Assembly (NCBI RefSeq): GCF_001939115.1
Contig: NZ_MQTZ01000029.1
Coordinates: forward strand, 1-41,519
DNA: 41,519 nucleotides
DNA from: Leptolyngbya sp. 'hensonii'
GTDB taxonomy: Bacteria; Cyanobacteriota; Cyanobacteriia; GCF-001939115
Direction: 5' to 3'
A program made the position numbers and the translations under genes. Under the pieces are notes generated by a model. The model did not search any database. It saw only the letters and a list, made by a program, of their open reading frames with translations, and had not been told where the DNA came from. How positions within the stretch are numbered: the first letter of the stretch is position 1; every line of letters begins with the position of its first letter. This document shows positions 1 to 41,519 of the stretch, in pieces.

Positions 1-204
1 GGATTGTTCCTCTTCTGGTTGCCACCCTACTGTTCTGAGATGAATCGGATCGAGGAGCAGTGGCATCAACTCAAAACCCATGAAATTGCTGGGCGGATGT
101 TTGAGCATGAAGTTGATTTAGCCGATGCGATCATCGAGGGAATGCAAGCTCGTAGTAGTAGGGGCAATTACTCCCTGGAACGTTTTATATTTAATTCCTC
201 CTGA
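1..204 (+). pseudogene. IS630-family transposase, C-terminal part (runs in from left edge)
   Basis: The reading frame is already open at base 1 and ends at TGA 202-204. The visible 67 residues include LPPYCSEMNRIEEQWHQLK, the stretch around the last catalytic acidic residue of IS630/Tc1-mariner DDE transposases (usual form LPPYSPELNPIEEQW). The final Glu of the DDE triad is probably one of the two Glu in that block. Only the C-terminus is visible, so I cannot tell whether the complete gene is intact outside the window. The element appears to end in the 100 bases that follow. Family identity is secure from the motif; activity is unknown. Confidence 0.8.
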
Positions 205-254
205 CTACTTACACCAAACCGAGAATTTTACCAGAGGCATGAGGAGAGTAAACC

Positions 255-291
255 GCCGCTTGGAGGTAAAGTCTGCAGCCCTCCAGGCGGC
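255..291 (-). terminator. Hairpin downstream of the hybrid kinase gene
   Basis: Bases 255-266 (GCCGCTTGGAGG) pair with 280-291 (CCTCCAGGCGGC) over 12 bp with one G-T type mismatch and a 13-base loop. It lies about 20 bases beyond the stop of the minus-strand kinase gene (312) and beyond the end of the IS630 gene, so it could end transcription from either side. There is no clean run of T on the minus-strand exit side, so this is a possible terminator rather than a typical one. Confidence 0.4.
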
Positions 292-311
292 AAAATTCAG
301 TATTTGGGCCA

Positions 312-2963
312 CTAGTTTGCCTCCTGGTCGCTGGGGTTGAGAAGGGGTTGGACCAATTCCAAGATGCGACTGAATTGAAAGTTATTGGACAGTTCTGTTA
401 AGCCCCTGATGAGTTCTGTCTGCGGGGATGGAATCTGCTGAATGAGTTTCAGAATCACAGTGTCATTCCCCTGAGCAGCAGCCAAGTTGAGCTGCTCCAG
501 CCACACGGGTGGCATCAATTTTAACGACGTGGTCAGAAGGCTATCAGGACCCAGGGGGGTCAGCTTCCTATCTTCCTGCTCCTCTTCATAAAGATATTGC
601 ACCCCCAGATAATCCTCTATTTTCATCAGGATTTCCTCTGCCTGGAAAGGCTTGCGGACAAAGTCATCACAACCACTAGCCAGAATCGCCTGTCGCTGTT
701 CTTCAAAGGCGCTAGCAGTCAGGGCAATCACGATCGTCGATCGCCCTTCCGAGAGAGCCTTGATCTGTTGGGTAGCCTGATAGCCATCCATGACGGGCAT
801 ACGCATGTCCATCCAGATCAAATGAGGCCGCCAGCTTTTCCAGAGGGTGAGAGCTTCCTGTCCATTTTCAGCCTCCTGAACTTCAAACCCGACTTCCCGT
901 AATAGACTCATCAACAGCAGACGATTAGTGGGACTGTCTTCTACCACCAAAATGCGGCAGGTGGGTTGGCCAGGAACTAATCCAATCACCCGCTCTCGGC
1001 GAGGGGAGCGTGACCCAATCTGATTGCTCTTCAGCGGCTTAACGGCGATCGTGAAACTAAAACGGGTTCCCTGACCCAGCATGCTGCTGACCTGAATATC
1101 TCCTCCCATCATGCGGACAAATTTGCGGCTGATCGCCAATCCCAAACCAGTACCTTCACCTGAACGAATCCCCGACTCAGTTTGCCCAAATGTCTGAAAC
1201 AGGCGATCAAACTCTTCCTGGGAAATTCCACAGCCAGTGTCTTCTACTTCAATCTGGAGGGTCATGGGTTCTCTGTCACCGGTCACTGCAACGGGATTGA
1301 TTGCCGCAGGCTTGACCCATGAGACTCGCAATGTTACCTTGCCTTCATCTGTAAACTTAATCGCATTGCCCAGCAGATTAATCAGAACCTGGCGTAGTTT
1401 TCCTTCATCGCCATGGATGTAACGGGGTACCTCTGGATCGGACTCGAAGACTATTCTCAGTCCTTTAGCCTGAGCCTTAAGCTGCATCATTGATTCCAGA
1501 CTTTTGAGAACGCCTTGTAAGTCAAAATCCGTTTCCTGCAGGACAATTCGACCTGCCTCAATCTTCGACATCTCCAGAATATTGTTGATCAGCGAGAGCA
1601 GGTGTTCCCCACTGCGGCCAATGATATCCAGATAGGCTTGATGCTCAGGTTTCACAGATTTAGCCCGATGGAGAAGTTGGGTAAAACCCAGGATGGCATT
1701 CAGTGGGGTGCGCAGCTCGTGGCTCATATTGGCCAAAAATTCACTCTTAGCCCGATTGGCCTGATCTGCGGCTTCCTTGGCAATCTGGAGTTCGGCTGCC
1801 TGCCGTTGGGTTTGGACCAGCAATTCCGTCTGTTGTATAGCCACCCCCAATTGATTGGCAATCTGGCTGACCATACGGATTTCCGTTTCTTGCCAGAGGT
1901 AGGGACCGGAGTTGTAGTAAGCAGCCAGCAGCCCCCAGAGTTGATCACCGCAACAAACTGGTACCGTCAGATAAGCTCGGGCCTGAAACTTTTCCAGCAA
2001 GTTAATATAACAGTCACCATAGCCAGCTTGGTAAATATCCGACACTGCAATATGGCTGCGTTGCCGACTATATCCCCCTCCCTGAGTTTCCTTCAGATAG
2101 GTGTCCTCCACAATACTGGTGGGACTTTGCCAGGTTTTGACAATGCACCGATCGTGCTGCACCGTGTCTTTAATTGGCTCGGCTACCTCAGGTTGGACAT
2201 TAAAGTTCTGAATCAGGGAAACCCAACCAGCAGCCACCGATTCCGCCGCAAACTCACCACTCCAGTCTGGCTCAAATTTGTAAATCACCACCCGATCACA
2301 ATTCAGAAAATAGCGCAATTCCTGCGTAGTTGCCGTAAAAATATCTTCCAGACTGAGGGTCTGGCGCATTTGCTGGATCACCCTGGAAATGGTTCTCTCC
2401 CGCTCGGCCATCTGTTGCAGCGTCACTTCCGATCGCTTACTTTCAGTAATGTCGCTGCAGGTACAAACCACCCGCTCAACTCTACCGTCTGGAAGGAATT
2501 GGGGGTCAGCATTAAGCTGTAACCACAGTTTGCTCTGGTCTTGGGGACGCCGCACTCCGATCACAACGTTCCGAATCGGCAGCCGCTGGACAATTGCTTG
2601 CTGTACCGGCAATTCCTCTACTGGAAAAGGAGTCCCATCCTCCTGCAGAAGAGACCAACCCTGGCCAAAGACTTGCCCGGTTAAAGGATCTGTCGATAGA
2701 TTTAGAAGATGGTAAGCAGCCTGATTCGCGACCATCACTTCAGAGTTCGCATTTAGCAACAGCACACCCACCTGCATATCCCGAATCAGCAGATGAAACC
2801 ATTCCTCACTGGCTTCCAGAATCTGTTGTTGCAGCCGAGCCTGCTTTCCCGCATCGGTTCGCCGCCGGGCCAGACTGAGGGTAACGGTGGTAGACAGGAT
2901 CGCAATTATCACGGAGAGGACGACTAATCCATTGTGATCAGTACCTGTAAAAGCTTGTTCCAT
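312..2963 (-). CDS. Hybrid sensor histidine kinase (TM-PAS-GAF-HisKA-HATPase-REC)
   Basis: Membrane-anchored two-component kinase of 883 residues. In order: one N-terminal membrane helix (about 13-33); PAS (about 50-175, ending in the typical DITE); a GAF domain (about 200-380) that resembles phytochrome/cyanobacteriochrome GAFs; HisKA with phospho-accepting His415 in [10 protein letters not shown]; HATPase with N box ([12 protein letters not shown]), G1 (DTGCGI) and G2 (GEGTGLGLA); and a complete receiver (acidic EDS near 675, phospho-Asp719 in [11 protein letters not shown], Lys771 in RKPF). A 70-residue tail without a clear domain follows. In the GAF, Cys318 sits where cyanobacteriochromes anchor bilin but is followed by Tyr rather than His, so light sensing is possible but unproven. 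The ATG start (2961-2963) directly precedes the membrane helix. There is no partner gene next door. The input signal and output are unknown. Confidence 0.93.
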
Positions 2964-3120
2964 AACAATATTTGGTTTGATTAAGCTGCGGTGTGCGCCT
3001 AAAAACTATGACGCTGTAAGGGTTACACCATATTTCTTGCCCGATTAAAGTGCCCTCCAGTAATTTGGGCTAACCTCTCTTCACCCCCACGGTGTTCCTC
3101 AATTTAGCGCCGAGCTACTT

Positions 3121-3225
3121 TAGGATCACGAATTAAATAAGATGAACAATTGGGGTGCAGGGGCGTTGCCCCTGCTTGGGGGCGAAGCCCCCAAACCCCT
3201 ACTTTATTTAGTTTTCGATCCTTAG
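3121..3225. repeat. Small inverted-repeat element (MITE-like), copy A
   Basis: The left end at 3121-3140 (TAGGATCACGAATTAAATAA) and right end at 3203-3224 are imperfect inverted repeats, about 16 of 22 positions matching. Between them lie two adjacent perfect hairpins: GCAGGGGC (3157-3164) with GCCCCTGC (3168-3175), and TTGGGGGC (3176-3183) with GCCCCCAA (3187-3194). The same termini, with a different interior, recur at 24254-24394, so this is one family of about 105-140 bp non-coding elements. No protein can be encoded, so it would depend on a transposase elsewhere. It lies in the gap upstream of both the hybrid kinase and pgeF. Confidence 0.65.
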
Positions 3226-3557
3226 GCAGTTCTTTCAAGCCATTTTTCTGACTTGGGGAAATTTTTAATGATTGTGCTCATTCCACTGGATGCTGGAGTT
3301 AACTATTCTGGCTAAAAATGTCATGAGAAACCCATCTCAAGAGAGCATTGGTATAAATCACACCTAAATTATTCTAATCAATACTAAATACCTAATTTTT
3401 ATCCCTCAAATGCAAAAACTGTTAAATTTTAACAGCCCATATCTTTGCGGCGATCCTCACTTTAATTAAGTGCGCCGCATTACGCAGTCTTCCGGGTAAA
3501 TCAGTGATCTATTCTGTGGTCGCCAACCCCTCAGGCTAGGATAGAAGCGTTCAACTG
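3226..3557. other. Intergenic region with no recognised gene
   Basis: AT-rich stretch between the inverted-repeat element and pgeF. No reading frame of note, RNA gene or clear promoter is recognised. It must carry the promoter of pgeF, and the neighbouring 2964-3120 the promoter of the kinase, but I cannot place either. Confidence 0.5.
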
Positions 3558-4370
3558 TTGCGAGTTGCCCCCTTGAACGAATCACAAACCTGGCGTTGGA
3601 AAACCTGGAACAACCTCCCTTATCTGACTTGCAGCCTGCTAGATCCCTGGCCCCATGGCTTCTTCACGCAGCAATTTCGACCTCGATCGCCCCAAGAGCT
3701 CACTTCCATCCTGCATGACACCACCGAAGTCTACCGAATGAAACAGGTCCACGGTAATACGGTTCTCTCGGCAACGGAAGTTGGAGCAGCCGTGACCGAA
3801 TTCACCGCAGAATTGGAATTGCCCCAGGCTGATGGTCTGATGACAGAACAATCAGCCCAAGCCGTCTGGGTTTGCACAGCAGATTGCAGCCCGGTGCTGA
3901 TTGCTGATCCTGGTACCGGCCAAGTGGCTGCGATCCATGCCGGATGGCGAGGTACAGCCACCAGAATTGTTCCCACGGCGATCGCCCGCTTACAGGAGCA
4001 GGGCAGCCAATTATCTGACTTAAAGGTGGCGATCGGACCTGCAATCGCAGGAGAGGTGTATCAGGTGGCCGAGGCCGTTGCCGTTGAAGTCGGAGAGACC
4101 ATCGCTCCCAAGGATGTTCTATCAGATGCTGGTGCACTTCTGGAAGCCCTGCAGAATCTGCCTCAACCGCCTATTCTTCCCGATCCTGAGCCAGGTCGGG
4201 TGCGGTTGGATGTGCGCCGGGTGATTACCCTGCAACTGCTCCAATTGGGGATCGGGCCAGAGCAGGTCGAGATCGCGCCCCACTGTACCTATCAGCAACC
4301 AGAGTACTTCTTCTCCTACCGTCGTACTGGGGAAAAACAGGTGCAGTGGTCGGGGATCGTCAGCCAATAG
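3558..4370 (+). CDS. pgeF: Peptidoglycan editing factor PgeF (laccase-domain / YfiH family)
   Basis: Cytoplasmic zinc enzyme of the YfiH/PgeF (Cu-oxidase_4) family. Family members remove wrongly incorporated L-serine from peptidoglycan precursors, and related proteins act on purine nucleosides; which activity applies here cannot be told. The conserved metal ligands are visible: His65 in MKQVHG, Cys110 in VCTADCSPV, and His127 in AAIHAGWRGT. The family tail APHCTYQ...FFSYRR is also present. Length (about 265-270) is normal. The frame has no ATG before residue 61, so a TTG start is needed: either 3558 or 3573. The second would give an N-terminus of LNESQTW. It is transcribed away from the kinase and converges on the TPR gene, with 45 bases between stops. 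Confidence 0.88.
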   Translation: MRVAPLNESQTWRWKTWNNLPYLTCSLLDPWPHGFFTQQFRPRSPQELTSILHDTTEVYRMKQVHGNTVLSATEVGAAVTEFTAELELPQADGLMTEQSAQAVWVCTADCSPVLIADPGTGQVAAIHAGWRGTATRIVPTAIARLQEQGSQLSDLKVAIGPAIAGEVYQVAEAVAVEVGETIAPKDVLSDAGALLEALQNLPQPPILPDPEPGRVRLDVRRVITLQLLQLGIGPEQVEIAPHCTYQQPEYFFSYRRTGEKQVQWSGIVSQ

Positions 4371-4415
4371 CGGCATTGCAGGCGAGGCGGTATTGCAGTC
4401 AACCCCTGTACCGGT

Positions 4416-6281
4416 TTATTTTCTATCCCGATATCGTTGCAGGAGCCCCGGCAGGTAGTCATAGCCATCGACCCCGATCGCCGCAATGATTTGAGGTCGG
4501 CCTCTTTCCAGGCTGGCCTGAAACGATTCTGCCCCCAATTGCCCCTGTAGGATGGCCAGCAGTCCAGCTGGTTGTCGCCAGTTATCGGCCCCAATCTGCT
4601 CTAATTGGTACATAGCCAGACTGGCCTGGACAATCGCAGCCTCTACCTGGCCCAGGTGGTAATAGGCTTCCCCCAGGTAGGACAGACTGAGACCGTACAG
4701 ATACAGATCACCTGAGAATTGGGCCGATCGAATTGCCTGCTCCAGTTCCGGTATCGCAGCCCCATAGTCTTGCACAACCACATGGGCAATTCCCAGGCTG
4801 CTGCAACAGAGAGCCCGACTCTGGCCATCTCCCACTTTCTCAGACAGATTTAATCCCTGCTGTAGGTAAGTGATGGCGGCTTCATAAATCTCTGGTTCCG
4901 GCACTCCTGCCTGCTGGGCCTGGAACACTTCGCTGTACCCCAGATTAGCCAGGGCGTTTGCTTCTCCGGGCCGATCACCCGCCTGCCGACTCATCACCAG
5001 AGCCCGCTGGCTGTACTGGATCGCTTCAGCATACTGTTTTTGGGCCATACTGGTGCGGCTAAGGTGATTGAGACAGGCAATCTCGCAGATCCGATCCCCG
5101 GCTTCCCGGGCAATATCCAGAGCCTGTTGATGGAAGGTATGGGCTCGATCGTACTGCCCCTGCACCCGACAGGAATAGCCCAGCAGCACCAGGATACGGG
5201 CCTTCTCTTGTGTGCCAGGGGTACGTCTCAGCGGTTCATCCAGGTAGTCCAGTGTATTCCGCAGGTAGCTCCCAGCAAAGGAGGCAAAGATTCCCCCATA
5301 CAGCGGGAAATAATCCCGTTGAGCAAAGGTCCGCAGAAGCTGGAGGGTAATCTGAAAGGCGCTGTTGGCAAAGCGCTGATGCATGGGTAGATGACTAACC
5401 TGATTAAACCCATTGGCCAATTGGGACCAGATAGCGGCAAAAGTCAGATAAACAGAGATGGAGAGCTTTGCCCCTGCCGTATTGTCATAGACCAGTTGAT
5501 CGAATCGGTTGACCAGTCCCCGTTGCAAGCACTGCAGGACCAGAGCCAGTTCTACCCAGGTGCTGAAGTCCAGGGACTGTTGAGCTGTCCAGTCGCTAAT
5601 GGGCTTTTCCAGGGCGATTCCCTGAAAAAAACTTTCCAGGTGAGGCCGGTTGGACTGTTTGGCCCAGAGTGCCCAGGGACCTCGCTGCCCTGGTGTGCCG
5701 CCAAACCCTAACTGTTCTCGACTTTGGTCATAGATCCAGCTGACCAGATACTGACTCAGGCGCTCCCAGGAGGCTAGCCCTTGCTGAATCCCTTCCCCGA
5801 GTTCCTGCAGAAGCTTGTCTGAAGTCTGGGCTTGTTGCATCAGGGCCTTGGCCAAGGGGTTCCAATCTTGCAAGCCGAGCGCCTGAGGTTGATTGGGGTC
5901 CAGGGCCTGGAAGAGGAGGTGCAGGCGATCGTCGGCAGCAGCCTGACTTATCTCATGGACGATCCCAGTTAAGGCTGCGGTAGCCTGATTTTGCTCCTGA
6001 CGGCGCTGCCACTCGCCCTGAACCGTTTGTAAGGCCCGCAAGATTCGATTGGCTTTAGCGATTTTAAGCTCATCGGTTTGGGCCTGGCGTTGCTGCTGGG
6101 TGGCCTCTAAGCGATCGCTGAGACACCGCTCAAACACCTCGCCCGTCCCCACCTCCACGCCTTCAGCCAGCATCTGATAGACCTGCTCCTTAGAGCGGAT
6201 CTTGCCTTTTAAGGTCATTTCTACGATCTGGTCAAGCAATTGGTTATAACTGTTGATGAGAGAAGGATTACGATCGGGCAT
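4416..6281 (-). CDS. Tetratricopeptide-repeat protein of unknown role
   Basis: A 621-residue soluble protein. The N-terminal half (to about 380) is helical, rich in Gln and Leu, and not assigned to a family; it opens with SLINSYNQLLDQIVEMTLKGKI. The second half (about 385-580) has at least five TPR-like units with the usual G-Y/A-A-F/L spacing, such as GQYDRAHTFHQQALDIAREA, KQYAEAIQYSQRALVMS and QDYGAAIPELEQAI. TPRs mediate protein contacts, so a scaffold or adaptor role is likely. It is divergent from the small membrane protein gene (30 bases between start codons), so the two may share a control region. No signal peptide or membrane segment is visible. Confidence 0.85.
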   Translation of the reverse strand: MPDRNPSLINSYNQLLDQIVEMTLKGKIRSKEQVYQMLAEGVEVGTGEVFERCLSDRLEATQQQRQAQTDELKIAKANRILRALQTVQGEWQRRQEQNQATAALTGIVHEISQAAADDRLHLLFQALDPNQPQALGLQDWNPLAKALMQQAQTSDKLLQELGEGIQQGLASWERLSQYLVSWIYDQSREQLGFGGTPGQRGPWALWAKQSNRPHLESFFQGIALEKPISDWTAQQSLDFSTWVELALVLQCLQRGLVNRFDQLVYDNTAGAKLSISVYLTFAAIWSQLANGFNQVSHLPMHQRFANSAFQITLQLLRTFAQRDYFPLYGGIFASFAGSYLRNTLDYLDEPLRRTPGTQEKARILVLLGYSCRVQGQYDRAHTFHQQALDIAREAGDRICEIACLNHLSRTSMAQKQYAEAIQYSQRALVMSRQAGDRPGEANALANLGYSEVFQAQQAGVPEPEIYEAAITYLQQGLNLSEKVGDGQSRALCCSSLGIAHVVVQDYGAAIPELEQAIRSAQFSGDLYLYGLSLSYLGEAYYHLGQVEAAIVQASLAMYQLEQIGADNWRQPAGLLAILQGQLGAESFQASLERGRPQIIAAIGVDGYDYLPGLLQRYRDRK

Positions 6282-6311
6282 ACTGGAACAAACTTCCTAC
6301 TAATTAGGGTT

Positions 6312-6752
6312 ATGCATCCTCAAGAGCACGATGATCTGGATCAACCATCCCTGCCAGATAGGTCTCCTGATTCCTCTCCAACGGGGGTATGGCGCTGGTT
6401 GACTCACCTGCCCAGACATGGGCAGATTGCCACCCTATCCATCACAGCGCTACTCGCTCTAGCAATTTTGAGTGCTGCACTCAATTTACTAGTCCTTTCC
6501 TTTAGGCTAGCTTTTCTGGCCGGGGTTGTTTACCTGATCTACAGAATTTTATTCCTGACCCGCTGGCAGTGGTTTATGAATCTGCCGAAACACGGGCAGA
6601 TCATGACCCTCTCGATTACCACGCTGCTCTCTCTGGCCGTTTTGAGTATCGTGCTCGATTTGCTGATTCTTGCCGTCAGGCTGGCTTTTCTGGCTGGGAT
6701 AATCTACCTCATCTACAGACTTTTATTCCTGACTCGCTTCCGCAGTCGTTGA
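6312..6752 (+). CDS. Small membrane protein made of two copies of one unit
   Basis: A 146-residue protein, not recognised. I start it at ATG 6312 (MHPQEHDD) because the longer frame from 6240 would overlap the TPR gene start. After a polar N-terminus of about 30 residues, one unit of about 57 residues occurs twice in tandem. Each has the pattern HGQI-TLSIT-LL-LA-LS followed by RLAFLAG--YLIYR-LFLTR. Each unit contains one or two hydrophobic helices, giving probably four membrane passes. The two units are similar as protein but clearly diverged as DNA, so the duplication is old and selected. It could be an integral membrane partner of a neighbouring product; nothing in the context proves this. 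Confidence 0.72.
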   Translation: MHPQEHDDLDQPSLPDRSPDSSPTGVWRWLTHLPRHGQIATLSITALLALAILSAALNLLVLSFRLAFLAGVVYLIYRILFLTRWQWFMNLPKHGQIMTLSITTLLSLAVLSIVLDLLILAVRLAFLAGIIYLIYRLLFLTRFRSR

Positions 6753-6882
6753 GCTGTGAAGATTAGACCCCTCGCACTACTCGGCAAGATTTGTCCGACA
6801 GCCAGAGTTTACCCAAGGGACTAAGGAACTTCTGAAGACAGCGGTGAAGTCTGATCCAGATAAGTGTGAGGGATGAAGTTCT

Positions 6883-8262
6883 ATGCTATTTCTGGCTCAA
6901 GGGATTCCAGCAATCCCTGATCTGACCCACCCCCAGGAGTTAATCCAGTTCGGCCAGCAAGTGCTGCAACTGAATCAATGGTTGCTGCTGCTGGTAGTTG
7001 GGGTTGGCCTTGTTCTGGCAGCGTTAAATTTCTCCTATAGGCCCGATCGCCCAGTTGGCTGGGAAGAGGACCTGCGCCACTACAAACAACTTCTGCGAGG
7101 AATGGTGCAGGGGTTGCTAGTGGTGCTGATCTTGATCGGGGGATTTTTCCTCTGTACGACGCTGGCCAATCGGTATCACCATTGGGAGCAGAGCAAAATT
7201 ACTCAGGTGGCCGGGACTGTCGCTGGGGAACGGGTGGAACAGCCTGCGCCTCTGGTCCGCTACACCATTGAAGAACCCTATACCACAGTCACCTATGTGG
7301 ATGGCAGGAAAACAGAAGTCGAGAAAAAGCGGAAGGTCGATCGCTTCCTGTCTCCCAGTTCATCCCAGGCAGAGGTGAAGTTGACCCAGACCGTGGACCC
7401 AGCCACAACTCGGCTGATTTACCAATCCACGTTCAGTGGCACTTACCAAATCACCAACACCCTGGATGTAACCCAGGACTTTATTTTTGAGGCAGCTCCC
7501 CCGGGGGGCTATACCCTGTTGCAGGATTATCGGGTGGAGCAGGATAGCAAACCCCTGGAACCCCAAAATCAGGGAGAGTACAACTTTCCCCTGCAGCTCG
7601 CCCCCGGAGAATCCACCCAGATTCGGATCACTTACAAAGCCCAGGGGGCTCCCCGCTGGGTTTATACCGCCAATGGCCGAATTCTCTCCAAGTTTCGTTT
7701 AACTGTGCTAGCCGACTTCCCCAATGCTGATTTTGCCAGTGGTATTGTCCCAACGGAGACGCGCCTGGAAGGACGGGGAACCCGGTTTACCTGGACTTTT
7801 GCCGAGAATGTCTCAGTGCAAAATCCTTTCGGCGTCTTTACTGCCACCCAACGATTCCGCAACACCGGTGTATTACCCCGCTTGCTCCTGCTGGCCCCTG
7901 GTATTTTCCTCTGGTGGTTGTTGTTGCTGTACCTGTCGGGACCGATGCGCCTGCAGGATGTGGCGATCGCAGCCGGGGCATTTTTTGCCTCTCTCCTGAG
8001 CCTGACCTATGCCAGCCGTTTCATCGATGCCCGATTGGCCTGGGGATTGCTGCTGCCCCTGCTCCTGTTCTTTGGTTGGGGCTTGGGACGCCAGCGACAG
8101 GCCCGCTGGGGCACAACGATCGTGACCCTGAGTGGGGCCATCCTGCCTGTAGGAGGATTCCTGGTGCCCTATACGGGGTTGACCTTGGGGCTGGCCGGGT
8201 TGCTGTCGATCGCCTGGCTGCTGCTGGGCTATTTTGGGGGTCGATCTCAGCCCTCGACTTGA
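6883..8262 (+). CDS. Membrane protein with large external domain, unknown function
   Basis: 459 residues. Two hydrophobic helices near the N-terminus (about 33-50 and 74-92), then a polar domain of about 230 residues (about 95-325), then four or five closely spaced helices at the C-terminus (about 330-455). The middle domain is rich in beta-prone, Thr/Val-rich stretches (RYTIEEPYTTVTYVDGRKT, IRITYKAQG), consistent with beta-sandwich structure on the outer face, but I do not recognise the family. The ATG at 6883 is preceded by GTGAGGGATGAAG, a usable ribosome site. It converges on selO with only 3 bases between stops. Some cyanobacterial genomes annotate such genes as hypothetical membrane proteins. 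Confidence 0.75.
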   Translation: MLFLAQGIPAIPDLTHPQELIQFGQQVLQLNQWLLLLVVGVGLVLAALNFSYRPDRPVGWEEDLRHYKQLLRGMVQGLLVVLILIGGFFLCTTLANRYHHWEQSKITQVAGTVAGERVEQPAPLVRYTIEEPYTTVTYVDGRKTEVEKKRKVDRFLSPSSSQAEVKLTQTVDPATTRLIYQSTFSGTYQITNTLDVTQDFIFEAAPPGGYTLLQDYRVEQDSKPLEPQNQGEYNFPLQLAPGESTQIRITYKAQGAPRWVYTANGRILSKFRLTVLADFPNADFASGIVPTETRLEGRGTRFTWTFAENVSVQNPFGVFTATQRFRNTGVLPRLLLLAPGIFLWWLLLLYLSGPMRLQDVAIAAGAFFASLLSLTYASRFIDARLAWGLLLPLLLFFGWGLGRQRQARWGTTIVTLSGAILPVGGFLVPYTGLTLGLAGLLSIAWLLLGYFGGRSQPST

Positions 8263-8265
8263 ACC

Positions 8266-9714
8266 CTACTGGCGGATTTTCTGCAGGAGATCGTAGAAGG
8301 GCTGCCAGTTGTCTTCCTGGGCGATTGCCTCCCAGACTGCTTCAATCTCCGGTCGCAGAAGCACCAGAGATGGATTGTAGCGTTTCAGCCGATCGGCCAC
8401 CTGGGGCATCTCTTCTGGGGGCAGGCTCAGCAATGCCTGACGATACTGCTTGCGCCATTGCTCCAGAAATTCAATTTGCTCCGGGGTATTGACGCAAACA
8501 GCACGGCTGGGCATGCTGTTGGGATCTTCTCGCCAGGCGGGAGAAAACTGCTGGGTCAGCTCCGAAAAGAAAGTGGGATAACTGGCCTGGGTGTCATTCA
8601 GAAATTTCAGGGTCAGGGTTAACAGGGGCTTGGCCTGGCCTGGGGGCAGACGATCGAAGCCTAATTTATACAGTATCTGCTGATGATATGCAGCCTGATA
8701 ATGGTCATGAAACTGAGCCAGACCCCTTTCCATATCCGCAGGGGCAATCACAGTAGACAGGGCCATCTGCAACATTTCCAGGTTCCAGTAACAGATTGAC
8801 GGTTGGTTTCCATAACTGTAGCGACCAAAGTAATCGAAGTAAGCGGCTGTGAATTGGGGATTGAACTGATTCATGAAGGCATAGGGACCATAGTCAAAGC
8901 TTTCCCCAGTGATGGACATGTTATCCGTATTCAAAACGGCATGACAGAAACCAGCCGCCATCCACTGAGCTACCAGTTCTGCTGTCCGCTGCACCAGTTC
9001 TGCATAAAACAGTGGGTACCGATCGGGATTGGTTTGGAGATGGGGATAATACTGTTCAATCACATGATTCAAGAGGGGCCGCATCAGGTCGGCTCGATTC
9101 AGATAGTGGAGACGCTCAAAAGTACCGAAGCGGAGGTGGGAGCGGCTGAAACGAATCATCACGGACGATCGGGTGGGGGAGGGTTCATCGCCTCGCCAAA
9201 GGGCCTGACCCGTTTCGATCAGACTGAGACAGCGAGAAGTGCGAACCCCCATCCGGTGCAACGCCTCTGCCGCCAACACCTCCCGCACCCCCCCTTTGAG
9301 GGTGAGGCGACCATCTCCACCCCTGGAGTAAGGAGTGGTCCCAGAACCTTTGGTCCCAAAATCATACAATTCCCCATTCCTGCCCCGAACCTGACCGTAG
9401 AGAAACCCCCGGCCATCCCCCAGGTAGGGATTATATTCACCAAACTGATATCCGTGATAACGCAAGGCCAGACAGGGCTGATTACCCTGAAATCGCCCAA
9501 AGGCATCAATGAAATGGGTATCCGAAACCTCTGACGGACTTAACCCCAGTTCTGGGAGCAGATCATCGTTGCGAAATCGTAGCAGGTGCTGGGGAAATTC
9601 GGCAGCAGTGACCCGATCGTAGTAATCGGCCCCCAGATTTTCCAGAACCGGTTCGTAATTGAGCTGAAAAAAAGGATTGGTGGTATCAGTTTGGGTAGAA
9701 ACAGGGAAAACCAT
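8266..9714 (-). CDS. selO: Protein adenylyltransferase SelO (YdiU family pseudokinase)
   Basis: SelO uses ATP to add AMP to Ser, Thr or Tyr of target proteins, with ATP bound upside-down compared with true kinases. The family signatures are present in order: the nucleotide-contacting [13 protein letters not shown] block, [28 protein letters not shown] (Asn/Asp metal region) and [10 protein letters not shown] length of 482 is typical of bacterial SelO. The gene stands alone on its strand, divergent from a methyltransferase gene with 78 bases between starts. In bacteria and mitochondria the family is tied to redox stress; that link is known for the family, not shown here. Confidence 0.94.
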
Positions 9715-9792
9715 GCGGTATCTCGACAGGAACTTTTCCTATGCTAGTGGATTGTTACGATTAGATTACAGAACTCAGAAAGGGAAAGGAGT

Positions 9793-10410
9793 ATGGGGTT
9801 TTACTCAGAGCTATTGTTTCCCCGGTTAATGGATTGGGTCATGGCCGGTTCCGGTTTAGGGAAATATCGTCAGATGTTGTTGGCAGAGGTGGGGGGAGAG
9901 GTGCTGGAAATCGGCTTTGGGACGGGCTTAAATCTGCCCTATTATTCCGATCAAGTCCAGCGGATTGTGACGATCGACCCCAACCCTGGGATGAAGGCTC
10001 TGGCCCAGAAGCGAATCCAGGCAACTGCCATTCCGGTTGAGAGTCAGATACGGAGTGGGGAGAATTTACCCCTGGCGGACAATCGCTTTGATTGCGTCGT
10101 CAGCACCTGGACCCTCTGCAGTATTCCCAACGTAGAGCAGGCCCTGCAGGAAATCCAGCGGGTGCTCAAACCGGAGGGACAGTTTTTTTTCATTGAGCAT
10201 GGTCTCAGCCAGGATCCAGCGCTACAGGTGTGGCAGAATCGCCTGACCCCCCTCCAGAAAGTTATAGGAGACGGCTGCCACCTGAATCGCAACATTCGCA
10301 GGCTGGTGGAAAGCCATTTGGAACTGGTCTGCCTGGAAGAGTTTTACGCCGACAATCTGCCTAAAGTCTCAGGCTATATGTACATGGGAGTGGCCAGGAA
10401 AACACCCTGA
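9793..10410 (+). CDS. Class I SAM-dependent methyltransferase
   Basis: 205 residues with Rossmann-fold methyltransferase motifs: motif I VLEIGFGTGLNL (SAM binding), an acidic strand-2 end at TIDPNPGM, motif post-II DCVVSTWTLCSI and EIQRVLKPEGQFFFIEHG. The order and wording resemble the UbiE/Methyltransf_11 group and small phospholipid or METTL7-type methyltransferases; the substrate cannot be told. The start ATG 9793 is preceded by AAAGGGAAAGGAGT, a strong ribosome site. Divergent from selO. Confidence 0.88.
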   Translation: MGFYSELLFPRLMDWVMAGSGLGKYRQMLLAEVGGEVLEIGFGTGLNLPYYSDQVQRIVTIDPNPGMKALAQKRIQATAIPVESQIRSGENLPLADNRFDCVVSTWTLCSIPNVEQALQEIQRVLKPEGQFFFIEHGLSQDPALQVWQNRLTPLQKVIGDGCHLNRNIRRLVESHLELVCLEEFYADNLPKVSGYMYMGVARKTP

Positions 10411-10527
10411 CAACAGTAATTTCTGCGGGGAACTATAATCCACAATATTAAGAAAAGCTAGTAATCCCTGCGCCATCCAAAAATTAGCTCAATATGGAGA
10501 TTAAGGTTTTCAGCAGGTTAAGGTCCT

Positions 10528-11454
10528 ATGCCCAACCACCCGCTGTTTTTGCCGATTCATGAGCAGCGTCAAGCGGCCCCTCTTCGCGATCAAATTCAGA
10601 TTGCCCTGGCGATCGCGGAGCCTACCGTCCTCAAGTCTCTGCTGATGAATTGTGTCCCGGCGATTATGCCATCCCACCTCGTGGGTGCCATCCATGCTGA
10701 AGTTGGGGTGCCAACCCAATATCAGCAGGCAGCAGATGGCATTCTGCACTACGAAGCCATTAAGTGTGTTCTGGCGGATGCAACACCAGGAACCACAACC
10801 AGAGATGGGGGGGGAGTGGGGCAGGGGAGTCGCAGATCGGTCGATCCAAGGGGAAGCAAGCCCCCCCGTTGGGAGTCCCCCAGCCATGCCCTGGAAGTCC
10901 GGTTGACCGTTGCCCAGGCCATGGCCATGCTGGGTAACCTGGGTTTTTCTCCACGCCAGGTGGAAGATATTCTGTATATGCCAGCCGAAGCTGGACATAA
11001 GTCTTGGTGGCATACCCTCGATGCAGCCGGTGATTTGACGGTGCCCTTCCTGCGTATTCTCCGCACAGTGCGCTACGCTGATGGGACGTTTACCTTCCAG
11101 TACAAGGATTATTTTGATCAGGAACAACCCGTCTGCTTCAAAAGTCAGCAGCAGAAAGTCCTGATTGAAATTAAGCCAGAAACAGAGAATTTCTCTGAAA
11201 CCCTGAGGCGAGTCAATTTATATCGATCGACCCTGGGAATCACCCAGACTATTTTGGTGTGCAACACCATTTCGGAAATGGAAGCCCAGGGTTTCATCAG
11301 CCAGGGGATCAGTATCTATTCAGCCATGGATCTGGTGTTACCCACCCGGGCCAACTGTCTACTCTGTGCCCGTCACGACTGTGTGATGAATGGGCGGGAA
11401 GACTCTCCTGTAGTCATGTGCTACGGCTTTCTCATGGATGCTGAACAGGTTTAG
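10528..11454 (+). CDS. Conserved cyanobacterial protein with C-terminal cysteine cluster
   Basis: 308 residues, not recognised as a named family. A globular N-terminal part (about 1-90) is followed by a Gly/Ser/Pro-rich insert (about 91-115, with GGGVGQGSRRSVDPRGSKPP). Then comes a middle part with FSPRQVEDILYMPAEAGHKSWW and a domain whose strand pattern (FQYKDYF, VLIEIKPETENF, QTILVCNT) recalls nuclease or restriction-like folds, which is speculative. The C-terminus has four Cys in a short span (Cys277, 280, 285, 298; CLLCARHDC then MCYGF) that could bind metal. The coding end overlaps the end of the convergent VOC gene by 23 bases. Confidence 0.75.
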   Translation: MPNHPLFLPIHEQRQAAPLRDQIQIALAIAEPTVLKSLLMNCVPAIMPSHLVGAIHAEVGVPTQYQQAADGILHYEAIKCVLADATPGTTTRDGGGVGQGSRRSVDPRGSKPPRWESPSHALEVRLTVAQAMAMLGNLGFSPRQVEDILYMPAEAGHKSWWHTLDAAGDLTVPFLRILRTVRYADGTFTFQYKDYFDQEQPVCFKSQQQKVLIEIKPETENFSETLRRVNLYRSTLGITQTILVCNTISEMEAQGFISQGISIYSAMDLVLPTRANCLLCARHDCVMNGREDSPVVMCYGFLMDAEQV

Positions 11455-11890
11455 GGGGCCATTCACCCAAGGGTTCTTGCGGCTGACGATGGGCCTCTGG
11501 TGGTTGGCTTCTGGGCGGAGCAACTGGCTGGTGCAAAATCAAGCGCGTGCCGATAGGGTCAGTTCCATAGATCTCGCGACCATGGGGAGCCGTCATAATC
11601 TCCGAGGTAGGCGGAAACCCCAGAGCAGTGAGATGGACGATCGCAGCGTCCAGGTCAGCAACTTCCAGACAAAGACTGACTCCAGTCTGAACCCGATGCT
11701 GAAACTCAGCCTCATGGTCCTGCCTGGGCTTAAAGATGCCTAAGCGTAACCCTGGCAGGTTAAATTCAGCATAGCGATCGGGCTGGTAGTGTATTGGTTG
11801 CTGATGGAAAAGCTGGCTGTAGAAGTGAACCAGGCACTCCACCTCAGGCGTTGCCAGCGTAACCAGGGCAGCGGTCAATTGCAGCGCCAT
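11432..11890 (-). CDS. VOC (glyoxalase / bleomycin-resistance fold) family protein
   Basis: 152 residues with the glyoxalase fold pattern: strand-helix start ALVTLATPEVECLVHFYSQLF, middle strand GLRLGIFKPR, second module VSLCLEVADLDAAIVHLTALGF, and DPIGTRLILHQP at the end. The family covers lyases, dioxygenases and antibiotic-binding proteins, so the substrate is open. The last 25 residues (Pro/Gln-rich) run into the convergent upstream gene and may be a non-conserved tail. 15 bases separate its start from the stop of the secreted protein gene on the same strand, so the two may be co-transcribed. Confidence 0.8.
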   Translation of the reverse strand: MALQLTAALVTLATPEVECLVHFYSQLFHQQPIHYQPDRYAEFNLPGLRLGIFKPRQDHEAEFQHRVQTGVSLCLEVADLDAAIVHLTALGFPPTSEIMTAPHGREIYGTDPIGTRLILHQPVAPPRSQPPEAHRQPQEPLGEWPPKPVQHP

Positions 11891-11905
11891 CCGAATAAAC
11901 CGCCC

Positions 11906-12577
11906 CTAACGATTAACCGCCTTTCGCAGGAGAACGACTTCCTGACTATCCACCAAGATGACCGTTAGGCCTCTTTCTTTCAGAGCTTTTACAGTCGCAT
12001 CGGCAGTGCCTCGATTGGGGGTGTAATTTGCCAGCAGATAGGGTCGGCGCTGGTAAGAGGCTAGCCCAACATCTCGACCAATGACCTTGCGCACCTGCTC
12101 AACTACGTCTGGTTTGTTGAAATACTTTACCAGCACGGCATAACCTGATCCCAGCACCTGAGGATTATAGGCCACTCTGGGGGAGGACGGGGAGGGATTG
12201 CGTGGGGGGGTGGTTTGCGAAGGGGTTGGGTTGGTATTTTGGGGGGCGGTTGCCGTTGCTGCTGTTGAACGAACAATGTAGGTTGGTAACCCCCCCGTCT
12301 CACTCATATAGCGAGCCAGGGAATTCGCAGCTTCCAGGCTATTCAGGCCGCTGATCCGGGTCACAATATCTTCCTGATAGCTACAAATAGTTGCTGTGGT
12401 ATTGGCTGGCAAGTTACGGAGGACCTGAGCCTGACTTTGAGAATTATCGCTGATGACCAGGACCAGATATTCCCCAGCCCGGGGAGGCTGGCAGATGGGA
12501 TAGGCATCCTGGGCGATCGCGGAACCTACGGGCGAACCCAGACTAACCGCAACCAACAGGGCTGTTCTCAGCAACAT
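11906..12577 (-). CDS. Secreted periplasmic protein, SPOR-like repeats, unknown function
   Basis: 223 residues from ATG 12575-12577. This start is chosen over the longer frame because AAGGAGG lies five bases upstream and because it puts a clean signal peptide first (MLLRTALLVAVSLGSPVGSAIAQ, cleavage near AIA-QD). The mature part has two similar segments separated by a Thr/Pro/Ser-rich linker. Each carries YLVLV/YAVLVKYF, later LPTYIV/YLLANY and a late Val-rich strand, the pattern of SPOR-like peptidoglycan-contact domains. Two Cys (mature N-terminal region) could form a disulfide. It lies downstream of ycf54 in the same direction. Confidence 0.75.
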   Translation of the reverse strand: MLLRTALLVAVSLGSPVGSAIAQDAYPICQPPRAGEYLVLVISDNSQSQAQVLRNLPANTTATICSYQEDIVTRISGLNSLEAANSLARYMSETGGLPTYIVRSTAATATAPQNTNPTPSQTTPPRNPSPSSPRVAYNPQVLGSGYAVLVKYFNKPDVVEQVRKVIGRDVGLASYQRRPYLLANYTPNRGTADATVKALKERGLTVILVDSQEVVLLRKAVNR

Positions 12578-12621
12578 GGAACCTCCTTGATAACAAGCCG
12601 AAAGAACCTCAGATCGGTATT

Positions 12622-12951
12622 TCAAAGTGCTGGAGCCAGGGAAGCTAGGGGATCTGAGATTGTGGATGAGGGAGCCTGAAATTCTCCTGTCAGGACGTAC
12701 TCTAATCGAAGCTGCAACCAGGTGATGAACTGGGGATTGGTGGAGACGATCGCTGCGGCGGGCTGGGGGCAGCGAGCCTTGGTCTCAGCCATCTCAGGGG
12801 CTTCCAGGAACGCAGGCTGCTTAATCAACCAGAAGTCGATTTCCTTCTCTTGTTCCTGATAATTGCGAACCCGTTCCCGGAGCACCTCATCCAGGGGCTC
12901 TTCCTCCAGCAAAAAATGCTGGCTGGCCAATACATAGTAGTAAGTCTGCAT
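12622..12951 (-). CDS. ycf54: Ycf54, subunit of the Mg-protoporphyrin monomethyl ester cyclase
   Basis: 109 residues. The sequence TYYYVLASQHFLLEEEPL, EKEIDFWLIKQPAFLEAPEM and AAAIVSTNPQFITWLQLRLE are the conserved blocks of Ycf54 (DUF2488). In cyanobacteria and chloroplasts this protein is needed for the oxygen-dependent cyclase (with AcsF/ChlA) that forms ring E of chlorophyll. It acts at the thylakoid side of the cytosol. A strong marker that the host is an oxygenic phototroph. It sits between pdxJ and a secreted protein gene, all on the minus strand, with 50 bases to pdxJ. Confidence 0.93.
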   Translation of the reverse strand: MQTYYYVLASQHFLLEEEPLDEVLRERVRNYQEQEKEIDFWLIKQPAFLEAPEMAETKARCPQPAAAIVSTNPQFITWLQLRLEYVLTGEFQAPSSTISDPLASLAPAL

Positions 12952-13001
12952 AAACGATTCTGAGTACTTGAACTGGAAAGGACAAATTTAATTTTGACTC
13001 A

Positions 13002-13757
13002 TTATTTATACCGCATAATACCTGCACAAAGCATGGGTCCAGCGATCGCCTGCTTCATCTCCCGAACCGCCCGCTCCATTCCCACCAGCACCGCTCGACT
13101 GACGATCGTGTGACCAATATTGAGTTCTTCCATACCCTCCAGACAGGCTACTGGATACACATTCCAGTAGGTCAACCCATGACCAGCATTCACCCGCAAT
13201 CCTACTCCGATCGCCGCCGCACATCCCGCCGCCAACACAGCCAGCTCTCGATTGCGAGTGGCCTCATCCGTAGCCTCAGCGTACCGGCCAGTATGCAGCT
13301 CGATGAACTTTGCCTGAGTCGCAGCAGCAGCAGCAATTTGTTGGGAATCAGCATCAATGAACAGACTGACAGGAATCCCTGCTTCCTGAAGTTGGGCAAC
13401 GACTTGAGTCAGGTGTGCTTCCTGACCCGCCACATCCAGCCCCCCTTCGGTGGTGACTTCCTCTCGCCGCTCTGGGACCAGGGTAATATAATCTGGTTTG
13501 AGATCCAAGGCGATCGCAACCATTTCCTTGGTGGCGGCCATCTCTAGGTTCAAATGGGTGCGAACAGTTTGCCTCAAGAGACGGACATCCCGTTCCTGAA
13601 TATGCCGTCGATCTTCCCGCAGGTGGACGGTAATCCCATCGGCCCCGCCCAACTCTGCCAGAACAGCAGCGGCTACCGGATCGGGTTCAACTGTACGCCG
13701 AGCCTGCCGAACTGTAGCAATATGATCAATATTTACACCAAGGGTGGGCAAGGCCAT
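13002..13757 (-). CDS. pdxJ: Pyridoxine 5'-phosphate synthase PdxJ
   Basis: PdxJ condenses 1-deoxy-D-xylulose 5-phosphate with 3-amino-2-oxopropyl phosphate to give pyridoxine 5'-phosphate in the DXP-dependent vitamin B6 pathway. TIM-barrel protein of 251 residues (family about 240). Family blocks seen: [15 protein letters not shown] at the N-terminus, [18 protein letters not shown], the loop with [26 protein letters not shown] and the phosphate site [11 protein letters not shown]. The start is ATG 13757. It may lead a minus-strand unit with ycf54. Confidence 0.97.
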
Positions 13758-13853
13758 TGACTCCTAAAATCTACGGTTTAACCGAATTCCAGGAAATTCT
13801 ACCATTGAGCTTGTCTGTGGATAGTTGCCTAGTGTTTCTATATCCCCATCCTA

Positions 13854-16604
13854 ATGACTACACTGTTGCCTGATCACGAAGTCCAGCGGCTGAAAGTTCT
13901 ATTTAGCTATGGCATTCTGGATACGCCGCCAGAACCAGCGTTTGACAATCTTGCTATCCTGGCTACCCAGATTTTTGAAGCCCCGATCTCAGGGCTCTGT
14001 TTTGTAGATGCCAGTCGCTGCTGGTGCAAAGCCCAGGTCGGTCTTTCCCTCTTTCCCCTCGATCGGGAAGATTGCCTCTGTAATCAAGCGATCCTGCAAC
14101 CAGAACCTCTGATTTTACCCGATCTCCTCTCAGAGAAGTGGTTTTCAAGCAGTCCCCTGATAACCCATGATCCGCCAATCCGATTTTATGCCAGCGTTCC
14201 TCTGATTGACCCGACAGGATTTCCTTTGGGAGCTTTGGTGGTCATGGACTACCTGCCCCGAGAACTCAGCCCCAGATCTTTGGAGGTGCTGCAAGGTTTG
14301 GGTCGGCAGGCCATGGTGTTATTGGAAGCCCGACGGCAGTTACTGGTCCTTTCAGAAACGATCGCAGCCAGCCATCCCTCTCTAGGGACTTCGCAGCAGG
14401 CTACAGGGGAGTTTCAAGAGACCAGTCTGGCCCGGCAAATCCGGGTTACCCTGGCCCAGGCTAGGCTTCTATCCCTGGAAAAGCAACAGCGGGAGCGTCT
14501 GGCCCTACAAAACCTGGCCCTGGAAGCAGCCCGTCAACAGGCTGAGCAGGAATCCCAAATCAAAAGTTCCTTTTTGGCGACCATCAGCCACGAAGTTCGT
14601 ACTCCCATGAATGCTGTGCTGGGGGTCACTGATTTGTTGGCTGAAACCAATCTTGATCCGGAACAGCGAGATTTTCTGCGTATCATTCGGGCCGGTACCA
14701 ACAGCCTATTGACCCTCATCAACGACATTCTGGAATTCTCAAAGTTAGAATCTGGGGGGATTAAGCTGGGAACGTCCGCCTTTGACCTCAGGGTCTGCAT
14801 GGAAGAAGCAGTAGACCTGCTGGCTGTTTCCGCTTATTCTAAGGGGCTGGAAATAGCAGCCGTCCTCCCTGACAACGTTCCCACCCAACTCCTGGGAGAT
14901 GTCAGTCGCCTGCGCCAGATTCTGATCAACTTGCTCGGCAATGCCGTTAAGTTTACGGATCAAGGGGAGGTCTTGATCCGGGCAGCCTTAATCACAGACA
15001 CGGAGACAGCAGTAGAAATTCAGTTTTCCGTCGCAGATACCGGGATTGGCATTCCGATTGCAGCCCAATCAAAATTATTTCAGCCTTTCTCCCAGATCAA
15101 GAGCAGTACTCCCAGAAAATACGGAGGCACCGGATTGGGGCTGGCCATCTCCAAACAACTGGCTGAACTGATGGGAGGTCGGATCTGGGTTGAAAGTGAT
15201 GGGGTCCAGGGAACTGAATTTCTCTTTACTCTGACCTTCCAGAAACAATCGACTCCGGTTCAGACAAAATCCCTGGCCCTGACGGAGCAGGCTGGTCTGC
15301 AAGGTCTGCGACTCCTGGTGGTAACAGCCCATGTCGCCAGTCGTGAGGTCATTCGGCTGGCTATAGCTGGTCTGGGGATGGCTCTGGATGAAGCAGAGGA
15401 ACTGGCAACAGGTTTATCTTGGCTGGAGGCTGCGGCTCTGAATGGGCATCCTTACGCGATTGTCATACTGGATTATTTGGCCTTAACTTCCCTGCAGTCA
15501 GAAGCAGGCAATTGGAGCCGGTCTACCTCAGTTCTCGCAAGAACGCCTGTGCTGCTGATGCAATCTCCAATTCAGCGGCGAAAATCCGGTGAACCCGGCC
15601 TATCGCGACCAGAAATCCCCTTTGCAGGCTACCTGACTAAGCCAATTAAGGCTGCCCACCTATTGGCCTGTATCACCAGGGTCATGACAGGCAGTCATGA
15701 CGGAGTCGTTGATTGCGATCGCACTCCTCGGCCTGCCCCGATCGCCATTGAGCTGGATAGTCCTTTGTCAGGAACCCTAACGCAGTCTGCCACCCCCCCG
15801 GCGGGTGGGCCTAAAATTCTGGTTGTCGAGGATGCTCCGGTGAATCGGATGGTAGTTCAGCAACAGTTAAGAAGCCTGGGATATACGGCGGATCTGGCAG
15901 TTCACGGCCAGGAAGCCCTGAACTTAATGGCTCAAACAGATTACGATCTGGTGCTGATGGATTGCCAGATGCCAGTCCTGGATGGCTATGAAACCGTTTG
16001 CATCCTGCGTCAACAGGAACGACCAGGCCGACACACGATCGTAATCGCGATGACAGCAAATGCCCTGATGGGCGATCGGGAAAAATGCCTGGGCGCAGGT
16101 ATGGATGATTACCTCAGCAAACCTTTGAGTCGTGAGGATCTGGCGACTAAATTACAGCAATGGTTGACTTCACCTCCAGCCCAGGATCCTCCCCCCAGCC
16201 AGACCTCAGGAGCAGTTCACACTGAAGCAGAGGGATCCGCACCAGAGCTTGCGCCACCTCCAGCCGTCAACTGGCCCCATCTCCAAACGATCTCAGAGGG
16301 AGATGAAGCCTTTGCCCTGGAATTACTCACCCTGTTTTTACAGGATCACTGGCCCTATTTAGATTTATTAAGATTAGCGATGGCCAGACAGGACTATCCC
16401 GAAATCAAACGGCTGGCTCACCGGTTTAAGGGAGCCAGTGCTAACCTAGGAGCCAGTGTGATTCAGGATCTGGTAGCCGATATCGAACAGCGGATTGTCA
16501 ATAATCGCACTGAAAAAGTCCCTGATCTACTGATGAAGTTGGAAGAATTAATGAGTCAGATTCGAGATTTTCTGGCAGCCAAAAATTCCATACTTGGGGC
16601 TTAA
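13854..16604 (+). CDS. Hybrid histidine kinase (GAF-HisKA-HATPase-pseudoREC-REC-HPt)
   Basis: A 916-residue soluble phosphorelay kinase. N-terminal GAF (about 20-155, beginning with YGILDTPPEPAFD, a wording common in GAF-coupled kinases), coiled coil (about 195-235), HisKA with His246 in ISHEVRTPMN, HATPase with LLGNAVKFTDQG, DTGIGI and GGTGLGLA. A first receiver-like module (about 483-610) has the Asp (VILDY) and Lys (LTKP) positions but lacks the N-terminal acidic pair (LLVVTAH). A complete receiver follows (about 654-770; VVEDAP, Asp703 in LMDCQMPVLDG, Lys in SKP), then a histidine phosphotransfer domain with His856 (AHRFKGASANLGA). No membrane segment. The next gene, 76 bases downstream, is a receiver-phosphatase and a likely partner. 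Confidence 0.94.
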   Translation: MTTLLPDHEVQRLKVLFSYGILDTPPEPAFDNLAILATQIFEAPISGLCFVDASRCWCKAQVGLSLFPLDREDCLCNQAILQPEPLILPDLLSEKWFSSSPLITHDPPIRFYASVPLIDPTGFPLGALVVMDYLPRELSPRSLEVLQGLGRQAMVLLEARRQLLVLSETIAASHPSLGTSQQATGEFQETSLARQIRVTLAQARLLSLEKQQRERLALQNLALEAARQQAEQESQIKSSFLATISHEVRTPMNAVLGVTDLLAETNLDPEQRDFLRIIRAGTNSLLTLINDILEFSKLESGGIKLGTSAFDLRVCMEEAVDLLAVSAYSKGLEIAAVLPDNVPTQLLGDVSRLRQILINLLGNAVKFTDQGEVLIRAALITDTETAVEIQFSVADTGIGIPIAAQSKLFQPFSQIKSSTPRKYGGTGLGLAISKQLAELMGGRIWVESDGVQGTEFLFTLTFQKQSTPVQTKSLALTEQAGLQGLRLLVVTAHVASREVIRLAIAGLGMALDEAEELATGLSWLEAAALNGHPYAIVILDYLALTSLQSEAGNWSRSTSVLARTPVLLMQSPIQRRKSGEPGLSRPEIPFAGYLTKPIKAAHLLACITRVMTGSHDGVVDCDRTPRPAPIAIELDSPLSGTLTQSATPPAGGPKILVVEDAPVNRMVVQQQLRSLGYTADLAVHGQEALNLMAQTDYDLVLMDCQMPVLDGYETVCILRQQERPGRHTIVIAMTANALMGDREKCLGAGMDDYLSKPLSREDLATKLQQWLTSPPAQDPPPSQTSGAVHTEAEGSAPELAPPPAVNWPHLQTISEGDEAFALELLTLFLQDHWPYLDLLRLAMARQDYPEIKRLAHRFKGASANLGASVIQDLVADIEQRIVNNRTEKVPDLLMKLEELMSQIRDFLAAKNSILGA

Positions 16605-16680
16605 GGTCAAGATCTGAGATCGGAGAATTGCCCTTCTACAGGGAAACCCCAGCAAAATGATTTTGTGGTAGATTACACCC

Positions 16681-17880
16681 ATGTTTAAAGTACTGATTAT
16701 TGATGATGACTCAGCAACCCGAGCGCTGCTGAAGAGAACGCTTCAAAATCAGGGGTATGAGGTTTTTACCGCTAATCATGGTGAAGAGGGGATTGCGCTA
16801 GCGACTCAATTGCGGCCTGCCCTGATTGTTTGTGATCTCGTCATGCCGGGAATCGATGGGTTAGAAGTTTGCCAGTTGATCAAATCTGATCCGGAGCTCT
16901 CTACCAGCTTTTTTCTCCTCTTAACCTTTCGGGGGGCGAAGGAAGGGTTGATTCAGGGCTTGGATAAGGGAGCGGATGATATTCTGGCGAAACCGATCGA
17001 GATGAGCGAGTTGAAGGCTCGGGTACGGGCAGGGTTGCGGCTCTATCAGCTCACCCAGGATCTGCAGGCAAAAAACCGAATGCTGCAGGGATTGACTCAG
17101 GATCTACAACTGCAGAAACAGGTTCTAGAGGCCGAATTTACGGAAGCCTCAGAATATGTCCGATCGTTGCTGCCTTCTTCCCTGACGGGTTCTGTCACCA
17201 TCGACCCCCGATTTATCCCTTCCCGCCAATTGGGGGGAGATTGCTTTGACTATGACTGGCTGGATCCAGATTATCTGGCCATTTACTTGTTGGATGTTTC
17301 GGGGCACGGATTAGGAGCAGCTCTGCCTTCCGTGTCAGTTCTGAACATGCTCCGCTCCCAGTCTCTCCCAGATGCCAATTTGTATCAGCCGAACCATGTG
17401 CTGATGGCCCTGAATGAAGCCTTTCAGATGACAGACCAGAATGAACGCTACTTCACCATCTGGTATGGGGTTTATAATCGGCTGCAGCAACAACTGGTTT
17501 ACTCCAGTGCGGGCCATGCTCCGGGAATTCTAATTAACCGATCGGTAGATGGAACGGTGACGGCCAAACAGTTGAGAACACCGGGAATGCCGATCGGCAT
17601 GTTTCCAGATAGCAAGTTTTCCAATGCCTATTGCCGGATTGAACCCGGCAGTAAGCTCTATATCTTCAGTGATGGTATTTTTGACTTACTCCAACCCGAT
17701 GGCAATCTCTGGGGATTGCATGACCTGATCAATCTGTTGGTCAGTTGTGCGGAGAGGGGCAATACCAACCTGGACAGCATCCTGGAACAAATCCAGAATC
17801 TGGCTCCCAAAAAAGCTTTTGATGATGATGCCTGTCTACTGGAGATTACGTTTAGCGCTGATCCTGCGCTAGAGGATTAG
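16681..17880 (+). CDS. Response regulator with PP2C (SpoIIE/RsbU-type) phosphatase output
   Basis: 399 residues. Receiver at 1-120 (IIDDD acidic pocket, Asp52 in VCDLVMPGIDG, Lys104 in LAKP); coiled linker about 120-165; PPM/SpoIIE-like Ser/Thr phosphatase about 170-393 with metal-binding Asp in GGDCFDYD and LLDVSGHGLGAA, then SAGHAPG, FSDGIFDL and the late FDDDACLLEI. Such proteins typically dephosphorylate an anti-sigma-factor antagonist (STAS protein) when the receiver is phosphorylated. No STAS gene is adjacent. It follows the hybrid kinase in the same direction with 76 bases between, which suggests an operon and a direct phosphotransfer route. Confidence 0.94.
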   Translation: MFKVLIIDDDSATRALLKRTLQNQGYEVFTANHGEEGIALATQLRPALIVCDLVMPGIDGLEVCQLIKSDPELSTSFFLLLTFRGAKEGLIQGLDKGADDILAKPIEMSELKARVRAGLRLYQLTQDLQAKNRMLQGLTQDLQLQKQVLEAEFTEASEYVRSLLPSSLTGSVTIDPRFIPSRQLGGDCFDYDWLDPDYLAIYLLDVSGHGLGAALPSVSVLNMLRSQSLPDANLYQPNHVLMALNEAFQMTDQNERYFTIWYGVYNRLQQQLVYSSAGHAPGILINRSVDGTVTAKQLRTPGMPIGMFPDSKFSNAYCRIEPGSKLYIFSDGIFDLLQPDGNLWGLHDLINLLVSCAERGNTNLDSILEQIQNLAPKKAFDDDACLLEITFSADPALED

Positions 17881-17907
17881 TCATGGGTCATTTTTGATTT
17901 CTTTACA

Positions 17908-17957
17908 TCCCCTCTGGGGAGGGGTGGCCTGCAGAGCCGGGGTGGGTTTGGCTTAAT
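17908..17957. repeat. GC-rich palindromic repeat
   Basis: CCCCTCTGGGGAGGGG forms a short hairpin and is followed by GGCCTGCAGAGCC and GGGGTGGGTTT. This wording (CCCCTC...GAGGGGTG...GGGGTGGG) is that of small dispersed palindromic repeats frequent between cyanobacterial genes. It lies just after the phosphatase gene stop and may slow or end transcription. Boundaries are approximate. Confidence 0.45.
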
Positions 17958-17983
17958 CACTAGTCAGTAAGTATTCTTTACAG

Positions 17984-19423
17984 ATGGTAGATGTCCCTTC
18001 TGATCCTCGTATGCAATGTCCAGTCTGTGGGCATCCGGAGATTGAGGCCAAGGGCGTGGATTGGTCAGGGAACCCACGCTACTGTTGTCGATCGTGTGGA
18101 GAGATTTTCCTGGTGCAGGTCGAAATGACAGATGCTGATCTACCACCAGAGCCAGAACCCAAACCCCGCAAACCATTTCCCTCCCCCTGGCGATCGATCC
18201 CCATCCTTCCGATAATTCCCTATCTGCAGCAACTCGGACAGCGAAGCCTGCCTGGATTAACAGAGGCAGGAATTGCCCTGCTTTTGGGCAGTTTGCTCTT
18301 CGGTATTATTCACTGGCTGGCTCCTCCAGAAACCTTCTACGACTATTACCTGCGTCTGGCCCACAGTTTTCTCGATGGTCAACTTTGTCTGTCCGAAAAT
18401 CCGAGCTGGCTGAATGAACTGGTTCCTATTCCTGGTAAGGGGTACTGTGTCGTCTATCCGATCGCCCCAGCCCTGTTCCTGCTGCCCCTGGTCAAGGTGT
18501 TCCCGACAATCACCCAATCTGAGGCTGCCCATCTCCTGTTCGGACTGGCTGCTCTGGCGATTTACCTGTTCTTTCGTAAACAGCAATCCTCCCGCTTTCG
18601 TTCCATCAGTCTCGCCCTAATCTGGAGCTTTGCCACCATTTTCTTCCCCATGAGTGCTGTCGGGAGTGTCTGGTATATTGCCCAGACCATGGGGGCAACC
18701 TTTGTCTGGCTTTTCCTGCTCTGCTTCCAGCCCCGCCCCGGTGGGTTCCTGTTTCTTTCAGGTTTGTGCCTGGGGATAGCTGCTGCTGCTCGATTACCCC
18801 TCAACCTGCTGGTTCTCTATGGCCTGGTGCTGCTTTACCGGGAACTGGCTCCCCGCTGGTCCCTGTTGCTGAGATCGACCAGCATATTCTTCGCAGGCTT
18901 CCTACCCCTGTTCCTGCTGCAACGTCTCTATAACTACGCCCGTTACCAGACCTTTGCCGATCGGGGCTATGCCCTGATTCCAGGCAAGTTTGCTGAACCT
19001 GAGTTTCAGCATGGCCTCTTCCATCCTTTCAACCTTCCCAAACACCTGCGGGTTCTCTTTTTGAACCTGCCTAAAGGAGTGGACCACTGGCCGTATCTGG
19101 TACCCTCCCACGAAGGACTATCTATCCTGATTACGTCTCCGTTCCTGGTAGTGGCATTTTGGTGGCTGATCAAAAGCCGCCGCTGGCCAGAGGTAGGGGC
19201 GATTCTGACGATTATGGTCATTGAAATGTGCCATGGAACGGTTGGGTACAGTCAGTTTGGCTATCGATTTGCCCTGGATGTCTATCCCCTGCTATTTCTG
19301 GCCCTACCTCCTATCCTGGAGTTACGATCGCTGCGCTCCTGGCTCCTGGGCCTCATAGGTCTGTCTGGCTTAGTAAATTTGTGGGGCTTGCTGGCCTTTC
19401 GGTACCGTTGGTTCATTTGGTGA
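17984..19423 (+). CDS. Polytopic membrane protein with N-terminal zinc ribbon (GT-C-like), first of tandem pair
   Basis: 479 residues. The first 40 residues hold a treble-clef or ribbon-like zinc site: Cys12-x2-Cys15 and Cys35-x2-Cys38 (CPVCG ... CRSCG). A Pro-rich linker follows (PPEPEPKPRKP), then about ten membrane helices from about residue 90 to 475. The first outward loop contains YDYYLRLAHSFLDGQL, and the layout resembles GT-C glycosyltransferases (dolichol- or polyprenyl-phosphate-sugar dependent), but no catalytic motif proves this. An internal ATG at 18011 would also keep the zinc site. The next gene starts 7 bases after the stop and has the same architecture, so the two are tandem paralogues. 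Confidence 0.78.
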   Translation: MVDVPSDPRMQCPVCGHPEIEAKGVDWSGNPRYCCRSCGEIFLVQVEMTDADLPPEPEPKPRKPFPSPWRSIPILPIIPYLQQLGQRSLPGLTEAGIALLLGSLLFGIIHWLAPPETFYDYYLRLAHSFLDGQLCLSENPSWLNELVPIPGKGYCVVYPIAPALFLLPLVKVFPTITQSEAAHLLFGLAALAIYLFFRKQQSSRFRSISLALIWSFATIFFPMSAVGSVWYIAQTMGATFVWLFLLCFQPRPGGFLFLSGLCLGIAAAARLPLNLLVLYGLVLLYRELAPRWSLLLRSTSIFFAGFLPLFLLQRLYNYARYQTFADRGYALIPGKFAEPEFQHGLFHPFNLPKHLRVLFLNLPKGVDHWPYLVPSHEGLSILITSPFLVVAFWWLIKSRRWPEVGAILTIMVIEMCHGTVGYSQFGYRFALDVYPLLFLALPPILELRSLRSWLLGLIGLSGLVNLWGLLAFRYRWFIW

Positions 19424-19430
19424 TGCTGTC

Positions 19431-20834
19431 ATGAATTGTCCTGCCTGTGGCTATCCCCATCTCCGCCCCCAGGGGCAGGATCCGGTCGGAAACCAGATCT
19501 TCTCCTGTCCCGCCTGTGGGGAAACCTGCATGGCTGTAGCCGAGGATCTGGAAGAAGAGGCTCCGGCAAATTCCCAACTGGAACGGCGAATGCGCTTCCA
19601 ACCTGCTTTCCCCCAGATCCGATGGCCAGCCTTTTCCCGCTTTTCCGGAGGAGCATTCCTGCGAGCATTGTTCCTGATTTTGGGTTGTATGGCTCTGACT
19701 ACAGCCCTCTCCTACTACGCTGCTGGAGGATTTCGCACCTACTATTCCCCAGTCTTTCATCTGCAGGCCCAGGCGATGTTGCGAGGACAAACGGCCCTAG
19801 AGGTGCCTCCTGAATGGACGATCGACCTGATTTCCTTCCACGGACAGCATTTTCTGGCGATTCCACCCCTGAATGCGTTCCTGGTCCTGCCGTTCGTTGC
19901 CCTGTTGGGGGTCGATTTCCCCGAAACCCTCTTTGCTCTGATCCTTTATGCCCTCAACCTGATCGTGCTGTATTGGACTGTGGCAACGGTGGCGAACGAT
20001 CGGGATACCCTGCAGCGCAGTCTCCTGTTCTGCTTTCTAGCCCTGGGGACGACCCTGTTCACCTGTGCTGTGATTTCCAGCCCATCTTTTAACGCAGTGC
20101 TAGGCAGTTGCCTGTTCCTCTCCGCTGCCTGGTTGACCCTCTACCAGGCTCAGACCTTACCGCATCATTTGCTGGCCATTCTCCTGCTGGCGATCGCTGC
20201 CACAGGACGCTGGCATCTGGCCCTGCTGCTACCGGTTTTCATCCTGTGGGCCTGGATGCAGCCGGTTCCTCGTCGCTGGGCAGTTCTGGCCATCCTGGCT
20301 GTCCCCATGGGACTGTTTCTGGCCTTCGTCGGCTGGTGGAATTGGGCTAGATTCGGCAATCCGTTCCAGCTCCGGTATGAAGAGCATGCCTACGGCGCTT
20401 TCTTTGCCGAAGAGATTCGGAAATATGGCTTTCGCAACCTACGGTATATCCTGCCCCACCTGTATCATGGCGTCCTGGCCATCCCCCGCCTGGTGCCTGA
20501 TTTCCCCTTTTTCGTCTACGACGATCGAGGCAATGGGGTGCTGGCCCTCAGTCCCCTGTTTGCCTATACCTTGGTCAAACGCCCCTGGGATAGCTGGGAT
20601 CGGCTGGCGTGGCTCTGTATGGCGATCGTGGCCATCCCCGTCTTCACCCACTTTTCTACCGGCTGGGTCCAGTTTGACTACCGCTACTTCCTGGATTTCT
20701 TCCCGTTTGCTGTTTTCTTACTGTTGCGATCGTCCGTCAATCCCATCCGCTGGCTACCTCTGGCATTGATTGCCCTATCTTTCTGGTTCCATGGTTTTGG
20801 GGTTCTGAAGCTCATTAAGGGCTGGGGGATGTAG
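19431..20834 (+). CDS. Polytopic membrane protein with N-terminal zinc ribbon (GT-C-like), second of tandem pair
   Basis: 467 residues. Zinc ribbon at the very N-terminus (Cys3-x2-Cys6 and Cys26-x2-Cys29; CPACG twice), a polar linker, then about ten membrane helices from about 78 on. The first outward loop has YYSPVFHLQAQAMLRGQTAL followed by FHGQHFLAIPPLNAFLVLP, a pattern close to GT-C family membrane glycosyltransferases. It starts 7 bases after the preceding gene, so they are probably co-translated; the two proteins may act as a pair or on related substrates. The zinc ribbon would sit in the cytosol. Confidence 0.78.
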   Translation: MNCPACGYPHLRPQGQDPVGNQIFSCPACGETCMAVAEDLEEEAPANSQLERRMRFQPAFPQIRWPAFSRFSGGAFLRALFLILGCMALTTALSYYAAGGFRTYYSPVFHLQAQAMLRGQTALEVPPEWTIDLISFHGQHFLAIPPLNAFLVLPFVALLGVDFPETLFALILYALNLIVLYWTVATVANDRDTLQRSLLFCFLALGTTLFTCAVISSPSFNAVLGSCLFLSAAWLTLYQAQTLPHHLLAILLLAIAATGRWHLALLLPVFILWAWMQPVPRRWAVLAILAVPMGLFLAFVGWWNWARFGNPFQLRYEEHAYGAFFAEEIRKYGFRNLRYILPHLYHGVLAIPRLVPDFPFFVYDDRGNGVLALSPLFAYTLVKRPWDSWDRLAWLCMAIVAIPVFTHFSTGWVQFDYRYFLDFFPFAVFLLLRSSVNPIRWLPLALIALSFWFHGFGVLKLIKGWGM

Positions 20835-20994
20835 ACGCAGAGCGGCTTTCCCTGGGGTGAGCAACCTTGCAAAACTGGGATGTCCCCCAGAACAACAAGA
20901 ATTCATCAAAACCACCATCACAGGATATTGGCAAAGGATTCAAAGCATGACGTTTGAGGTAATCTGTCACCATCCAAATTCACTGCTACTGCCC

Positions 20995-21981
20995 CTAGGT
21001 GGGGCTAATCTCGGCGACGATCTTGCCGCGTCCATGGCGATGGGAAAGCCGCTCCAGGGCTGCCGGGATCTCCTCTAGGCGAATCACCTGCTGCACCATC
21101 GGATCAATTTTGCGGGTACTGACCAGAGTCCCCAGTTCCCGCCCCATCTGGGCCAGGTCCGCCTGCGATCGCTGATCTCCCAACAGATAGGCACAGCCCA
21201 GAGCTACATCGTGGACAGACAGGGCTTTGCTGAAGGGTCGCCAGCTTGACAGGTCAGGCAATCCAGCCACGCAGGCAATGCCCCCGCCAAAGGCCAGCAT
21301 CTCCATACCCTCAGTGGCTGTGTAGGGACTGACCGTATCCACGATCGCATCCACACCCCGGCCTTTTGTTAGCTCCCGCACCCGGGTCGGCACATCTTCA
21401 GTCTGGTAGTCAATTACCTCGGTTGCCCCCAGATGCCGCACCCAGTCCACATGTCCGGCGGAACAGGTGGTGATCACCTGCATCCCAGCCAGGACTCCCA
21501 ACTGAATGGCAAAGCCCCCCACACCACCTGCTCCCCCCTGCACCAGCAGAGTCTGGCCGGGACGCACCGCCAATTTTCGATGCAGGGCCTGGTAAGCAGT
21601 CAACCCAGCACAGGGCAGGGCGGCTGCCTCAACAAAGGACGTTTGCTCCGGCAAAGGGGCCAGAACATGGGCAGATGCGATCGTACACTCGGCAAATCCT
21701 CCTGGTCGGCAGAAGTTCCCGTGGTAGTACACTGCATCCCCCACGTGCCAGTTCGTCACCTGGGGACCGAGGGCCTCGATCGTTCCGGCCACATCCAGGC
21801 CCAAAACGAAGGGGTAGTGCCAGGTGTGGTATCCAGACGCCGCCAGTTTGTAATCCACTGGATTCAGACCGGCAGCATGGACTTTGACACGGACCTCTCC
21901 TATCCCTGGTTCGGGCAGGGGCAGGTCGGCAAGATGGAGGGTTTCGGGGCCACCGGGGCGATCGAGGACAAGGGCTTTCAT
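20995..21981 (-). CDS. Medium-chain zinc-type alcohol dehydrogenase / quinone reductase family (MDR)
   Basis: 328 residues, NADPH-dependent MDR superfamily. N-terminal GroES-like part with HAAGLNPVDYKLA and FVLGLDVAGTIEALG; cofactor-binding motif [18 protein letters not shown] at about 150-167; then VITTCSAGHVDWVRHLGATEVIDY and KGRGVDAIVDTV. The typical structural-zinc cysteines of classic alcohol dehydrogenases are not seen, so quinone/enone reductase (QOR-like) is more likely. It lies 28 bases after the ABC ATPase gene on the same strand, so they may be co-transcribed. Confidence 0.9.
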   Translation of the reverse strand: MKALVLDRPGGPETLHLADLPLPEPGIGEVRVKVHAAGLNPVDYKLAASGYHTWHYPFVLGLDVAGTIEALGPQVTNWHVGDAVYYHGNFCRPGGFAECTIASAHVLAPLPEQTSFVEAAALPCAGLTAYQALHRKLAVRPGQTLLVQGGAGGVGGFAIQLGVLAGMQVITTCSAGHVDWVRHLGATEVIDYQTEDVPTRVRELTKGRGVDAIVDTVSPYTATEGMEMLAFGGGIACVAGLPDLSSWRPFSKALSVHDVALGCAYLLGDQRSQADLAQMGRELGTLVSTRKIDPMVQQVIRLEEIPAALERLSHRHGRGKIVAEISPT

Positions 21982-22009
21982 AGGGAGGATAGCAAGAGTT
22001 CAACAGGGA

Positions 22010-22777
22010 TCAGGGGTTTGATTCACCGCGCAGAGTATGGATTACCTGGCGTTTGAGTTCAATAAAAGCGGGCGTTAACTTCAAATCCAGGCTGCGGTGC
22101 AGGGGCAGGGAAACCTCCAACTCCCGCTGAATTCGACCGGGATGGGCACTCATGACATAAATCCGTTGGGCCAGGAAAATGGCCTCCTCCAGGTCATGGG
22201 TAATCAGCAGAATGCTGGTGCGGGTCTGTTCCCAGAGTCCCAGCAGAAAAAGCTGCATCTGTTCTTTAGTTTGGGCGTCTAAGGCCCCAAAAGGCTCATC
22301 CATCAGCAAAACTTCAGGTTCATTAGCCAAAGCCCTGGCGATCGCCACCCGTTGTTTCATTCCCCCCGACAATTGCTTGGGGTAAGCTCTGGCAAATTGG
22401 GTCAGCCCCACCACATTCAGGTAGTAAGCCACCCGCTCCCGAATCTCCGTGGAAGACAGGGCACGCAACTTTAAGCCAAAGCTGATATTCTCGGCGACAG
22501 TCAGCCAGGGAAAAAGCGTGTAGCTTTGAAACACCATACCCCGATCGGCCCCCGGTCCCTGGACCACTTCCCCATCCACTTGAACCTGCCCACCAGAGGG
22601 TTCACTCAGTCCGGCAATAATGTTCAGCAGGGTGGACTTGCCACAACCCGATGCCCCGACAATGCAGACAAATTCGTTCGGGTACAGATGCAGATTGATC
22701 TTTTCCAGAACAGATAGCGGTTTCCCCCCCTGGCGGAAGACTTTACTGACATCCCGAACCGCAAGCTTGGGGTGCAT
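22010..22777 (-). CDS. ABC transporter ATP-binding protein (nitrate/sulfonate/taurine type)
   Basis: 255 residues, peripheral ATPase of an importer. Walker A GASGCGKST (41-49), Q-loop MVFQSYTLFPWLTVAENISF, signature LSGGMKQR (136-143), Walker B LLMDEPFGALD (157-167) and switch His194 (ITHDLEEAI). The wording LFPWLTVAENI and the THDLEEAIFLAQRIYVMS stretch place it in the NrtD/SsuB/TauB group that imports nitrate, sulfonates, taurine, thiamine precursors or similar. It is divergent from its likely permease with only 29 bases between start codons, an unusual arrangement. No substrate-binding protein gene is in the window, so the substrate is open. Confidence 0.93.
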   Translation of the reverse strand: MHPKLAVRDVSKVFRQGGKPLSVLEKINLHLYPNEFVCIVGASGCGKSTLLNIIAGLSEPSGGQVQVDGEVVQGPGADRGMVFQSYTLFPWLTVAENISFGLKLRALSSTEIRERVAYYLNVVGLTQFARAYPKQLSGGMKQRVAIARALANEPEVLLMDEPFGALDAQTKEQMQLFLLGLWEQTRTSILLITHDLEEAIFLAQRIYVMSAHPGRIQRELEVSLPLHRSLDLKLTPAFIELKRQVIHTLRGESNP

Positions 22778-22806
22778 GCAACGCCTCTTCTCTTTGCTCC
22801 AGACTT

Positions 22807-23673
22807 ATGATAATCCAGTGGTTGATTGATCCCTTCGCTTTTTTTGCCGTGCCCAAACCTTTACCTCCCAGGCCCAAGTCCTATCTCAAGCCCTCTGTAT
22901 TCTGGGGAATTCGTCAGGGGTTTCCGGTGTGGCTGTCCATCCTGCTGATTGCGACAGCCCTGGGCCTACCGTTGCTGGCCTGGACGATCGCTAGCCTCAG
23001 CCAGTGGGTTCCGACCATGTTCCTGCCCACCCCCCTGACGGTGCTGCTGTCTGGTATCCAGATGTTCCGGGACGAAGACCTGATGCGGGATATCCTCGCC
23101 AGTTGTGGGCGAGTACTCCTGGGATTTCTGGCAGCGGCTCTGGTGGGGATTCCGATCGGCATTCTCATGGGCACCTTCAGCAGCATGGAACGGTTGTTTA
23201 TCCCGATCGTGGGCACGGTTCGCTATATGCCCGTGGCTGCTTTCGTCCCGCTGATTATCCTCTGGGCCGGTCTGGAGGAACTCTCTAAAGTCGTCATCAT
23301 CTTTATGGGCATTGTCTTCTTCAATGCCCTGATGATTGCGGATGCGGTCAAGTTTATTCCCAGTGAGATGTTGAATGTGGCTTACACCCTGGGGGCCAAG
23401 CGCCACCAGGTGTTGATGCGGGTGATTTTTCCGGCAGTGATGCCCAGCATCATCGATACCCTGCGGGTGAACGTGGCTGGAGCCTGGAACTACCTCGTGA
23501 TCTCGGAACTGGTGGGAGCCGATCGGGGGTTGGGCTTCCGAATTGTGCAGGCGCAGCGGTTTGTCCAGACCGATAAGGTGTTGTTCAGCATTATTGTAAT
23601 TGGGGCGATCGGGCTACTGACGGATTACCTGTTCAAGCTCCTGGCCAAGATGATCACACCCTGGGCTGAATGA
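22807..23673 (+). CDS. ABC transporter permease (nitrate/sulfonate/taurine type)
   Basis: 288 residues with about six membrane helices. The cytosolic coupling loop near residues 190-220 (MLNVAYTLGAKRHQVLMRVIFPAVMPSI, the EAA motif) contacts the ATPase. Family wording VPLIILWAGLEELSKVVIIF and AWNYLVISELVGADRGLGF is that of SsuC/TauC/NrtB permeases (BPD_transp_1). The start ATG at 22807 is 29 bases from the ATPase start on the other strand, so one short region must hold both ribosome sites and overlapping promoters. Its last 60 bases are antisense to the IS5 remnant that abuts the gene. Confidence 0.9.
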   Translation: MIIQWLIDPFAFFAVPKPLPPRPKSYLKPSVFWGIRQGFPVWLSILLIATALGLPLLAWTIASLSQWVPTMFLPTPLTVLLSGIQMFRDEDLMRDILASCGRVLLGFLAAALVGIPIGILMGTFSSMERLFIPIVGTVRYMPVAAFVPLIILWAGLEELSKVVIIFMGIVFFNALMIADAVKFIPSEMLNVAYTLGAKRHQVLMRVIFPAVMPSIIDTLRVNVAGAWNYLVISELVGADRGLGFRIVQAQRFVQTDKVLFSIIVIGAIGLLTDYLFKLLAKMITPWAE

Positions 23674-23689
23674 AGATTTGGGGTAGATC

Positions 23690-24050
23690 GTTAATTTACG
23701 CCCACTGAGATTGCCGCCAAAGATCGTTTTGAAACGAAACATGGTGGTTTCAGCAATCGAGCGACGATGATACCCAGAGTCACGCTTCCAACGCTGGCGT
23801 CCATGCTTGTGGATCGAACCCAGGTTCTCGTCGCGTGGATGGGGCTTGTCGTTGCGATTGCCATGCTGCCAAATCTTGGCATCCTTGCGGAGCGGAATCA
23901 CCGCTTTGGCTCCTTTGGCTTCAATGTGCAACTTGCCCCACGTCCGTCGCTTGCTCACTCCGTGCTGACGGGTCTTCCACTCCCCTTCGCCATCCACTTT
24001 CACCCCCGTTGAATCCACGACTACATGACGAGCACCCTCCTTTGGCACGC
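23690..24050 (-). pseudogene. IS5-family transposase remnant with internal deletion
   Basis: The frame contains HVVVDSTGVKVDGEGEWK-RQHGVSKRRTWGKLHI, the region of the first catalytic Asp of IS5-family (DDE_Tnp_1) transposases. It then joins directly to AKGAKAVIPLRKDAKIWQHG and SIAETTMFRFKTIFGG, the C-terminal block with the catalytic Glu. The usual intervening part with the second Asp (about 60-70 residues) is missing, and the frame runs out of homology at about 23690. The open frame itself continues (24093 to 23614) into the permease gene by chance. It cannot be active. Confidence 0.8.
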
Positions 24051-24053
24051 GGT

Positions 24054-24242
24054 TGCCTGCATCAACGCATTCCCACGATAGAAGAATTGGCACAGCAAGT
24101 CTTAGCGTTGGTTGCAGAACGTCATGAGCAACGCATCAAAATCAACTGGCAGTTTCCGATTGAAACTGCTCGGGGCACACTCAGTCGTCACTACGACACG
24201 ATTCGACCTGACCCAGTTGGAGTGAAATCATCAGATACTTAA
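24054..24242 (+). pseudogene. IS630-like transposase C-terminal fragment
   Basis: The frame reads LHQRIPTIEELAQQVLALVAERHEQRIKINWQF then ETARGTLSRHY before TAA at 24240-24242. This is the tail seen in IS630-family transposases (QRI-...-ERN...K-NW-F---AR--L-R-Y). Nothing upstream in frame belongs to it: the sequence to the left is the IS5 remnant on the other strand. So it is only the last 60 codons or so, cut by the IS5-type element or a later rearrangement. Confidence 0.6.
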
Positions 24243-24253
24243 TTTACAGAGTA

Positions 24254-24394
24254 CTTAGGAAGGGGAATTAAATAACCTGGATTTCTTCAGCCCTCACCCC
24301 CAACCCATCCCCCTCTCCCAAATTTGGGAGAGGGGGATGGGTTGGGGGTGAGGGCAATCAGGAGTTTGACACTTTATTTAATTCTCGTTCCTTA
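24254..24394. repeat. Small inverted-repeat element (MITE-like), copy B, with 66-bp palindrome
   Basis: Left end CTTAGGAAGGGGAATTAAAT (24254-24273) and right end at 24371-24394 (ACTTTATTTAATTCTCG...CTTA) form an inverted repeat with about 18 of 22 matches. The right end matches that of copy A (3201-3224) at about 22 of 25 positions. The interior differs: 24290-24322 and 24323-24355 are perfect 33-base inverted arms with no loop, C-rich on the left and G-rich on the right. The element ends 8 bases after the stop codon of the ATPase gene and could fold as a terminator in its transcript. Confidence 0.75.
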
Positions 24395-24401
24395 ACCTGA
24401 A

Positions 24402-26030
24402 TTAGCCATAGCCTAAAACCCGGAGAACTTCTTCAATGGTCGTTGCACCGGCTGCAATTTTTTCCAGTCCTGCTCTGTAAAAAGAGTCATAATCTGCTTG
24501 CTTAAAGTGATTGATCAGAGTCGTGTACTCTCCACGCAGCATCAGAGCTCGAACCTGATCGTCAATAGCCACGAGTTCAATCAGCGCATCTCGACCCAGA
24601 TACCCACTGAAAAAACACTGATCACAGCCTTGACCTCGTTGCCATTGATAGTGGGTGCAGGTCTCTGGGGTGAGTCCGATTGTGGCGAGTTCCTCCGGCT
24701 CGGGTGTGTAGGATTGGGCACAAAATTTGCAAACCTTACGCACCAATCGTTGGGCCAGCACCCCCAGCAAAGCTTCTCCCATCGCACTGGGATTCACCCC
24801 CAAATCCCGGAGTCGGGGGATGGCTCCCACCGCGCTGTTCGTGTGTATGGTTGATAATACAAAGTGTCCAGTTAAAGCAGCTTGAATCGCGGTTTCTGCG
24901 GTTTCTGCATCGCGAATTTCTCCCACCATGATAATATCTGGGTCCTGACGCAGAATGGCCCTCAAGCCACTGGCGAAGCTCATCCCTCCGGTTTCGTTAA
25001 TTTGTCCCTGGGTAATATGGGAGAACTTGCACTCGATCGGGTCTTCTAGCGTCACCACATTGACTTTATCGGTAGCCAGAACATTTAACGTAGTATACAA
25101 AGTCGTCGTTTTCCCAGATCCGGTAGGTCCCGTAACCAAAATGAGTCCCTGAGGCTGCTGTAACCATTTGTGATAGGTAGCTAGGGCTCGGGGTGTAAAT
25201 CCCAGCAGTTCCAGATTGTTGTTTAAAACTCGATTGTGGGGTAACAGACGAATCACCATTTTTTCACCTTCCGCAGAGGGATAGGTGCTGGTCCGCATAT
25301 CCAGATTAAAGTGAATTCGCTCCGATGTGACGTAGTGCTGGCCAATCCGGCCATCCTGAGGCTTTCGGCTTTCGGCAATATTCATATTGCTCATCACTTT
25401 CAGGGCCACCACAATTTTGCGCCCCACATCGCCCGGTAGAATTTTGATCGTTCGCATCATGCCATCAATGCGATAACGGACCCGCAACCCTTCTAGGGTG
25501 GGTTCCAGATGAATGTCACTGGCCCGATGTTGTAGGGCGATCGAAATCAGGGCCTGAATCCGATGGCTTTGATCAAAAGCCTGAGCCAGATACTTGTCGG
25601 TAATCTCCTCCAGATGAGACTGTTCTTCCTCACCCGTCAGTGGGTTGACAAAGGGTTCGAGGGTAACCTGGTCAGAGTTAGACGCATTCTGATGAAACAG
25701 CCAGTTTAGATAGCTCCTGGAGGTAATTGGAATGATTTCAATCCCTGTCAGGGTGCGAGCACTCAACCTGCAGATCTCTTCAGCAGAAATTTCCTGAGGA
25801 CTGGCCAGGTAAAAGACCCCATGCCATAACAGTAATGGGATGACGGAGGGCAAGCTCTTGCGGTCCTCAAATTCACGAAAGAAGCGATAACTGACCTCGT
25901 CGTCGAGCTGCTCAAGACTTAAATTGCCCTGAGGATCTACCAGTAAGCTGAGTGCTTCTTCACAGGTAATTTGATCACTTCGTAGGCGAGTCCAGGGAGA
26001 TTGCCAGCTATGCATAGAATTGGTTCGCAT
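24402..26030 (-). CDS. PilB/GspE-type secretion ATPase (type IV pilus or type II secretion family)
   Basis: 542 residues, hexameric ATPase family that drives pilus assembly or type II secretion from the cytosolic side of the membrane. Walker A GPTGSGKTT (301-309), Asp box around TLEDPIE, Walker B region DPDIIMVGEIRD (363-374), His box LSTIHTNSA, and the tetracysteine zinc site Cys434/Cys437/Cys469/Cys472. The N-terminal T2SSE_N domain is shorter than in the main cyanobacterial PilB (about 670 residues), so this looks like a second, divergent PilB-like paralogue. No pilT, pilC or pilin gene is nearby. ATG 26030 is used; ATG 26015 is an alternative. Confidence 0.92.
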   Translation of the reverse strand: MRTNSMHSWQSPWTRLRSDQITCEEALSLLVDPQGNLSLEQLDDEVSYRFFREFEDRKSLPSVIPLLLWHGVFYLASPQEISAEEICRLSARTLTGIEIIPITSRSYLNWLFHQNASNSDQVTLEPFVNPLTGEEEQSHLEEITDKYLAQAFDQSHRIQALISIALQHRASDIHLEPTLEGLRVRYRIDGMMRTIKILPGDVGRKIVVALKVMSNMNIAESRKPQDGRIGQHYVTSERIHFNLDMRTSTYPSAEGEKMVIRLLPHNRVLNNNLELLGFTPRALATYHKWLQQPQGLILVTGPTGSGKTTTLYTTLNVLATDKVNVVTLEDPIECKFSHITQGQINETGGMSFASGLRAILRQDPDIIMVGEIRDAETAETAIQAALTGHFVLSTIHTNSAVGAIPRLRDLGVNPSAMGEALLGVLAQRLVRKVCKFCAQSYTPEPEELATIGLTPETCTHYQWQRGQGCDQCFFSGYLGRDALIELVAIDDQVRALMLRGEYTTLINHFKQADYDSFYRAGLEKIAAGATTIEEVLRVLGYG

Positions 26031-26256
26031 ACAGTGTTAACTATGGCATCTTGAAGGTAACGGCATTATCCTGGTGATGCACCTGCAAGAGTTTCACCCT
26101 GAATTTCAGCAGCAATGTACAAAAATTACTAAATTTAGACTTCCACAATCAGGATGCCTTTGCTCAGCTCTCGTCTGAATTAAGCCAAAAAGCGGATAAA
26201 TTAACATATTTCTTAATCAGAGCGGGGCAATTGTTAATCCCAGGATTGAGCCCTTC

Positions 26257-26994
26257 ATGCCAAATACAAGCCAGGTAGAACTCATCAAACAGAGCGTAGA
26301 ACTGTGGAATGCTTGGAGGGCCAAGCATCCGGATGTTCCGATCGACCTGAGTCAATCCAATCTCAGTCAGGCTAACCTCAGTCAGGCTAATCTCAGTCAG
26401 GCTAATTTGAGTCGATCGGACTTTTACCACGCTAATCTGATCGGCACGAACCTGCAGGGAGCCAATCTGGAACGGAGTACCCTGGTTGGTGCAGTCCTGA
26501 CTGGGAATGTCAGTCAGGCCAATCTACGTCATGCTTCTTTATACAGTGCGGTACTGACCTTTGCCAATTTGACCCAGACTGACCTCAGCCATAGCAATCT
26601 GATCAGTGCCAATCTCAGTAGCGCGAACCTATCCCATGCCCTACTCTCTGGGGCAAATTTAAGCCATGCCCTGTTCTGGGGAACGGATCTGCGCTACGCC
26701 GTCTTGAAGCAGTCTGTCCTCTGGGGCGCAAAGTTATACCGGGTGCAGTTGACTGGAACGAATCTGGAATCTGCCGATCTGAGCAACACGGTGCTGCGGG
26801 GAGCCGATCTGCGGGGAGCCACTCTGCGTCATGCCTCCTTGATCAATGTGGACTTGATGAATGCCAATCTCCAGGGGGTTAATTTAGAAGGGGCAACCCT
26901 GAAGCAGGTTAACTTTGAAGGAGCCAATCTACAAGATGTGGTCTTTCCGGAGGGACAAGAGCCGCTCCGAGGGGATCCCTACAGAATCCGTTAA
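26257..26994 (+). CDS. Pentapeptide-repeat protein
   Basis: 245 residues. From about residue 28 to 235 nearly every fifth position is Leu or Phe in A(N/D)LXX repeats (ANLSQ, ANLSH, ANLQG, ADLRG), which fold as a right-handed quadrilateral beta-helix. An N-terminal helix (about 5-25, VELIKQSVELWNAWRAKHPD) precedes it. Such proteins are abundant in cyanobacteria and mostly of unknown role. No signal peptide, so it is probably cytosolic. Start at ATG 26257. Confidence 0.92.
   Translation: MPNTSQVELIKQSVELWNAWRAKHPDVPIDLSQSNLSQANLSQANLSQANLSRSDFYHANLIGTNLQGANLERSTLVGAVLTGNVSQANLRHASLYSAVLTFANLTQTDLSHSNLISANLSSANLSHALLSGANLSHALFWGTDLRYAVLKQSVLWGAKLYRVQLTGTNLESADLSNTVLRGADLRGATLRHASLINVDLMNANLQGVNLEGATLKQVNFEGANLQDVVFPEGQEPLRGDPYRIR
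26362..26406 (+). repeat. Tandem 15-bp repeat inside the pentapeptide gene
   Basis: Three head-to-tail copies of CTCAGTCAGGCTAAY (26362-26376, 26377-26391, 26392-26406), the last base C or T, each encoding one pentapeptide coil (NLSQA). The near identity suggests recent slippage expansion within the repeat domain. Confidence 0.85.
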
Positions 26995-27113
26995 CCTCCT
27001 AAAGGGGCCGATAGCCGCAAGTCAAACAACTGCGTATACCTAATCGCACGGTTGCATTCTGGATAGTAAAACTATGGCGCACGACCGACGATCGTGGTTT
27101 TACAAATAGGGTA

Positions 27114-28187
27114 ATGACGATGCGAATTCTATTGACGGCTGACCCGGAAATCCCTGTTCCCCCGCCTCTGTATGGGGGTGTGCAACGATTGGTAGATACC
27201 CTGATTTCCTTGCTGCAGGCCAAAGGACATCCGGTAGGTCTGATAGCCCATCCCGATTCCACCTCTACCGCCGATCGCTTTTTCCCGTTCCCCGGCACGG
27301 CATCTCAGCGTCGGTGGGATACCTTGCGGAACATAGCCGCCATGGGGGCAGCAGTCCAAGCCTTCCAACCCGATGTGGTGCACAGTTTCTCGCGACTGGT
27401 TTACATGCTACCTTTTCTGACCCGTTCCCTGCCCAAGGTGATGACCTATGAGCGCCAGCCGACTCCCCGAGCCGTGCAGTGGGCCGCTCGTCTGGGGGGT
27501 GACTCTCTGGTGTTTGCCGGATGCAGTCACCATATTAGCCGTGCTGGACAGGCAGCGGGGGGAACCTGGCGCACAGTCTATAACTTCGTTGAACTGGAGA
27601 CCTATACCTTCCAGCCAGCCGTGGCCCCAGATGCGCCGCTGGTGTTCCTCAGCCGTCTGGAGCGGATTAAGGGAGTCCATACGGCGATCGCCGCCGCTCG
27701 TCGGGCTGGTCGGCGGTTGTTGATTGCCGGGAACCGGGTCCACAGTGACGAAGGGGAGGTTTACTGGCAAACCGAAATTGCCCCCTATCTGGGCCGGGAG
27801 GGGATTGAATATGTGGGACCAGTCAACGATGCCCAGAAGAATGAATTGCTAGGACAGGCTGTAGCCATGATTGTCCCGATCGAGTGGGAAGAACCCTTTG
27901 GGATTGTGTTTACCGAAGCCCTGGCCTGTGGCACTCCTGTCATTGCCTGCCCCCGGGGAGCTGTGCCTGAGATTGTCCGTCCTGGAGTGGATGGCTTCTG
28001 GGTCAACTCCGTTGAGGATGCGGTGCTGGCAATTGCTGCCCTGCCTACCCTAAACCGGCATGCCTGTCGTCAGCGGGTGGAAGAGCAGTTTTCTGCAGCA
28101 GCGATCGTCAACCAGTATGAACAGCTCTATCAAAGCTTAATTATGCGCAATTCCAGCCCCCTCATGGGACGGCAAGTTGTCGCATAA
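27114..28187 (+). CDS. Glycosyltransferase family 4 (GT-B)
   Basis: 357 residues. N-terminal Rossmann half begins ILLTADPEIPVPPPLYGGVQRLVDTLISLL, the acceptor-side glycine-rich loop of GT4 enzymes. The C-terminal half has VFLSRLERIKGVHTAIAAARRAG and the donor-binding EPFGIVFTEALACGTPVIAC with GAVPEIV. GT4 enzymes move a sugar from a nucleotide sugar with retention of configuration; the sugar and acceptor are open. Start ATG 27114 or the second ATG at 27120. It stands alone and is followed directly by an intrinsic terminator. Confidence 0.9.
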   Translation: MTMRILLTADPEIPVPPPLYGGVQRLVDTLISLLQAKGHPVGLIAHPDSTSTADRFFPFPGTASQRRWDTLRNIAAMGAAVQAFQPDVVHSFSRLVYMLPFLTRSLPKVMTYERQPTPRAVQWAARLGGDSLVFAGCSHHISRAGQAAGGTWRTVYNFVELETYTFQPAVAPDAPLVFLSRLERIKGVHTAIAAARRAGRRLLIAGNRVHSDEGEVYWQTEIAPYLGREGIEYVGPVNDAQKNELLGQAVAMIVPIEWEEPFGIVFTEALACGTPVIACPRGAVPEIVRPGVDGFWVNSVEDAVLAIAALPTLNRHACRQRVEEQFSAAAIVNQYEQLYQSLIMRNSSPLMGRQVVA

Positions 28188-28199
28188 CTGGATAAAAAA

Positions 28200-28220
28200 A
28201 GCCCCCTGGTTCAGGGGGCT
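28200..28220 (+). terminator. Intrinsic-type hairpin after the glycosyltransferase
   Basis: AGCCCCCTG-GTT-CAGGGGGCT is a perfect 9-bp stem with a 3-base loop, 13 bases after the stop codon. It is preceded by seven A and followed by GTTGTGTGTTT, a poor T tract on the plus strand; the A run would give a U run for transcripts from the other side, so it may work in both directions. Confidence 0.7.
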
Positions 28221-28688
28221 GTTGTGTGTTTCCCTGCAGAAAAATGTGACCTTTCCGGCTCAGGAGGTATCGTTATATGGTGTGAGGCAGTGATAGCAAT
28301 AGGCTGTGCCTGCCTGTTTCCTAGAATAGAAAAGAACTGTGACTTTTTTGTGGAGTCATTGCAATTTTTCTATTACAGAAATCACCATACTCCCCCTCCA
28401 AAACAGGGGGCGAGCCGCAGGTGCAAAAAGGCTAAAGCTGAACAGCTCACCTGGGTGCGGAGGCACTCAGGGCGAATGGTCTGATCAGAGTTTTATCAGG
28501 TCATCAGGAGGAGATGCGCTACTGGTCACATTCCTGATCGAAGTCCAGTTCGCGTACTGCCTGTGATGTGTTTACGGGTATGGCGTTTCTTTAATTGTCG
28601 GCTTCTGAACTCAAAACTTCGCCTCAGCAGTCTCAAGGATGGAGTCAGCCCAGTCTCTGAAGCAGTCCCATCCGAGTCATGACGCACC
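28221..28688. other. Intergenic region, no supported gene
   Basis: About 470 bases between the terminator and the helicase gene end. Short frames are present on both strands but show no family features. Several small hairpins lie close together at about 28410-28490 (CAGGTG...CACCTG around AGCTGAACAGCT, then GTGC-GGAG-GCAC), which could be a structured RNA, but I cannot match them to a known class. Confidence 0.4.
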
Positions 28689-30902
28689 TTAATCACAGGA
28701 TGGCTCGATCGGGGGCCAACTACTGAGACATCCCCGCAGTTCTTCCAGGTTGAGGTAATCGTAAGCAAAGGCTTTGCGAAGCAAATCCGAAGGCACGAAC
28801 TCATCGTATTTCTGCAACTTGGGGGCTTCCTCCTCCCCCATCAGGTCGTTGGAAGTGAGCCGCCGATCGACCGCCGAGACAATCTCATAGTAGAGGTTGT
28901 GGGGTTTGGCCTTACCCAATTGCACCATCAGGTAGTAGGGGGACGTGCCGGTGACGCTGCGAAGACCGATCGTCTCCCGACAAAAGCGGCTGACAAAACG
29001 TTCCAGGGTTCGAAAGGGTACGGTGCCCATCCAGGGCAACACGCAGCAGGCTTTCCGATCCTCCAGAGGAATAACTGCATTATGCTCCAGGTCAAACTGT
29101 TCGGCCAGTTTGCGGGCAGCCTGCAGTCGCTTTCTGGCTCCGGGCTGCAGATAGGCATATTCTGTCTGCTCCACCAGCACCTGTCGCATCCGTTGCAGCA
29201 CACGGGTATGGATTTCCCCACCGCCCCCATGCCAGGAGACAGTCGCGGTCCCGATCGCGGGTTGGGCCAGAACTCGCTTGCGCCGGGTATCCAGGTCGAG
29301 GACTTCCCAGGTGCGCCCAGCCAGGGCAAACCGGCTGCCCGGTGGGGGTGGGGTGACGATGCTGCCGATCGCTTCGGTCCCAACCATCACCTGGTAGTCT
29401 TCCGTATCGGGGAAGATGGCGTAGAACTTGAAGTTACGAACGATTTTCTCCCCCTGTAGGCCAATCAACAGGCCCCCAGTTTCAGTGCGTTGCAGGTGAT
29501 CCAAGTCCAGCAGATGGCGCAACAGTTGCCGAAAATCCTCCTGGGACACCTGGCGGAAAGGGGGCAGGGTCAGCACTTGCTGGGCCAGAGCTACTGGGGA
29601 AAGCTCTCCCAGGGCGGCCAGGGTACTCAAGGTCTGGTGATAGAGCAGACTGAAGGGATATTGTACCGATCGGGCTGGTTCCACCCACTTTTCTTCCAGA
29701 TATAACTGAAGGATGGCGATACATTGCAGGAGTTGCCAGGGAATCTGCTCTGGCAATAATTCATCCCCTGTAGGTGCTGGTTCCGCGCAGACAAAGCGCA
29801 TGTCTGCCGGAGTCCCCCGTCTACCCGTGCGGCCCAATCGCTGCAGGAAACTGGCCACCGCCAGGGGAGACTCTAGCTGAATCACTCGCTCCAGTTGGCC
29901 AATGTCGATGCCCAGTTCAAAGGTAAGGGTGGCCGCAGTGATGGCAGGCGTTTCGCCCCGCATGGCGTTTTCGGCAGCTTCTCGCAGGGGGGCGGCAATG
30001 CTGCCATGATGCACATGGTAGATATCTGGCATATGGTTGGCCTGGGCCATCTCCCGCAGATTGGCGGTGATCGATTCTGCCTGGGGCCGACTGTTGGCAA
30101 AGATCAGACACTTGCGGCCACGGGTCTGATCAAAAATGTGCTGATAGTAAGGGTCAAAGGTGGGGGTTTCGCCTTTGGCCCGCACTACCCCCAGGCGACG
30201 CAACTGGAAGTGTTCCAGGGCCAGGTGCAGCTTGCGTTGCCCCCCCTGGACGATCGGGGTGATGACGGTGCGATCGGTCCCAGCCTGCAGCCAGGTCTCG
30301 GCAATTCCATAATCCCCCAGAGTCGCTGATAGCCCAATGCGGCGCGGATTGCAGCCTGTCTGCTTTGCCAGTCGGACTAACTGACAGAGGATCTGCCAGC
30401 CCCGATCGCTGCCCACAAAAGCATGAACTTCATCAATCACCACAAACTGCAACTCGGCAAATAACCGCATCAGATCGTTGCTTTTATTGATCAACAAACT
30501 CTCTAGGGACTCAGGGGTAATCTGGAGAATCCCTCTTGGATCTTTCAGGAGCCGCTGTTTCTGGGCTTGGCCCACATCCCCGTGCCAAGCCCACACCGGA
30601 ATATCGGCCTGTTTCAGGAGGTCGTTCAGGCGATCGAACTGATCGTTAATCAACGCTTTGATCGGACCAATGTAGAGGGCAGCGATCGTCCGGGCTGGTT
30701 GTGCATAGAGGCGGGTCAGTACAGGCAGAAAGGCGGCTTCGGTCTTGCCGGAGGCGGTGCCTGCCGCAATCAACAGATGGGCATCAGTGTCGAATATGAC
30801 CCGACAGGCTTCTGCCTGCACCTGGCGGAGTTCCGTCCAGCCATGGCTGTAGATGTATTCCTGGATGAAGGGAGCCAGGCGATCGAAGGCATCATTTCCC
30901 AT
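28689..30902 (-). CDS. DEAD/DEAH-box helicase, Lhr-like
   Basis: 737 residues, superfamily 2 helicase. Motif Q/I area with LIAAGTASGKTEAAFLPVL (Walker A, about 43-61), Ia YIGPIKALINDQFDRL, Ib ITPESLESLL, II VIDEVHAFVGSDRGWQ, III GLSATLGD, IV CLIFANSRPQAE, V TFELGIDIGQLERVIQ, and VI SFLQRLGRTGRRG. The DEVH and overall wording are those of Lhr-type DNA helicases; the extra C-terminal half (about 390-737) is a conserved accessory region I cannot assign further. It follows the lipoprotein gene by 7 bases on the same strand. It may act in DNA repair, as shown for some Lhr proteins. Confidence 0.92.
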   Translation of the reverse strand: MGNDAFDRLAPFIQEYIYSHGWTELRQVQAEACRVIFDTDAHLLIAAGTASGKTEAAFLPVLTRLYAQPARTIAALYIGPIKALINDQFDRLNDLLKQADIPVWAWHGDVGQAQKQRLLKDPRGILQITPESLESLLINKSNDLMRLFAELQFVVIDEVHAFVGSDRGWQILCQLVRLAKQTGCNPRRIGLSATLGDYGIAETWLQAGTDRTVITPIVQGGQRKLHLALEHFQLRRLGVVRAKGETPTFDPYYQHIFDQTRGRKCLIFANSRPQAESITANLREMAQANHMPDIYHVHHGSIAAPLREAAENAMRGETPAITAATLTFELGIDIGQLERVIQLESPLAVASFLQRLGRTGRRGTPADMRFVCAEPAPTGDELLPEQIPWQLLQCIAILQLYLEEKWVEPARSVQYPFSLLYHQTLSTLAALGELSPVALAQQVLTLPPFRQVSQEDFRQLLRHLLDLDHLQRTETGGLLIGLQGEKIVRNFKFYAIFPDTEDYQVMVGTEAIGSIVTPPPPGSRFALAGRTWEVLDLDTRRKRVLAQPAIGTATVSWHGGGGEIHTRVLQRMRQVLVEQTEYAYLQPGARKRLQAARKLAEQFDLEHNAVIPLEDRKACCVLPWMGTVPFRTLERFVSRFCRETIGLRSVTGTSPYYLMVQLGKAKPHNLYYEIVSAVDRRLTSNDLMGEEEAPKLQKYDEFVPSDLLRKAFAYDYLNLEELRGCLSSWPPIEPSCD

Positions 30903-30909
30903 GGTTCAC

Positions 30910-31458
30910 CTATTGGCTGAAGCTGACGTTCAGAACCCTCCCCAGGCTGTAGCTCGCCTTCACGGTCTGATTGCCTCGAAATGCTTTGGCGGTTTGTCGA
31001 TAGGTCAATGGGTCTGTAGTCAGAGGACCGATCGCACAGTCTAGCCGGTAATTCACGGTTCTGAGCAGTTCGGGGGCGTCATTGCGTTCGCTGAATTTGC
31101 GCCGATCATCCACCTCATCCACCAGGGGACGAGCCGGGAGAGCGGGCCACCAGACCCCGTTATCATCTGGACCCGTGACCGCTGCCGCTGGTTTCTCCCC
31201 ATTCCGGTTCGTCAGACGAGTGGTGCTGAATTCGACCCAGCGGTAGTCATTAGGGTTATTGCGGCTGGGATTGGTGTAGTACTGTACCCGCCAAGTGTAG
31301 ATGGCTTCAGCAGTCGCAGCATTGCAGGTCGTTTCGCTGATGACCTCCCCTTCTGGAGTACATCCCACCAACAGCATCAGGGCAGCCAGTAGAATTCCCC
31401 AGTTGGAGGAAGTGGTTTTGGCAGGTATGAAGCAAGACGTGGGCATTAGCGCAACCAT
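30910..31458 (-). CDS. Probable lipoprotein, unknown function
   Basis: About 182 residues from ATG 31458 ([10 protein letters not shown]); the ATG at 31446 is an alternative. A basic-hydrophobic N-terminus ends in the lipobox LLVGC, where signal peptidase II would cut before Cys. The mature part contains a further Cys pair and polar loops ([29 protein letters not shown]) without a recognised family. It shares its transcript with the helicase downstream (7 bases apart) and is divergent from the dienelactone hydrolase. Confidence 0.7.
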
Positions 31459-31539
31459 CCATTGGCAGTATTGACAGACCTCAGTTCCCCTGGAGAATAT
31501 CAATTGTACCTGGCCGTAGGAGTTTCAGAGGAGAACGGA

Positions 31540-32382
31540 ATGAAAGGAGACCTTGAATTCGGTAGACGGGAATTTATTTTGAGCACTCTGTCGGCAGGGT
31601 TTGCCTTGGCCGTGCAGCCGATCGCGGCGGGAACCATTACCACCGACAGCAAGAGCCTGATTGCTGGGGAAGTGAAAATCCCGGTAGCAGATGGCACCAT
31701 TCCAGCCTATCGGGCTAAACCAGCTACGGGGAAAGGGTTTCCCACGGTTCTGGTTGTGCAGGAAATCTTTGGCGTGCATGAGCACATTAAGGATGTCTGC
31801 CGCCGGTTTGCCAAGTTGGGATATTTGGCGATCGCCCCTGAACTGTATGCTCGCCAGGGGGACGTTTCCAAGCTGACCGATATTAAAACGATCGTCTCAA
31901 CGGTTGTCTCCAAAGTCCCCGATGCTCAGGTATTTTCGGATCTGGATGCGACCCTGGCCTGGGCCAAACGCACGGGGGAAGGAAATCCAAACAAAGTTGG
32001 GATTACGGGCTTCTGTTGGGGAGGTCGCATCACCTGGCTATATGCCAACCACAACCCTAATGTGAAGGCAGGGGCAGCCTGGTATGGCCGCATCATCGGG
32101 GATCGAAATCCACTGCAACCGAATTATCCGATCGACGTTGCGGCCACCCTCAAGGTTCCGGTTCTGGGCCTGTATGGTGGAGCGGATGAAGGCATTCCAA
32201 ATGATACGGTGAAGCAGATGCAGGCAGCCCTGAAGCAGGCAGGCAGCGCTTCCGTGATCCTGTCCTATCCCAACACCCCCCATGGCTTCCATGCCGATTA
32301 CCGGCCCACCTATCGGGAGAAGGAAGCCAAAGATGCCTGGAAACACCTGTTAAGCTGGTTCAAAAAGTATGGTGTGGCTTAG
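31540..32382 (+). CDS. Dienelactone hydrolase family protein with Tat signal
   Basis: 280 residues from ATG 31540, chosen because CAGAGGAGAAC precedes it and because it begins with a twin-arginine signal ([17 protein letters not shown], then AVQPIAAG). Alpha/beta hydrolase: nucleophile Cys in GFCWGG, Asp in YGGADEG and His in TPHGFHADY make the Cys-Asp-His triad of dienelactone hydrolases. The family opens lactone or ester rings; exported members are common and their substrates unknown. The signal suggests a folded export to the periplasm or thylakoid lumen. Confidence 0.9.
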
Positions 32383-32458
32383 TTGATTTCAGATGCCTGA
32401 GCTGTCTGTATGATCAGTGAAGCAGATATGGCTTTCTTGGTGCATTTAGAAGGGCATT

Positions 32459-32607
32459 AATATACTTCATGCACCAACACTGCCCTCACCCCCGGCCCCT
32501 CTCCCAGAGCGGGAGAGGGGAGAAATTAAGCGTTAATGCCCCTTCTCCCCATTGTGGGAGAAGGGGGTGGGGGATGAGGGGAAAGGGATTGGTGTGCCAA
32601 GTATATT
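32459..32607. repeat. Small inverted-repeat element (MITE-like), type 2
   Basis: The ends AATATACTTCATGCACCAA (32459-32477) and 32589-32607 (reverse complement AATATACTTGGCACACCAA) match at 15 of 19 positions. The interior carries two hairpins of the C-rich type (CCCCTCTCCC-AGAGC-GGGAGAGGGG and CCCCTTCTCCC...GGGAGAAGGGGG). The core is shared with 24290-24355, 33186-33287 and 38034-38125, but the terminal repeats differ from those of copies A and B. Confidence 0.65.
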
Positions 32608-32839
32608 GTTGCCTTTAGAAGCCCAGGCATCTTCTGAGGTCCACTTCCCACGGCGGATGTTTTTTTATTTTGCAAGACTGCATCAGAAATACTTGCAGCA
32701 TGTTTACCCGATTGTGGTGTTCTCCTTTGACGAGCCCTATCGGCAAGAAGCGAACGTCTACATTAAAGCTTCTATCTCATTTCTTGAAATGTCTACTGCC
32801 ATAAGAAGTTTGTTTTCAAGATTTAGAAGTGCACTATAG
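32608..32839 (+). pseudogene. Rpn-family (PD-(D/E)XK nuclease / DUF4351-like) remnant
   Basis: The frame contains FPRRMFFYFARLHQKYLQHVYPIVVFSFDEPYRQEANVY (about 32649-32760), the mid-protein block of Rpn/DUF4351 proteins (usual form RYFARLHEK...VYPIV-FSFD-P-R-EP). Nothing of the N-terminal PD-(D/E)XK part is present, and homology stops after NVYIK. The inverted-repeat element directly upstream probably marks the break. Not functional. Confidence 0.6.
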
Positions 32840-33175
32840 ATTTTATTCCAGGAAATCCTGCCTAAGTAAAACAATTCCTGAATAACTGTAGAAGCTTTAA
32901 AAACTTGATACGTCGCATAAATTTGGCATACTGTTTTGTCCTGCATAGGACGACTACGCTGAGTTATGATTCTCGCTGCTTCGACGTTGCCAAATTCTTC
33001 TTTAAGACTACAAACTTCAATTTGTTTTTCTAACTCTTTATTTATTGATTAATGCTTGCTCAGCATAATCGCGTCTTTTCATTTTGCTTGATGTAGATCC
33101 TTCCCAAGATTGAGTGGCATAACGACCAAGTTCAGCGGCAGCTAGTGACTTATGATTGGGAGCATGTCACTTTTG
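32755..33175 (-). pseudogene. Frameshifted minus-strand reading frame, unknown family
   Basis: Read on the minus strand, 33157 to about 33043 gives NHKSLAAAELGRYATQSWEG-STSSKMKRRDYAEQALINK and then a stop. One base shifted, the next stretch reads ELEKQIEVCSLKEEFGNVEAARIITQ-RS and continues without stop to 32758 (MQDKTVCQIYATYQVFKAS...). The join looks like a single-base frameshift in one old gene. The inverted-repeat element at 33158-33306 sits at its 5' end. I do not recognise the family; gene status is uncertain. Confidence 0.3.
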
Positions 33176-33306
33176 CAGTGATGCTTTCTAGCCCTCATCC
33201 CCCAGCCCCTTCTCCCAAAAAGGGCGAAGGGGAGCCGAATCATTTCAAAGTCCCTCTCCCAAATTGGGAGAGGGATTTAGGGTGAGGGCAAAGGTGACAT
33301 GTACCC
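33158..33306. mobile_element. Small inverted-repeat element (MITE-like), type 3, with target duplication
   Basis: Ends GGGAGCATGTCACTTTTGC (33158-33176) and GCAAAGGTGACATGTACCC (33288-33306) are inverted repeats with 16 of 19 matches. The 9-bp sequence CTTATGATT occurs directly on both sides (33149-33157 and 33307-33315), the mark of a recent insertion. The 149-bp element holds two C-rich hairpins (around 33200-33230 and 33250-33275) and no gene. It lies about 390 bases upstream of bicA. Confidence 0.8.
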
Positions 33307-33315
33307 CTTATGATT

Positions 33316-33691
33316 CCTGACAATAACCTTTATTCCGCCGCTGCAACGACTTGTTGGGCTGCTGCCCCCGACTACTGGCTTCGCGATGCCCGCGATCTAA
33401 AAGCCATAGGCAAATTTCTATACCAAGAAATTTTTTGCAACTCAATCAGTTCCTACTACTCAAACTAGCATATAGTTAAAAACATCTAAATGATTTAATC
33501 ATTATGATTTAACTTTTCAGAACTTGAAGCCGCTCGGCAATCATTCTTGGTAGTCTGTGGTTGAGACATCATTGAATGTGCGATCGTAGATGCCAGATTC
33601 CATTCTCCAGCCAATTTTTATCTATAGCTGATCCTTTCCATGAAATGGTTTGGCTATAGATACTTTGATCTACCGTTCATTCAGTTCAATC
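33316..33691. promoter_or_regulatory. Leader region of bicA
   Basis: About 375 AT-rich bases with no gene. It includes the palindrome AATGATT-T-AATCATT (33489-33503), a possible operator for a dimeric regulator. In other cyanobacteria bicA-type genes are controlled by LysR-type CcmR; the palindrome does not clearly match that consensus, so regulator identity is not claimed. Confidence 0.3.
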
Positions 33692-35356
33692 ATGGCAATC
33701 ACCAATCTCATCCGGTTTAATAACCTCCGGAGCGATATCTTCGGCGGTGTTACGGCTGCCGTTGTCTCGTTACCCCTGGCACTGGCCTTCGGCGTTGCTT
33801 CTGGGGTGGGTCCCCTCGGTGGGCTCTATGGGGCAGTTTGCGTCGGCTTTTTTGCCGCCCTGTTTGGCGGAACTCCAACGCTGATTTCGGAGCCCACAGG
33901 TCCCATGACCGTTGTGATGACGGCGATCGTCGCCGGTTTCATGGCCAGCAATCCTGAAAACGGGCTGGCAATGGCGTTCACCGTTGTCATGTTAGCGGGA
34001 TTATTCCAAATTGTGTTTGGAATTTTCAAATTGGGCAAATATATTACCCTAATGCCCTACAGCGTGATTTCAGGCTTTATGTCTGGGATTGGGGTGATTC
34101 TGATTATTCTGCAAATTGCGCCGTTTCTGGGGCAGGCCGCTCCCAAAGGCGGTGTGTTGGGCACCTTCCTGAAAATTCCGGAGTTGATTGCCAACGTCAA
34201 TCCGCCGGAAGCGATTTTGGGGGCATTAACCCTGGCGATCATTTTCTTCATGCCTAAGAAGATCAAAAAACTGGTACCGCCGCAGTTGATCGCGTTAATT
34301 GTGGGCACAGTTGTCTCTCTAACGGTGTTTGGCAATGCCGACATTCGCCGGATTGGCGAAATTCCCGTGGGACTGCCGCCCCTGCAACTGCCGACCTTTA
34401 GCGCCAGTCAATTGACGGTGATGTTGGTGGATGGGGTGATGCTGGGGATGTTGGGCTGTATCGACACTCTGCTGACAGCGGTGGTTGCCGATAGCTTGAC
34501 TCGGACAGAGCATAACTCTAATAAAGAGTTGATTGGTCAAGGGATTGGTAATATTGTTTCCGGTCTGTGTGGCGGCTTGCCGGGTGCAGGCGCGACGATG
34601 GGAACGGTGGTGAATATTCAAACTGGGGCAACATCGGCGGTATCTGGCTTAACGCGGGCGTTGGTGCTCCTGGTGGTGGTGTTGGGGGCGGCGAAATTAA
34701 CCCAGCCGATTCCGATGGCGGTGTTGGCCGGGATTGCGCTCAAGGTGGGGATTGATATTCTCGATTGGAGTTTCTTGAAGCGATCGCACAAAATTTCCGC
34801 CAAAGGTTCCCTGATTATGTACGGGGTGCTGCTATTGACGGTGTTTGTGGATTTGATCGTGGCGGTGGGCATTGGTGTCTTTATTGCCAATATCCTCACC
34901 ATCAACCAATTGAGTGAAATGCAATCCTCAGAGGTAAAGTTGGTTTCTGACATTGATGATGATGTCAAGCTCAGCGATGAACACAAGCAGCTTTTGGATA
35001 AGGCACAGGGACGAGTCTTGCTGTTTTGTTTAAGTGGCCCGATGATTTTCGGTCTATCTAAGGCGATCGCCCGCGAACACAATGCCATGAAAGAAGCGGA
35101 TGCCTTAGTCATTGATCTAACCGAGGTTCCCTCCATGGGGGTAACAGCTTCACTGGCAATTGAAAACGTGATCCGCGATGCTAACGATAAAGGGCTAACG
35201 GTTTATGTGGTTGGAGCTAGTGAGAAAATTCAGCGCCGCTTGCAGAAGTTAGGGTTGTTCGATCTGATTCACCCAGAACATCTGATGAGCGATCGCACCG
35301 CCGCCCTCCAACATGCGGTCGATCAGCTCAACCTTCAAAGGGTAACGACTGAATAA
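33692..35356 (+). CDS. bicA: SulP-family bicarbonate transporter BicA
   Basis: 554 residues from ATG 33692 (MAITNLIRF); the longer frame from 33650 adds a poor extension. About 12-14 membrane helices (about 10-410) then a cytosolic STAS domain (about 430-545). Blocks such as FFAALFGGTPTLISEPTGP, MPYSVISGFMSGIGVILIIL, SLTRTEHNSNKELIGQGIGN and GATMGTVVNIQTG agree closely with Synechococcus BicA, the sodium-dependent, low-affinity, high-flux bicarbonate importer of the plasma membrane that feeds the carbon-concentrating mechanism. No sbtA, ccm or ndh genes adjoin it. It is flanked on both sides by mobile-element debris and ends in an intrinsic-type terminator. Confidence 0.92.
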   Translation: MAITNLIRFNNLRSDIFGGVTAAVVSLPLALAFGVASGVGPLGGLYGAVCVGFFAALFGGTPTLISEPTGPMTVVMTAIVAGFMASNPENGLAMAFTVVMLAGLFQIVFGIFKLGKYITLMPYSVISGFMSGIGVILIILQIAPFLGQAAPKGGVLGTFLKIPELIANVNPPEAILGALTLAIIFFMPKKIKKLVPPQLIALIVGTVVSLTVFGNADIRRIGEIPVGLPPLQLPTFSASQLTVMLVDGVMLGMLGCIDTLLTAVVADSLTRTEHNSNKELIGQGIGNIVSGLCGGLPGAGATMGTVVNIQTGATSAVSGLTRALVLLVVVLGAAKLTQPIPMAVLAGIALKVGIDILDWSFLKRSHKISAKGSLIMYGVLLLTVFVDLIVAVGIGVFIANILTINQLSEMQSSEVKLVSDIDDDVKLSDEHKQLLDKAQGRVLLFCLSGPMIFGLSKAIAREHNAMKEADALVIDLTEVPSMGVTASLAIENVIRDANDKGLTVYVVGASEKIQRRLQKLGLFDLIHPEHLMSDRTAALQHAVDQLNLQRVTTE

Positions 35357-35406
35357 TTTTTCGGTCAACCTCAGTCCATCATTGACCACTAGGCTTATCT
35401 CAATCC

Positions 35407-35453
35407 AGGCAACCGTATCCAAAGCATGACCGTCCTCGATCGGTTGCCTTTTT
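35407..35453 (+). terminator. Terminator after bicA
   Basis: AGGCAACCG (35407-35415) pairs with CGGTTGCCT (35441-35449) over 9 bp around a 25-base loop, and TTTT follows. It is placed about 50 bases after the bicA stop. The long loop is unusual but stem plus T run fits an intrinsic terminator. Confidence 0.6.
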
Positions 35454-35613
35454 CATCACCGCCCCCAGTTTTATGAATTCCTCAAATCCTTCACCTTCAT
35501 CGCTTTCAACTCATGATTTTATCCCACATTCTGCCTCCTTTTAGTGGGGGGATAGCCTCTCTCATGGCTCCGATGCCATTCCTGGCGACCGTTGTTGCTG
35601 AGGATTCACCCAT

Positions 35614-35804
35614 TATTCTGTCTGGCGTATTGCTGACGCTAGCAGGTCACGGATCATCTCTGCTGCAACCTGCGGTTTTGTTTTGTACTCATCTCCAGCT
35701 TTGAGTCGTTCTCTGGGCTTGTAAACCTCAAACGATAGGGGCAAAATCATCCCCCGGAACAGAGCATAAGCCGTTACTGCCACAATGCCGTTTTCCTTTT
35801 TACC
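35614..35804 (-). pseudogene. IS701-family transposase remnant
   Basis: The minus strand from 35804 reads GKKENGIVAVTAYALFRGMI, LPLSFEVYKPRERLKAGDEY and KPQVAAEMIRDLLAS before losing homology and meeting a stop near 35611. This is the central block of IS701-family transposases (GIVAVTAYG...FEVYKP--RLK-GD...A-MI-EL). Just upstream the wording fits only after a one-base shift. Both ends of the transposase are missing. Confidence 0.65.
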
Positions 35805-35913
35805 CTAACTGAACGACTCCAATTAGGCTTTGAGTCCAGGGATTAAGCTCCATAGACATTTGCTGGCTCAGGGGGATAGCCATAAAATAAGAATAGTAGT
35901 AAGGAACCTAGCC

Positions 35914-36054
35914 ATGAGCCTTGTTGTCCCTGACGAGATTTTAACTGCAACTCGCATGACTGAAGCTGAGATGCGCCAGGAAATTGCTGTCATGCTCTTT
36001 CAGCGCAGCTTCAGAACTGGGAAGCAGGGTGGGAGACGACCATGCATCGCGTGA
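35914..36054 (+). pseudogene. UPF0175-family antitoxin, truncated
   Basis: From ATG 35914, preceded by AGTAAGGAACC, the frame reads MSLVVPDEILTATRMTEAEM and RQEIAVMLFQ, the N-terminal half of UPF0175 antitoxins (helix-turn-helix-like proteins, normally about 80-95 residues, often followed by a PIN-domain or DUF3368 toxin). After LFQ the sequence (RSFRTGKQGGRRPCIA) no longer matches and stops at 47 residues. No toxin gene follows. Its broken end abuts the broken end of the minus-strand restriction-subunit fragment. Confidence 0.65.
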
Positions 36055-36223
36055 CACTTGATGTCTGCAGGTTATTGACCACCTCGATCAGGGAGGCTCT
36101 GCGTCCCTGTTTCACCACAGCGGGGTCGTCGGGCTTTTCTGCCCGGACGCGGTGGGCGTTGGGTTCCTGCCAGGGGGCAAACAGGGGTTCGAGAACAGTG
36201 GGATTGAGGGTGGAGGAGGTCAT
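36011..36223 (-). pseudogene. N-terminal stub of a DEAD/DEAH-type restriction subunit
   Basis: The first about 50 residues, including LEPLFAPWQEPNAHRVRAEK and KQGRRASLIEVVNNL, match the start of the large helicase/restriction proteins (about 900-1000 residues, BPTD_3080-like / type III Res-like) that accompany methyltransferases of the kind found upstream. After NNL (about 36075) homology stops and a short tail leads to a stop at 36011. The ATG (36223) lies 5 bases after the Uma2 stop, as the last gene of the operon. If right, the restriction activity has been lost by a deletion. Identification rests on the N-terminal wording only. Confidence 0.5.
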
Positions 36224-36228
36224 GAAAA

Positions 36229-36810
36229 TCAGAATGAGAGCTTTTGAAATAGATCGGCTACGGGAAACGTAAATCCGGGAATCACCTCTTCTCCATCCAG
36301 AGAATCAACGGATTTCAGCAGCCGATCGGGTTCTTGGGCACAGCGGTAGACAAGGACATAGTGCTGAGTTGGGCTAATCACCCAAACTAAGCGGGCACCA
36401 TTGTCAAAATACTCAGTAATTTTCGTTTCTATCTCCTCTACTGTGTTGCCAGGAGATAAAATTTCCACCGCTAGATCGGGTGCGCCCTCTAGAAAGCCAG
36501 TTGGCAATTCGGTCATACCTTGTAAACGCTCTTTGGCAAAGAAGGAAATGTCAGGAGAGCGTTTATTACCATTTTTCATCTTGAAGGCGGTACTAGAATC
36601 AAACAAAGATCCTAGTTTTTGAGCATTAACAGTAGCAAAAAGAGCAGAGCTTAGAATAATAGCAAGATTGCCATGCAATGCTCCTGAATTTCCCATGTCA
36701 ACCAATTCTCCGTTCACGATCTCATAGCGATGCCCATCTTTGGGCAATGCCATAAATTCTTCATCTGTCCAAACCTTTTTATCAGTTTTTAATTCGATCG
36801 CTGTAGACAC
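36229..36810 (-). CDS. Uma2-family PD-(D/E)XK endonuclease
   Basis: 193 residues. Uma2 (DUF820) proteins are restriction-fold nuclease-like proteins, highly amplified in cyanobacteria and often tied to mobile DNA. Conserved parts: WTDEEFMALPKDGHRYEIVNGELVDM, RSPDISFFAKE, PDLAVEILSPGNT (Asp, Glu) and EIETKITEYFDNGARLVWVI (Lys). The start codon is GTG at 36810, decided by AAGGAGG eight bases upstream. It lies 5 bases before the restriction-subunit stub and 29 bases after xisI, so it is part of the operon. Confidence 0.92.
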   Translation of the reverse strand: MSTAIELKTDKKVWTDEEFMALPKDGHRYEIVNGELVDMGNSGALHGNLAIILSSALFATVNAQKLGSLFDSSTAFKMKNGNKRSPDISFFAKERLQGMTELPTGFLEGAPDLAVEILSPGNTVEEIETKITEYFDNGARLVWVISPTQHYVLVYRCAQEPDRLLKSVDSLDGEEVIPGFTFPVADLFQKLSF

Positions 36811-36839
36811 GAATTACCTCCTTGCAATTACTGTGAATA

Positions 36840-37181
36840 TTAAGCAATAGCAAATTCTGTAAGGGGACGCTTGCTAGGATGCTGAAAACCCAGAACAATA
36901 TCTTCAGCGGGGACTCCAGCTTCTAGTAGATCATTGGCGATGCCCTGTTTCGTCCAGTCTTCTTCGATCCAAATTTTGTCTTGTTCAAGCTTGAGGTAAA
37001 CGGTTACTCCAAAATCTCGCCGCTTGCCATCCCAGCCCACATGAAACCAGAAATAGTGATCGTGTTCTTCATCAAAGGCAACACACTGCTGTACTCCAGG
37101 CTGATTAGCACCCATCGCCCAGTGCTGATAGTCAGTCAGAATTTTTTGAATAATCTGACGGTATTTCTCTAGCTTATCCAT
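36840..37181 (-). CDS. xisI: XisI family protein
   Basis: 113 residues from ATG 37181 (MDKLEKYRQIIQKIL), preferred over a longer frame because AGAGGAG precedes it. The blocks YRQIIQKILTDY, FDEEHDHYFWFHVGWDGKRR and KIWIEEDWTKQGIANDLLEAGVPAEDIVLGFQHPSKRPLTEFA are typical XisI. In Anabaena XisI with XisH controls excision of the fdxN element. Here XisH is absent and no such element is visible, so the role is probably different; XisI-like genes are common strays in cyanobacterial accessory DNA. Confidence 0.93.
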   Translation of the reverse strand: MDKLEKYRQIIQKILTDYQHWAMGANQPGVQQCVAFDEEHDHYFWFHVGWDGKRRDFGVTVYLKLEQDKIWIEEDWTKQGIANDLLEAGVPAEDIVLGFQHPSKRPLTEFAIA

Positions 37182-37194
37182 TGCACAATCTCCT

Positions 37195-37419
37195 CTAAGC
37201 TGCATTTCCTCTGTCGGAGAGCAACTCCGCAATCAATGGTTTTGACTTAGCAAGTTGACTCACTGCCATAATGGAGAAGCCGAGAAGGTTGCCCTCCAAA
37301 TCTACCCGTTCCATAACGGCATCGTTTTCTGTTTCCCGCATATAACCGGGAGCATCCGAGAAAATAACCTCTAGAAAGTCAGCTTCCGGGTCAAACCAAA
37401 CTTTTACTCGCTCTGCCAT
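37195..37419 (-). CDS. DUF2283 protein, possible antitoxin partner
   Basis: 74 residues. Starts VKVWFDPEADFLEVIFSDAPG, has RETENDAVMERVDLEGNLLGFSI and is the usual size for DUF2283. These small proteins are often coupled to toxin-like nucleases. The coding region overlaps the preceding nuclease-like gene by 16 bases, which suggests translational coupling. Antitoxin function is an inference from this pairing. Confidence 0.88.
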   Translation of the reverse strand: MAERVKVWFDPEADFLEVIFSDAPGYMRETENDAVMERVDLEGNLLGFSIMAVSQLAKSKPLIAELLSDRGNAA

Positions 37420-37715
37420 AGGGTTTCTCCTTTTTTGGGTTTATCAGTGAAATAGGCGGTGACAATAAAAGCATCGTCAGGGAGATATTTGACTACCACG
37501 CAAAGCCATTTATCCCCGATCGCCGTTTGGGTATAGAACCGATAGAATAGCGCTGCGCTTTCGTCACTGCGAGATTTGCGTACCAGTTTTGGCTGCTTCA
37601 GAGTTTCAGTGATTTGTGCTTCCATCCCGACCGTTTCAGGGTGGGCAAGAATATGCGCCAACCGTTCTTCGGTCAGGCGTACTTCTCGGTTCTGATAGTC
37701 GAGCAGGGTGAGCAT
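37404..37715 (-). CDS. PBECR-like (RelE/Barnase-related) putative nuclease toxin
   Basis: 103 residues: RLTEERLAHILAHPETVGME, ETLKQPKLVRKSRSDESAALFYRFY, WLCVVVKYLPDDAFIVTAYFTDKPKKGETLW. This fits the phage-type Barnase/EndoU/RelE-like nucleases (PBECR group, also annotated DUF4258-like) that occur next to DUF2283. Candidate catalytic residues are the His of HILAHPE and the Tyr/Arg in the middle; function is not proven. It begins 4 bases after the methyltransferase stop. Confidence 0.65.
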   Translation of the reverse strand: MLTLLDYQNREVRLTEERLAHILAHPETVGMEAQITETLKQPKLVRKSRSDESAALFYRFYTQTAIGDKWLCVVVKYLPDDAFIVTAYFTDKPKKGETLWQSE

Positions 37716-37719
37716 CAGG

Positions 37720-39426
37720 CTATACCTCCACCTCTACGGTAATCGAGGTGTCGCAGCCGAAGGTATCGACGACTTTGACGCAGGCGGTGTATTTGCCTGG
37801 TTGCGGGTAGATGTAGCCCGCATCGCTGATGGTTTTGAGCGATCGATCTTTGCGGGTGCGATAGTCTTGCCAATCGTGGGTGAAGGGTTTGCCTGGTTGC
37901 CAGTTGAAATCCACAGCCCAAAAATCGATAAAGTCAAAGCCACTTGCGATCGCTCGTTCTTTGATGGCTTCCAGTTCTTTGGTGGGCACTTCGGCGAGGG
38001 AGGGGAGGAACTGGGTGATTTTGATGTCTACTTCCCTCACCCCTAGCCTCTCTCCCTCAAGGAGAGGGGAACCGGACTTTTTCTTCTCCCCTTCTCCCTG
38101 GGGAGAAGGGGTTAGGGGATGAGGGCTTTCCCGATACACCGCCTCCGCCGCCAGCACTGCCACCTCCAAAAATGGCGGCGGTGCTTTGCGATTCTTCTCC
38201 ATAATTTCGCGGGGAATCTGCACCAGCTTCAGCTTCATCCCCAACTCCTGCACCAGGGCATTCACCAGCAGATGCAAATCCATCTCAAACTCCCAGGCGA
38301 GGCAATAGCACTCGCGCCCACCCGCCTGCGCCGTCGCCTGCGCCACCTGTTTGGCTTCTTCGCGGGTAAACATCGAGTCAATGCCATCCACATGGCATAC
38401 TGGATTTATACGATTAACGTCATCCCAAATATTTTGTAGAGGGATACCAGAAATCTCATCAAGATAACGCTTGTACTGAGGAACATTTCCGGGCTTATTC
38501 TGAATAATTCTTCCTTCAGCAATAAGCTGCTCCATTCGCTTCTGGCTATATCTCCAGTATCGCCAAACTCCCATTACTTCATAGTAAGGATTACCCTTAG
38601 ATGCACCACCAGGTGCTGTTAAATCAGCCAGCCAGTAGCGTCTTCCATCCTCATCTCTATATCTGTAATACTTGTCAATATACTCCTGACTATAAGGAAC
38701 GTATTGAGTATTGAAAGTAAAGTTTTCTGTTTTGGAATAGTAAAGAAGAATATCTGTAATTTCTCCATAGGCTTCCCTACCTTGTTTAGCATTGTTATGA
38801 GATGTAGATCTTTTCCATATAATTTCAGATCTGAAATTCAAAGATCCAAAAACTTCATCTAATAAAGCTTTTGCATAGTGGGACATTCCCAAATCAAGAT
38901 GTATGTAGATACTTCCTTTTTCACTCAATAACTCACGTATAAGAGTGAAACGCTCAAATAGCATGTGCAAGTAGGAATCTGTTCCTTTTCCCCATATATC
39001 TCTGTAGGCAACCATTTCTAGAGTTGATTGATCCTTAACTAAAGAATCATCTTCTCCAAATGGCACACTCATTGAAAAATCCGCACCCACATCAAACGGC
39101 GGGTCAATATAAATCAGATCCACCTTGCCCTTAAATTCCTGCAACAGCGACGCCATCACCAGCTTGTTGTCGCCCCAGATCAGCCGATTTCTAAAGTCAT
39201 CCTGCTTGGGATTTTGCAGTTCAAAAAGCTCCAACTGCCCCGTCGCTGCCGCTGCCCGTCTGGGTTCATCAATGCTCTCAATCCGCTGCATCGGCATGGC
39301 ACACCCAGCAATATCCACCTCCCGCCGATTGCCATACTCGTCATACTTGCCCTCCCACACCAGTTCCGTTCGTAGCGTCGATAGCGGGTGCGGGTTGTGG
39401 GGACCGTAGGTGGGCGGTTGGGTCAT
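37720..39426 (-). pseudogene. Beta-class DNA methyltransferase (type III Mod-like), lacking the SAM-binding motif
   Basis: 568 residues from ATG 39426 (MTQPPTYGPHNPHPL); the longer frame adds no conserved residues. Motif IV is present (IYIDPPFDVGADF, DPPF at 108-111), with flanking WGDNKLVMASLL and SIYIHLDLGMSHYAKALLDEVFG. In beta-class enzymes the target-recognition part and then YPTQKP and FxGxG (motif I, SAM binding) should follow after INP-type wording. Here NIWDDVNRINP (332-342) is joined directly to CHVDGIDSMFTREEAKQ, part of the far C-terminal region, so motif I is missing and methylation should not occur. A 92-bp palindromic repeat is inserted at residues about 434-464. The frame stays open in spite of both events. 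First gene of a six-gene operon. Confidence 0.75.
38034..38125. repeat. C-rich palindromic repeat inserted in frame in the methyltransferase
   Basis: CCCTCACCCCTAGCCTCTC at the left and GGGTTAGGGGATGAGGG at the right are inverted ends, and CCTTCTCCCTGGGGAGAAGG forms an inner hairpin. On the coding strand it adds SPHPLTPSPQGEGEKKK and LLEGERLGV, a peptide wording that is found as an insertion in many unrelated bacterial proteins. The same core is at 24290-24355, 32480-32580 and 33186-33287. Confidence 0.85.
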
Positions 39427-39707
39427 AAAAGGCAATGAGGTCAAACATCTGCCCTCAATTATAGTCACTGCCCAAAGAACCACCAAATCAGGCTTGTTGC
39501 CGGATGACATGAGCGATCGTGGGGTGGGGTGTGAGGGGCGATTGTCCTAGCGGACACGCCAAAGGCGAACATAGGGATTCTTCACTTTGGATCAGGTACT
39601 CAAGGTGCTGCCCCAACCCATGACTAAAGCGAGATAACGACCAAGATAAGCGGCGGTTAGTAACTTTTGCATCCTCACCGAGATTCCTCAACCGTCCGCT
39701 TCATCGA
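39427..39707. other. Upstream region of the restriction-modification operon
   Basis: About 280 bases between the methyltransferase start and the IS1182 remnant. It must carry the operon promoter; no specific box or gene is recognised. The short minus-strand frame at 39488-39691 has no family features. Confidence 0.4.
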
Positions 39708-40439
39708 GAGACTGTGTAAAAACTTGGGTCAAGGATAAGGGAAAAAGCTAGGATCAAGAATATGGGCGCAAGAGGAGAAAAGAATCATGCCCCATCTTCA
39801 AGGGATAGACCGGAATCAAACGCTGCAATTTCCACCTCGACTCGACGAGTATATTAGCGTCGAGAACCCCGTGCGGTTTTTGGATGTGTTTGTAGATCAA
39901 TTAGACCTGCAAGCGATAGGATTTAGCCGGGGACAGATGTTGCTTACGATGTGCGAATTGCAGTCGATGGGAAGTACAAGTTAATTGCGGTAGCAGAAGT
40001 TACCAACCAAGTCACTGACCAAGCTCAACTGTCGCCGATGGCGACTCAAGCCAAAGCAACGCTGGAGGTGGAAGCTCTCACTGTTGTTGCAGACCGAGGC
40101 TACTACGATGGTGAGGAAGTCAAAACTTTGGTACTCTCAAGCGCGGTATGAATCAGGGCTACTTTTTGCTCAAAGGACTGGAGAAGGTTAGGGGTGAGTT
40201 CAGTTTGAGTGCTCTGGCTTACAATCTCAAGCGGGTCTTCAATATTGTGGGGGTAGAAAAGTTGATTTTAGCCATTACAATGGAAGTAATTGCATAACAA
40301 CAAAGAAGGAAATTGCTGACGATAGATTCAGGTGCCCCTTGTGAGAGCGCTTCAGAATCTATCGATTAGATGGAACGGGGGGACTGAGTCAATTTACAGT
40401 TCCTTGTGAGCGAAGCGTCCTGAGTTTTTACACAGTCTC
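39708..40439 (+). mobile_element. Internally deleted IS1182-family element
   Basis: Perfect 17-bp terminal inverted repeats GAGACTGTGTAAAAACT (39708-39724) and AGTTTTTACACAGTCTC (40423-40439) bound a 732-bp segment. Full IS1182 elements are about 1.6 kb, so much of the middle is gone. The ends look complete, so it could be mobilised by a transposase supplied elsewhere. It contains the remnant described separately. Confidence 0.8.
39787..40297 (+). pseudogene. IS1182-family transposase, deleted and frameshifted
   Basis: Three pieces of one transposase in different frames. N-terminus (39787 on): HLQGIDRNQTLQFPPRLDEYISVENPVRFLDVFVDQLDL, then FSR. After a deletion near 39935, DVRIAVDGKYKLIAVAEVTNQVTDQ and TLEVEALTVVADRGYYDGEEVK, the centre with the second catalytic Asp. 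After another break near 40140, GLEKVRGEFSLSALAYNLKRVFNIVGVEKLI to TAA 40295-40297, the C-terminus. The three pieces are in IS1182 order, so internal segments are missing. Confidence 0.8.
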
Positions 40440-40461
40440 ACGTAGTGTTAGGCTGCTGTCG

Positions 40462-40731
40462 CTACAAACGCTGAAGTAACTCATCGTACTCTGCGTGTGC
40501 GCCAATCCAAAACCAGTAAATGTGATCATCTTCTAACAAACCAAGAACTCGGTAGTCTAAACTCACACGCGCCGAATAGATTGGTTGACGCTGGCTAACC
40601 CGTTTGAACTGAAGACTATTGTGGTAAGGATCTGAACACCAAAGTTCATAGGCTTTAGCAGCTTGCTCTTGAACTGATGCAGGAAGAGCATTAAGCTTTT
40701 TGCGAAACGCCTTTGTCACACTTGATTTCAT
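40462..40731 (-). CDS. RelE/ParE-family toxin (type II toxin-antitoxin)
   Basis: 89 residues with the family layout: helices (TKAFRKKLNALPASVQEQAAKAYELWCSDPYH), then strands LQFKRVS, YSARVSLDYRVLGLL and YWFWIGAHAEYDELLQRL. Arg and Tyr/His near the C-terminus are in the positions used by RelE-like ribonucleases and ParE gyrase poisons; which of the two is unclear. It overlaps the antitoxin gene by 4 bases (ATGA), the usual arrangement for coupled translation. Confidence 0.85.
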   Translation of the reverse strand: MKSSVTKAFRKKLNALPASVQEQAAKAYELWCSDPYHNSLQFKRVSQRQPIYSARVSLDYRVLGLLEDDHIYWFWIGAHAEYDELLQRL

Positions 40732-40964
40732 AACTCAGACTGAGTAGGAAAAACTTCAGCTAGAGGTGTAGTATCACCAGCAGCTATTTCCTGTCGAACC
40801 ATCTCAGCCATTCGATCCCATTGCTCATCTGTTGTAGAGTCAAACTGGGCTTTCCATCTTTGCTCATCCTCCATCTCAGCAAGTAAACGAGCAGCAATCG
40901 CATCTTGCTCATCAGCAGGCAGAGTTTTGAGTTGGGCAATTGCTCGTTCAAGTAATTCGGTCAT
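40728..40964 (-). CDS. Antitoxin partner of the RelE/ParE-type toxin
   Basis: 78 residues from ATG 40964 (MTELLERAIAQLKTLPADEQDAIAARLLAEMEDE); the frame can be extended to 40979 without a better site. Acidic, helical, with the LPADEQDAIAARLLAE wording shared by antitoxins that neutralise RelE-like toxins in cyanobacteria. Its last four bases overlap the toxin start. Confidence 0.8.
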   Translation of the reverse strand: MTELLERAIAQLKTLPADEQDAIAARLLAEMEDEQRWKAQFDSTTDEQWDRMAEMVRQEIAAGDTTPLAEVFPTQSEL

Positions 40965-41026
40965 TGCTGCTGACTCCATTAAAGCGGCCTAAGTACGGGA
41001 CAAAAGCTTGCAAAAACTGAATAGGA

Positions 41027-41071
41027 AAGGGTTTCATGAGAATTACCACATTCTTTAACCATGAAACCCTT
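41027..41071 (+). promoter_or_regulatory. 12-bp inverted repeat immediately before the IS4 transposase start
   Basis: AAGGGTTTCATG (41027-41038) and CATGAAACCCTT (41060-41071) are perfect inverted repeats with a 21-base loop, ending one base before the ATG. In mRNA this hairpin would cover the region before the start codon, a known way for insertion sequences to block translation when transcription comes from outside. It could also be part of the element's transposase-binding end. Confidence 0.6.
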
Positions 41072-41519
41072 ATGAATCAGGTTACTCTACTTCGAGAAGC
41101 TTTGCGACCCCACTTGGCATGGCATGGAGCAAGACTGAGCTTTCTTGCCACTTTTCTGATTGCGCTGTTGCAGGTGAAGACGATTAACTTTGCACAACTC
41201 GCTACTGCCTTTGGGGGCAAGGCTCACATCGACTCCCACTACAAGCGCATTCAGCGATTTTTCCGTCTCTATGAATTGGACTTTACGGAGATGGCTCAAA
41301 CGGTGGTGAATTTGATGGCCATCCCAGAACCTTGGGTGCTCTCCCTCGACCGGACGGAGTGGCAATTTGGTGGGTGTGTCTTTAACGTCTTAATGTTGGG
41401 AGTTGTCCACGAAGGAGTGGCCTTTCCAGTCGCCTGGTCGCTGCTCGATAAACGAGGCAATTCGGATAGCACTGAACGAATGACTCTGGTCAACGAATTC
41501 CTGGAGCGCTTTGGGGAGC
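41072..41519 (+). CDS. IS4-family transposase, N-terminal part (runs off right edge)
   Basis: ATG 41072 opens MNQVTLLREALRPHLAWHGA, with 149 codons and no stop up to the window end. Conserved IS4 wording: FAQLATAFGGKAHIDSHYKRIQRFFR (N-terminal region), VLSLDRTEWQFGG (first catalytic Asp) and FNVLMLGVVHEG, FPVAWSLLDKRGNSDSTERM, all typical of DDE_Tnp_1/IS4. No frameshift is visible in the part present. The left end of the element should lie between 40980 and 41026. Confidence 0.88.
   Translation, partial: MNQVTLLREALRPHLAWHGARLSFLATFLIALLQVKTINFAQLATAFGGKAHIDSHYKRIQRFFRLYELDFTEMAQTVVNLMAIPEPWVLSLDRTEWQFGGCVFNVLMLGVVHEGVAFPVAWSLLDKRGNSDSTERMTLVNEFLERFGE

Follow-up and report, generated by a model that had tools for sequence, protein, structure and literature searches.

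Transposase-type zinc ribbons on tandem membrane proteins with a predicted GT-C glycosyltransferase fold in the cyanobacterium Leptolyngbya sp. 'hensonii'

GT-C glycosyltransferases such as ArnT, PMT, the ALG enzymes and PimE act on the outside and use lipid-linked donors. A stretch of 41,519 nucleotides from Leptolyngbya sp. 'hensonii', here called the window, carries two adjacent genes, A and B, whose products resemble these enzymes (ArnT, Pmt, ALG12/ALG3, OST/PglB, AftB and PimE) in predicted fold over about 276–350 aligned residues. However, identity in those alignments is only 7–14%, their bodies have no assigned Pfam family, and both carry an extra N-terminal zinc ribbon and linker. A weak match of the bodies was found to the putative glycosyltransferases LA_3751/LA_3752 (NF047440), with E-values of 0.0011 for the B protein of genome G143 and 0.037 for A, and with scores of 12.8–17.9 bits against a cut-off of 200 (G and L numbers are our handles for genomes and loci).

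The ribbon itself has the four-cysteine spacing and the G-x4-G-x3-Y-x-C type pattern of the IS1/IS1595 transposase N-terminal zinc-binding domain (NF050000; Pfam Zn_ribbon_InsA, PF03811). Unlike in the transposases, it sits here on a predicted membrane enzyme, and no transposase DNA-binding and catalytic parts follow it. In eukaryotes, Arv1 has a role in GPI mannosylation. Excerpts of the published record describe it as having an N-terminal zinc ribbon in the cytosol, followed by membrane helices (PMC4631934); the likeness to A and B is one of layout only, and no kinship is claimed. The literature listings and abstract openings searched named no zinc ribbon on a GT-C glycosyltransferase.

The original prediction, made from the sequence alone, had described tandem genes 7 bases apart, each with an N-terminal four-cysteine ribbon. 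Open reading frame coordinates, spacing and cysteines were all confirmed:

17984–19423, + strand: gene A, 479 aa, with zinc ribbon, linker and predicted GT-C-fold body
18017–18097, + strand: zinc ribbon of A (Cys12, 15, 35 and 38; NF050000 score 25.4 bits)
19431–20834, + strand: gene B, 467 aa, with zinc ribbon, linker and predicted GT-C-fold body
19437–19517, + strand: zinc ribbon of B (Cys3, 6, 26 and 29; NF050000 score 21.1 bits)

The gap lies between the stop codon of A (19421–19423) and the ATG of B (19431), on the same strand. The ribbon motif reads CPVCG...CRSCG in A and CPACG...CPACG in B. Whole-protein shuffling produced a C..C-x10-25-C..C pattern within the first 60 residues only 12 (A) and 8 (B) times per 200,000 shuffles. 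A and B are paralogues (24% identity, E = 3e-18), and in the window's own genome a query with A matched these two genes alone. Because all 12 other ribbon-bearing GT-C genes listed begin with M-x-C-P, the true start of A may be 18011 rather than 17984, giving a protein of 470 aa.

AlphaFold2 models of both proteins were built from 34 related proteins and reached a mean pLDDT of 84.9 (A) and 88.1 (B). Each has three short ribbon strands, then a low-confidence linker and a helical membrane body. In the B model, block means over ten residues are 87–92 for the first three blocks, where the ribbon lies, and drop to 47–61 in the linker. A GT-C fold had been guessed from the letters, with structure prediction proposed as the check, and the models bore the guess out. 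Among solved structures, GT-C chains made up all of the 50 best rows for A (Z 21.1 to 11.3) and 47 of the 50 best for B (ALG12, ArnT, Pmt and OST; Z 21.5–11.5); the 48th row for B, prestin (Z 5.3), was the first unrelated chain. Taken alone, Foldseek left both models without a match at E ≤ 0.001 (best E-values of 1.1e-3 for A and 3.5e-3 for B), with GT-C chains at the top of both lists. The assignment is based on the VIA-align rows together with these leading Foldseek chains. A sequence search of A and B against solved structures matched nothing, and the bodies had no Pfam match at E up to 1 and fell into no named Pfam GT-C family (PMT/GT39, GT87 and others). On the models, the GT-C glycosyltransferase fold of both bodies is well supported.

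One acidic residue occurs in every one of the 34 aligned family sequences (33 Asp, 1 Glu):

18416–18418, + strand: Glu145 of A, in the column of the family-wide acidic residue
19824–19826, + strand: Asp132 of B, located in the model's first large loop, the near-invariant family acidic residue

The other residues kept throughout are, in B numbering, Pro154, Arg260, Asn304, Arg307, Gly367, Pro375, Gly411, Arg418, Asp422 and Pro425. Many relatives have a further acidic residue immediately past helix 1; B has none there, so catalysis by B is not assured. Either acidic position may be the catalytic one.

The original prediction did not mention the transposase-type nature of the ribbon. The NF050000 scores of A and B lie under the 28-bit cut-off of that model, which was passed by the B-family protein of G143 (30.7 bits) and a 619-aa protein of G075 (30.5 bits); NCBIfam and Pfam alike indicate an IS1/InsA transposase ribbon. 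Foldseek with the B model returned Rpb9/C11 ribbons among its matches. The four cysteines are conserved across the ribbon-bearing members. The ribbon is an IS1/InsA transposase-type module, predicted to bind zinc.

A class-wide ribbon search covered 388 genomes; its list of best matches ended near E 1.3e-8, with loci for some of these, and weaker ribbon-GT-C proteins may have been missed. The other matches inspected were transposase frames, a tyrosine-recombinase-like protein (G162, L137:192–1787) with a ribbon of the same kind, and a protein that reads as NYN-type (G050, L005:1495–2769) with an N-terminal ribbon of the same transposase type. Ribbons of this type also occur in over a dozen short transposase frames of the window's genome, several of which lie at contig ends.

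As for the bodies, a five-protein model found matches (E ≤ 1e-5) in 16 of the 388 class genomes, mostly Pseudanabaena. Scanned with B alone, genome contigs yielded no relative; with alignment A4 they yielded 48 loci. For alignments A6 and A7, 32 of these were taken; the 16 dropped had a wrong frame or doubtful start, several of them high-GC Chloroflexi, or a short match. Remoter body relatives occur in Chloroflexi and Patescibacteria-type MAGs, and no ribbon was found on these GT-C bodies (ORFs of at least 180 aa scanned in the non-cyanobacterial loci sampled).

The B family has nine genes, in the window and in G136, G143, G150, G178, G184, G218, G051 and G075. They form one clade, with window B sister to the Pseudanabaena genes (9 rows, 100/100). 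The ribbon is broken in G051 and absent from G075. In G051, its coding sequence is present and out of frame near a run of A (L009:1257–1372), which may be an assembly error, or a real or phase-variable break. The original prediction had counted on conserved ribbon cysteines among homologues: this held for B, as all four are kept in seven of the nine family genes, and failed for the A-like genes of Pseudanabaena, none of the seven having a ribbon. A itself is hard to place, its branch being very long; with this fork open in the tree, A was not adopted as an orthologue of the Pseudanabaena A-like genes. A check for recurrence of the gene pair, likewise proposed earlier, was borne out in part: A-like and B-like genes lie within ~1.7 kb of each other in G051, G143 and G178, with a methyltransferase gene between them, but only the B member bears a ribbon.

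A ribbon model of nine rows, including window A, window B and the G075 protein, was then run on 38 Pseudanabaena-family genomes. It gave 11 matches of at least 56 bits in 10 genomes, all in long membrane proteins, and no further match above 41.3 bits down to E 1e-7. Four of the 11 were outside the model (G295, G252, G037 and G218:C47). Six of the ribbons precede B-family bodies and three precede PIG-V-like bodies (G295, G252 and G037); the others belong to the 619-aa protein of G075 and an 882-aa protein of G218, the latter a GT87 part joined to a PIG-V-like part. The GT87 part passes its Pfam cut-off; elsewhere among the non-B bodies 'GT-C-like' is our reading, and so is 'PIG-V-like', taken from the sequence itself; for these bodies the family searches gave a sub-threshold match to a cell-surface glycopolymer family. 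The PIG-V-like bodies of G037 and G218 are 64% identical. At least four different kinds of GT-C-like body thus carry the ribbon in Pseudanabaena, for the most part at a single locus that also holds GT2, PMT and GT87 genes:

L013:11295–13154, L145:2239–4884, L149:8752–10125, L150:10087–11481, L151:5278–6663, L147:7918–9333 and L148:7623–9230: ribbon genes with different GT-C-like bodies at the Pseudanabaena locus

Pfam names for this locus come from G075 and G051 (PMT = GT39), and elsewhere the genes were recognised by their sequence starts. In G295, G252, G037 and G218, the ribbon gene and a VTT-domain gene are arranged head to head, and PMT, GT2 and GT87 come after the latter. The 619-aa ribbon gene occupies that slot in G075, where the ribbon-less B gene lies further along. 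In G143 and G178 (and, with the ribbon broken, G051), a methyltransferase gene and an acyltransferase gene lie between the B ribbon gene and the same PMT/GT2/GT87 block. The locus of G136 is partial, at a contig end, and the B gene of G184 has a different setting. Bordering the Pseudanabaena glycan locus is a very long protein that starts with MSDSKQSRKLNRFF or a near variant (L149:14457–19001, and the matching end of L147, L148 and L183).

Ribbon-less versions of these bodies were also found. The same slot is filled in G212 by a ribbon-less protein of 588 aa that shares 65% identity with the 619-aa body. In other cyanobacteria, the PIG-V-like homologues at all 18 loci counted are without the ribbon, two of 20 having been excluded from the count (L153, the query, with the ribbon present, and L154, where the locus border cuts the G218 ribbon gene, which therefore read as ribbon-less). 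Such homologues show the ribbon to be an addition.

Although borne by four kinds of body, the ten GT-C ribbons of Pseudanabaena group in a single clade (SH-aLRT 93). Between bodies they agree at 15–24 of 33 positions, against 9–16 of 33 with transposase, NYN and recombinase ribbons, and an 'INF'-like linker motif common to all ten proteins is absent from window A and B. Of the 33 positions, 14 are identical between the two window ribbons, 8–13 between these and the Pseudanabaena GT-C ribbons, and 10–15 between these and other ribbons; in the tree the window ribbons pair (SH-aLRT 82) among transposase ribbons. A model of 26 transposase-type ribbons scored window B 31.0 and A 36.8, versus 14.9 and 23.3 for a model of the ten Pseudanabaena ribbons. 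A single fusion behind the window and Pseudanabaena ribbons was not adopted, given the higher transposase-model scores and the pairing of the window ribbons. Because the window ribbons pair together and fall among transposase ribbons, the fusion of ribbon and GT-C body probably occurred at least twice, with the window's ribbon recruited separately, although 33 columns are a weak basis for this. The B tree taken alone would favour an ancestral ribbon, lost in G075.

What the ribbon does is a separate question. The fold, the ribbon type, the conservation of the ribbon in B and the presence of one ribbon on several Pseudanabaena GT-C-like bodies were computed directly. We tentatively propose, at somewhat less than an even chance, that A and B are inner-membrane GT-C glycosyltransferases whose cytosolic ribbon docks them to a partner. 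Their likely donor would be a polyprenyl-phosphate sugar, with transfer at the outer side of the membrane; the GT2, PMT and GT87 genes of the Pseudanabaena locus are the context for this. The IS1/InsA-type ribbon would no longer serve transposition and would act as a protein docking tag, keeping the enzyme beside a cytosolic partner of the same pathway; the first candidate would be the GT2 synthase, encoded at the Pseudanabaena locus, that would charge polyprenyl phosphate. The ribbon is taken as cytosolic because it precedes helix 1, given the known GT-C topology. Recruitment of a partner, already raised in the original prediction, is plausible and gains support because different GT-C bodies carry the same ribbon. 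That several sugar enzymes at a single locus have similar tags points to a shared plug and not to a part of the catalyst. Counting against docking, the ribbon is missing from the B protein of G075 and the same-slot protein of G212 and broken in G051, and A and B do not adjoin PMT, GT2 or GT87 genes in the window's genome.

Those two ribbon-less proteins also fit an alternative that we hold to be unlikely, in which the ribbon is a passive 5' coding leader from a transposase gene, aiding translation start or membrane insertion or anchoring recombination during body exchange, with no docking. Its IS1 type and the sharing of one slot and similar 5' coding DNA by several bodies also agree with a leader. 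The codon patterns speak against it. In seven same-family pairs, ribbon dN/dS was 0.03–0.25 (own Nei-Gojobori script, 34 codons), and in four of the five pairs where both could be computed it was lower than that of the linker. In G037/G295 it was slightly higher (0.25 versus 0.22); the ribbons of G184 and G218 were without any difference. The top value, 0.52, came from two proteins with different bodies (G218_882 and G218_B). These patterns indicate that the Pseudanabaena ribbon is under selection. Retention of the cysteines in most B genes is a further argument against a leader, as is the age of the body exchanges, which look old because the between-body ribbon pairs are mostly at or near saturation at synonymous sites. 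Docking to a common cytosolic component is the best explanation because the tag is under selection, on different bodies and within one glycan locus.

The surroundings of A and B bear on another reading. A hybrid histidine kinase gene and a response regulator gene lie upstream:

16681–17880, + strand: response regulator with SpoIIE-type phosphatase domain, upstream of A, with no demonstrated link to it

This two-component signalling context, though circumstantial, and the conserved cysteines would suit a zinc- or redox-responsive switch, in which zinc loss or cysteine oxidation alters the linker and hence the activity or stability of the GT-C body. We consider this doubtful, more so than the leader, since a common partner would explain at least equally well why one ribbon is shared by different GT-C bodies at a single locus, and no additional sensor part was seen. 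Finally, a role in which the ribbon has kept its nucleic acid binding, holding mRNA or DNA at the membrane, is very improbable: the same type does occur on transposases and on the recombinase-like and NYN-type proteins, but the linkers show, by eye, no counterpart of the helix-turn-helix that comes after the ribbon in InsA, and in neither protein is the 40-residue stretch ahead of helix 1 strongly basic (5 K/R and 3 D/E in A; 5 K/R and 6 D/E in B).

Downstream of B, on the opposite strand, the translation reads as a quinone-reductase-like ORF, and positions 23614–24093 (- strand) look from their translation like a DDE transposase remnant. Pfam analysis of ten further window ORFs revealed a group-1-type glycosyltransferase (27114–28187) and no PMT, GT2 or GT87 gene among them. 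On another contig than A and B, the window's genome has a PMT homologue (53% identity) with a neighbour that looks VTT-like by eye. Because of this pair of genes, the pathway of the Pseudanabaena locus may exist in the window's genome too, away from A and B.

The widest form of the docking proposal is that cyanobacteria recruited a transposase ribbon at least twice independently, that the tag and not the body sets membership of a lipid-linked glycan assembly complex, and that enzymes swapped at one locus onto a constant plug, the ribbon, change the surface glycan; taken as a whole, we think this unlikely. Pseudanabaena offers natural comparisons of tagged and untagged proteins, namely the B proteins of G143 and G075, and the 619-aa protein of G075 and its G212 homologue. 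If the ribbon is a docking tag, it would help to address a poorly understood matter, namely how GT-C enzymes working outside the membrane are coordinated with the cytosolic enzymes by which their lipid carriers are charged, and it would be a transposase domain reused across several enzyme bodies to organise enzymes, not to handle DNA.

What the first reader, a model, noticed from the sequence alone, without database searches (positions are those of the whole stretch)
36011..36223. Restriction subunit cut down to its first ~50 codons at the operon end
The last minus-strand gene starts like the large helicase/restriction protein that accompanies these methyltransferases (LEPLFAPWQEPNAHRVRAEK, GRRASLIEVVNNL) but ends after 70 codons. 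Together with the damaged methyltransferase this would mean both enzyme activities of one restriction-modification system have been lost while the small genes between them stay intact. Loss of the nuclease first would make loss of the methylase harmless.
Basis: partly seen in the sequence, partly recalled or inferred. Interest (0 to 1): 0.7.

Follow-up and report, generated by a model that had tools for sequence, protein, structure and literature searches.

The report
Wrecked type III restriction-modification operon
A cyanobacterium has lost its type III restriction enzyme, of which only the first 52 codons remain beside a scrap of a mobile element, and the partner methylase is also broken, while four small genes between them survive; this is ordinary gene decay, except that the same survival pattern recurs in other cyanobacteria.

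Summary
ORF 36011-36223 (minus) begins with the first 52 codons of a type III Res subunit. Relatives with 47-94% identity carry it as an intact 1137-1166 aa protein (ResIII motor plus PD-(D/E)xK-like nuclease) downstream of a type III Mod. Homology stops sharply at 36067. The last 18 codons and the stop come from a 61-bp internal fragment (36006-36066) of the bridge-RNA region of an IS110-family element (89% identical to one in another cyanobacterium). The other side, 35914-36005 (plus), is the first ~31 codons of a convergent UPF0175 gene, also cut. A deletion scar therefore truncates two convergent genes. The rest of res is nowhere else in the genome. Mod (37720-39510) has an in-frame ~140-residue deletion removing the TQKPE and FCGSGTT (SAM-binding) motifs, and no intact copy exists. 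DUF4258, DUF2283, XisI and Uma2 between them are intact. Its order argument (nuclease first) is not needed for type III, where Res acts through Mod. The same small-gene block survives beside differently wrecked mod/res genes in four other cyanobacteria: suggestive, but the sample is small and biased.

The parts
36067..36223 (-). 5' fragment of a type III res gene: first 52 codons, upstream of all helicase and nuclease motifs
   Evidence: 88-92% identity to N-termini of 1140-1155 aa ORFs; homology ends at 36067
36011..36223 (-). 70-codon ORF = 52 Res codons + 18 codons and stop supplied by the IS110 fragment
36006..36066 (.). 61-bp internal fragment of the left-end (bridge-RNA) region of an IS110-family element, starting about 36 bp inside the element
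   Evidence: 89% over 61 bp to G480; 84-85% to multicopy elements in G464 and G466; IS110-type transposase downstream in the G480 element; Pfam IS110 match of the related element in L033
35914..36005 (+). 5' fragment (about 31 codons) of a UPF0175 gene convergent with res; its 3' end and the DUF3368 partner gene are missing
   Evidence: Pfam UPF0175 partial match; 95% DNA identity to G215 ending at 36005; intact UPF0175-DUF3368 pair in G404
36229..36810 (-). Uma2-family gene, intact
   Evidence: Pfam Uma2 1.8e-32; 193 aa as in G085
36840..37232 (-). XisI gene, intact, without XisH
   Evidence: Pfam XisI 1.7e-42; 88% to L110
37195..37419 (-). DUF2283 gene, intact; putative antitoxin of the pair (inference)
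   Evidence: Pfam DUF2283; 96% to G085
37404..37715 (-). DUF4258 gene, intact; putative RelE-like toxin (inference)
   Evidence: below-cutoff Pfam DUF4258/PBECR2 matches; family listed as BECR-fold toxin in PMC11980606
37720..39510 (-). type III Mod methyltransferase with an in-frame deletion of about 140 residues (scar at 38400/38401) removing TQKPE and motif I FCGSGTT

Best explanation
This is the remains of a type III restriction-modification operon (mod - DUF4258 - DUF2283 - XisI - Uma2 - res) that has lost both enzyme activities. Shown: res is cut after 52 codons and joined through a 61-bp piece of an IS110-family element to the 5' end of a convergent UPF0175 gene; mod has lost its SAM-binding core; neither missing part exists elsewhere in the assembly. 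Inferred: an IS110-family element sat in or next to res, and deletions running out of it into res on one side and UPF0175 on the other removed at least 3.2 kb of res and left the 61-bp scrap. The mod deletion is a separate event. The 70-residue peptide is most likely non-functional, since it ends before the motor domain begins. The small cargo genes keep their frames and are probably still made.
For: Res identity and truncation. IS110 fragment. UPF0175 fragment. Convergent res and UPF0175 in an unbroken locus (G389, 0.26 kb apart). Mod deletion. Cargo frames intact: with pairwise dN/dS 0.06-0.23 against relatives. Different lesions in the same operon elsewhere.
Against: The res and Mod remnants also show low pairwise dN/dS (0.06-0.22), so the loss is recent and sequence change does not yet prove release from selection. 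The Mod frame is still open over 596 codons. G389 is the only unbroken relative seen with UPF0175 beside res, so the ancestral layout is an inference. No raw reads were available to exclude misassembly at the joint.
Confidence: 0.93

Rival explanations
1. The joint is an assembly artefact, such as a chimera or a collapsed IS110 repeat, and a full res exists in the organism.
For: IS elements are classic misassembly points; other IS110-family copies in this genome lie at contig ends.
Against: The joint lies mid-contig (36 kb into a 92.9-kb contig) in an assembly scored 99.98% complete, no other res piece exists anywhere in it, and the fragment at the joint has no close copy elsewhere in the genome that could have caused a collapse.
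Confidence: 0.03
2. The 70-residue ORF is a functional small protein, for example a truncated Res that binds or regulates Mod or the cargo.
For: It starts 5 bases after Uma2 and is likely co-transcribed; its first 52 codons are still conserved.
Against: The last 18 residues come from mobile-element DNA; the ResIII match in intact proteins begins only at residues 122-125; the one other similarly short remnant, in G002, is cut at a different point (28 codons).
Confidence: 0.03
3. res was displaced by a reversible or programmed rearrangement, with the remainder stored elsewhere.
For: Phase-variable type III systems are known (general knowledge).
Against: No other part of res found in the genome; the joint contains an internal IS scrap, not a recombinase site.
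Confidence: 0.01

Closest known systems
Type III restriction-modification systems (EcoP15I/EcoP1 type)
   Same: Mod is matched by PADLOC type III methyltransferase models (E 9e-142 for the broken copy, 3e-226 for the intact relative); the intact relative of Res has ResIII and a PD-(D/E)xK-like nuclease region; mod and res lie in one operon.
   Different: This copy is dead: Res is reduced to 52 codons and Mod lacks motif I. Four cargo genes separate mod and res. The intact relatives' Res matches known type III Res models only in part (PADLOC 2.7e-24, NCBIfam below cutoff).
Other decayed copies of the same operon (G002, Roseofilum G213/L111, Thermosynechococcus M98_K2018_005 L110, Gloeomargaritales L112)
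   Same: mod and res broken or gone, DUF2283 intact; L110 has exactly the window's gene order.
   Different: Each has its own lesions. In L112 DUF4258 is frameshifted, and two copies of a DDE transposase flank the small genes.
IS110-family elements with bridge RNA
   Same: The 61-bp filler matches the left-end non-coding region about 36 bp inside the element.
   Different: Only a fragment; no transposase and no element ends remain here.

Membership tests
Type III R-M system | Mod of the beta-type N6/N4 methyltransferase class | tested here: met
   N6_N4_Mtase; PADLOC MTase_III PDLC03633 8.8e-142
Type III R-M system | Complete Mod catalytic core (motif I FxGxG and motif IV DPPF) | tested here: not met
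   DPPF present; TQKPE and FCGSGTT deleted
Type III R-M system | Res with SF2 motor and PD-(D/E)xK nuclease | tested here: not met
   Window has 52 codons only; intact relatives have both
Type III R-M system | Restriction and methylation activity | not testable with these tools
   needs methylome sequencing and plaque assays
IS110-family element | DEDD_Tnp_IS110 transposase and element ends | tested here: not met
   only a 61-bp internal fragment in the window; a related full element in L033 has the transposase
Type II toxin-antitoxin (DUF4258-DUF2283) | RelE/BECR-fold toxin next to an antitoxin gene | tested here: inconclusive
   Weak Pfam DUF4258/PBECR2 hits; model pLDDT 54, too low to use; overlapping gene pair retained across loci

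The most novel reading that the evidence does not exclude
The DUF4258-DUF2283 pair is an addiction module that sits inside type III R-M operons and outlives them: mod and res are repeatedly destroyed around it by independent events, while the pair is kept by post-segregational selection.
Probability: 0.25. Interest if true: 0.5.

Novelty: new member of a known kind. Interest (0 to 1): 0.3.

Why it matters
For this genome, neither the mod nor the res ORF should be annotated as an active enzyme, and no methylation mark from this Mod is expected. More widely, the same small-gene block survives next to differently wrecked mod and res genes in five cyanobacteria, the window's included. That makes a simple question testable: do toxin-antitoxin-like genes carried inside R-M operons persist for their own sake after the R-M enzymes are lost?

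Tried and rejected
Pfam and NCBIfam on the 70-aa ORF: no hit, because the Res N-terminus is not covered by a model. tblastn against plasmids: nothing. The filler was first thought to be UPF0175 sequence or random DNA; it is neither. A search of the window's own genome for the filler found no close copy, though divergent IS110 copies exist. dN/dS to date the loss: not informative, because the remnants are still conserved. Structure model of DUF4258: too low in confidence to search with. Papers naming DUF4258 and DUF2283 together, or DUF2283 with toxin-antitoxin: none found.

Full report
Observation. The ORF 36011-36223 (minus strand, 70 codons, ATG) begins 5 bases after the stop of the Uma2 gene. 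A six-frame search of 386 cyanobacterial genomes with its first 52 residues found open frames of 1140, 1155 and 1153 aa whose first 52 residues are 88-92% identical, and three more of about 1150 aa at 71%, 44% and 41%. Their full lengths carry Pfam ResIII and a weak TnsA-like nuclease match around the PDF...VETKG motif, with PADLOC type III restriction enzyme as best match. They lie downstream of a Mod methyltransferase.

Where the homology ends. Against three relatives the DNA agrees at 132-140 of 156 positions down to 36067, and then at 17-18 of 63, which is chance. Between 36006 and 36066 lies a 61-bp stretch with 89% identity (E 6e-16) to a site in genome G480 and 84-85% to repeated sites in G464 and G466. 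In G480 this site sits 36 bp inside an element whose left end begins TTATGGGGGGACAGG, 205 bp before the ATG of a transposase starting MSQDVYAAYIGIDWADRKHD. The related element in L033 is confirmed by Pfam as IS110 family. The stretch is thus part of the non-coding left-end region that in IS110 elements encodes the bridge RNA (general knowledge of IS110). It supplies the last 18 codons and the stop of the 70-codon ORF. Divergent IS110 copies exist in the same genome, but none is close enough to be the donor.

The other side of the scar. From 35914 to 36005 (plus strand) the sequence is the first ~31 codons of a UPF0175 gene, 95% identical in DNA to G215 and ending abruptly at 36005. Intact relatives have the full UPF0175 gene followed by DUF3368. 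In G389 an unbroken res is followed, convergently and 0.26 kb away, by UPF0175 with a DUF3368 remnant between (reading the remnant is by eye). The simplest history is an IS110 insertion in this interval followed by deletions out of the element into both genes. Both edges of the scrap lie inside the element, so at least two joints were formed.

The rest of the operon. A search of the whole genome with a full-length Res finds only this fragment, and with a full-length Mod only this locus plus two weak, short matches elsewhere. Mod at 37720-39510 lacks about 140 residues in frame at 38400/38401, covering TQKPEALL and the FCGSGTT motif I needed for SAM binding, while DPPF is kept. DUF4258, DUF2283, XisI and Uma2 are full length. 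Their pairwise dN/dS against relatives is 0.06-0.23, but the dead genes give similar values, so the losses are recent and this does not separate living from dead genes.

Order of loss. In type III enzymes Mod recognises the site, directs Res and stabilises it (PMC3874151). Loss of Mod first would therefore also have been harmless. The sequence does not tell which came first.

Recurrence. Close relatives (81% or more) of the DUF4258 protein occur in seven loci found here, the window's included. G085 has an intact mod and res. UBA999 (L109) has a nearly full res (interrupted by a run of N) and a mod cut by the contig end. Five are wrecked: the window, G002 (mod reduced to both ends, res 28 codons), Roseofilum G213/L111 (only the 3' end of mod left), Thermosynechococcus L110 (same gene order as the window; mod and res with other deletions) and Gloeomargaritales L112 (mod 3' end only, flanked by two copies of one transposase). 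DUF2283 is intact in all seven and DUF4258 in six. The set was largely found with DUF4258 as bait, so retention is overstated. Small genes are also small targets, and in G396 the Uma2 cargo has decayed along with res. Starting from Res instead, six genomes of the 386 have a full-length close relative and two (the window and G002) a truncated one.

Verdict. The added points are the IS110 bridge-RNA scrap at the joint, the second truncated gene, and the recurring survival of a toxin-antitoxin-like pair, which is suggestive only.

Noticed in passing
L033:7584-10676: In genome G011 the Mod gene carries an intein-like insertion with a DUF559 endonuclease domain, exactly within the catalytic motif I (DFF-C...HN-CGSGTT).
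   Followed up: partly
L031, L032, L033, L034, L035, L110 and window 36229-37715: The slot between mod and res holds different small modules in different cyanobacteria: XisH-XisI; PIN with Phd-like antitoxin plus DUF2283; DUF4258-DUF2283 with Uma2 or XisI; or nothing (L038, L039).
   Followed up: partly
L112:6710-10971: Two copies of one DDE transposase flank the surviving small genes where mod and res used to be.
   Followed up: partly
window 38040-38130: The Mod linker carries an in-frame PHPLTPSPQGEGE-type sequence resembling repeats common in cyanobacterial genomes; it is also present in some intact relatives.
   Followed up: no
window 40462-40979: ParE-like toxin gene with an overlapping small upstream gene, a likely toxin-antitoxin pair.
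   Followed up: no
window 39787-40151: Fragments of a DDE transposase upstream of the mod operon.
   Followed up: no
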